This document shows positions 1 through 37,284 of a stretch of 37,284 bases of DNA, piece by piece. Source of the DNA: Methanosarcina sp. Ant1 (lineage in GTDB: Archaea; Halobacteriota; Methanosarcinia; Methanosarcinales; Methanosarcinaceae). The notes beneath the pieces are model-generated. The model did not search any database and was not told where the DNA came from. It worked only from the letters and a program-made list of their open reading frames with translations. The stretch lies in assembly GCA_001714685.2 (NCBI GenBank), contig MDTP02000061.1:1-37284 (forward strand). The letters run 5' to 3'. The position numbers and the translations under genes were made by a program. The first letter of the stretch is position 1. The number at the start of each line of letters is the position of its first letter.

Positions 1-122
1 GTTTCACGATCTCAAATATATAGGAATAAAATTATACTTCGCGGTAGACGTGAAAGGAAATGTGACAAAGTCAAGTTTAAATCACAAGTTTAATTAACTA
101 ATTTTTGTTTAAATTCTTAATC

Positions 123-887
123 ATGTTAGACGAATTAAGCAATTTAAAAGTCGTTACTTGGAATTGTAACATGGCTTTTAGAAAAAAGTACCAAAATATT
201 CTTTCACATGAACCCGATTTGCTCATAATCCCTGAATGTGAACATCCAGATAACTTCAAAGAGATATTTTATTCAGATGTTGTATGGATCGGAAATAATA
301 AAAACAAAGGATTAGGGGTTTTCAGCTTTAACGGTATTAGAATATCCTTGCACAAATCATATTGCGAAGACTTCCAATATGTCTTACCAATTGAAGTAAC
401 TGTAAACAATGAAAAGATCATGAACCTTATTGCAGTATGGGCACAAAAAAACGATGAAAAAGATACAAAAAGAAGGTATATAGGGAACGTTTGGTGTGCA
501 TTAAATCACTATAAAGAATTGCTCGAAACACCAATAATAATTGCTGGTGATTTCAATTGGAACGTTATATGGGATAATGATAAATATAGATTATACGGCA
601 CACTTACTGATGTAATAAATTTACTCGAACAATATGGGATACATAGCACCTATCACAGTATTCCAGATGTAATATTTGGAACTAATACAATCTTTGGATA
701 TGAAAAAGATCCGACTTTATTTCTATTAAAAAAGAAAGAGAAGGCTTATCATATCGACTACATATTTACTTCACCCAATTTTATAAATAGCATAGGGTCA
801 TGTTTTGTCGGCAAATATAAAGATTGGATTGCTTTAAGTGATCATATGTCTCTTTTTGCTGAGTATAGACAAACAAAATTTGATTAG
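123..887 (+). CDS. endonuclease/exonuclease/phosphatase (EEP)-fold protein
   Basis: A 254-residue protein with the motif order of the EEP (DNase I/exonuclease III-like) superfamily. It has WNCNM near residue 13 (metal/phosphate Asn), PECE near 38 (metal-binding Glu), AGDFNWN near 141, HIDYIFTS near 215 and a terminal SDH near 240. These are the expected Asn, Glu, Asp/Asn and Asp-His catalytic positions. No signal peptide or extra domain is visible, so it is probably a cytoplasmic metal-dependent nuclease or phosphodiesterase; the substrate cannot be told. The frame is open from a TTG at 105, but the ATG at 123 puts the start directly before the first beta strand and is preferred. The stop is TAG, the codon that can encode pyrrolysine in Methanosarcina; reading through would add only about 12 residues. 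It stands alone and is AT-rich compared with the housekeeping genes after 4.7 kb. Confidence 0.75.
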   Translation: MLDELSNLKVVTWNCNMAFRKKYQNILSHEPDLLIIPECEHPDNFKEIFYSDVVWIGNNKNKGLGVFSFNGIRISLHKSYCEDFQYVLPIEVTVNNEKIMNLIAVWAQKNDEKDTKRRYIGNVWCALNHYKELLETPIIIAGDFNWNVIWDNDKYRLYGTLTDVINLLEQYGIHSTYHSIPDVIFGTNTIFGYEKDPTLFLLKKKEKAYHIDYIFTSPNFINSIGSCFVGKYKDWIALSDHMSLFAEYRQTKFD

Positions 888-1626
888 ATGAAAAACTCAT
901 GTTTTTTCGAATTTTCCGTTTGAGAGGTTTTACACCTAGGGTCTGATTTTTGAATCAAGACAACAAGATCAATAGACTCTTTTTATAAGTATAGAAAGAG
1001 TAAATGAAGCCGATTACATATAAAATAATATTATTATTTTTATTTTTATAAATTGGTAGTTTAATGTGTGCACCTAAATTAAAATTAGACTGGAATTTAA
1101 ATATTAAACATAACTTCCAAAACAGAACCTTTGATTTATCTTTGACTTTGTACCACACCATCATTCTAAAATAAATTATTACTTACGTATGAACATAAAA
1201 TTAATTCGTGCTATCTTCCACGCCCTGATATTTTAAGAAATCCAGACTTTTCTTGCAAGTCTCATACTTTCCGTGAAAAAGAGAGTTTACGTGCAAAGCC
1301 GGAAATCTCCGGCAAATGCTGACGCAAAATAGAAATAAACCGGGAAGTCTCTCTGGAATAAACAAAAGTATTGTTTTCTGCTATATAATGTACTTGACCT
1401 TAACCATTAAATATTTGTCTTGAAACCTGGGCAAGATGTAAAAGTCCAAAAAAATAGATAAACAGGGTAATGTTAATAGCCTTCTCAGACCTGTCCTGTC
1501 CCGCGCCAAGGCGCGGCTTGAGCACAAAAACCCTGAAAAAATGAGAAAATAAGAATTCAGCGGCAATTTTCTGAATGGAAAGCAAATTGCGCCCGATTTT
1601 TTACAACTTCATTTTTATTTTTCTGC
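888..1626. other. AT-rich spacer with two hairpins
   Basis: No convincing gene. Short frames here have no ribosome binding site or recognisable motif. Two exact inverted repeats stand out: 1298-1313 (6-bp stem, 4-nt loop) and 1501-1516 (7-bp GC-rich stem, 2-nt loop). The second lies just downstream of the minus-strand toxin pseudogene but has no T-tract, so a terminator call is weak. Confidence 0.5.
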
Positions 1627-2036
1627 CTACCTGCTCGAAAAATCCAACTCAAGCTTTTCAACAACCCGCCTGAAAATCTCATCCATAAGCTTCCAGTAAC
1701 TTTCGACCTGCTGGTAGATTTCTTCTGCAACTTCCTCGTGGTAGGTGTGAGATATGAGATTTCTGTCATCCACCATCTCAAGGATTTTGACAGTTTCCTC
1801 TTCCGAAAGAAGACTTACCTTGAAATTTCCTTGAAACAGGACTTGGGAGAATTACAGATGATTCCTTCCTGAACATCCAGGTAATTCTTTACGACTTTCC
1901 AGAAGGTCTCAAAAGTATATTCAAACCTCTGGATAGCCGCATTCCGAACTATTACTGAATAAGGTTCTTCTGTGATTGCTTTCAAAGTTTTGAGTGCTTT
2001 TTCGGTGGTTTCGATCCTGAGCTTTAATGTTTCCAT
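1627..2036 (-). pseudogene. frameshifted HepT-like HEPN toxin (HI0074/HepT family)
   Basis: The first 73 codons read as an intact N-terminal half ending with a TAA at 1815-1817. The rest of the protein continues in another frame down to a TAG at 1627-1629. That second part holds RNLISHTYHE, an exact RX4HXY motif, the catalytic RNase motif of HepT-type HEPN toxins. Adding one base at the A/T run around 1823-1828 restores a single frame of about 136 residues, the usual length for the family. The start overlaps the end of the upstream nucleotidyltransferase gene by 13 bp, the usual coupled arrangement. The break separates the N-terminal helices from the catalytic motif, so a functional toxin is unlikely unless the frameshift is a sequencing error or is programmed. 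Confidence 0.75.
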
Positions 2037-2335
2037 ACAACCCCTTCTCGTAACGCTTTTTCTTTAAAAACTTCCGAAACCCTGGAAAGGTCCACAACAT
2101 CAACTGTATAAGGGATATTAAGATCCTCAATTCTTTCTTTTAAGAAAACCAATTTTCTCCGGTCAAAATTTTTCCCGGGAAGGACTCCAATGTCTATATC
2201 CGAAACTCGACTGAAATCCCCCCTAGCCCTCGAACCGAAGAGTATGACAATAACATTTTCTTCTTTTAAAGTTTCAAAAACCAGGGATTTCCGATTCTGA
2301 ATGCTTTTTTGATAGATCGGGGAAAGACTGCTCAT
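2024..2335 (-). CDS. MntA-like nucleotidyltransferase antitoxin
   Basis: A 103-residue minimal nucleotidyltransferase (MNT) domain. The signature GS-X10-DXD is complete: GSRARGDFSRVSDIDIGV at about residues 34-51, with the two metal-binding aspartates. In described MntA/HepT systems the MNT protein transfers AMP to the Tyr of the toxin's RX4HXY motif and so neutralises it. Here the MNT gene is intact and lies immediately upstream of, and overlapping, a frameshifted HepT-like gene, so the antitoxin may be an orphan. No Shine-Dalgarno sequence is visible before the ATG at 2335, so translation may be leaderless or weak. Confidence 0.8.
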   Translation of the reverse strand: MSSLSPIYQKSIQNRKSLVFETLKEENVIVILFGSRARGDFSRVSDIDIGVLPGKNFDRRKLVFLKERIEDLNIPYTVDVVDLSRVSEVFKEKALREGVVWKH

Positions 2336-2569
2336 CTATTATTCATTTAAGGGTTTTCAATACTTGAATCTAATGTTAGCTTCAGGCAATTTCAACTCCA
2401 TTCAGAAATGTCTGAAGCAGAACCTTGAAATGGCAGCTAACTCCTTCATAGGTGCAGAGGTAATCTTTCAGGCGTCTTCAGAAAATTTCAACTCTGTATT
2501 AGTATCTGGGTAAATTGGCGTCTCAAACGATAAAATATATAATTAGTTAATATAAACACGAAGGTTCAT

Positions 2570-3424
2570 TTAGAGAAACTCGAACAATTCTTTCTGGTTT
2601 AGACTATTAATAAATCGGTTACAATCATCACTAAATTTCTTCCTAGTTTTCCAGTGATCTCCAATAGAGATTGTCCATAAATCATCACTATTTTGCAGGT
2701 AATCTTTCAAATGTTTTCTTTTACAACGGTTAAGAAACAGTTTCATTTTCTTAACCATGGTCTTTTTCAAATCTTTGTCCAATTTTTCCCATATTTCTCC
2801 AACTACTTCAGCTGTAATTTCCCGTACCCCAAACTGAGTTTTGCCGGATAACGAACGCGACATTAAAGTATTAAACACAAAAGGCGCAATTCTTTTAAAA
2901 GGGCTACTTTCCGTGAATTTCAACATTAAAGGAGGTTTAGATTTAACAACAACAGAATCAGAAAACAAAGTTTCCAGCAAGGGATCTTTAAAAGATCTTC
3001 CACTAATTTTTTTAATTTCATTACTTAGTATCACTTGCGAGTAATCTATGCCTTCTTCTAGTAACTTTTGGTTTAGTTTGATCAAGTTATCTTTGCCGAA
3101 TATTCCTACATCTAGATCCATATTCTCGTCAGAAATATCTATTCCCTTTTCAATAAGATGCCTCAACTGAATTGAATCATACCTATTCAAATTAGCTCCA
3201 ATTTTATATTCTCCACTTTTACACTCAGCAAACAACCCCATATTATCAGAAACAAGAAGAATATCAGGATTGATAGTGCCACCAACATTGAACTTTGGTT
3301 CTATACGCATTACCTTATATCCTGCTTTGAAAAAATGGTTAGGATAAGATTCTAAATTACAAGCGAGTCCTAAAACTGCATTTACTAAATCCAGATGATC
3401 AGAATATTGATCCATGTTCATCAT
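2570..3424 (-). CDS. PD-(D/E)XK-like nuclease, second gene of a two-gene operon
   Basis: A 284-residue protein. The N-terminal third has a PD-(D/E)XK core: NPDIL (Asp54) followed 12 residues later by FAECKSG (Glu67, Lys69), preceded by a helix and a strand as in restriction-endonuclease folds. The remainder is lysine-rich and helical, with a C-terminal part holding many Arg/Lys/Trp residues that could bind nucleic acid. The family is not recognised beyond the fold. A very good ribosome binding site (GGGGTGAT, 5 nt before ATG) lies inside the end of the upstream gene, which overlaps it by 26 bp, so the two are cotranscribed and coupled. An anti-mobile-element or repair nuclease is a reasonable inference, not shown. 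Confidence 0.55.
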   Translation of the reverse strand: MMNMDQYSDHLDLVNAVLGLACNLESYPNHFFKAGYKVMRIEPKFNVGGTINPDILLVSDNMGLFAECKSGEYKIGANLNRYDSIQLRHLIEKGIDISDENMDLDVGIFGKDNLIKLNQKLLEEGIDYSQVILSNEIKKISGRSFKDPLLETLFSDSVVVKSKPPLMLKFTESSPFKRIAPFVFNTLMSRSLSGKTQFGVREITAEVVGEIWEKLDKDLKKTMVKKMKLFLNRCKRKHLKDYLQNSDDLWTISIGDHWKTRKKFSDDCNRFINSLNQKELFEFL

Positions 3425-4484
3425 AAATAATCACCCCTGGGTCCAGAGAGTGTTGAACGTTCGTATAAAGTCGAAAAACTAAGTTTCCACAAGACTTCTT
3501 TGGTAGATATAAGCGAGCGTATTCTGGCATTAAATCCAAGTTGAAGTTATCTCCCGTATGGGTGTCAACACCTGAGATCCTTAGAAAATCGTTAGTATGG
3601 TCATGGATTACTCCCCAAAGCCTGAAAGGTTTTGTTGAGTTAATCAATTTTTCAGCAAGTTTCTCAATATTATGTCTCTTAGAAAATTTCAGTTCAAGTG
3701 GACTCCCGTTGATTTTAAATCCACCAGATACTTCCTCGAGAGACATTCTCTGTTCTTCTATCTGATTCATTTTAGCACTATAGTCGTCGATAATTTCGTC
3801 AACAAAATGAATATGTTCTTCAATATCGGTCCCTTTATTCACTGTTATTTTCCCATCAAAAAAGACTTCATCTAAAAACTTAGTTTCACCATCTTTTTTA
3901 TTGATCAGTCTTGTGGATGTCTTTATGGCAGGAAAATTATTTTCGCGTAAAAGTTCGAAAAGTTCTTTAGATGGCTTTGAGCCTTTTGACCATAATCTCA
4001 TAGTTAATTGGGAGATTTCATCGTCTCCTAAATCATCCTCACCAAACACTTCTTGTCTAAACTTAATTGAAAATCCAATGTTATCAAGTTTTTTTTCAAT
4101 ATCATTCAACATCTGATGAGGCATCCATAAACTATCGATAGAGAGAAGGTTTGTAAATTTATCCACAAACTTATTTATGGTTTCACTTTTCTCCATGTTG
4201 TACAGTTTCCAATATCGATCAAAAAAGGTATCAAGATACAAAGTAAATTTATCTTTATTTCCATTTTTTGCCAGCATAACGTACAAAAATTTATCAGTTG
4301 TCGGCATTATTTCTAAACTATAATCATCAAACTTTAATGGAATATCACTAACTTTACAATTAGATTCAATTATGTTGGTTTTTACACTATAATCAGCATA
4401 TTCTCCATTATCTTCTAATGATCGGAGATTTGCATTCATAGTATGTTCCATCTGACTATGAAGCTCACTCCTTGATTTTATCAT
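3399..4484 (-). CDS. unrecognised protein, first gene of operon with PD-(D/E)XK nuclease
   Basis: No family recognised. From the ATG at 4484 it has 361 residues; an in-frame ATG at 4508 would add 8, but AAGGCGGT lies 6 nt before the inner ATG, so the inner start is preferred. The protein has no signal peptide or membrane segment. It is acidic, with a probable helical or coiled stretch around residues 225-255 and a C-terminal part (from about 265) that looks like mixed alpha/beta, rich in short hydrophobic strands and ending near DPGVIIYDEHGSIF. Its 3' end overlaps the nuclease gene by 26 bp. AT content is higher than in glyS next door, in line with recent acquisition. It may be a sensor or partner of the nuclease; this is inference from coupling only. 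Confidence 0.6.
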   Translation of the reverse strand: MIKSRSELHSQMEHTMNANLRSLEDNGEYADYSVKTNIIESNCKVSDIPLKFDDYSLEIMPTTDKFLYVMLAKNGNKDKFTLYLDTFFDRYWKLYNMEKSETINKFVDKFTNLLSIDSLWMPHQMLNDIEKKLDNIGFSIKFRQEVFGEDDLGDDEISQLTMRLWSKGSKPSKELFELLRENNFPAIKTSTRLINKKDGETKFLDEVFFDGKITVNKGTDIEEHIHFVDEIIDDYSAKMNQIEEQRMSLEEVSGGFKINGSPLELKFSKRHNIEKLAEKLINSTKPFRLWGVIHDHTNDFLRISGVDTHTGDNFNLDLMPEYARLYLPKKSCGNLVFRLYTNVQHSLDPGVIIYDEHGSIF

Positions 4485-4620
4485 TCTTTTACCGCCTTCA
4501 TAGAGCATTAGATGTCAAAAACAATTTTGTATGTTTTCACTTGAAACAATATCTACTTTTCGAAATTACAATCACCTTTATAACCCAAAACTTCCTCAAC
4601 TCGCCCCAGAGCAGTGCAAA

Positions 4621-4632
4621 TTTAATATAATG
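4621..4632 (+). promoter_or_regulatory. possible TATA box for glyS
   Basis: An A/T-only octamer-like stretch (TTTAATATAAT) about 90 bp before the glyS start, inside the 234-bp spacer between divergent genes. It implies a leader of roughly 65 nt. There is no expression evidence. Confidence 0.3.
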
Positions 4633-4718
4633 ATTCCCTTTATCCTCTAATACTCCGGACAAATCAAGAATTCACAATTATCTGACATTTCCCAGTCAAT
4701 TTCACGAGGATTTATAAA

Positions 4719-6542
4719 ATGGACAAATACGAGAAGGTATTCGAGCTGGCCAAGCGCCGGGGTTTTTTGTGGAACTCCTTTGAGCTGTATGGCGGAAGTC
4801 GCGGGTTTTATGATTACGGGCCTCTTGGGAGCACACTGAAGAGGCGGATTGAGCAGACCTGGAGAGAGTTTTACGTAATCCAGGAAGGGTTTATGGAGAT
4901 CGAGTGCCCGACAATAGGTATCGAGGACGTCTTTATCGCCTCCGGGCACGTTGGGGGCTTTTCTGACCCTTTGTGTGAGTGCATGAACTGCAAAGAGGCT
5001 TTCCGGGCTGACCACCTTGTAGAACACGTGATGAGTGCGGCAGGGACCCTGAGTGCAGAAGATCTTACCAGGGTCATAAAAGAAAATGAGGTCAAATGTC
5101 CCGAGTGCGGTGGAGAGTTCGGGGACGCCTATGAGTTTAACCTTATGTTCAAGACCACAATCGGGCCAGGCACTGGAAGGCAGGGATACCTCAGACCGGA
5201 AACTGCACAGGGGATGTTCGTTGACTTCCAGAGGTTGTCCCGGTTCTACAGAGATAAGCTGCCTTTTGGAGCAGTGCAGATAGGAAAGTCCTACAGGAAC
5301 GAGATTGCACCCAGGCAGGGTGTTATCCGGCTCAGGGAATTCACGCAGGCCGAGTGTGAAATTTTCGTCGATCCCAGAAACAAGAAACACCCCAATTTCG
5401 AGCGTTTCGCAGACAAAGAACTCATACTTTATTCGCAAGAGGCACAGAAAAAAGGCGAATCCTTCAGGATGACTGTTAGGGAAGCTGTAAAGGCTGGAGT
5501 CATTGCTCACGAATTCCTGGGTTACAATATCGCACTTACCAACGAGTTCCTGACAAAGGTAGGGATCAACCCTGCAAAACTCAGGTTCAGGCAGCACTTG
5601 AAAGATGAAATGGCGCATTACGCAATCGACTGCTGGGACGCCGAGATCGAAACCGATCGCTTCGGCTGGGTTGAAATGGTGGGAATTGCTGACAGGACGG
5701 ACTATGATCTCAAAGCCCATGCAAGAGTCAGCAAGACCGAGCTTTACGTTTACGTGGAATATGACGAGCCCAGGATAATAACTCGCTTTGCTATAAATCC
5801 AAATATGGGTAAGCTGGGTCCTGCCTTTAAGGGCAAAGCAAGAGCTGTCTCAGATGCCTTAAAACAGCTTTCTGAAGAGGAGCTTTCTACGGGTGAGATC
5901 AAAGTTACCGTGGATGGAGAAGAGTTGACAATCAGCCCTGACATGGTAAGCTTTGCGGAAGAGACAGTAAAAGTCAGTGGAGAAAACGTTATTCCGCACG
6001 TAATTGAACCTTCCTATGGTATTGACAGGATCTTCTACGGTGTTATGGAGCACGCCTTTGATGAAGAAAATGTTGCTCAGAAGGCAACCGAAGCCGGGCT
6101 TAAAGGCGCAGAAGAAGCTGGAAAAGAATCCGAAGCTGTAAAGGACGAAAACGAGGTCGAGGGAGAAGAGGAAGCCCGCCTTGTTATGCATTTCTCAAGT
6201 GCAGTTGCCCCGGTACAGGTCGCAGTCCTCCCGCTCCTGACTCGTAAAGAGCTTTCAGATCCTGCAAAGGAAATCGTTGTAAAACTCAGGGAAAAGACCC
6301 TGCTTGTAAACTATGATGACTCCGGGACTATTGGCCGCCGCTACAGGAGAAATGATGAAATAGGGACTCCTTACTCAGTTACCGTGGACTACGATACCCT
6401 TGAAGACGGGACTGTAACCATCAGGGACAGAGATTCCATGCGCCAGGTAAGGGCTCCGATCAAAGAAATCGAAAACGTGCTCTACGAACTTATCTATAGG
6501 GGCAGGGGTTTCGAATCTGCAGGCAAGCCTTTTAACTTTTAA
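4719..6542 (+). CDS. glyS: glycyl-tRNA synthetase (class II)
   Basis: A 607-residue archaeal/eukaryotic-type dimeric glycyl-tRNA synthetase that charges tRNA-Gly with glycine using ATP. Visible features are the N-terminal RRGFLWNSFELYGG and DYGPLG segments, a cysteine-bearing insertion (CECMNC near 87 and CPECGG near 127) suggesting a zinc site, class II motif 2 (YRNEIAPRQGVIRLREF near 192), motif 3 (GIDRIFYGVME near 434) and a C-terminal anticodon-binding domain beginning near VAPVQVAVLPLL (about 495). A Glu/Lys-rich stretch around residues 455-487 separates motif 3 from the anticodon domain. The ATG at 4719 follows a GAGG ribosome binding site. It is divergent from the nuclease operon and followed by hef. 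Confidence 0.97.
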   Translation: MDKYEKVFELAKRRGFLWNSFELYGGSRGFYDYGPLGSTLKRRIEQTWREFYVIQEGFMEIECPTIGIEDVFIASGHVGGFSDPLCECMNCKEAFRADHLVEHVMSAAGTLSAEDLTRVIKENEVKCPECGGEFGDAYEFNLMFKTTIGPGTGRQGYLRPETAQGMFVDFQRLSRFYRDKLPFGAVQIGKSYRNEIAPRQGVIRLREFTQAECEIFVDPRNKKHPNFERFADKELILYSQEAQKKGESFRMTVREAVKAGVIAHEFLGYNIALTNEFLTKVGINPAKLRFRQHLKDEMAHYAIDCWDAEIETDRFGWVEMVGIADRTDYDLKAHARVSKTELYVYVEYDEPRIITRFAINPNMGKLGPAFKGKARAVSDALKQLSEEELSTGEIKVTVDGEELTISPDMVSFAEETVKVSGENVIPHVIEPSYGIDRIFYGVMEHAFDEENVAQKATEAGLKGAEEAGKESEAVKDENEVEGEEEARLVMHFSSAVAPVQVAVLPLLTRKELSDPAKEIVVKLREKTLLVNYDDSGTIGRRYRRNDEIGTPYSVTVDYDTLEDGTVTIRDRDSMRQVRAPIKEIENVLYELIYRGRGFESAGKPFNF

Positions 6543-6638
6543 AATTTAGGAAATTGCCAATTCCTGAGTTGCGGGCTAAAAAACCTTCAGCAAAACTTTT
6601 AATTTTTTATTACTTTTTTATAATTGAATTAAAGCTCT

Positions 6639-6810
6639 GAAACAAAATAACCTTGAAGCAAAATAACCTTGAAGCAAAATAACCTTGAAACAAAATAACC
6701 TTGAAACAAAATAACCTTGAAACAAAATAACCTTGAAACAAAATAACCTTGAAACAAATGATCTTGAAACAAATGATCTTGAAACAAAATAACCTTGAAG
6801 CAAAATGAAC
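6639..6810 (+). repeat. 16-bp tandem repeat array ending in the hef start codon
   Basis: Ten complete head-to-tail units starting at 6639, most of them GAAACAAAATAACCTT. Units two and three carry GAAG in place of GAAA. Units eight and nine (6751-6780) are a 15-bp variant, GAAACAAATGATCTT. A partial eleventh unit from 6797 supplies the ATG of hef at 6805-6807. There are no spacers between units, so this is a minisatellite and not a CRISPR. No ribosome binding site is seen between the array and the start. Confidence 0.95.
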
Positions 6811-9351
6811 GAGAGTCTTTTTCCTGAGAAACTGGCATGTATGAAGCACCCGTTGATAAAACCAGATACAGTTGAGCAGAGGCTTTATCAACTGAATCTG
6901 GCAGGAAGAGCCCTTGAAGGATCAAGCCTGGTTGTGCTTCCCACTGGACTTGGAAAAACCATTATAGCTCTTTTCGTAATTGCTTCCAGGCTCCAGCGAT
7001 TTGGGGGAAAAGCGCTGATCCTTTCTCCTACAAAACCTCTTGTCGATCAGCATGCCGCTTTTTTTAGAAGGGTGATGACCCTTCCTGAAGAAGATATTCT
7101 TGCTTTTACAGGCAGCATTGCCCCTGCAGAGAGGGGAAGGCTCTGGGCACAGGGGAAGCTGATAGTATCTACCCCACAAGTAATCGAAAATGACCTTCTT
7201 ACGAAGCGTATCAGCCTTGAAGATGTAAGCCACATCACCTTCGACGAAGCCCACAGGGCAGTCGGAAATTATGCTTATACCTTTATTGCGGAAAGGTACT
7301 TCGAGAGCGCGAAAAATCCTCATATACTCGGAATTACCGCAAGTCCAGGCAGCTCAGACGAGAAAATATCTGAAGTTTGTCAGGCTTTGCATGTCGAAAA
7401 TGTGGCCGTGAAAACTGAGACAGACAGGGACGTTCGCCCTTATGTTCAGGAAAAAGAAATAGAGTGGCTTCAGGTTCAGCTCCCTGCCGAGATGGCCGAA
7501 ATTCGGGGATATCTGGAAAAAATCCTTGACGATCGGCTCGGAGTCATAAAGGACCTGGGTTTTTCTGCAGGGAGTGGAAAATATGTCTCTAAAAAAGACC
7601 TCCTGCTTCTCCAGAAACAACTCCAGGGTGAAATCCGCATAGGGGGAGATCCTGCGATTTTCTCTGCCATGTCTGTGGTTGCTGAGATGATGAAGGTGAA
7701 CCATGCTGTGGAAATGGTGGAGACGCAGGGGCTTGAGACCCTCAGGAAGTACTTGGGAAAACTGGAGGCAGAAGCCTCTTCAAGCAGTTCAAGTAAGGCT
7801 GCAAAAAGGCTCATGGACGATCTTTACATGAGAAAAGCCCTTTACAGGGTAAAGGAATGTGATGTCGAACATCCTAAACTCGAACTTACACGGAAAATCG
7901 TATCCGAACAGCTGAAAGAAAACCCTGATTCCAGGGTAATTGTGTTTACTAACTACAGGGACACTGCCGAAATAGTGGCAAATGCTCTTTCTAAAGTTTC
8001 CGGAATCGTTCCTATTCGTTTTGTGGGGCAGGGTTCGCGCCACAAGGACAAAGGACTTACGCAGAAACAGCAGGCTGAAATCCTCGATAAATTCAGGGCA
8101 GGAGAATATAACGTACTTGTAGCCACTTCAGTTGCTGAAGAAGGGCTTGATATCCCATCCACGGACATGGTGTTATTTTACGAACCCATCCCGTCGGAAA
8201 TTCGCAGCATCCAGCGTAAGGGCAGGACTGGCAGGCAGCAAAAAGGCAGAGTGATGGTGCTGGTGACAAAGGGTACAAGGGACGAAGCCTATTACTGGAG
8301 CAGCAAAAACAAGGAAAAAAGGATGCTAAATAGCATGCATGGGCTTGAGGCTGTCCTGGGCCCGAAGAGCTCAAAAAAAAGCTCAGAACTCTCGGATTTT
8401 GAAAGTTTACCCTCTGCTTCAGACTCAAAGCTGAAACTGGAAGCAATCGAAAGCGAAAATTGGGCTGAAGAGTGGGACAGCAGCAGAAACCCTCTGGATT
8501 CCAGGGGAAAAGAAGAATTTGAGAACGGAAACCTGGAAAGAAGCACAGATGAAAACCCAGAAAAAAACACGGATGAAAACCTGGAAAAAAGCACGGATAA
8601 AAACATAAAAGAGAGGCAAAAAACCCTTGTAGACTTCGAAACTCTTTCCGGAAAGAAATCTGTAAATAAAGCGGAAATGTCCCGTATAGAACCCGAAACC
8701 GAACTCCTCAGAATAGTGATTGACCACAGGGAAACAAAAGGCGGAGTTGCAAAAGTTCTGGACAGGCTCGGGATGGAACTCAGTTTTGCAGCTCTTGAGA
8801 TAGGGGATTACGTTGTGAGCGACCGCCTTGCTGTGGAGAGAAAACGCACGGACGACTTTGCAAGTTCCCTTATCGATGGAAAACGTAATCTTTTTGCCCA
8901 GCTTTCGGATCTTGCAAGAGTATACGAAAAACCTGTCCTCATCATTGAAGGAGAAGAACTTTTCACTTGCAGACAGCTTAACCCTAATGCTATCTATGGT
9001 TCCCTGGTATCCATTGCAATTGATTTTGGGGTATCAATTCTCTACTCAAGAGACGAGGAAGAGACAGCTGCGATATTAAAAGTGCTTGCAAAACGTGAGC
9101 AGACCGAAAATAAACGTGAAATCAATCCTCATGGGAAAAAATCAGCCAGTACTCTTGCTGAGCAGCAGGAATACCTTATTTCTTCTATCTCGAACATAGG
9201 GCCAAAAGCTGCACGAAACCTCCTTTTACATTTCGGCTCCGTGGAGGCTATTATGAAGGCTGACACCGAAGATCTCAAGAAGGTAAAACTAATAGGACCA
9301 AAAACAGCAGCTAGGATCAGAGAGGTTCTTGAGAGTCCTTATAAAGGGTAA
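6805..9351 (+). CDS. hef: Hef, archaeal helicase-nuclease (FANCM/XPF family)
   Basis: An 848-residue protein with both halves of Hef, which unwinds and cuts stalled or branched replication forks. The SF2 helicase has Walker A PTGLGKT at 46-52, FDEAH near 146 and motif VI QRKGRTGR near 472. The XPF-type nuclease carries ERKRTDDF near 678 after GDYVVSDRLAV, and tandem helix-hairpin-helix motifs follow (SNIGPKAARNLLLHFGS and KLIGPKTAARI) at the C-terminus. The linker (about 510-640) is hydrophilic and contains short internal repeats of the type STDENPEKNTDEN. The ATG at 6805 lies in the last unit of a tandem repeat and has no Shine-Dalgarno; Met13 (6841) is an alternative start close to the conserved KHPLIKP segment, also without one. 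Confidence 0.95.
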   Translation: MNESLFPEKLACMKHPLIKPDTVEQRLYQLNLAGRALEGSSLVVLPTGLGKTIIALFVIASRLQRFGGKALILSPTKPLVDQHAAFFRRVMTLPEEDILAFTGSIAPAERGRLWAQGKLIVSTPQVIENDLLTKRISLEDVSHITFDEAHRAVGNYAYTFIAERYFESAKNPHILGITASPGSSDEKISEVCQALHVENVAVKTETDRDVRPYVQEKEIEWLQVQLPAEMAEIRGYLEKILDDRLGVIKDLGFSAGSGKYVSKKDLLLLQKQLQGEIRIGGDPAIFSAMSVVAEMMKVNHAVEMVETQGLETLRKYLGKLEAEASSSSSSKAAKRLMDDLYMRKALYRVKECDVEHPKLELTRKIVSEQLKENPDSRVIVFTNYRDTAEIVANALSKVSGIVPIRFVGQGSRHKDKGLTQKQQAEILDKFRAGEYNVLVATSVAEEGLDIPSTDMVLFYEPIPSEIRSIQRKGRTGRQQKGRVMVLVTKGTRDEAYYWSSKNKEKRMLNSMHGLEAVLGPKSSKKSSELSDFESLPSASDSKLKLEAIESENWAEEWDSSRNPLDSRGKEEFENGNLERSTDENPEKNTDENLEKSTDKNIKERQKTLVDFETLSGKKSVNKAEMSRIEPETELLRIVIDHRETKGGVAKVLDRLGMELSFAALEIGDYVVSDRLAVERKRTDDFASSLIDGKRNLFAQLSDLARVYEKPVLIIEGEELFTCRQLNPNAIYGSLVSIAIDFGVSILYSRDEEETAAILKVLAKREQTENKREINPHGKKSASTLAEQQEYLISSISNIGPKAARNLLLHFGSVEAIMKADTEDLKKVKLIGPKTAARIREVLESPYKG

Positions 9352-9565
9352 ATGGAAAGAAACCAAACTTTAATGGTTACAGGAATCGGAAAGAAAGATA
9401 ATATTAGCCAGGATAAATGAACTGAAAGTTTCGGATCTTACGGAAACCTAACGCAGGTCATGGCACTTGAAATTTTCGGAATTTTCCTAAAAAGGAAACG
9501 TTAATATGAATATTTTTTAAGCAAATTATTTTATTTTCGTTTCCTTCTTGTTTTCCTCTCTTTTA

Positions 9566-9613
9566 CTTCTTTCTATATCCCTGCTTCTTTCTATATCCCT
9601 GCTTCTTTCTTCC
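9566..9613 (+). repeat. 18-bp direct repeat in pyrimidine-rich spacer
   Basis: CTTCTTTCTATATCCCTG occurs twice in a row (9566-9583 and 9584-9601) and a third time in part. It lies between the convergent ends of hef and the UPF0148 gene. The long T/C tract may help end hef transcription, but no stem is present. Confidence 0.85.
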
Positions 9614-9640
9614 ATCTTTTTTTTCTTTTTGCCCTTACCT

Positions 9641-10264
9641 TTATACCTGCCTCAGGCGCTCGATAAGCCCAAGACCTTTGTCAATCAGCTCGAAGTCTTC
9701 AGCAATACTACGAGGGTTCTTTTCATCCTGAAGGCAGGCTGCAATGCTGATTATCTTTTTAAGGAGAAGTTTCTCCAGTACTTCTCGGTCTTCATGATCC
9801 CTGCTTCCATGAACGCCAGAAATCTTCGGTGCCCCTGTTGGTTTTTCTGCCTTCCCTGAGAGGGCATCCTGAAATGCAGGGGCTGTACTTCTTGTTTCCC
9901 CTATGTCGTAAGGTATTTTGGAAATATCTTCTTCTTCGAACTCGAGAGCTTTTTCCTTTTCTTCGGCAGCTTCAGAAGTTTTCAACCCGAACCGGGGTTT
10001 TTGCCTGTGTGCCTGAACTCTTTTTTTAGCCTCAAATGAGGGCCTCTCTTTTTCGGTATGCTGTATGGCTTCAGGAACCTGGACTTCCGCGACTGGTTCC
10101 GGAGTCTCCTTTTCTTCCTGAACATCACATATAGGGCAGATTACTTTGCCCTGATAACGAAATCGTGGGGCTCCGCAGACCTTACAATGCTCGGCGAGCA
10201 TAGTGCCCCCCATTTCAAGAAAACGCGCTATTCGCTTTACTTTTTGATCTTTTTCAGAATCCAT
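9641..10264 (-). CDS. UPF0148 / SSSCA1 (autoantigen p27)-family zinc protein
   Basis: A 207-residue protein. The N-terminus (residues 1-50) is the conserved domain: KVKRIARFLEMGGTMLAEHC followed by KVCG and CPIC, giving a C-x2-C...C-x2-C zinc ribbon. This matches the archaeal UPF0148 family related to Sjogren syndrome/scleroderma autoantigen 1; the cellular role is not known. The middle (about 60-150) is charged, Glu/Lys-rich low complexity. The C-terminus (about 160-207) returns to an ordered helical segment ending in LIERLRQV. It is convergent with hef and divergent from the UPF0147 gene. Confidence 0.85.
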   Translation of the reverse strand: MDSEKDQKVKRIARFLEMGGTMLAEHCKVCGAPRFRYQGKVICPICDVQEEKETPEPVAEVQVPEAIQHTEKERPSFEAKKRVQAHRQKPRFGLKTSEAAEEKEKALEFEEEDISKIPYDIGETRSTAPAFQDALSGKAEKPTGAPKISGVHGSRDHEDREVLEKLLLKKIISIAACLQDEKNPRSIAEDFELIDKGLGLIERLRQV

Positions 10265-10428
10265 GTACCTGACCTTCCTCTATGCACAGTTTCTACTTAT
10301 TTTATAATATTTTTCCTGTAGCTCCCTGTATATGAAACTACCTTTTTCCAGTGCAACGGGGAAAAATCATGGATTCATAACCACAAAGGGTAGACATCTC
10401 CACATGCGATCCTGATGATCACCGATAC

Positions 10429-10440
10429 TATTTTATATAA
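10429..10440 (+). promoter_or_regulatory. TATA box before UPF0147 gene
   Basis: CTATTTTATATAAC-type box about 75 bp before the ATG at 10509, the strongest TATA-like stretch in the divergent spacer 10265-10508. Confidence 0.5.
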
Positions 10441-10508
10441 CAAGCCTGTCTTACACTAATTTATTAGCTCTAATTTTTACATCATAATTGACTGCGCAGG
10501 TGATTCGA

Positions 10509-10781
10509 ATGTCATCAAATGATTCAGCAGAAGTTATCAGACAATGTCTCCATGTCCTAGACAGCATAACCAGCGACTCTTCAGTTCCAAGAAATATCAG
10601 GCGTTCCGTGAATGAAATCATGGACATACTGAACAAAGAATCCGAACCTCTGTTCCTTAGAGCAGCATCAAGCATTTCCATTCTTGAGGATATAAGCAAT
10701 GATCCTAACCTTCCTCTGCACACAAGAACTTTAATATGGAATCTCTCAAGCCAGCTCGAGACTATTCCTGTAGATGAGTAA
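10509..10781 (+). CDS. UPF0147 family protein
   Basis: A 90-residue all-helical protein recognised as UPF0147, a small conserved archaeal family of unknown function. Family-like features are the segments [36 protein letters not shown] and [17 protein letters not shown]. The ATG at 10509 is chosen because CAGGTGAT sits 4-5 nt before it; a TTG at 10488 in the same frame has no such signal and would add residues not typical of the family. No partner gene is evident, and its divergent neighbour is another conserved archaeal protein of unknown role. Confidence 0.9.
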
Positions 10782-11346
10782 AGTCATAAAAATTCTTTAA
10801 ACCGTACAAAACAGAATTTGCTCGAGAGTATAAACTAGAACGGATAGGCTCCAGTACTTAAAACGATCTTGGATACCTTTCATGAGGCGACTCTGTTAAA
10901 AAATCTCAAACTTTGTCTAATTCTAAAAAAGGAGCCGGAAAGGAGCAAACTTATTATTTTGCTAGCCATTTCGAGCTGATTTTGGGAGTTACACTCAAGA
11001 GTTACGATATCGACAAGGAAAAAAAATATTTTTCCTCTTTTTATATCTTTTTTCCAATACTAAAGTTTAAACAATGATCATGAAGCCGAATTTTTAAACT
11101 GACGAATAAATATAGATAAGTTAAAAATTAAACTAAGGGGCAAGAAGAGAAATAAAAATATAAGGACCCTGATATTCAGTGCATACAGACAAAAGAAAAT
11201 TATACTAATAGGGATAATATACTCGACTAGAAATTCTCAGATGAAAATTCCTGAATTCAGAAAAATAAATGTAAAATATATAAAATATAATTTAGCTTTC
11301 AATTTAAACTAAATTATGTAAGAGGCTGAAAGCATCAAAAGGGGGT
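10782..11346. other. AT-rich intergenic region
   Basis: 565 bp without a gene, RNA gene or strong repeat that could be recognised. A/T-rich stretches at 11270-11300 could hold the promoter of the translin-family gene. An AGGGGGT ribosome binding site is at 11339-11345. Confidence 0.5.
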
Positions 11347-11988
11347 ATGAAAACGTTGCTTGAAGAAATCTCGGCCAAGATAAGGGAAAATTTCGAGGCC
11401 AAAGACAGTGTAAGGGAAGATGGATTGAAAATCTCCCGAGAAATTGTCAGGGAATGTAGGACAGCAACATTTGCCTTGCATGGGCAGGACTTTGAGAAGG
11501 CAAATAACAGCATCGAAGCAGCGGGAAAAGCGCTGGAGAAACTTGAAATTCTTTTCAAAGGATACGCTGACATTTATTATGCCGGGTACGTAGAACATGC
11601 CCAGCAGGAATACTCGGAAGTCTCAGTCCTCAGAAGCCTGCTGAAGGAAGAAGGAGAGTCGAAAAATCTCCCTTCTCCGGATGAACTGAGAGTTGAATAT
11701 GCTGCCTACCTTAACGGACTCGGAGATGTTGTGGGAGAGCTCAGAAGACATGTTCTGGACCTTATAAGGAGAGATTCCTTTGAGAAAGCCGAAGTATTTT
11801 TAGGAATTATGGAGAATATCCATGCAATACTTATGGACTTTGATTATCCTGATGCTATAACCAAGGGACTCAGGAGGAAGACAGATGTATCCCGTGCTCT
11901 GATAGAAAAGACACGCGGAGATGTTGTCAATGCAATTAGTCAGAAAAAGCTTGAGACTGCAATGCTGAACCTGGAATCGAGGCTTTGA
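11347..11988 (+). CDS. translin family protein (archaeal, COG2178-like)
   Basis: A 213-residue helical protein resembling archaeal translins: an N-terminal RxDGLKISREIVRECRTAT-like helix, internal GYVEHAQQEYSEV and the GLGDVVGELRRHVLDLIRR segment, then a C-terminal DYPDAITKGLRRKTDVSRALIEKTRGD helix pair. Eukaryotic translin/TRAX binds single-stranded nucleic acid and TRAX acts as an RNase with acidic active-site residues; archaeal homologues form similar octamers. Whether this copy is catalytic cannot be judged by eye. The ATG is preceded by AGGGGGT with almost no spacing. It appears to be transcribed alone, upstream of sepS. Confidence 0.8.
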   Translation: MKTLLEEISAKIRENFEAKDSVREDGLKISREIVRECRTATFALHGQDFEKANNSIEAAGKALEKLEILFKGYADIYYAGYVEHAQQEYSEVSVLRSLLKEEGESKNLPSPDELRVEYAAYLNGLGDVVGELRRHVLDLIRRDSFEKAEVFLGIMENIHAILMDFDYPDAITKGLRRKTDVSRALIEKTRGDVVNAISQKKLETAMLNLESRL

Positions 11989-12180
11989 GTAGAACCTGAG
12001 CTTCAACACTAAGCAAATCAATGGTCCTGAGCTATAAAGGCTAGAATCTTACATTTGAACTGCGACTTACTCATATACAACTTATTCATTAATTATTTTA
12101 ATATTTGTTAAACTGTTCAACATCTTAATTGTTTGAAACATCTGAATAATCAAAAGTTTTAACCCAAAATCTCAAAATTA

Positions 12181-12217
12181 ATGGATTTAGAATTTTAAAA
12201 TGGATTTAGAATTTTAA
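12181..12217 (+). repeat. 18-bp direct repeat in sepS leader
   Basis: ATGGATTTAGAATTTTAA occurs at 12181-12198 and again at 12200-12217, just before the sepS ribosome binding site (AGAGG at 12229-12233). Each copy is itself a 5-codon start-to-stop frame, probably by chance. Confidence 0.85.
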
Positions 12218-12239
12218 TAATCTGCTAAAGAGGATATGC

Positions 12240-13859
12240 ATGAGATTTGATCCAGAAAAAATAAAAAAGGATGCAAAAGAGAACTTCGATCTTACCTGGA
12301 ATGAGGGCAAAAAGCTGATCAGGACACCTACCCTGAATGAACGCTATCCCAGAACCACTCTTAAATACGGGAAAGCACACCCTGTTTACGATACCATCCA
12401 GAAGCTAAGAGAGGCCTATCTTCGAATGGGCTTTGAAGAGATGATGAACCCTCTGATAGTTGATGATAAAGAGGTTCACAAACAGTTCGGAAGCGAAGCT
12501 CTAGCAGTCCTGGATCGTTGTTTCTACCTTGCAGGTCTGCCTCGCCCTAACGTGGGGATCTCCGACGAACGCATCGCACAGATAAATGAAATCCTTGGAA
12601 ACGTAGGTGACGAAGGGATAGACAAAATCAGGCAGGTCCTCCATTCATACAAAAAAGGGAAGGTTGAGGGCGACGATCTTGTTCCCGAAATTTCGGCCGC
12701 TCTTGGAGTTTCGGACGCCCTTGTTGCCGACATGATCAACAGAGTTTTCCCGGAGTTTAAAGAGCTTGTACCCCAGGCAAGCACAAAGACGCTACGCAGC
12801 CATATGACAAGCGGCTGGTTCATTTCCCTTGGTGCCCTTCTTGAAAGGAAAGAGCCTCCCTACCACTTCTTCTCCATAGACCGCTGTTTCAGGAGAGAAC
12901 AGCAGGAAGATGCCTCAAGGCTCATGACATATTACTCGGCTTCCTGCGTAATCATGGATGAAGAGGTAACCGTTGACCATGGGAAAGCCGTCGCAGAAGG
13001 GCTTCTTTCCCAGTTTGGTTTTGAAAAATTCCTTTTCAGGCCTGATGAGAAGCGTAGCAAATACTACGTTCCTGACACCCAGACCGAAGTATTTGCCTTC
13101 CATCCTAAACTTGTGGGCTCTAATTCAAAGTATTCGGACGGCTGGATCGAGATTGCAACTTTCGGGATATATTCCCCTACAGCTCTTGCAGAATATGACA
13201 TTCCGTATCCTGTTATGAACCTTGGGCTTGGGGTAGAGAGGCTGGCGATGATCCTTCACGATGCCCCGGATATACGCTCTCTGACTTACCCGCAGATCCC
13301 TCAGTACAGTGAATGGGAGATGGCGGATAATGAGCTTGCAAAGCAGGTCTTTGTAGACAAAGTGCCTGAGACTCCTGAAGGACGTGCGATTGCAGATGCA
13401 ATCGTTTCCCAGTGTGAACTGCATGGGGAAGAACCAAGTCCCTGTGAATTCCCTGCCTGGGAAGGAGAAGTATGCAGCAGGAAAGTAAAGGTTTCCGTGA
13501 TCGAGCCTGAAGAAAATACAAAACTCTGCGGTCCTGCGGCTTTCAACGAAGTTGTAGCCTATCAGGGAGATATCCTGGGAATCCCTAACAACAAGAAATG
13601 GCAAAAAGCCTTTGAAAACCACTCTGCAAAAGGAGGAATTCGTTTCATAGAAGCTTTTGCCGCCCAGGCTGCGAGGGAAATCGAAGAAGCTGCAATGTCC
13701 GAAGCAAATGAACATATTATAAGAATAAGAATCGTCAAAGTTCCCTCAGAAGTTAACCTGAAAATAGGTCCTACTGCCCAGCGCTATATCACTGGCAAAA
13801 AGAAAAAGATAGATATGAGAGGCCCTGTTTTCGTCTCTGTAAAAGCGGAATTTGTATAA
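12240..13859 (+). CDS. sepS: O-phosphoserine--tRNA(Cys) ligase
   Basis: A 539-residue class II synthetase that attaches O-phosphoserine to tRNA-Cys, the first step of the indirect cysteine pathway of methanogens; SepCysS then converts Sep-tRNA to Cys-tRNA. Recognisable segments are the N-terminal TLKYGKAHPVYDTIQKLREA, an inserted helical domain (about 100-170), motif 2 FRREQQEDASRLMTYYSAS near 217, motif 3 GLGVERLAMILH near 329 and the C-terminal ITGKKKKIDMRGPVFVSVKA. Length and motifs agree with the family, and the gene's presence supports a methanogen origin. The start follows AGAGG by 6 nt. It is in the same direction as the translin gene but separated by 250 bp, so it is probably a separate unit. 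Confidence 0.97.
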   Translation: MRFDPEKIKKDAKENFDLTWNEGKKLIRTPTLNERYPRTTLKYGKAHPVYDTIQKLREAYLRMGFEEMMNPLIVDDKEVHKQFGSEALAVLDRCFYLAGLPRPNVGISDERIAQINEILGNVGDEGIDKIRQVLHSYKKGKVEGDDLVPEISAALGVSDALVADMINRVFPEFKELVPQASTKTLRSHMTSGWFISLGALLERKEPPYHFFSIDRCFRREQQEDASRLMTYYSASCVIMDEEVTVDHGKAVAEGLLSQFGFEKFLFRPDEKRSKYYVPDTQTEVFAFHPKLVGSNSKYSDGWIEIATFGIYSPTALAEYDIPYPVMNLGLGVERLAMILHDAPDIRSLTYPQIPQYSEWEMADNELAKQVFVDKVPETPEGRAIADAIVSQCELHGEEPSPCEFPAWEGEVCSRKVKVSVIEPEENTKLCGPAAFNEVVAYQGDILGIPNNKKWQKAFENHSAKGGIRFIEAFAAQAAREIEEAAMSEANEHIIRIRIVKVPSEVNLKIGPTAQRYITGKKKKIDMRGPVFVSVKAEFV

Positions 13860-14833
13860 AAGAAAGGCTAAAGAAAAGCGATAAAAAAGGTATTGAATAA
13901 ATGCAAAAAGAGAAAATTGCAAATCCCTTTTTTGAGGCATCCGGAAATCAGCCAGCTGATGGAAGCAGTAGCGCCTTTGTGTAGTCTTCAAAATAGGACA
14001 GGTAACCGAACAATAAGCCGACAAAAAAGCAGCAGGCGCGGGAAATGAAAAGCTTCCTGAAAGATCTGGTCTTCTTTTTTGCGAACTTATTAGAAAGCTC
14101 GCATTAGAGAAGTACTCCAGATCTCGGGGCAGAGCTGCTCTCCAAGAAACTTTCTATTGCGTCTCTCGAAAAAGATTCCTGTTGCATATTCCTGTCGATA
14201 TTCCTGAACTCTGGAAGGTGCGAAACACATTCATCAGGTACGGAGAAAGAACACAGCAGATGCGAAGATCCAAGTTTGAATGTCTGTTAATGTGCCATTT
14301 AGTCTCTTGGCAGCCACACGTTGATTCTTTATTTTGCTCTCCTCTTTTTCTTTTCCGACTTTATCAAAATTCATGCCTAAAAAAATCTAAGGTACCGGAC
14401 CAAGTTTAACATATGCTGTTAATTCACACAGTCTCTTATTACAAAAGCTCATGGCATCGGCACTACGTTTTTAAAAAAATGAAAAAAGTTCTAGAAATCA
14501 AAAAACAAGAACTTACCCCATAACTCAAAATACACTTCTTTAAATTTCTTCGTTTTCGTCCCGTATCCGTTGGTGCTGTGGGGTTTTCATCTCTTCCTTT
14601 GAGATTATCTAGGAGTTTCGGTATTCTACTATAGCCTCAGCAAAATTTTGAAAATATGAGCTTGATGAACTCACTCACCTAGTTTATACATTTACGGGAA
14701 GTTTCCATCCTGCAGCAAAAGGTGGGTTATTCGGCTGAAACGAAAAACTTTTTACATTTTGCCTGTCTCTGAGAAAGAATATAAATTTTATAATTCAAGT
14801 CCAGAAAAATGATCTTTTCTGGGAGCTATAAAA
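13860..14833. other. long intergenic region between sepS and PAP2 gene
   Basis: About 970 bp with no supported gene. A 27-codon frame at 13898-13981 and a 75-codon frame at 14182-14409 lack ribosome binding sites and known motifs. The PAP2 promoter and a hairpin lie at its right end. Confidence 0.5.
14801..14822 (+). promoter_or_regulatory. hairpin next to the ribosome binding site of the PAP2 gene
   Basis: A perfect 8-bp stem (CCAGAAAA / TTTTCTGG) with a 6-nt loop. Its 3' arm ends in the first bases of GGGA, the putative ribosome binding site, 12 nt before the ATG at 14834. A TATA-like stretch (ATAAATTTTATAATT) lies just upstream at about 14780-14794, so the hairpin would be at or near the 5' end of the mRNA. 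It could limit translation initiation or be an operator dyad. Confidence 0.55.
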
Positions 14834-15880
14834 ATGTTCCAGACCGAACCTATAATCTACCTCCAATCCCTTGGAACCCAATGGTTTACGTTTCTCATGA
14901 TCCTGATAACTACAATGGGATCTTCCTCGTTTTTAGTTGCCTTAATAGTTATTACTACTTTTGGATTTAACTTTAAAAAGGGATTTCTTCTGTTTCAGCT
15001 CTTGCTTTGGACAGGCCTGGTTATCGAAACTCTAAAAATTCTAGTCGCATTTCCAAGGCCGGATTTTGTAGACAATAGAGTATTTAACCTGGAATCCGGA
15101 ATAGAAAACACATCACCTTTTAAGGGAAATGGATCTGGAGACGTTTTCGCACTTCCCGATAAACAGATCCTTAAAGCATTCCGACTTCAAGAAGCTTTTA
15201 CCCTTTCATCTTTTGGCTTTCCTTCCGGGCACGTAGCGCTTACGACTGCACTATGGGGAGGAATCGCCACTGTTTTCAACAACAGGACGATCAGAGCAAT
15301 AACTCCTTTGATGATAGTAGTTGTAGCTTTTTCAAGGATATACCTGGGAAGGCATTTCATAGGGGATGTACTGGGAGGGGCTCTTGTAGGGTTAATTCTT
15401 CTGGTCTTTTTTACTCATTTTCTCAAAAGCTCTCTGAAGGATGATTTTTTCAAAAAAGAGAGCTTTAAATTCGCTTTCAGACTCCAGAATTTGCTTTTTT
15501 ACTCATTCATGTTTTTTATCCCCATTCTTTTCACAGCATTATCTATGGTAAGTGCTGATGTAGCAGGATATTATCTTGGCACAAATGTTGCATACCTCCT
15601 GATTATAAGAAAAGGGATCCCGGATGACACCGGAAGTACAGCACAGAGAGCTTCAAGGGTATTTATCGCACTCCTGCTACTCGGGGTATCAAGCCTTATT
15701 CTTGATATTTGGTTTAAAACAGCCGGAACGATCGATTACCTCCAATTCACGTTAATCGCATTTTTAAAAACCTTCATTCCTGCATCTACAGTCTGGGCTT
15801 CTGTAGTTGTTTGCACAAAGCTTGACCTGTATAGAAGGGACAAAGGAAATTTAAGAGCAACGCAGGCAGTAATTGAATAA
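14834..15880 (+). CDS. PAP2-superfamily membrane phosphatase
   Basis: A 348-residue polytopic protein, with about eight predicted hydrophobic spans. All three PAP2 phosphatase motifs are present: KILVAFPRP near 75 (K-x6-RP), PSGH near 131 and SRIYLGRHFIGDV near 173 (SR-x5-H-x3-D). Such enzymes remove phosphate from lipid or isoprenoid (pyro)phosphates at the membrane. A roughly 60-residue insertion sits between motif 1 and motif 2, rich in Ser, Gly and Asn, probably outside the membrane. The C-terminal half (after 210) adds several spans beyond the minimal fold. It is monocistronic, with a regulatory-looking hairpin at its start. Confidence 0.9.
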   Translation: MFQTEPIIYLQSLGTQWFTFLMILITTMGSSSFLVALIVITTFGFNFKKGFLLFQLLLWTGLVIETLKILVAFPRPDFVDNRVFNLESGIENTSPFKGNGSGDVFALPDKQILKAFRLQEAFTLSSFGFPSGHVALTTALWGGIATVFNNRTIRAITPLMIVVVAFSRIYLGRHFIGDVLGGALVGLILLVFFTHFLKSSLKDDFFKKESFKFAFRLQNLLFYSFMFFIPILFTALSMVSADVAGYYLGTNVAYLLIIRKGIPDDTGSTAQRASRVFIALLLLGVSSLILDIWFKTAGTIDYLQFTLIAFLKTFIPASTVWASVVVCTKLDLYRRDKGNLRATQAVIE

Positions 15881-16684
15881 AGAATATAAAACAGATCCGA
15901 CAAAGTCTATTAAAAATTTTTAAGTATAGGATTTTAACCGGCTCCCCGGCATTCTGATCATAGCGCACTAAGCTCGAGTTTATCGCCTGTGTCTTAATCA
16001 GTATGCTGTGGCCAGACTTGCGGCTGGAAGCCCAAACCCAAAAGTGAGAATTGATTCAGGATTCCGAAAATATCTGATATACCTTGAGAGCTTTTGACTC
16101 GACACCTTCAAACCTGCTATCATATTAATCAAGGCCTAATCCTTCATTATCGGGTCAATTCCCGAAATCAATCCTTAGATATTTGATATTCATTTTCAGT
16201 TTCCCCCGAACAATAGTAATCGTTAAACCCTGAAATCTCGAAGCTGTACGGAATTTTCCCGGAATCCGGGACAAATTTTATATAGGGATTGAGAGGGAAT
16301 CATATATATTATATAGAGACTGAAATAGTAATGAAGGAAATGCAAATTAATATTATAGTGATAATTGCATTAAAGCTCTGCAGTGTGTTGGAGTAAATAA
16401 GCAGGATGGATATAGCAGATTTAAAAATACAGACTCTTCATGGGAATAAGAAAAAAATTTTAAATCTTTCTAGGTTAATTTATCCTGTACTCTTCCATCA
16501 AGGAATAACTTAAATAATGCTTTTAACTATTGAGCGTATTCACAATTTCACTAGAGAAACAGCAAACTGAAATCGTAACCTGTCGGTTGCAATTGGTGGA
16601 AAGACTTGATAGCCGTTTCACTCGTGGAAAGGGTTTCCCACGGCAAATATCTCATAACAAATCAAAACAGAGAGGATGACATTC
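15881..16684. other. pdxS upstream region with hairpins and two tiny frames
   Basis: About 800 bp. A tight palindrome TCCCGGAATCCGGGA lies near 16258, followed by a TATA-like ATTTTATATAGG near 16275 and another at about 16303-16318. Two short frames follow, 16331-16396 (21 codons, hydrophobic) and 16406-16516 (36 codons), with weak or no ribosome binding sites; they are not called as genes. A second dyad, CGTGGAAAGGGTTTCCCACG, lies at about 16625-16644, some 40 nt before the pdxS start, and may be a leader structure. Confidence 0.45.
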
Positions 16685-17581
16685 ATGGATTTTGAAAAAT
16701 TAAGACACGGGACCGAACTTATCAAGAGGGGCTTTGCAAGTATGCAGAAAGGGGGTGTGATCATGGACGTGACGACTCCGGAACAGGCCAGAATCGCAGA
16801 AGAAGCCGGAGCAGTTGCTGTTATGGCTCTTCAGGCTGTTCCCGCGGATATCAGGAAAGCAGGTGGAGTTGCCCGGATGGCAGACCCTGAAATCGTCCAG
16901 AAGATCATTGATACGGTTACTATTCCTGTTATGGCAAAAGCCAGAATAGGGCACTTCGTAGAAGCAGAAATCCTGGAAGCACTTGGTGTTGACATGGTAG
17001 ATGAATCCGAAGTCCTGACCCCTGCTGACCCTCATTTCCATATTGACAAAACACAGTTTACGGTGCCCTTTGTCTGCGGAGCCAGGAACCTCGGAGAAGC
17101 CCTTCGCAGGATTAACGAAGGTGCAGCCATGATTCGGACCAAAGGAGAAGCCGGAACAGGTGATGTCAGTCAGGCCGTAAAGCACATGAAACAGATCATG
17201 GGCGAAATTCGTGCACTTTCAGGCAAGACCAGGGAAGAATTGATAATGGTTGCCAGGGAAATCGAAGCTCCGATCGAGCTTGTGGTCGAAACTGCAAAAA
17301 TGCAGCGCCTGCCTGTTGTGAACTTTGCAGCCGGAGGAATTGCAACCCCTGCAGATGCAGCTCTTATGATGCGTCTTGGAGCCGATGGGGTATTTGTAGG
17401 CTCAGGCATCTTTAAAGCCGAAAACCCTGAGAAAATGGCAAAAGCAATCGTCGAAGCCGTCAATAACTATGACAATCCCGCAAAACTCGCTGAGATCTCA
17501 AAAGGTGTCGGTGCCGGCATGAAAGGCATCAGTGCAGATATGATCCCTGTAGGAGAGGCTCTTCAGGAACGCGGATGGTGA
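16685..17581 (+). CDS. pdxS: pyridoxal 5'-phosphate synthase, PdxS subunit
   Basis: A 298-residue (beta/alpha)8 subunit that makes PLP from ribose 5-phosphate, glyceraldehyde 3-phosphate and ammonia delivered by PdxT. Catalytic residues are in place: Asp28 in GVIMDVT, the first Schiff-base lysine at about 85 in MAKARIGH, and the second lysine at about 153 in RTKGEAGTG. The phosphate-binding [25 protein letters not shown] is near 215. The ATG at 16685 is preferred over 16676 because AGAGGATGA is then correctly spaced and the protein begins at the conserved [13 protein letters not shown]. Its partner pdxT follows after a 285-bp spacer full of hairpins. Confidence 0.97.
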
Positions 17582-17745
17582 CCCTGAGTTCCGCTTCCCG
17601 AGTTTCGCTTCCCGAATTTCGCTTCGGGATCACAGAAAATCGGAGATTTTCTGGGAGTTGCACTGCAAGTGCAACAGCACGAGGTCCTTTTCGCTGCGCT
17701 CAAGAGGACTGATTTAATGTACTTAGGTTCGCTCTTGAAGCGGAC
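17582..17745 (+). repeat. cluster of hairpins and short direct repeats between pdxS and pdxT
   Basis: Right after the pdxS stop there are three copies of a TTCGCTTCCCGA-like unit; the third is CGAATTTCGCTTCGGG and can fold back. Then come two perfect hairpins, CAGAAAATC-GGA-GATTTTCTG (9-bp stem) and GTTGCACT-GCA-AGTGCAAC (8-bp stem), and a longer imperfect inverted repeat between CGCTCAAGAGGAC and GTTCGCTCTTGAAGC. It may terminate or stabilise the pdxS mRNA, or be a dispersed repeat. Confidence 0.75.
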
Positions 17746-17866
17746 TAAAAATTTAATTTTTAAAAATGGATCCTTTCTTAAAGGCCTGTAGGAATAAATC
17801 AATTTAATTTTTTGAGGACTTTTAATTCACAAATAAAGAGTTAGTTTCTGGAAAATGGTGTTTTTC

Positions 17867-18466
17867 ATGAAGATAGGTGTAATCGCTATTCAAGGAGCGG
17901 TTTCTGAGCATGTTGATGCTTTAAGAAGAGCCCTTGCGGAAAGAGGGGTAGATGCAGAGGTAGTTGCTATAAAGCATAGGGGAATTGTACCGGCGTGCAG
18001 CGGGATTGTGATTCCTGGAGGCGAGAGTACAACACTTTGCAGGCTGCTGGCCCGTGAGGGAATTGCAGAAGAAATTAAGGCTGCGGCTGCAAAGGGAGTT
18101 CCGACCCTCGGGACCTGCGCAGGTTTAATTGTGCTTGCAAAGGAAGGGGATGAGCAGGTGGAAAAGACCAGCCAGGAACTGCTAGAGATTATGGATACTA
18201 AAGTCAACAGGAATGCTTTCGGGAGGCAGCGGGATTCTTTTGAGGCGGAACTTAAAGTTGAAATTCTCGATTCTCCTTTTACCGGCGTATTTATCAGGGC
18301 TCCTGGAATTGTAAGCTGCGGGCCGGGTGTGCGCGTGCTCTCAATGCTTGATGAGCTGATTATTGCTGCAGAACAGGGAAATGTGCTGGCTCTTGCTTTC
18401 CATCCGGAATTAACCGATGATTTGCGTATCCATCACTACTTCCTGGATAAAATTTTTAACTGCTGA
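17867..18466 (+). CDS. pdxT: pyridoxal 5'-phosphate synthase, PdxT glutaminase subunit
   Basis: A 199-residue class I glutamine amidotransferase that releases ammonia for PdxS. Seen: N-terminal IGVIAIQGAVSEHVDAL, IPGGESTTL near 49, nucleophile Cys84 in GTCAGLIVLA, RNAFGRQRDSFE near 115 and the His179/Glu181 pair in AFHPELT. An ATG at 17855 is in frame, but GGTG lies 6 nt before the ATG at 17867 and the family begins at MKIGV, so the inner start is used. It has the same direction as pdxS; the structured spacer suggests partial uncoupling of expression. Confidence 0.95.
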   Translation: MKIGVIAIQGAVSEHVDALRRALAERGVDAEVVAIKHRGIVPACSGIVIPGGESTTLCRLLAREGIAEEIKAAAAKGVPTLGTCAGLIVLAKEGDEQVEKTSQELLEIMDTKVNRNAFGRQRDSFEAELKVEILDSPFTGVFIRAPGIVSCGPGVRVLSMLDELIIAAEQGNVLALAFHPELTDDLRIHHYFLDKIFNC

Positions 18467-18649
18467 TACTCACAAGGGCTTTCGGCTTTATTTCCGGCGC
18501 CCTTTCTTTTATATACCGTTCTTTCTGCAACTTTTCTGTGTATTTTTTATTTTTTCGAGTACTTTCCGTATCTTTATTTTCTCAGCTCTTTTTTTCAGTG
18601 ATGCAAAAAAGTGGAACAAAAGCTTTTGACCTTCTTTGTTTTTGATGCC

Positions 18650-18664
18650 TTTAAAATTATATAG
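18650..18664 (+). promoter_or_regulatory. TATA box before the PNPOx-like gene
   Basis: TTTAAAATTATATAG about 50 bp before the start at 18714, with a pyrimidine-rich stretch upstream that may help end pdxT transcription. It suggests that the flavin-fold gene has its own promoter. Confidence 0.5.
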
Positions 18665-18713
18665 TGATTGCAGCCATATTAGTAAAAAAGGATTAAATAT
18701 AGAGGTGAGGTAT

Positions 18714-19121
18714 ATGGTGAAACTAAGCAATGAAATGAAGGAAGACTTTGCAAAAATGAAAGTTTTCCCTTTTGCAACCGCATCTAAAGGTGGGGAACCA
18801 AACGTTGTACCGATAGGCATTTGTAAACTGCAGGAAGACGGAGAAACAATCTGGATTGCAGACAATTATTTCTATAAGACTCGGCAGAACCTTGAAGAAA
18901 ACCCAAGGGGTGCAATCTACGTCTGGGGACCCGAAGTTAAGGGCTGCTACCAGATAAAAGGGGATTTTGAGGTCAAGACTGAAGGAGAGGCCTATGAGAA
19001 AATGTACAAAATGGTTAAGAGTATAGGAGAAAGATTCCCTGCTAAAGCCCTTGTAATTATGAAAATAACCGACGTTTATGAATGCAAATCCGGAGCAGAA
19101 GCCGGAAAGAAGATTCTCTGA
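18714..19121 (+). CDS. PNPOx-like FMN-binding split-barrel protein
   Basis: A 135-residue protein of the pyridoxamine 5'-phosphate oxidase-like fold: KMKVFPFATASKGGEPNVVPIG (the first strands and FMN phosphate site), ETIWIADNYFYKTRQNLEENPRGAIYVW and a C-terminal FPAKALVIMKITDVYEC strand. Members of this size bind FMN, F420 or heme, and many are not true PNP oxidases. Its position behind pdxS/pdxT makes a link with B6 or flavin chemistry possible, but the catalytic residues of PdxH are not evident. The start at 18714 is fixed by GAGGTGAGGT just upstream; the open frame reaches back to 18636 without a signal. Confidence 0.8.
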   Translation: MVKLSNEMKEDFAKMKVFPFATASKGGEPNVVPIGICKLQEDGETIWIADNYFYKTRQNLEENPRGAIYVWGPEVKGCYQIKGDFEVKTEGEAYEKMYKMVKSIGERFPAKALVIMKITDVYECKSGAEAGKKIL

Positions 19122-19239
19122 GTCTTTCAGAGCCAATTTATAAATTTAGGGTATTATCCTGATCCTGAGAATTAAAAAATATCCTTACAATTCTCCTTTT
19201 TTGAAGAAATGTTCCATTCAAATTCATCTTCATGCCTTA

Positions 19240-19365
19240 GAGTCTATCCGAAAAGTCGATAACGGCATATTGTAAAAGTATAAAGGCTTAATAATAACGA
19301 ATATCCATTTTGGTTGTGCATTAAAATGAAAATGTTATAGTAGTTCAACAGTTTTCGATAGGCTC
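19240..19365. mobile_element. 126-bp miniature inverted-repeat element (IS5-like ends)
   Basis: It begins GAGTCTATCCGAAAA and ends TTTTCGATAGGCTC, imperfect terminal inverted repeats of about 15 bp. It is flanked on both sides by TTA (19237-19239 and 19366-19368), as for IS5-group elements that duplicate a TNA target. No coding capacity. Confidence 0.65.
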
Positions 19366-19377
19366 TTAATCCAAGTT

Positions 19378-19770
19378 TTATTTTAAAATGGATTTTTTAT
19401 GCCAATAGGCTGCAAGAGGAAGGATGAAAGCTAAGGCATAATACAGATACACATCCAGTTTGTAATATCCGTCCGTATTCAGCGCTTTGATGATGAAAAG
19501 ATAATCAAACACAATCGCGATCAGCGTCCAGGCAATCGCCAAGTACAGATAGTAATTGAATGAATCTCCTGTTATCTTTTTAAAAAGTATCCAAAGCGTG
19601 ATTATGATCCCGATCGGCAAGATGATCCATCCGATCATATCCACCGGCACAACGAAGAAAAGAATCATGCCAAGAAGATAGCCGATAAGCCAGAGAACAA
19701 AGCCCCAACCGAATGCGTCTATGTAGAAGTTTTTATTCATAGCTTTATTATCAGCGCCAAATTCATCCAT
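19378..19770 (-). CDS. small four-span membrane protein, unrecognised
   Basis: A 130-residue protein with about four hydrophobic spans: FGWGFVLWLIGYLLGMILFF, GWIILPIGIIITLWILF, YLYLAIAWTLIAIVFDYLF and YLYYALAFILPLAAYW. It has a charged 15-residue N-terminus and a short basic C-terminal tail, like membrane proteins of unknown function also found in bacteria. AGGAGG lies 8 nt before the ATG, so it is probably translated. It sits between inverted IS5-like ends (left 19240, right 19922) and may have arrived with them. No family assigned. Confidence 0.65.
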   Translation of the reverse strand: MDEFGADNKAMNKNFYIDAFGWGFVLWLIGYLLGMILFFVVPVDMIGWIILPIGIIITLWILFKKITGDSFNYYLYLAIAWTLIAIVFDYLFIIKALNTDGYYKLDVYLYYALAFILPLAAYWHKKSILK

Positions 19771-19906
19771 AGTTTGTCCTCCTGATTATTGTAGGACTAG
19801 GGACTAAAGAAAATTGATAATTGCAAGTTGTAAAGTTACAATAGTCTACAAATCAAATATATGTTCCTTTAGTGCTGATGCCAATTCAAAAGTTATGGCG
19901 GTCACA

Positions 19907-19922
19907 TTTTTCGGATAGACTC
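19907..19922. repeat. solitary IS5-like inverted end
   Basis: TTTTTCGGATAGACTC, followed by TTA. It is the exact reverse complement (15 bp) of the left end at 19240. With that end it brackets 683 bp containing the small membrane-protein gene. A related end, GAGCCTATCCGAAAA, occurs at 27407-27421. Confidence 0.7.
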
Positions 19923-20138
19923 TTAGCCATTTCAGAGATCATAAGAAGACAATAGAGTTTTTGAAGGAGTCTCTGGCTAGTCGAGAAATAACAAAATTTC
20001 TGTAAGAAGCCAGAAGTAGAATCAAAAATCAAAAACCAATAAACTATTATGTTAATAACCACGAACCTATAATGTTATTTTTACCGGATTTGAATTTCTT
20101 AACAATTATATTTTTGATCAGTTTTAAAAGGTGGAATA

Positions 20139-20987
20139 ATGCCTCATATAATGGAATTAGTTGGAAAAACAAGAGTAGTTGTAAAGGATGGTAAAGTTAT
20201 TGAAGTTGGGCAGCCTGAAGTCGAATGGTGTCCTATCTTTGCCAAGGTGCGCGGAATCCAGAGGATAACTCCAGAAGAAGTCAAGAAGAACATGGAGTTC
20301 AGAATAAGAGATTTCGGGATGTTCACGGACAAACGCCGTCTGGAACTTGAGGACTTTGTAGGGTTCGGAGCTTCTGAAATTATGATGACAGGGCTGAGCA
20401 GAGGTTTACTTGACACAACTGTAACTGCCTGTGAAGGTGCAGGCACTGTTATTTCCAATAACCCTACCCTTGTCCAGGGCATGGGCGGCAGAATGTCAGG
20501 CCTTGTAGAAACCGAGCCCATCGACGGTATCATAAATGGCATCACTGAACGCGGGGGGATCGTGCTTGAACCCTCAACTGCGAAAATGGACCCTGTTGCA
20601 GGAGTTCGGAAGGCAGCTGAACTCGGCTACAAGAAGATCGCGGTAACAGTGGCCTTCGCTGAAACCGCAAAAAAATGCAGGGAACTTGAAGCCGAACTTG
20701 GACTTGATTTGATAATAATTGGCGTACATGTTACAGGCTTAAAAAAGGAAGAAGCCCAGACTCTTCTTGAAAATGCTGACATCACAACCAGCTGTGCTTC
20801 AAAGTACATGAGGGATCTTGTAAAGCCTCTTGCCCAGGTAGGAACTGCAGTTCCGCTTTTTGCCCTTACCCAGAAAGGAAAAGAACTTGTGATCGAAAGG
20901 GCAAAGGATATCACAAGCCCGCTTCTGATCAATACCATGCCCCTGCCTGTGCTGCCTGAAAACAAACAGCCCAGGGAACTGAAATAA
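20139..20987 (+). CDS. methanogenesis marker protein 8 (DUF2099)
   Basis: A 282-residue protein recognised as methanogenesis marker 8, found in nearly all methanogens. Typical segments: ELVGKTRVVVKDGKVIEVG at the N-terminus, WCPIFAKVRGI, GASEIMMTGLSRGLLD near 90, CEGAGTVISNNPTLVQGMGG near 108 and STAKMDPVAGVRKAAELG near 150. The biochemical role is unknown; distribution implies a function in methanogenesis or methyl-coenzyme M reductase maturation. The start follows AAAAGGTGG by 4 nt. It is monocistronic with a clear terminator. Confidence 0.85.
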   Translation: MPHIMELVGKTRVVVKDGKVIEVGQPEVEWCPIFAKVRGIQRITPEEVKKNMEFRIRDFGMFTDKRRLELEDFVGFGASEIMMTGLSRGLLDTTVTACEGAGTVISNNPTLVQGMGGRMSGLVETEPIDGIINGITERGGIVLEPSTAKMDPVAGVRKAAELGYKKIAVTVAFAETAKKCRELEAELGLDLIIIGVHVTGLKKEEAQTLLENADITTSCASKYMRDLVKPLAQVGTAVPLFALTQKGKELVIERAKDITSPLLINTMPLPVLPENKQPRELK

Positions 20988-20989
20988 AA

Positions 20990-21022
20990 ACGGCTTTAAG
21001 AGCCGTCATTTCTCTATTTTTT
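20990..21022 (+). terminator. hairpin terminator after marker 8 gene
   Basis: Stem ACGGCT / AGCCGT (20990-20995 and 21001-21006), loop TTAAG, followed by a T-rich tract. It begins 3 nt after the stop codon. Confidence 0.7.
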
Positions 21023-21054
21023 GAATCTTTTCCATAGGAGAATCGGAGCTTTCG

Positions 21055-21089
21055 GATTTCAGATTTCAGATTTCAGATTTCAGATTTCG
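21055..21089 (+). repeat. 7-bp tandem repeat GATTTCA x5
   Basis: Five uninterrupted units of GATTTCA, the last ending in G, in the spacer between the convergent marker 8 and SAM hydroxide adenosyltransferase genes. Confidence 0.9.
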
Positions 21090-21249
21090 GGTTCTGGCAT
21101 TAAACCGGACCTTTATTAAGTTGAAACTGAGTAATCTTTTCTTAATCCCGTCTTTATCGTAATCGCTTCTCAAGTTTTATTTTGTAAGTAAATCTGACAG
21201 AAGGGAGTTTTTAACCCCTGGATCGTTTCAATCTAGTTTCAACGGTTTT

Positions 21250-22038
21250 TTACATGACCTTTATAGCTACCTGATTCCCATTTTTAAGCCCGAACTGAAG
21301 TCCAGCATTTCCTCCATTTACCGCAATTTCCAGAAAACCGTGACTGCCTATGAGGGCAAGAGGCTCTTCCTGTCCGACAGAACCGTAGGTCCGGACAAAG
21401 GGCACTCTTCTGCCGTTTACTTCCACATATGAGCCAAAGGTAGAGAATTTCAAAATTACATCGTCCGAGATATTGGTGATAACATTTCCAAAACTGTCTG
21501 CAAAGATAACCTCTCCTATAAGAAACGGCCCGTCAATTCCGAAGTTTCCGAAATCAAGGTTAACGAAATCTGAAATTCTCCGACCGACTTTGTCAATCTG
21601 AATATTTCTGGATAGATAAGCGCCCGCAGGTGCGAAAATATCTCTGCCGTGAAAAGTTGCAGAGATTCCTGATTTAAGCATAATTTCCCTGTTTGTGATC
21701 TCATAGATTTCCATTTCCCCCAGGCGGCGTGCAGCAGGAATCAGGAGCCCGTTGTCAGGACCCACAAAAAATTGCTCCTGCCCCGATTTTCCGGCTTTTA
21801 TGGCAAGAGCGCGCCGAGAAGTCCCGACTCCCGGATCGACAACGCCAATGTGCACGGTCTTTGCCGGAAAATAGGGAACAAGAGAATAGAGAGCAAAAGC
21901 CCCTTCTCGGATTCCGGCCTGTCTAATAGAATGAGTTACATCAACAATCTGCACACCCGGGTTAATTCCCAGGATCACGGCTTTCATGGCTGCAGGATAG
22001 AAATCTCCGAAATCTGTTGTCAGGGAAATAATAGACAT
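21250..22038 (-). CDS. SAM hydroxide adenosyltransferase (DUF62)
   Basis: A 262-residue member of the chlorinase/fluorinase-related family that splits S-adenosylmethionine with hydroxide into adenosine and methionine. Seen: LTTDFGDFYPAAMKAVILGI at the N-terminus (catalytic Asp), VVDPGVGTSRRALAI near 70, FVGPDNGLLIPAA near 93, TFHGRDIFAPAGAYL near 127 (His/Arg) and DSFGNVITNI in the C-terminal barrel. The halide-specific loop of fluorinases is not seen. A longer frame reaches 22083, but GTGAGG before the ATG at 22038 and the family start at MSIISLTTDFG favour 262 residues. It is third in a minus-strand run after the Fe-S and alkyltransferase genes. Confidence 0.9.
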   Translation of the reverse strand: MSIISLTTDFGDFYPAAMKAVILGINPGVQIVDVTHSIRQAGIREGAFALYSLVPYFPAKTVHIGVVDPGVGTSRRALAIKAGKSGQEQFFVGPDNGLLIPAARRLGEMEIYEITNREIMLKSGISATFHGRDIFAPAGAYLSRNIQIDKVGRRISDFVNLDFGNFGIDGPFLIGEVIFADSFGNVITNISDDVILKFSTFGSYVEVNGRRVPFVRTYGSVGQEEPLALIGSHGFLEIAVNGGNAGLQFGLKNGNQVAIKVM

Positions 22039-22187
22039 ATTCCTCACTTTTAAATCGTCTTCCCATCTATAAGTCAGTTTCACGGAGCATTCAGTTTCAT
22101 GGAACTTTTAATAACCGCTCTTTGATGATTTGCTTCAGCTCTTCCGCGGGATATTGGTCCGCAGGATTTCAGTCAGCATGATTTTTG

Positions 22188-22931
22188 TTAGCAGGACTTG
22201 AGAGCACATGGCCCAGTTACGCATTTTCCGCAGGCAAGCTGGTTAAGTTTGGGAAAAGCTTTTGCATTTTCCTGAAGCAGCCTGAAACACTTTTTCTTAT
22301 CAAGACCTTTTACGCTAAGAGCGGCAGCAGGACAACTGTTCACACAGACAAGGCATTTTTCTCTTTTTTTGTAGCAGCAGAATTCCTCTTTCGGGCGTGG
22401 AGTAGGAGGGATTTTGGCAGAAACTAGAAGAGTTCCAAAACGACCTGCACATCCAGCCTTCGTGATCAACATGTGGTGGACTCCGAAAGTACCAAGCCCG
22501 GCAGCATAAGCGGCGCTTTTGTGAGACCAGACTACGTCAAAGCCCCTACTCTTATAATCAAAAACAATCTCAGGCACGACTGCCGAGATCCCCTCTTTTT
22601 CAAGCTCGATTTTGAGAATTTCATTGATCTCCGTGATCAGGCGGTCTGTTTCACCTTTAGCCTGAATCCATTCCTTTACTGGATCCTGAGAGCTTGAGTT
22701 CAGTTTTACAAGTTTTTCTTCGAAAGGCAAAAAGAAGGAGATAACAGTTTTTGCTTCGGGAAAAATCTCCTTCGGATGCAGGTTATAAGGGCCGATGATT
22801 TCTTTCATTTCATCGAAAATAGGATCGTCGGCTGAAGCGAAGCCGACAAGAGGTTCACGGTACTTTATCTCCGTACCTGGGTTTGAGGCTGCAGCTTTGA
22901 TAATACCTTCAATCTTGTTTTTGAGCTCCAT
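22188..22931 (-). CDS. short epoxyqueuosine reductase (QueG)-like 4Fe-4S protein
   Basis: A 247-residue protein. The N-terminal two thirds resemble the QueG-type corrinoid-binding domain (AKTVISFFLPFEE, YAAGLGTFGVHHMLITKAGCAGRFGTLL). The C-terminus has a ferredoxin-like cluster motif CLVCVNSCPAAAL, a further Cys in KKKCFRL and a final CGKCVTGPC. It is much shorter than bacterial QueG (about 350-380) and lacks the C-terminal HEAT-like part. Archaea make archaeosine and not queuosine, so a different substrate is likely; a corrinoid or Fe-S redox role, possibly in methyl-group metabolism, is inference. It lies 50 bp downstream of the alkyltransferase gene. Confidence 0.7.
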   Translation of the reverse strand: MELKNKIEGIIKAAASNPGTEIKYREPLVGFASADDPIFDEMKEIIGPYNLHPKEIFPEAKTVISFFLPFEEKLVKLNSSSQDPVKEWIQAKGETDRLITEINEILKIELEKEGISAVVPEIVFDYKSRGFDVVWSHKSAAYAAGLGTFGVHHMLITKAGCAGRFGTLLVSAKIPPTPRPKEEFCCYKKREKCLVCVNSCPAAALSVKGLDKKKCFRLLQENAKAFPKLNQLACGKCVTGPCALKSC

Positions 22932-22981
22932 AAGATTTTCTCCTAAAATCTGTTATTGTGAGATAATATCCAGGGTTTTTT

Positions 22982-23464
22982 TCATCCTTCTTTCAATTTA
23001 TTTTCTTCAAGCTTCAATAAAAATGCCTTTACATCCAGGCCCGAAGCATACCCTGTGAGCTTGCCATTTGACCCTATTACCCTGTGACATGGAACAATTA
23101 TTGCAATTGGGTTCCGGTTATTCGCAAGACCCACAGCTCGATAAGCCTTTGGTTTACCGACAGATGCAGCTATATCTTTGTAAGTTCTCGTTTCTCCATA
23201 AGGTATTTTGCACAAAGTTTTCCAGACAGATTTCTGAAACTCCGTTCCCTCTGGAGCAAGCTTGAGGTCAAAGGATTCGAGTTTCCCTGAAAAATAAGCT
23301 TCAAGCTGCCTTGTAGCCTCTCTGAATAACTCTTTGTTTTCTACCCAGTCATCAGGTATTTCAACTTGCCTCTCGCCCTTTAGGAAGATAACATGTTTCA
23401 ACCCTTTTTCATCTCCTGCCAGAAGAATGGGGCAGACTAAGGATTCAATTATGTCATAATACAT
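22982..23464 (-). CDS. ogt: methylated-DNA--[protein]-cysteine S-methyltransferase
   Basis: A 160-residue DNA repair protein that takes the alkyl group from O6-alkylguanine onto its own cysteine. The active-site PCHRV is near residue 126 within NPIAIIVPCHRVIGSNGKL; the DNA-binding helix region FQKSVWKTLCKIPYGETRTY precedes it. AGGAGA lies 7 nt before the ATG at 23464, so the in-frame ATG at 23488 is not used. First gene of a minus-strand run with the QueG-like and SAM hydroxide adenosyltransferase genes. Confidence 0.93.
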   Translation of the reverse strand: MYYDIIESLVCPILLAGDEKGLKHVIFLKGERQVEIPDDWVENKELFREATRQLEAYFSGKLESFDLKLAPEGTEFQKSVWKTLCKIPYGETRTYKDIAASVGKPKAYRAVGLANNRNPIAIIVPCHRVIGSNGKLTGYASGLDVKAFLLKLEENKLKEG

Positions 23465-23952
23465 CTTGTTGTCTCCTGTAGTGTGCAAATAGTTGTATTG
23501 CTCCTGGTAGAAATGTTTATTCGATAACCCGATACAAGATATTTTTCAAACTCCGGGAAATCCGTTTTAACCTCAAGATTTATCATCTGATAGCAAAGTC
23601 CTCAACACCTGCTTTGCGTCCGATCTTTGCGAATAATCTGCAGAAAAGGAGAAAATGATACTCAAGTCCCACCGGAATTCTTTACAGTTTCAGATCGTTC
23701 AATATTTTTCTTAGAGAACTCACAAAAAACTGGACATGATTCGATGTTTTATCTTAAAGGATTGGAGGGCGAACTTTGTTTATTTATATGTTTTGTCTTT
23801 CGAATTTTCAGGAAAAAGCAAGTTTTGCAGGCATGACCGGTGAGAGCGTGGGGTCTATAAGTGTGGAAATGTTTCTGCTCTGAAATAAAAAAGAAAAAAT
23901 TGAAGGCAGAGGGTACTTAGGTATCCCCAAGCCGTCTCAACGTTTCAACTCA
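23465..23952. other. spacer between ogt and the exported peptidase gene
   Basis: 488 bp. A 69-codon plus-strand frame at 23627-23836 has no ribosome binding site or motif. Promoters for ogt are expected at its left end. An imperfect GGGTAC/GTATCCC dyad near 23916 lies just beyond the 3' end of the peptidase gene and may help terminate it. Confidence 0.4.
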
Positions 23953-25983
23953 TTAGACTTTACGTCTCTCATTCCAGAAAGTACCTGAGTAAACATTCAG
24001 GGTTTCCACGGCAGAATCAGGTTTGGATCCATTCGTCTCTTTTTCCAGTTTATTCAAATCCTGAATTCTCAACTTCACGACACTCATGGCATCTTCAAAG
24101 AGCTGCCTGTTGATTTCAATCCCAAAGTACTTCTTGAGTTTTTCTTCAGGCGGCATTGTCGAACCTGCCGAGAGATAGGCGACGTAGTTTTTGTTGAATG
24201 TTTTCGGGTCCTCCTTGTACTGTTTGAAAAGGGCGAGGGTTATTGCCTTTGAAACCGCGTAGTTGAAGGTATAGTAGTTGTTTGTAAAGTAAATGTGGTT
24301 AATGTAGTCCCATTCTCCGGAATCTTCAGTGTAATATTCAACGGAATCACTCCTGTATTCTTTAGAAAGACCTGTCCAGAGAGCATTGAGTTCCGCTCCA
24401 CTTACTGTCCCGTTTTCAGCACACATCTGGTGTGCCTTATACTCGAATTCTGTAATCATAGGCTGCCTGGTAAATAAGTTCTGGTAAGCTGCTATGTGAT
24501 CAGCGAGTACCATAATTGCGGTATCTTTATCAGAACTTTCGACCATATGATCAACAAAGAGCTCTTCGTTGAAAGTGGAAGGGATCTCCGCTTCGTAGAT
24601 CTGTTCGGAGCAGTAAAGATAATCGACTGAGTTGCCCATCAGATAGGAATTAGCATTATGCCCCAGTTCATGAGTTAAAGTCTTCTGATCATTGATAAGG
24701 CCATTATAATTTATAAAGATCAAGGTCGGAGCCTTCAGGGCACAGAGTCCGTAACTGTAACCTCCTGGCTGTTTACCATGTTCAGGGTCAGGATATACGT
24801 CTATGAAATTGCCAGTTACCGTCTTTAAAAAGATTTCATTGAAAATTGGGTTCATCCCGGAATATGATTTCTGAATCTCCTGCAAAGATTCTATATAAGT
24901 ATAGTTTTTGCTAGGTTTATCCGTCAACTGCAGCATAAGGTCGTATGGCTTGAGCCTTTCAACCCCGAGTTTCTTTCTTCTGAATTCATTATAGCTCTCA
25001 AATACCCCTTTTCTCTCTTTGAAAACTGTATTCATATCATCAATCTGAGCCTGGGTTAGATAGAGACCATAAAGACTGGAATTATAATAGTCCGTATAGT
25101 TCAGCTGCCTGGCAACGAGGTCATCAAGCCGAGCTTTTTCAGAATAAATAGACGCCATCGAATCGGATTCGTTTATCAGATGGTAAAACCTCCTCTCATA
25201 ACCTCTTTTCCTATCTTCCTGATTCTTGTCTGTTGAAAGTAGAATATTGTAGGATTGAGAATTGATTTGAAACTCCTCGCCGTTCTCAAGAGTTATATTT
25301 CCTGCCATCGTGACATTATTAGTGATCTCATAAAGAGCCTTAGTTTCCAGTTTCATGCGTTGATTTTCGAGATCTGCAAGGTATGTAACCTGGGATTCAT
25401 TCATTGGCCTGTGCTCTGCAAACCTCATATAGGTAGCTTCAAAATAAGGCCTATACACCTCAAGTTTGGGCTCTTCAGAAATGAGCCTGTCCCACCCCTC
25501 CTTATTTAACGAGGTCAACTTTAAGGTTGCAAATGAGTTAGATTTCCTGTACTTGGTAACAAGGTCCTGAGAGTCTGCAAGCAAAGAAGCAAAGAACTCA
25601 TCATTCATATTTTTACTATTCTGAGTATATGCGTAAATGTACAGAACTTCAAGAGACTTTGAAAACTCCTTGTCAGTTTCCAGATAATCCAGTAAAACAG
25701 GTCCCGACAGATTCTCAAATTCAGGACGGAAAGTTTCGTTTATCTCCTCCGATCTCTTTTTTAATGCCTCAAGCTCCTTTAAGGCATCTTCCCCGCTGCT
25801 GAAGAGATATGAATCGTTCCATTTCGTTGTAACCTTATCGGGACTAAGCTTCTCAAATGTGTGTTCACCATTTCCTACGTCAGTGGACTTCTCTACTTCT
25901 GCAGAAGCACCGCGTCCTGAAAAAACGGTAAAGAACAGTAATATTCCAAGAGCAATGACCCATTTAACTGATTTTCGTCTCAT
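23953..25983 (-). CDS. exported M3-family oligoendopeptidase F-like metallopeptidase
   Basis: A 676-residue zinc peptidase. The first 30 residues are a classical signal sequence: basic MRRKSVK, a hydrophobic core WVIALGILLFFTVFSG and a likely cut after GASA. No lipobox cysteine is visible. The mature protein has the M3 helical fold, with the zinc motif HELGHNANSYL near residue 438 and the downstream YEAEIPSTFNEELF supplying the third ligand Glu. C-terminal YFTNNYYTFNYAVSKA is typical of PepF-type enzymes. Most PepF proteins are cytoplasmic, so export is the notable point; it would trim peptides outside the membrane. The ATG at 25983 precedes the signal sequence; a TTG at 26010 is less likely. 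Confidence 0.9.
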   Translation of the reverse strand: MRRKSVKWVIALGILLFFTVFSGRGASAEVEKSTDVGNGEHTFEKLSPDKVTTKWNDSYLFSSGEDALKELEALKKRSEEINETFRPEFENLSGPVLLDYLETDKEFSKSLEVLYIYAYTQNSKNMNDEFFASLLADSQDLVTKYRKSNSFATLKLTSLNKEGWDRLISEEPKLEVYRPYFEATYMRFAEHRPMNESQVTYLADLENQRMKLETKALYEITNNVTMAGNITLENGEEFQINSQSYNILLSTDKNQEDRKRGYERRFYHLINESDSMASIYSEKARLDDLVARQLNYTDYYNSSLYGLYLTQAQIDDMNTVFKERKGVFESYNEFRRKKLGVERLKPYDLMLQLTDKPSKNYTYIESLQEIQKSYSGMNPIFNEIFLKTVTGNFIDVYPDPEHGKQPGGYSYGLCALKAPTLIFINYNGLINDQKTLTHELGHNANSYLMGNSVDYLYCSEQIYEAEIPSTFNEELFVDHMVESSDKDTAIMVLADHIAAYQNLFTRQPMITEFEYKAHQMCAENGTVSGAELNALWTGLSKEYRSDSVEYYTEDSGEWDYINHIYFTNNYYTFNYAVSKAITLALFKQYKEDPKTFNKNYVAYLSAGSTMPPEEKLKKYFGIEINRQLFEDAMSVVKLRIQDLNKLEKETNGSKPDSAVETLNVYSGTFWNERRKV

Positions 25984-26210
25984 AAAACCGCTACCCTTAA
26001 TATTTATCAAAATATCCAGCCAGATTGTGCATTATGCAAGATGACTTCCAAACGTTTCAATAAATTAGAGGAATGATAACTTCCGATATTTTTAAGATCA
26101 TAATGTAAAAACCTATCGATTTTAAACTTTCAAAGAGGCAAAAAACTGAAATTGCAAAGAAGTATGAAAAATGCTGAATGAAAAGGAAGGTTGTACCTGT
26201 TGCATAAATA

Positions 26211-26290
26211 CGGGAAACTCTCTTCCTTTCTCTCCTAAGAACCGGACGTAAAAGTTCCCCTCAACCGGCTCAAGCATTCTATGACCCATT
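26211..26290 (-). mobile_element. possible group II intron RNA fragment
   Basis: Read on the minus strand this stretch contains GAGCCGGTTGAGGGGAAC followed by CGTCCGGTTCTTAGGAG and an AGAAAGGAAG tract. The pattern GAGCCG...GGGAA...ACGTCCGGTTCT..AGG matches, from memory, the conserved non-coding part of many bacterial and Methanosarcina group II introns near the maturase frame. GAGCCGG and CCGGTTC can pair. No maturase frame is nearby, so only a fragment remains. Confidence 0.4.
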
Positions 26291-26821
26291 TTGTATCGAG
26301 CAGCAGTTTTTAAGTGGCACAACCTTTTCTAATCTTTAATTTGTTTTGATGCTGATGGAAAACTCAGAATCACTATTAATTGCTCATTTTGGGTACCTGA
26401 ACAGTTATTTAAAGGCTTATTTGTATCTTTATGTACAATTAATTTAATGTATTAATCAAAACGTGATGGGTATATTGATATATTTTCCTGAAAGATCTAT
26501 CCCAGCTTCACCTGTTTCTAAAGGATCTAAAAGGCTGGCCTCCAATTTGTATCATTCTTATTTGTATTATCTGTATAAAGATAGTGATTTTTGTGTAACT
26601 GAAATATAAGAACATTATTATTTCCTCCCCTGTTGAATATGCCCCTTTTCGTCTCTATTTGCATAGTTTCTGCTGAGACAATGAATTGGTTTTGAAATAC
26701 ATACATCAACTCTTCTTTTTTATCGCGGTCATTGATGCATCTCAGTAGACATCTTTTTGAGATTTAGATATCAGTTCCTCTTAATCAATCCCATTACTTC
26801 TTAATCAACCCCCGTAAAGTT

Positions 26822-27118
26822 ATGATATACTCTTCGGTTTCGTTCCTTGGAACTACAGTTAAGCCGCAACCTGTTTTGATCGGGTTCTTACTCAAAACTG
26901 TGCAGGTCTTCGGGAACTTTAAGCTGGTTAGATATAATGTTGAATTCCCTAACATTTATTATATTTTAGGCGTTCTTTCTACAATTGGACCAATTATTCC
27001 AATTTTGATGTCCGATGAGTATCTATATTCAGCTATACTTCTAATTTATATAAACTGTATAGTATTATTATTCCTTACAAATCATACTGTCCAGACATTC
27101 AGACGCAAAGCTTCTTAA
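26822..27118 (+). pseudogene. hydrophobic protein fragment, unrecognised
   Basis: A 98-codon frame with two hydrophobic segments (IYYILGVLSTIGPIIPILM and YSAILLIYINCIVLLFL). No ribosome binding site precedes the ATG. Its last 45 codons lie within the left arm of an inverted duplication; the right arm (27709-27872, minus strand) encodes a broken version in which IYINC and LTN recur around a stop codon. This looks like the remaining tail of a duplicated membrane-protein gene rather than a functional gene. Confidence 0.4.
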
Positions 27119-27155
27119 TAAAAATTAATTAACAGAATCCACTCATCAGAAAAAT
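26985..27155 (+). repeat. left arm of large inverted duplication
   Basis: It pairs with 27709-27872 read in reverse. The innermost 29 bp (27127-27155, starting AATTAACAGAATCCACTCAT) are a perfect inverted match to 27709-27737. Outward, similarity continues in blocks including TTTATATAAACTGTATAG, CTTACAAAT and TTATTCCAATTTT. Confidence 0.8.
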
Positions 27156-27406
27156 TCATTATTTCATAAGATCTATGTAGCTTTCCCTTCTTTATGTGAG
27201 AGTTGACCTCATTTATTGGAATATGTAAAAGTATATATTGTACATTCATGCGTTGACTCTACATTTTTCGCATTATAATTTTTGAATTTTATTTGTTTGA
27301 CTTTATCCAAGTAATTTTTATAAAGTCCCTCTTAATTTTACTATAATGGCTCTCTCTTATCTATAAATGCAAATTCTCCTGGTCACTATGACTTTCATTA
27401 TTAAAA

Positions 27407-27421
27407 GAGCCTATCCGAAAA
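27407..27421 (+). repeat. solitary IS5-like end
   Basis: GAGCCTATCCGAAAA, almost identical to the ends at 19240 and 19922. No partner in inverse orientation was found between the two arms of the duplication. It marks an old insertion in this region. Confidence 0.5.
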
Positions 27422-27708
27422 TTAACATTATATATAAATTATAAATATAATTATCCAGCCCAGTAAAACAGCCCCCTTAGCCATCTTTCTTAAAATGCGA
27501 TGGACAAATTTCTCTGAATTGACCTTCGTTAATTGTTGGCAATTTGTTGCGTTTTTTCTTTTTTCATTGCTTAGCAATCATACTTATCTGCAATATTAAA
27601 ATCACTGTCAATCAAAGGATTTTGGGTAGGCTGAATAGTTACCAGCGCATTTGCATTTTAACTTTTATATAAATCAAGGGAGGCAATATAGACCTTATAG
27701 ATTCATTC

Positions 27709-27872
27709 ATTTTTCTGATGAGTGGATTCTGTTAATTCATTTTTATGAAGAGCTCTGTATCTAAAAATTAAGCGCTATCATTTGTAAGAATTAATAATTC
27801 TATACAGTTTATATAAATTCAAATTCTACCTGTATACCGATACTCATAGAAGAGTAAAATTGGAATAAGTTG
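27709..27872 (-). repeat. right arm of large inverted duplication
   Basis: Reverse complement of the left arm, perfect over the inner 29 bp and diverged further out, reaching about 45 bp before the methionine aminopeptidase start. In the minus direction it encodes a broken tail of the protein fragment at 26822-27118. Confidence 0.8.
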
Positions 27873-27917
27873 ACTCATGATGAAAACGATATCCAAAATA
27901 TCCTATAAGGGATTAAC

Positions 27918-28811
27918 ATGACTGATAATGTGAACAGTAAGCAAGAAATCCTTGAAAAATATAGGGAAGCAGGCAGGATCCTGAAGATTGTCAGGGCTGA
28001 GGCTGTGGAACTGATAAGGGTTGGAAACAGCCTGCTAAACGTTGCGGAATTTGTGGAAAATCGGACTATTGCACTGGGGGGCAGGCCCGCTTTTCCATGT
28101 AATATCTCAAGAAATGATGAGGCAGCGCATGCAACCCCAAAAGCAGGCGATTCTGACGTTTTTGGAAAAGATATGGTGAAGCTTGACCTTGGTGTCCATG
28201 TGGATGGATATATCGCAGATTCAGCTGTGACTGTTGACCTATCAGGAAACCCCGATATTTTAAAAGCAGCTGAGGAAGCCTTAGCTGCAGCCATTGAACT
28301 TGCAAGACCGGGAATCTCTACAGGGAAGATTGGGGCTGCAATAGAGGACAGTATTCGCAGTTATGGCTTAAGCCCAATAATGAACCTGACAGGTCACGGG
28401 CTTTCTCAGTATGAAGCCCATGATGAGCCTTCTGTTCCCAACAAACGCGTAGAAGGAGGAATAATTCTAAGGGAAGGGGATGTGTTTGCAATAGAACCCT
28501 TTGCAACGGACGGAGAAGGACTTATTCATGAAGGCGGGAGCTGGGCTGAGATATATAGCCTTACAAGAAAAAAACCGGTCCGCATGCCTGCAGTCCGAAA
28601 TGTCCTGAAACAGGTAGAAGAATACAGGAAACTACCTTTCGCAAAACGCTGGCTCGAATCCGACAAACTGGATTTTGCATTAATTCAGCTGGAAAAGGCC
28701 GACATTTTTCACTCTTATCCCGTGCTTCTTGAAAGTGCAGGTGGGCTTGTAGCCCAAGCAGAACATACGATAGTAATAACTCAGGACGGCTGTGAAGTCA
28801 CGACAAAATAA
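27918..28811 (+). CDS. map: methionine aminopeptidase, type II
   Basis: A 297-residue archaeal methionine aminopeptidase that removes the initiator methionine from new proteins. Seen: AFPCNISRNDEAAHATP near 58 (substrate-site His), metal-ligand Asp residues in KLDLGVHVDGYIADSAVTVDL near 92-107, His in NLTGHGLSQYEAH near 160, Glu in FAIEPFATDG near 195 and the last ligand Glu in AQAEHTIV near 283. The insertion between His and Glu ligands (about 215-265) identifies type II. The start follows an AAGGGA signal. Its promoter must lie within or beside the inverted duplication that ends about 45 bp upstream. Confidence 0.95.
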   Translation: MTDNVNSKQEILEKYREAGRILKIVRAEAVELIRVGNSLLNVAEFVENRTIALGGRPAFPCNISRNDEAAHATPKAGDSDVFGKDMVKLDLGVHVDGYIADSAVTVDLSGNPDILKAAEEALAAAIELARPGISTGKIGAAIEDSIRSYGLSPIMNLTGHGLSQYEAHDEPSVPNKRVEGGIILREGDVFAIEPFATDGEGLIHEGGSWAEIYSLTRKKPVRMPAVRNVLKQVEEYRKLPFAKRWLESDKLDFALIQLEKADIFHSYPVLLESAGGLVAQAEHTIVITQDGCEVTTK

Positions 28812-28913
28812 ACAGAAATAGAGCAACCTTAAAAATTTAAGGCTGAAATATATAGCCTCCTTTTTATTTCTTTATTCAGAGAAGACGTGTAGTTCCTTTC
28901 TTTTTCTAATCCC

Positions 28914-29186
28914 TTAGTTTACAGTTCTCCCCACTATAAGTACAGCTAAAGAACAGTATTTTTGGACAGAAATTCTCGTGTATCTGTGCAAATCCTCCAT
29001 AGAGTGCGCTTTCTTATCCAATTTGACTATATCTTCGATGAGTGATCTTAAAGACCTCAGCTCTTTCCATTTGCTTATTAGCTCGTCAAATTTTGCAATT
29101 ATTTCTTTGTAGAATTTTATTTATTTTTCATTGTCTTTTCTTGAATCAAATCTACAGAGCCCGTATTTTTGCAACAAAGTCGAAAG
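28914..29186 (-). pseudogene. decayed coding remnant, unrecognised
   Basis: Read on the minus strand one frame gives a coherent helical protein of about 90 residues, LSTLLQKYGLCRFDSRKDNEK, then a TAA, then KFYKEIIAKFDELISKW and further charged helices ending at a TAA at 28914-28916. There is no start codon or ribosome binding site before the internal stop. Residue use looks like real protein, so this is probably the broken 3' part of a gene. No family assigned. Confidence 0.35.
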
Positions 29187-29864
29187 TTACCCACAGAAAA
29201 GTTACCTCAGAGAAGTGACCTGCGTCAGGAAATCATTAAGGTATTGAAAATTTAAGAAACGAGGCATCCTTTATTTTGATTTATTTATTCTCGTTATCAA
29301 AATTGTGCCATAGGGACAGCAAAATGGAGACCGTTCCTCCTGGACGTGTTCTGAAATAATCTAGGTAACAAATATTTTTTGGAACTAAATAGACGTCCTG
29401 TTTGTGAAAAATGGCTGAGTACATTATAAAATTCCGAAGTTATTTCACGGTGGATCCTTAGTTTTCTCAAGAAAGAAATTCAATTTGAATAAGTTTTCGA
29501 TATTCTGCGCTATCTTCAAAAAATATATGATTAAAAAAAAATAATACGGATAAGAAGGCGATTTGCAAAATATTGGTAAAAAAATTTGAATCTTGTAGAA
29601 AAAGGGAGGATTTAAACTCTTGGGATCCCTCATAAGGCTTTACTGAAATTAGTCAATCAATGATATGATGTGAAGGATTCAAATCTATATACCCCTGTAT
29701 TTCATTGAAATAACGATTCCTTCCCTAATTAAAGATAAAATTGAATTATAAGGCTTAGATAAGAGTTATAAAAGAAATGCCTTGGAAATATATATTCTAT
29801 GTTTTGGAAGAATTCTCTAAAATTATCAAAGACTACTATTTGTAAGGAAAAGTAATTCTATAGA
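29187..29864. other. AT-rich intergenic region
   Basis: Nearly 680 bp with no recognisable gene, RNA gene or clear inverted repeat. Short frames are AT-driven and lack ribosome binding sites. Confidence 0.5.
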
Positions 29865-29938
29865 CTTTATATAATTTAATATATATAGTTAAGTACACTC
29901 ACTGGCACTTAAAAGTTGGACTTTTTTGGGCCAAAAAA
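29865..29938 (+). promoter_or_regulatory. promoter-like region and palindrome before micropeptide array
   Basis: Two overlapping TATA-like boxes (CTTTATATAAT at 29865-29875 and TTAATATATATAG at 29876-29888) are followed by a 17-bp palindrome, TTTTTTGG-G-CCAAAAAA, at 29922-29938. The palindrome would lie close to the transcription start or in the early leader, a good place for an operator. About 180 nt of leader then separate it from the first small gene. Confidence 0.45.
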
Positions 29939-30120
29939 CAAAATGAGCGCCCGATGATTTAGAAAAACTTGCCAAAGTGGGATAAATCGATTGGGGGTAT
30001 CAAGAGAGGGTTTAGTGCAAACATTTAATGGGAGTGTTTTTTCAATAGAAATGCACAGAGATGAGCGTGAACAGAACATAAATAAGTATGAAAGAAATAT
30101 CAAAATCTGGAGGAAATAAT

Positions 30121-30219
30121 ATGGCATTCGGACTTCCTGCATTTAAATTTAATTTTAATATTGGCCAGGTATTTGCACTTATGTCAGGCATCAACGCAAA
30201 TTTCTGCTTAGAATTTTAA
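30121..30219 (+). CDS. micropeptide 1 (32 aa), first of a tandem array
   Basis: A 32-codon gene preceded by GGAGG with 7-nt spacing. The peptide starts MAFGLPAFKF and ends NANFCLEF; it is aromatic-rich (seven Phe), with one Cys, one Lys and one Glu. FKF at residues 8-10 and the C-terminal C-L-E-F echo FKF (also at 8-10) and C-F-E-F in the next peptides, so it may be a distant member of the same family. No signal sequence or family recognised. The ribosome binding site is as good as those of housekeeping genes in the window, which is the main reason to call it. Confidence 0.55.
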   Translation: MAFGLPAFKFNFNIGQVFALMSGINANFCLEF

Positions 30220-30306
30220 TCGTAGTGAATGATGGTTAAGATTAATTAAGCAGTTGGCACATAAAAATTACACGAACAACAACTTAAAAGAGTGGAGGGG
30301 ATTTCA

Positions 30307-30396
30307 ATGGTAAACATAATTTGGTTTAAGTATTCGAACATACAGCTGGCTTTTCAGAAGACCTGCTTTGAATTCTTCCAGTACTGTAAAACGTAA
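30307..30396 (+). CDS. micropeptide 2 (29 aa), paralogue of peptides 3 and 4
   Basis: A 29-codon gene with AGTGGAGGGG before the ATG. The peptide begins MVNIIWFKYSN and ends with FQKTCFEFFQYCKT. Relative to peptides 3 and 4 it lacks one codon near the start (a 3-nt indel keeping the frame), has several conservative changes (Ile/Val, Tyr/Phe) and shares FQKTCFEFFQY exactly. The last three residues differ. That pattern is expected of a translated gene, not of a drifting repeat. Function unknown. Confidence 0.65.
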   Translation: MVNIIWFKYSNIQLAFQKTCFEFFQYCKT

Positions 30397-30480
30397 TCTG
30401 GAACTAATTAAATACTGATATAGACGACCGAAGAGTAAAGGAAAGATCAATAGATACACAAAAGAGTGGAGGGAATTTTA

Positions 30481-30570
30481 ATGGCTCTTAACGTAATTTG
30501 GTTTAAGTTTTCGGACACAAAGATAATGTTTCAGAAGACCTGCTTTGAATTCTTCCAGTACATTTGTTAA
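30481..30570 (+). CDS. micropeptide 3 (29 aa), coding sequence identical to peptide 4
   Basis: A 29-codon gene with AGTGGAGGGA 7 nt before the ATG. The peptide runs MALNVIWFKFSDTK to FQKTCFEFFQYIC; amphipathic, rich in Phe, two Cys (20 and 29), net charge near +1. Coding sequence and about 60 nt upstream are repeated with few changes at 30581-30729, so the pair arose by recent tandem duplication of a 159-bp unit. Function unknown; a regulatory, membrane-active or metal-binding micropeptide are all possible. Confidence 0.65.
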   Translation: MALNVIWFKFSDTKIMFQKTCFEFFQYIC

Positions 30571-30639
30571 ACACTGATAGTAGACAACTGAAAAGTAAAG
30601 AAAGATTAATAGATACACAAAAGAGTGGAGGGAATTTTA

Positions 30640-30729
30640 ATGGCTCTTAACGTAATTTGGTTTAAGTTTTCGGACACAAAGATAATGTTTCAGAAGACCT
30701 GCTTTGAATTCTTCCAGTACATTTGTTAA
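30640..30729 (+). CDS. micropeptide 4 (29 aa), last gene of the array
   Basis: All 90 nt are identical to the gene at 30481-30570, with the same ribosome binding site context. After the stop the sequence diverges and 50 nt later reaches a strong hairpin terminator, which suggests that the array is a single transcription unit ending here. Function unknown. Confidence 0.65.
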   Translation: MALNVIWFKFSDTKIMFQKTCFEFFQYIC

Positions 30730-30779
30730 ACCTTGATACTGGACGACTGAAAAGCAGCGGAAAAGACACAGACCTACGC

Positions 30780-30810
30780 AGTTGCCTGCTCTGCAGGCAA
30801 CTTTAAATTT
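30780..30810 (+). terminator. strong hairpin terminator of the micropeptide array
   Basis: A perfect 10-bp stem (AGTTGCCTGC / GCAGGCAACT) with a 3-nt loop, followed by TTAAATTT. It lies 50 nt after the last micropeptide stop codon. This is the most stable hairpin seen in the window. Confidence 0.75.
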
Positions 30811-30899
30811 CCATTTACCTCATCTGTTTTCATTGTACTAAGGGCTTGTCACAAAAATAAGTTCATTAACTATATATTCTTTGGTTTGAATGTGTAATT

Positions 30900-31050
30900 T
30901 CATTCTGAGAGAAATTTATCACGTATGATACCTAATTCTCCAAATGTTTTTCCCCACTTCACCCCTGTGGGATCAGTTCTTTGAAACCTTTTTTAACAGC
31001 TTCTTTTTGTAGGTTTATGAGGAAAAATATCTCAGACAGCAGAAGAATGT
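30900..31050 (-). pseudogene. transposase C-terminal remnant
   Basis: On the minus strand the reading FLINLQKEAVKKGFKELIPQG is followed, after a frameshift, by VKWGKTFGELGIIRDKFLSE and a TGA at 30900-30902. This looks like the tail of an IS transposase. The rest of the gene is missing; a miniature element lies directly upstream of the remnant at 31059. GGGCTTGTCACAAAAATAAG at 30842-30861 may be the corresponding insertion-sequence end. Confidence 0.45.
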
Positions 31051-31058
31051 AAAATATT

Positions 31059-31149
31059 GGCTCTTCGCTGTTTTGTGTGGATATCATCACAAAAACCAAC
31101 GCGGTCTTGAGTTGAAAATTATCTTATCCATAGAGAATGACGAAGAGCC
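31059..31149. mobile_element. 91-bp miniature inverted-repeat element (ISL3-like ends)
   Basis: It starts GGCTCTTCGCTGTTTTGTG and ends CGAAGAGCC; the terminal repeats share GGCTCTTCG exactly and continue with partial identity for about 25 bp. The GGCTCTT terminus is typical of ISL3-family elements. Flanks (AAAATATT and AAAATTCA) match only in the first five bases, so a target duplication is uncertain. The left end closely resembles the right end of the element at 36871-36993. Confidence 0.65.
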
Positions 31150-31366
31150 AAAATTCATATCCCTTTTGCAGTCTACTTTCATTGCAGGAGCTTGGGGTTA
31201 TAGTCTCTTGATTGCTAAACTTACAGTTCCTCTATCAGTATCTCCTGAAAAAGCCTCGCCTTATCGCTGGAATGGACCAGCAAAGGCGGCTTAATGCTTC
31301 TCAGGTATAGGTTTTCTATCGCTCTAAATTGACTGCGGGTTCGCTTTGCAAATGATTATCTGCGCG
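31150..31366. other. possible decayed coding remnant
   Basis: On the minus strand a frame reads GEAFSGDTDRGTVSLAIKRL, then a stop codon, then PQAPAMKVDCKRDMNF, plausible protein interrupted by stops. No family recognised and no start visible. Confidence 0.25.
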
Positions 31367-31453
31367 CTAGTGTCGAGTCAATCCTCAAGTATTGAATGAT
31401 TCTGAATAGTCTTATTCTATTTATACGACATTTTTCTGTTGACTCGACACTAG
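31367..31453. mobile_element. 87-bp inverted-repeat element
   Basis: CTAGTGTCGAGTCAA at 31367-31381 is exactly inverted at 31439-31453, and with one mismatch the arms extend 3 bp outward. The AT-rich centre has no gene. Size and form suit a miniature element. It lies 48 bp from the 3' end of the minus-strand oxidoreductase gene and could act as its transcription stop. Confidence 0.6.
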
Positions 31454-31500
31454 AGCAAATACGTGCTAATTTCATGCTTTTTTACGGACAGGTTTCGGCT

Positions 31501-32430
31501 TTACTTCGAATCATCTCTAACGCGCAAAACGATTTTCCCGCGTGTATGAAGGGTTTCGCTCATCTCATGAGCCTTTCGTGCATCTGCCAGAGGAAAGACA
31601 TTTGTAACAACGGGTTTAATTTTCTGTTCGTCTATTATGGCTGCGATTTGAGCAAGTTCTTTTCCATCAGACTGTGTCATGACTCTCTTTGCACGCACGC
31701 CACGTTTTTTGGGCTCGCCCTCGAGGATACTGGCTACGGTAGTCACCAGTAATCCGCCGGGTTTTAATACGCTCCAGGATCTCTCGAATGTGTCCCCTCC
31801 TACTGTATCCAATACCACGTCCACATTGCTCACAAGATCTTCAAATCGCTGGTTCTTATAGTCGATTACTTCATCAGCGCCTATACTTTTCAAGAATTCT
31901 GCATTTTTCTCCGACGCGGTGCCTATAACATAAGCCCCTTTCCATTTGGCGAACTGAACTGCAAAAGTCCCGACCCCTCCGGCAGCACCATGAATTAGCA
32001 CCGACTGCCCCTTTTCGAGTCCAGCAATATCGAAAATCGACTGCCAGGCAGCTAATCCGGCAGTAGGAATTGCAGCGCTCTCGATGAATCCGATACTTTT
32101 TGGTTTACGTGCCACTTCTTTAGAACGGGCCACTGTGTACTCAGTATATCCGCCCTGCCCAATGGATACTTTAGCAAAGACCTCTTCTCCAGGCTGGAAG
32201 AGAACGTCTCCTTGTCCTACCGCGTCAACTATGCCTGCAACATCCAATCCAACTATCATCGGCAAAGGTACTTCGCCTATTAAGCCTCTTCGTATCTTCC
32301 AATCTATCGGGTTAACTCCAGCTGCAATGATTTTGATTCGAATCTCACCCAGACCTGGCTGGGGCTCATTGACATCTTCGTATTTCAGAACTTCCGGCCC
32401 CCCAAACTCATGAATCCTTATCGCTTTCAT
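31501..32430 (-). CDS. NADP-dependent quinone oxidoreductase-like MDR protein
   Basis: A 309-residue medium-chain dehydrogenase/reductase of the zinc-independent quinone reductase group. Seen: N-terminal MKAIRIHEFGGPEVLKYEDV, AAGVNPIDWKIRRG near 37, a GroES-like fold without the zinc-binding cysteines, the nucleotide-binding GAAGGVGTFAVQFAKWKGA near 145, ATASEKNAEFLKSIGADEVIDY and the C-terminal ADARKAHEMSETLHTRGKIVL. It probably reduces quinones or enones with NAD(P)H. GAGGAGGG lies 5 nt before the ATG at 32430. Such proteins are mostly bacterial and the gene sits in a transposon-rich region, so horizontal gain is likely. No operon partner. Confidence 0.88.
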   Translation of the reverse strand: MKAIRIHEFGGPEVLKYEDVNEPQPGLGEIRIKIIAAGVNPIDWKIRRGLIGEVPLPMIVGLDVAGIVDAVGQGDVLFQPGEEVFAKVSIGQGGYTEYTVARSKEVARKPKSIGFIESAAIPTAGLAAWQSIFDIAGLEKGQSVLIHGAAGGVGTFAVQFAKWKGAYVIGTASEKNAEFLKSIGADEVIDYKNQRFEDLVSNVDVVLDTVGGDTFERSWSVLKPGGLLVTTVASILEGEPKKRGVRAKRVMTQSDGKELAQIAAIIDEQKIKPVVTNVFPLADARKAHEMSETLHTRGKIVLRVRDDSK

Positions 32431-32463
32431 GTTTTCCCTCCTCAGAAAAGCCTCTTCAATCAA

Positions 32464-33666
32464 GTAGTTCGATCTAACTATATTGCGTGCATTTCGTGTG
32501 CATTATATTATCTGCCACCATACATCTTCGCTTCTAAGCATATCACTCAATATTGAGAGTTCTTGCCTTGAATAATGAGGTCATTTCAAATGTGCTGTGA
32601 CAAATGCATCGATTCTAATTTGCGCCTATAAATATAAACACAATTGTATTAATTGATTTTTATCTCTTTTTCGAGGGGGTTTGCATCAGATCTTAAAAAA
32701 TCCTTCCATATCCCTTGGATCCCGTGTGGATGGTAAGCTATCCAGATAGTCATTAAATATTTTAGTAAATAATCTCGGTATGTTGACGCAGGCTTTCAAA
32801 AATAGAGGGGAACAAGACAGCTTTTGGATTCAAAAATTACAATGAGATCCATATAGGGCCTCTAAAAATCATTTTGTAAATTGGGGACTTAAAATGCTCA
32901 TTTTTGATAATAAGAATGTAGGAGAGTTTTCCACCTAAAAATACAATCAAAGAATCCGATATTAGAAAAACGAGTTTTACTTTTCGATTAAATTGGTTAA
33001 AAATTGAATAAAAGCTTAAATTTATCCTGAGTTTGACAGTTTGATTTTTATGTTGAAAGATTGTTTTTATATCCGTTGGAATAAGAAGTAATATTATATC
33101 AACAAATTTTAGCCCATTTTTTGCGATTTAATTTGACAGATGATTCTCTGTCTCTTGATAGTTATTTTCATAATTTTGATCAAATTTTTGGTATAGAATT
33201 TGACAGATGGCATGAATATTGGATAAAAATATAGAAACTATCCAAAAAGTCAGGTGCCAAAAGTGCTAAAATAGAACAAAAAATCTCTACTCATTTCCTT
33301 TTTAGTGGTTGCGAAGCTAAAAAAACAGCAAATCAGAGGTAATTTGATGAAATTTTTGAATACTGTCAATTGATTTTTGACGAAAAATTGAGGCTTATCA
33401 TTAAATTGAATTTATACTGTCAAACTAAGGATTTATAGAAAATTGTATCCACTTGCAATTATGGTATGTATTCTTTTTGGTTATTCTGAGTTGAATATCA
33501 AAATCAGGGATAATAAGCACTAAAACCTAAAATTAAAAACTTTTAATCTTTTAAATAAAAAGCTGAAAAGAGAAAATACTAGTGGTAGATGGAGGTTCTT
33601 AACCGATGATCAATGAAGAAAAGTCAGGGAATTAGTTTTCCCTGATCAATTAAAGTTTCTTGAATG
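32464..33666. other. AT-rich region containing an inverted-repeat element
   Basis: 1.2 kb with no supported gene. It includes the inverted repeat pair 33024/33432 described separately and a direct repeat of ATTTGACAGATG near 33131 and 33199. Confidence 0.5.
33024..33432. mobile_element. 409-bp element with 17-bp inverted ends
   Basis: ATCCTGAGTTTGACAGT at 33024-33040 is inverted with one mismatch at 33416-33432. The interior is very AT-rich, contains further TTTGACAG copies and has no gene. It may be a miniature element or the wreck of an insertion sequence. Confidence 0.5.
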
Positions 33667-34968
33667 TTAAATCTGCTCCCGCCGGTCGATGATTCTCTTT
33701 GCCTTTCCTGCGGTCCTTTCGATGCTGCCTTTTTCAAGGAGTACGACATTTGTGCGGATATTCAGGACGGCTTTGAGTTCGTACTGGACGTGGTTCTGGA
33801 CTGATGTGAGGTCTTTGAGGTCGCCGGTGAAGGCGTTTTCTTCAAGTTCGACTTCAACCGTGAGTTCATCGAGCATGTGTTTATTGCGGTCCAGGATGAG
33901 CTGGAAGTGTTCGCCCACCTGAGGAATTCTGGAAATAACGTCCTGGATCTGGGAGGGGAAAACGTTGATTCCCCTTACGATCAGCATGTCATCGGCTCTG
34001 CCGAGGATGCGTGATATTTTTGTGGTTGTCCTGCCGCATTCGCATTCGGGTTCAAGAAGCCTTACAATGTCACCTGTGCGGTATCTTATGTTGCAGAAGC
34101 CTTCTTTGTTAATGGATGTGAGCACAAGCTCACCTTTTTCGCCTTCTGAGACCTGCTCTCCTTCTTCGTCCAGAACTTCGACGAGGAAATTATCGCTCCA
34201 GATGTGCAGGCCATTCTGTTCCTGACACTCAAAACCGACGCCGGGCCCGAACATTTCTGAAAGGCCGTAGCAGTCATGAGCTTTGAGGTTGAGCCTTTTT
34301 TCAAGCTGTTTCCGCGTATTTTCTGACCAGGGCTCCCCACCGAAGACAGCTGCCTTTAATGAGAGTTTGTCTACAAGGTCCAGTTCTTCTGCAGTCTCTG
34401 CAAGGTAAAAAGCATAAGATGGAGTGCAGTGAACCGCGGTTACCCCAAAGTCAATCATCATCTCAAGCTGCCGGGCAGTATTTCCTGTTGCGGCAGGCAC
34501 GATCATGGCGCCCATTCTCTCTACCCCGTAATGGAAGCCCAGGCCGCCTGTAAAGAGCCCGTAATTCATGGAATTCTGGATAACGTCTCCTTTGGAAAGT
34601 CCCATCATTGTAAGGCTCCGGGCAATCATGTCCGACCAGGTCTCAATATCCTTTGCAGTATACCCGACAACTGTGGGTTTTCCGCTGGTCCCTGAAGAAG
34701 CGTGAATACGTACGATATCTTCTTGTTTGGCAGCAAAGAGTCCGAAAGGATAGTTATCTCTAAGGTCTGTTTTCTTCGTGAAAGGCAATTTACGGACATC
34801 TTCGAGTGTTTTTATGTCGTCGGGAGTAATTCCTGCCTCCTTGAACTTCTGCCTGTAGAAGGGGACGTTGTCATAGACCAGCTTTACGCTCTGTTGCAGG
34901 CGTTTGAGCTGTAGCTTCTTTAATTCTTCAGGATTCATTGTTTCATATTTCGGCTGCCAGTATTTCAT
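33667..34968 (-). CDS. phenylacetate-CoA ligase-type adenylate-forming enzyme
   Basis: A 433-residue member of the ANL superfamily, PaaK branch, which activates an aryl acid with ATP and loads it on CoA. Seen: N-terminal KLVYDNVPFYRQKFKEAGI, the P-loop HASSGTSGKPTVVGYT near 89, HCTPSYAFYLAE near 180, YGLSEMFGPG near 238, RYRTGDIVRL near 297 and the C-terminal hinge GRADDMLIVRGINVFPSQI near 327. In methanogens such enzymes probably recycle aryl acids for aromatic amino acid synthesis through indolepyruvate oxidoreductase; the usual iorAB or ACT-domain partner is not next to it here. The ATG follows AAGGAAGG. PaaK itself cannot be assigned as substrate specificity is unknown. Confidence 0.9.
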   Translation of the reverse strand: MKYWQPKYETMNPEELKKLQLKRLQQSVKLVYDNVPFYRQKFKEAGITPDDIKTLEDVRKLPFTKKTDLRDNYPFGLFAAKQEDIVRIHASSGTSGKPTVVGYTAKDIETWSDMIARSLTMMGLSKGDVIQNSMNYGLFTGGLGFHYGVERMGAMIVPAATGNTARQLEMMIDFGVTAVHCTPSYAFYLAETAEELDLVDKLSLKAAVFGGEPWSENTRKQLEKRLNLKAHDCYGLSEMFGPGVGFECQEQNGLHIWSDNFLVEVLDEEGEQVSEGEKGELVLTSINKEGFCNIRYRTGDIVRLLEPECECGRTTTKISRILGRADDMLIVRGINVFPSQIQDVISRIPQVGEHFQLILDRNKHMLDELTVEVELEENAFTGDLKDLTSVQNHVQYELKAVLNIRTNVVLLEKGSIERTAGKAKRIIDRREQI

Positions 34969-35142
34969 TAAAAGAACCTTCCTTTGATTTGTGAAATCGT
35001 TTTCAGGTTAGAAAGTTGAGGGGGCCCATGCCATGTCTCTACATGTCACGAGATATTATGCAATTTTTTATCATTAAGATCAAGCTTCTGAAAAAATAAT
35101 ATATACTGTAATTTCCTTCCCAGATATAAACATTGTCGAAGT

Positions 35143-36629
35143 CAGTAGTTCCGATTTACTGTAGTTCCGACTGACTGCCCTCATTCATTTACAATTTTCC
35201 TTAATAGTTCACAAAAAAAGCCTTCGTTTCTCCATTTTAATTGCATTTTTTATAATGCTCGCTGAAAAATATCAGTATTGTAAAGTTCTTAAGTAGAAAT
35301 TATCCATAGTTGCCACTATCCGGTTTTGTGATTTTTTTTGATTATAATGTGAAATTTAAATATTTCTTAATCGAGTTCGAATAGCTCGATTTCTTCCTCT
35401 ATTAAATTCTATTAAGCAATCCCAAAATAGCTTCACTGGAATGTTGCATAATGACTCGATTCCGCCTGTTACTGCTTTAATAATGTCTTGATTGATTACT
35501 GATTTCATTTGATATGCTGTAATCTCAAGAACCGACTTTAACACATTCAAAATGTTATACATGATACATTGTATTACAAAAAATAGCGTTCTTGCAACTG
35601 GTGATTTAGAGCATGTTCGTATCTTAAAATCATTTTTTACTCTATATCCAGTTTCTATATTCCTTCTTTTTCGATATTCTTCAGGTATCTGTTTTACAAA
35701 TGTGTCTATCAGACCCATTTTTTTATTTGTTGCAAATACCCTTTCTTCTGATCCACATTGCTACAATGTTGAAAGTTGGTCCCCTTCCTGAAACTTATAT
35801 TCAAATACAGTAGACGTATCTCCTTTTTCCTTTCTGTGCTTTTCAAGTATAGCCTTTATTTTTTTGTTGGATTTAGCTGCAATTACAAATTCCAGTTTGT
35901 GCTCATCTATCTTTGAGATAACTTTCCTGTTAAAAAATTCTTTATCTATGTATAATGTTCCCACTTTTACTCCCATTTTTTTCGATTCTTTCAAATAGGG
36001 ATTCCATAAGGGTCGAATAATCTTTGCTTAACCCATTGATATCAATAACATCAAGTGTTAGCTTAGAGTTTCCAATTATATCTAAAGTACAGAAAGAATA
36101 TCCCCATGAAGTTCCATTCTTCGGTTTTATTCCCCTTATACATGGAGTGTCTCTGGTCCCATAATATGAAATATCATGGAAGTCAACAGCAATGTCGTGA
36201 ACCTTGTTTTTAAGATCTATCATCCTAAAACTTCACCATTTATTTTTCGAAATGAAGAAAGAATATTTTCAATAGAATTAGGTTTTATGTAATTAAAAAT
36301 TGTATCAGCTGAAGGAATTCTTATATTTGGTATTTTTGACCTGAGATCATTACTTGCTGATTCTAGAGAATTGGTCGAAGATGTTGCCGCGTGAAGTAAA
36401 ACGTTAAGAAATTCTTGATAGCTGTAATTTGCTTCATCGGGTAAAGTTATTATATTAATGAGACTAAACAATTCAGAAGACACTGCCAGTAAACTGGTTA
36501 TGTCTATATTAGATATGGAGTCGTTTTTCGGTTTCATATTAAGCGACTCCATGATCTTTAATAGCTTTTTTAATTATACCTTCATTTGTAAAAAATGGGT
36601 TTCGGAACTAAGGAGATTCGGAACTACTG
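35143..36629 (-). mobile_element. insertion sequence, ISH3/IS4-like, with degenerate transposase
   Basis: A 1487-bp element. Left end CAGTAGTTCCGATTTACTG and right end (inverted) CAGTAGTTCCGAATCTCC; the 12 outer bases match exactly, and a second TAGTTCCGA 8 bp further in matches too, giving terminal repeats of about 28 bp. Flanks GAAGT and GAAAT differ at one base and may be a decayed 5-bp target duplication. The single transposase gene fills the middle on the minus strand. Confidence 0.75.
35356..36552 (-). pseudogene. ISH3/IS4-like DDE transposase with two frameshifts and an in-frame UAG
   Basis: Four consecutive frames together make one transposase of about 395 residues. Part 1 (36220-36552) is the N-terminal helical region. 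Part 2 (35942-36223) has the first catalytic Asp in AVDFHDISYYG. Part 3 (to 35761) has the second Asp in GTLYIDKEFFN, and part 4 (from 35718) the Glu in EEYRKRRNIETGYRVK, close to the Y-R-E-K signature. Parts 1 and 2 overlap by ATGA and differ by -1. Parts 2 and 3 differ by +1 at a run of seven A. Parts 3 and 4 are the same frame, parted only by a TAG at 35761-35763, which Methanosarcina could decode as pyrrolysine. Probably inactive. Confidence 0.75.
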
Positions 36630-36676
36630 GAAATAAAATTTTGCTCAATTGATTGGGATAAGCGCAATTTATCATA

Positions 36677-36758
36677 TCTCTTCACTTAACCGAAGACCAG
36701 TGAAGAGAATTCCTAGAAACTCCCGGATTTGGCCGGTTGTTTATATATAGTATATAAG
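36677..36758 (+). promoter_or_regulatory. hairpin and strong TATA box with no gene behind them
   Basis: A perfect 10-bp inverted repeat (TCTCTTCACT / AGTGAAGAGA, 36677-36708) is followed by TTTATATATAGTATATAAGC around 36740-36759, one of the best TATA boxes in the window. No supported gene follows before the miniature element at 36871, which may have displaced it. Confidence 0.4.
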
Positions 36759-36870
36759 CAATTGATTGAGATCCGAATTTAATCGAAATTCTTAAAGTAT
36801 TTTTACTAGAAGGAAAGTAATTAAGTAATTGTAGTGAACTCACTATTAAGTATATTTTAAGTATATTTTT

Positions 36871-36993
36871 GGCTCTTCATTATTTCGAGTGGGTAACTCC
36901 ATTCATCGCCTTTCAAGCATGGTGTTTTTCATTATGGACTGACAACTGTCTAAATAAATAACCATTTTCAACCATACAGAACAGCGAAGAGCC
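36871..36993. mobile_element. 123-bp miniature element with 8-bp target duplication (ISL3-like)
   Basis: It starts GGCTCTTCATTATTTCGAG and ends ACAGCGAAGAGCC. The flanking 8 bp ATATTTTT occur exactly on both sides (36863-36870 and 36994-37001), the target duplication length of ISL3-family elements. No coding capacity. The right end nearly equals the left end of the element at 31059. Confidence 0.85.
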
Positions 36994-37142
36994 ATATTTT
37001 TAAACACAAATTAAATGAGACTTGTTCAATTTGTAAAGTGTTGACTTTTGCTGAGAGGATTATAATTACTCTCATCTGCCTGCTATAAGTAACCCTGTGG
37101 ATATCCTGTCCTGGGCGGTTATTTTTTTATTTGACTTTTATA

Positions 37143-37284
37143 TTAAACACCGATTTTCGTCAAGTGTTTATGTCCCTTAATTGAACCATGCTCAAGATAT
37201 CCAATCAAATCGAAGTCTCTTGTTGCTAACTATGGTATTGGATACGATTTCTGAAAAATCTCATTCGATTTTAAAACAGGTGTT
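37143..37284 (-). pseudogene. possible PIN-like or other C-terminal fragment at window edge
   Basis: On the minus strand a frame ending at a TAA (37143-37145) reads LATRDFDLIGYLEHGSIKGH and further residues, preceded by a TAG in frame and a possible continuation in another frame. The ATRDFDL segment recalls the end of PIN-domain proteins, but the match is too short to be sure. It continues beyond the window. Confidence 0.25.

What the first reader, a model, noticed from the sequence alone, without database searches (positions are those of the whole stretch)
30121..30810. Tandem array of micropeptide genes with strong ribosome binding sites and a shared terminator
Seen: four start-to-stop frames of 29-32 codons, each 7-8 nt after GGAGG, in one direction, ended by a perfect 10-bp hairpin. 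Peptides 3 and 4 have identical coding sequences from a 159-bp duplication. Peptide 2 differs by an in-frame 3-nt indel and conservative changes yet keeps FQKTCFEFFQY. Peptide 1 may be a distant relative (FKF at the same position, C-[LF]-E-F near the end). Inference: a multi-copy family of translated archaeal micropeptides, dosage-amplified, perhaps regulatory, membrane-active or antimicrobial. I know of no described family with this motif, and genes this short are usually missed in annotation.
Basis: partly seen in the sequence, partly recalled or inferred. Interest (0 to 1): 0.88.

Follow-up and report, generated by a model that had tools for sequence, protein, structure and literature searches.

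The report
Methanosarcina micropeptide arrays under shared promoter
The four tiny genes are real and belong to a previously undescribed, genus-wide set of 20-80 amino-acid peptides in the methane-producing archaeon Methanosarcina, present in tandem copies, switched by one common promoter motif and usually sitting beside export pumps, which suggests bulk-made peptides that act at the cell envelope.

Summary
In detail: four 29-32-codon frames, each 7-8 nt after GGAGG, one strand, ended by a 10-bp hairpin; no shuffled window gave such a cluster. The family is far larger than the window. Peptides 2-4 are 'type B' (101 matches in 23 of 31 Methanosarcina genomes, 1-7 per main array). Peptide 1 is not their relative but 'type A', a separate family heading the array in 21 genomes. 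A third, single-copy peptide, 'type C', lies in the window at 26508-26615 (minus) and in 23 genomes. None is convincingly found in 155 other Methanosarcinales genomes. Types B and C evolve under purifying selection. All three share a promoter motif (TAAGGA-N7-TTCT-N7-TTATATAA) with about 120 sites genus-wide (reversed control: 5), many ahead of further Gly/Cys/Trp-rich micropeptides; genomes lacking the peptides lack the sites or have only stray ones. In 22 of 23 genomes with type C the array adjoins a MacB-type ABC operon; the window species is the exception. No Pfam, NCBIfam or Rfam match and no published description was found. Existence as a translated, co-regulated micropeptide regulon: about 0.93. 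Best mechanism, inferred: leaderless peptides made in bulk and exported to act at the envelope (about 0.4).

The parts
29834..29891 (+). Promoter of the array: TAAGGA box, TTCTAT box, TATA box (TTATATAA...TATATATAG)
   Evidence: Conserved in 20 loci; 65.3 of max 89.3 bits; exact match to the genus-wide motif at 29843-29874
29899..30120 (+). Leader (5' UTR), about 220 nt; transcription start inferred near CACTG
   Evidence: Sequence conserved among 18 loci, no consensus RNA structure
30109..30113 (+). Ribosome binding site GGAGG of peptide 1
   Evidence: 7 nt before ATG
30121..30219 (+). Peptide 1, type A: MAFGLPAFKFNFNIGQVFALMSGINANFCLEF
   Evidence: Type A profile E = 3.3e-5; heads the array in 21 genomes
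30307..30396 (+). Peptide 2, type B: MVNIIWFKYSNIQLAFQKTCFEFFQYCKT
   Evidence: Type B profile E = 3.5e-8; GGAGG 8 nt upstream
30481..30570 (+). Peptide 3, type B: MALNVIWFKFSDTKIMFQKTCFEFFQYIC
   Evidence: Type B profile E = 1.2e-6; GGAGG 8 nt upstream
30640..30729 (+). Peptide 4, type B, identical coding sequence to peptide 3
30438..30754 (+). Two tandem 158/159-nt units carrying peptides 3 and 4
   Evidence: Direct repeat, 96% identity
30780..30802 (+). Terminator-like hairpin, 10-bp perfect stem, 3-nt loop
   Evidence: 1 found, 0.5 expected; the T-rich tail is weak
26508..26615 (-). Type C micropeptide gene: MFLYFSYTKITIFIQIIQIRMIQIGGQPFRSFRNR, GGAGG upstream
   Evidence: Profile E = 6.4e-17; single copy in 23 of 31 genus genomes
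27045..27086 (-). Promoter of the type C gene, same motif as the array promoter
   Evidence: 31.2 bits; 85% identical to the array promoter over 41 nt
27776..27817 (+). Inverted duplicate of the type C promoter, now upstream of the methionine aminopeptidase gene (27918-28811)
   Evidence: 33.2 bits; inverted repeat arms 26961-27086/27776-27901 and 27113-27204/27660-27751; no micropeptide found behind it

Best explanation
SHOWN: this is one locus of a genus-wide Methanosarcina micropeptide regulon. One promoter stands before a type A gene and tandem type B genes, each with a strong ribosome binding site; a type C gene with the same promoter motif lies nearby; further peptides under the same motif are encoded elsewhere in the genome. 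The B and C sequences are under purifying selection as proteins. INFERRED: when an unknown transcription factor acts at the TAAGGA/TTCTAT boxes, the cell makes these short, aromatic-rich, leaderless peptides in bulk from a polycistronic mRNA (many gene copies, strong Shine-Dalgarno sites). They leave the cytoplasm through a MacB-type ABC exporter, encoded next door in nearly all species and elsewhere in the genome here, and act together at or outside the cell envelope. In operation this would resemble multi-peptide leaderless bacteriocins or phenol-soluble modulins. Confidence: about 0.93 for the shown part, about 0.4 for the export and envelope part; the number below is for the whole.
For: Homologues with conserved length and start signals: type B in 23/31 genomes, C in 23/31, A in 21/31. 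Purifying selection: C pairs 38 amino-acid changes against 53.5+-3.4 expected if neutral; B pairs 84 against 111.3+-4.6; within-array dN/dS 0.06-0.65. Shared promoter; genome scan about 120 motif sites against 5 for the reversed pattern. Of 43 pattern-selected sites with an intact TATA box, 24 have a GGAGG-preceded micropeptide within 480 nt, against 6 of 80 other TTATATAA sites. Five genomes with no A, B or C (G007, G013, G016, G022, G024) have no site or one stray site. In 22 of 23 genomes with type C the array lies beside a MacB-type ATPase gene, as a rule within an ATPase / CARDB secreted protein / FtsX-permease operon, and in 16 also near an ABC-2 permease gene. No internal TATA boxes in most B arrays, which fits one polycistronic transcript.
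Against: No expression, export or activity data were available. In the window species the array is not beside the ABC operon, which sits alone on contig C94, and in G017 it is not either. The ABC genes may be mere neighbours. Peptides carry no leader or signal sequence, and types A and B are nearly neutral (mean net charge -0.65 and +0.53), unlike most membrane-killing peptides. No immunity gene was identified. The neutral-expectation test uses related sequences, so its significance is overstated.
Confidence: 0.42

Rival explanations
1. Structural or self-assembling coat: the peptides are not toxins but building blocks (aromatic- and Cys-rich A/B/C plus Gly/Cys/Tyr/Trp-rich low-complexity peptides) that assemble in or on the envelope, for example in aggregates, the outer matrix or resting cells.
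For: Several unrelated composition classes under one promoter; 22-34% aromatic residues in A-C and about 6% Cys in B; Gly/Cys-rich members of 51-81 aa look like low-complexity coat or matrix proteins; array copy number suits bulk synthesis.
Against: No signal peptides; no assembly data; AlphaFold gives a single helix for C (pLDDT 77) and a poor model for A; high Cys and Gly content alone is not specific.
Confidence: 0.25
2. Small membrane proteins that stay in the cell and tune membrane complexes, as MtrI, MtrR and the ammonium-transporter small protein do in M. mazei.
For: Known precedent in M. mazei (PMC12774963, PMC13370731, PMC10714827); type C is single-copy and modelled as one long hydrophobic helix.
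Against: Tandem amplification, fast divergence and replacement of the A/B peptides by unrelated ones in G025 at the same locus do not fit subunits of a conserved complex; MtrI is a 68-aa stand-alone gene found across Methanosarcinales (PMC12774963), these are genus-restricted.
Confidence: 0.2
3. Type I toxin-antitoxin modules like ldr/rdl or ibs/sib: tandem small hydrophobic toxins each held off by an antisense RNA.
For: Tandem, genus-restricted, hydrophobic peptides of 25-35 aa.
Against: 13 of 16 B arrays have no antisense TATA-like promoter in or between the units; one promoter serves the whole array; B shares its promoter motif with A, C and other peptide types.
Confidence: 0.05
4. Regulatory RNA or leader-peptide function: the RNA matters, the frames are incidental or serve attenuation.
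For: Leader of about 220 nt with conserved sequence.
Against: Amino-acid constraint; no conserved leader structure; no Rfam match; no downstream gene in the unit, which ends in a hairpin.
Confidence: 0.05

Closest known systems
Aureocin A70 (four-peptide leaderless bacteriocin, S. aureus)
   Same: Four small, related, unmodified, hydrophobic peptides of one system; an ABC transporter (AurT) secretes them (PMC10941976)
   Different: No family match found; archaeal; A and B are not strongly cationic; no immunity gene found; three or more non-homologous peptide types plus a regulon promoter; activity unknown
Phenol-soluble modulins and their ABC transporter
   Same: Very short leaderless peptides exported by an ABC transporter that also protects the producer (PMC10941976; cluster layout from own knowledge)
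   Different: No family match; PSMs are bacterial amphipathic helices; the exporter link here is by gene neighbourhood only
Type I toxin families ldr and ibs (E. coli; own knowledge)
   Same: Tandem copies of small hydrophobic peptides, narrow taxonomic range
   Different: No antisense promoters in most arrays; one shared upstream promoter
M. mazei small proteins and sORFs (MtrI, MtrR, sORF_05, sORF_06 and the 314 Ribo-seq sORFs, PMC11456600)
   Same: Unannotated short genes in the same genus, some membrane-associated; half of the 314 are 30 aa or shorter
   Different: The sections read describe no tandem A/B/C arrays or shared promoter; the supplementary list could not be opened, so single copies may be listed there

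Membership tests
Leaderless multi-peptide bacteriocin (aureocin A70 type) | Several small peptides without leader in one operon | tested here: met
   Four frames of 29-32 aa starting directly behind GGAGG, same strand, one promoter
Leaderless multi-peptide bacteriocin (aureocin A70 type) | Dedicated ABC transporter encoded with the peptides | tested here: inconclusive
   MacB-type genes adjoin the array in 22 of 23 genomes with type C but not in the window species; transport not shown
Leaderless multi-peptide bacteriocin (aureocin A70 type) | Strongly cationic peptides | tested here: not met
   Mean net charge A -0.65, B +0.53; only C is +3.35
Leaderless multi-peptide bacteriocin (aureocin A70 type) | Sequence match to a known bacteriocin family | tested here: not met
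   No Pfam or NCBIfam match for A, B, C or Gly/Cys-rich peptides
Leaderless multi-peptide bacteriocin (aureocin A70 type) | Killing activity and producer immunity | not testable with these tools
   Needs bench assays
Type I toxin-antitoxin (ldr/ibs type) | Antisense RNA gene overlapping each toxin gene | tested here: not met
   No antisense TATA-like element in 13 of 16 B arrays; transcripts themselves not seen
Leader peptide / attenuator | Regulated gene downstream on the same transcript | tested here: not met
   Array ends in a hairpin at 30780-30802; no SD-preceded gene directly behind it
Translated conserved small-protein family | Homologues with conserved frame and bias against amino-acid change | tested here: met
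Translated conserved small-protein family | Ribosome footprints or peptides by mass spectrometry | not testable with these tools
   Public M. mazei data exist (PMC11456600) but reads and supplements were not available here

The most novel reading that the evidence does not exclude
Methanosarcina has a dedicated social or envelope peptide system: one transcription factor switches on a whole set of leaderless micropeptide genes of at least four unrelated kinds (A, B, C and Gly/Cys/Trp-rich), partly amplified in tandem and exported by MacB-type pumps. This would be a class of archaeal multi-peptide weapon, signal or coat with no known counterpart.
Probability: 0.3. Interest if true: 0.9.

Novelty: new variant of a known kind. 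Interest (0 to 1): 0.78.

Why it matters
It turns one odd locus into a defined regulon of unannotated genes in a model archaeal genus, including a genome that by its length is M. acetivorans C2A and several other complete genomes. Few archaeal peptide weapons, signals or structural micropeptides are known. The promoter motif gives a ready bait for finding the regulator, and existing M. mazei Ribo-seq and peptidomics can test translation without new experiments.

Tried and rejected
Chance frames: rejected. Peptide 1 as a diverged copy of 2-4: rejected; it matches a separate family. Selection shown within the window alone: rejected, p2/p3 is neutral-like. Type I toxin-antitoxin: disfavoured. Structured RNA leader: no consensus fold in 18 leaders, no Rfam match. 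Plasmid or viral origin: no plasmid match, no type C relative in viral contigs; type B could not be scanned there because no stretch was conserved enough. An early idea that all three types are alternating (beta-strand) peptides failed: only A shows it; B shows a helical moment and C neither, and AlphaFold gives a helix for C. Type B could not be folded, being shorter than 30 residues. The first promoter matrix (58 bp, fixed spacing) missed type C promoters and was replaced by a 42-bp one.

Full report
1. The observation. The four frames, their GGAGG sites, the 159-bp duplication and the terminal hairpin are as described. Exact genes: 30121-30219, 30307-30396, 30481-30570, 30640-30729. In 300 resampled windows no cluster of four such frames in 700 bp on one strand appeared.

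2. Relatives. A DNA search of the genus with the array found little, but a protein search and a look at hits for short frames behind GGAGG showed the same anatomy in other species. The upstream region 29820-29920 was the better bait and matched promoters of similar arrays in many genomes. Reading the loci gave a clear picture. Type A peptides head the array ('FGFNLSQ-FFTF-NNLGF'). Type B peptides follow in 1-7 tandem copies ('M-FS--YS-V---YEAT-FKFFYC'), mostly 25 codons. Type C is single, about 0.7-1 kb further on ('FFYLSYTKIT--IQII-LKI-YISG-G---R'). In the window peptide 1 is type A, peptides 2-4 type B, and type C sits at 26508-26615 on the minus strand.

3. Distribution. Profiles built from the three types were run on 186 Methanosarcinales genomes. 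Type C: 23 of 31 Methanosarcina genomes, one copy each, E <= 2.7e-14; best elsewhere 8e-4 with stop codons inside. Type B: 23 of 31, 101 matches at E <= 0.05; best elsewhere 0.003. Type A: 21 of 31 at E <= 0.01, none elsewhere. Named genomes with type C include Methanosarcina sp. UBA289, UBA402, UBA5 and UBA8098. G001, 5,751,492 bp, has the length of M. acetivorans C2A (own knowledge).

4. Coding evidence. With substitutions redistributed at random over each sequence, nine type C pairs should give 53.5+-3.4 amino-acid changes and give 38; 21 within-array type B pairs should give 111.3+-4.6 and give 84. No simulation of 2000 went as low, but the pairs are not fully independent. Within-array dN/dS is 0.06-0.65. 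The window pair p2/p3 alone is uninformative.

5. A common promoter. Alignment of 20 array promoters shows strong conservation: TAAGGA, TTCTAT and TTATATAA...TATATATAG boxes, then CACTG and a conserved unstructured leader. A 42-bp matrix finds 14 sites above 14 bits in about 270 kb scanned (both strands of seven loci), none in shuffled sequence, and nearly every site in the micropeptide loci lies 110-470 nt before a GGAGG-preceded micropeptide, type C included. These loci were chosen for peptides or promoter similarity, so a fairer test followed. The pattern TAAGGA-N7-TTCT-N7-TTATATAA with at most one mismatch was counted in all 31 genomes: about 120 sites in 28 genomes, against 5 for the reversed pattern. 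Forty further regions were then read, chosen by the pattern alone. Of 43 sites with an intact TATA box, 24 have a GGAGG-preceded micropeptide within 480 nt; of 80 other TTATATAA sites, 6 do (orthologous sites inflate the significance). New members are W/G/C/R-rich peptides of 29-33 aa and G/C/F/Y-rich peptides of 51-81 aa, many with a conserved C-terminal 'ITAVRACKIKG'. Sites with a TATA mismatch instead precede an alpha/beta hydrolase, a chagasin-type inhibitor and other secreted proteins, so they may be a different promoter class.

6. Co-absence. Genomes G007, G022 and G024 have no motif site at all and none of the peptides; G013 and G016 have one stray site each, not before a micropeptide, and none of the peptides. 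Promoter and peptides come and go together.

7. Neighbourhood. In 22 of 23 genomes with type C the array lies next to a MacB-type ATPase gene, in most a full operon of ATPase, CARDB-domain secreted protein and FtsX-like permease; 16 also have an ABC-2 permease on the other side. In the window species the MacB operon exists on contig C94 without an array, and the array lies beside the methionine aminopeptidase gene. So the link is strong but not obligatory. In G025 the A/B position is taken by four unrelated 32-aa peptides, while type C stays.

8. Mechanism. Shown: tandem layout behind one promoter, strong ribosome sites, shared promoter motif, constraint. Inferred: polycistronic bulk synthesis, export by the neighbouring ABC system, action at the envelope. 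Toxin, coat and intracellular-regulator readings are weighed in the rivals. Composition does not decide: A and B are nearly neutral, C is cationic, aromatic content is 22-34%. AlphaFold gives one helix for type C (pLDDT 77) and no reliable model for type A.

9. Known work. Small proteins of M. mazei are well studied (PMC11456600, PMC12774963, PMC13370731), but the texts searched describe no tandem arrays of this kind and no such promoter. Supplementary lists could not be opened, so single members may already be listed there. Subscription journals were not searched. The nearest working analogues are aureocin A70 and phenol-soluble modulins, with no family match found.

Noticed in passing
26961-27204 and 27660-27901: Large inverted duplication (126 nt at 75% and 92 nt at 79%) has placed a copy of the type C promoter (27776-27817, 33 bits) about 100 nt before the methionine aminopeptidase gene at 27918; the gene may have been captured by the micropeptide promoter in this species.
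   Followed up: partly
L114 (G025) 11362-11880: The A/B position of the canonical locus holds four tandem 32-aa peptides of an unrelated type (MFDTLIGIGNFAIQTAT...), with type C still downstream: replacement of the peptides in a fixed locus.
   Followed up: partly
L260 (G004), L263 (G005), L281 (G014), L277 (G012): Rows of promoter-motif sites driving Gly/Cys/Trp-rich micropeptides of 31-71 aa, many with a conserved C-terminal ITAVRACKIKG motif; no Pfam or NCBIfam match.
   Followed up: partly
L261, L279, L285, L262, L278, L284, L266, L286, L287: A variant of the motif with the TATA box ending TTATATAT or TTATATAC lies 180-250 nt before alpha/beta hydrolases, a chagasin-type inhibitor and other secreted proteins; possibly the same or a sister regulon.
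   Followed up: no
L187-L191, L081 (second locus in G009, G023, G008, G001, G010, G020): A second array locus with type B-like peptides followed by Cys/Trp/Arg-rich peptides, e.g. MCCGFGFNNWGWGFRHRFWGRGCGCGWGGGCGGWGGC twice and MCFFFFRFICIRIRCCVPRFYWRCC in G001.
   Followed up: partly
35356-36552 (minus): Several adjoining short frames on one strand look like pieces of a broken transposase gene.
   Followed up: no
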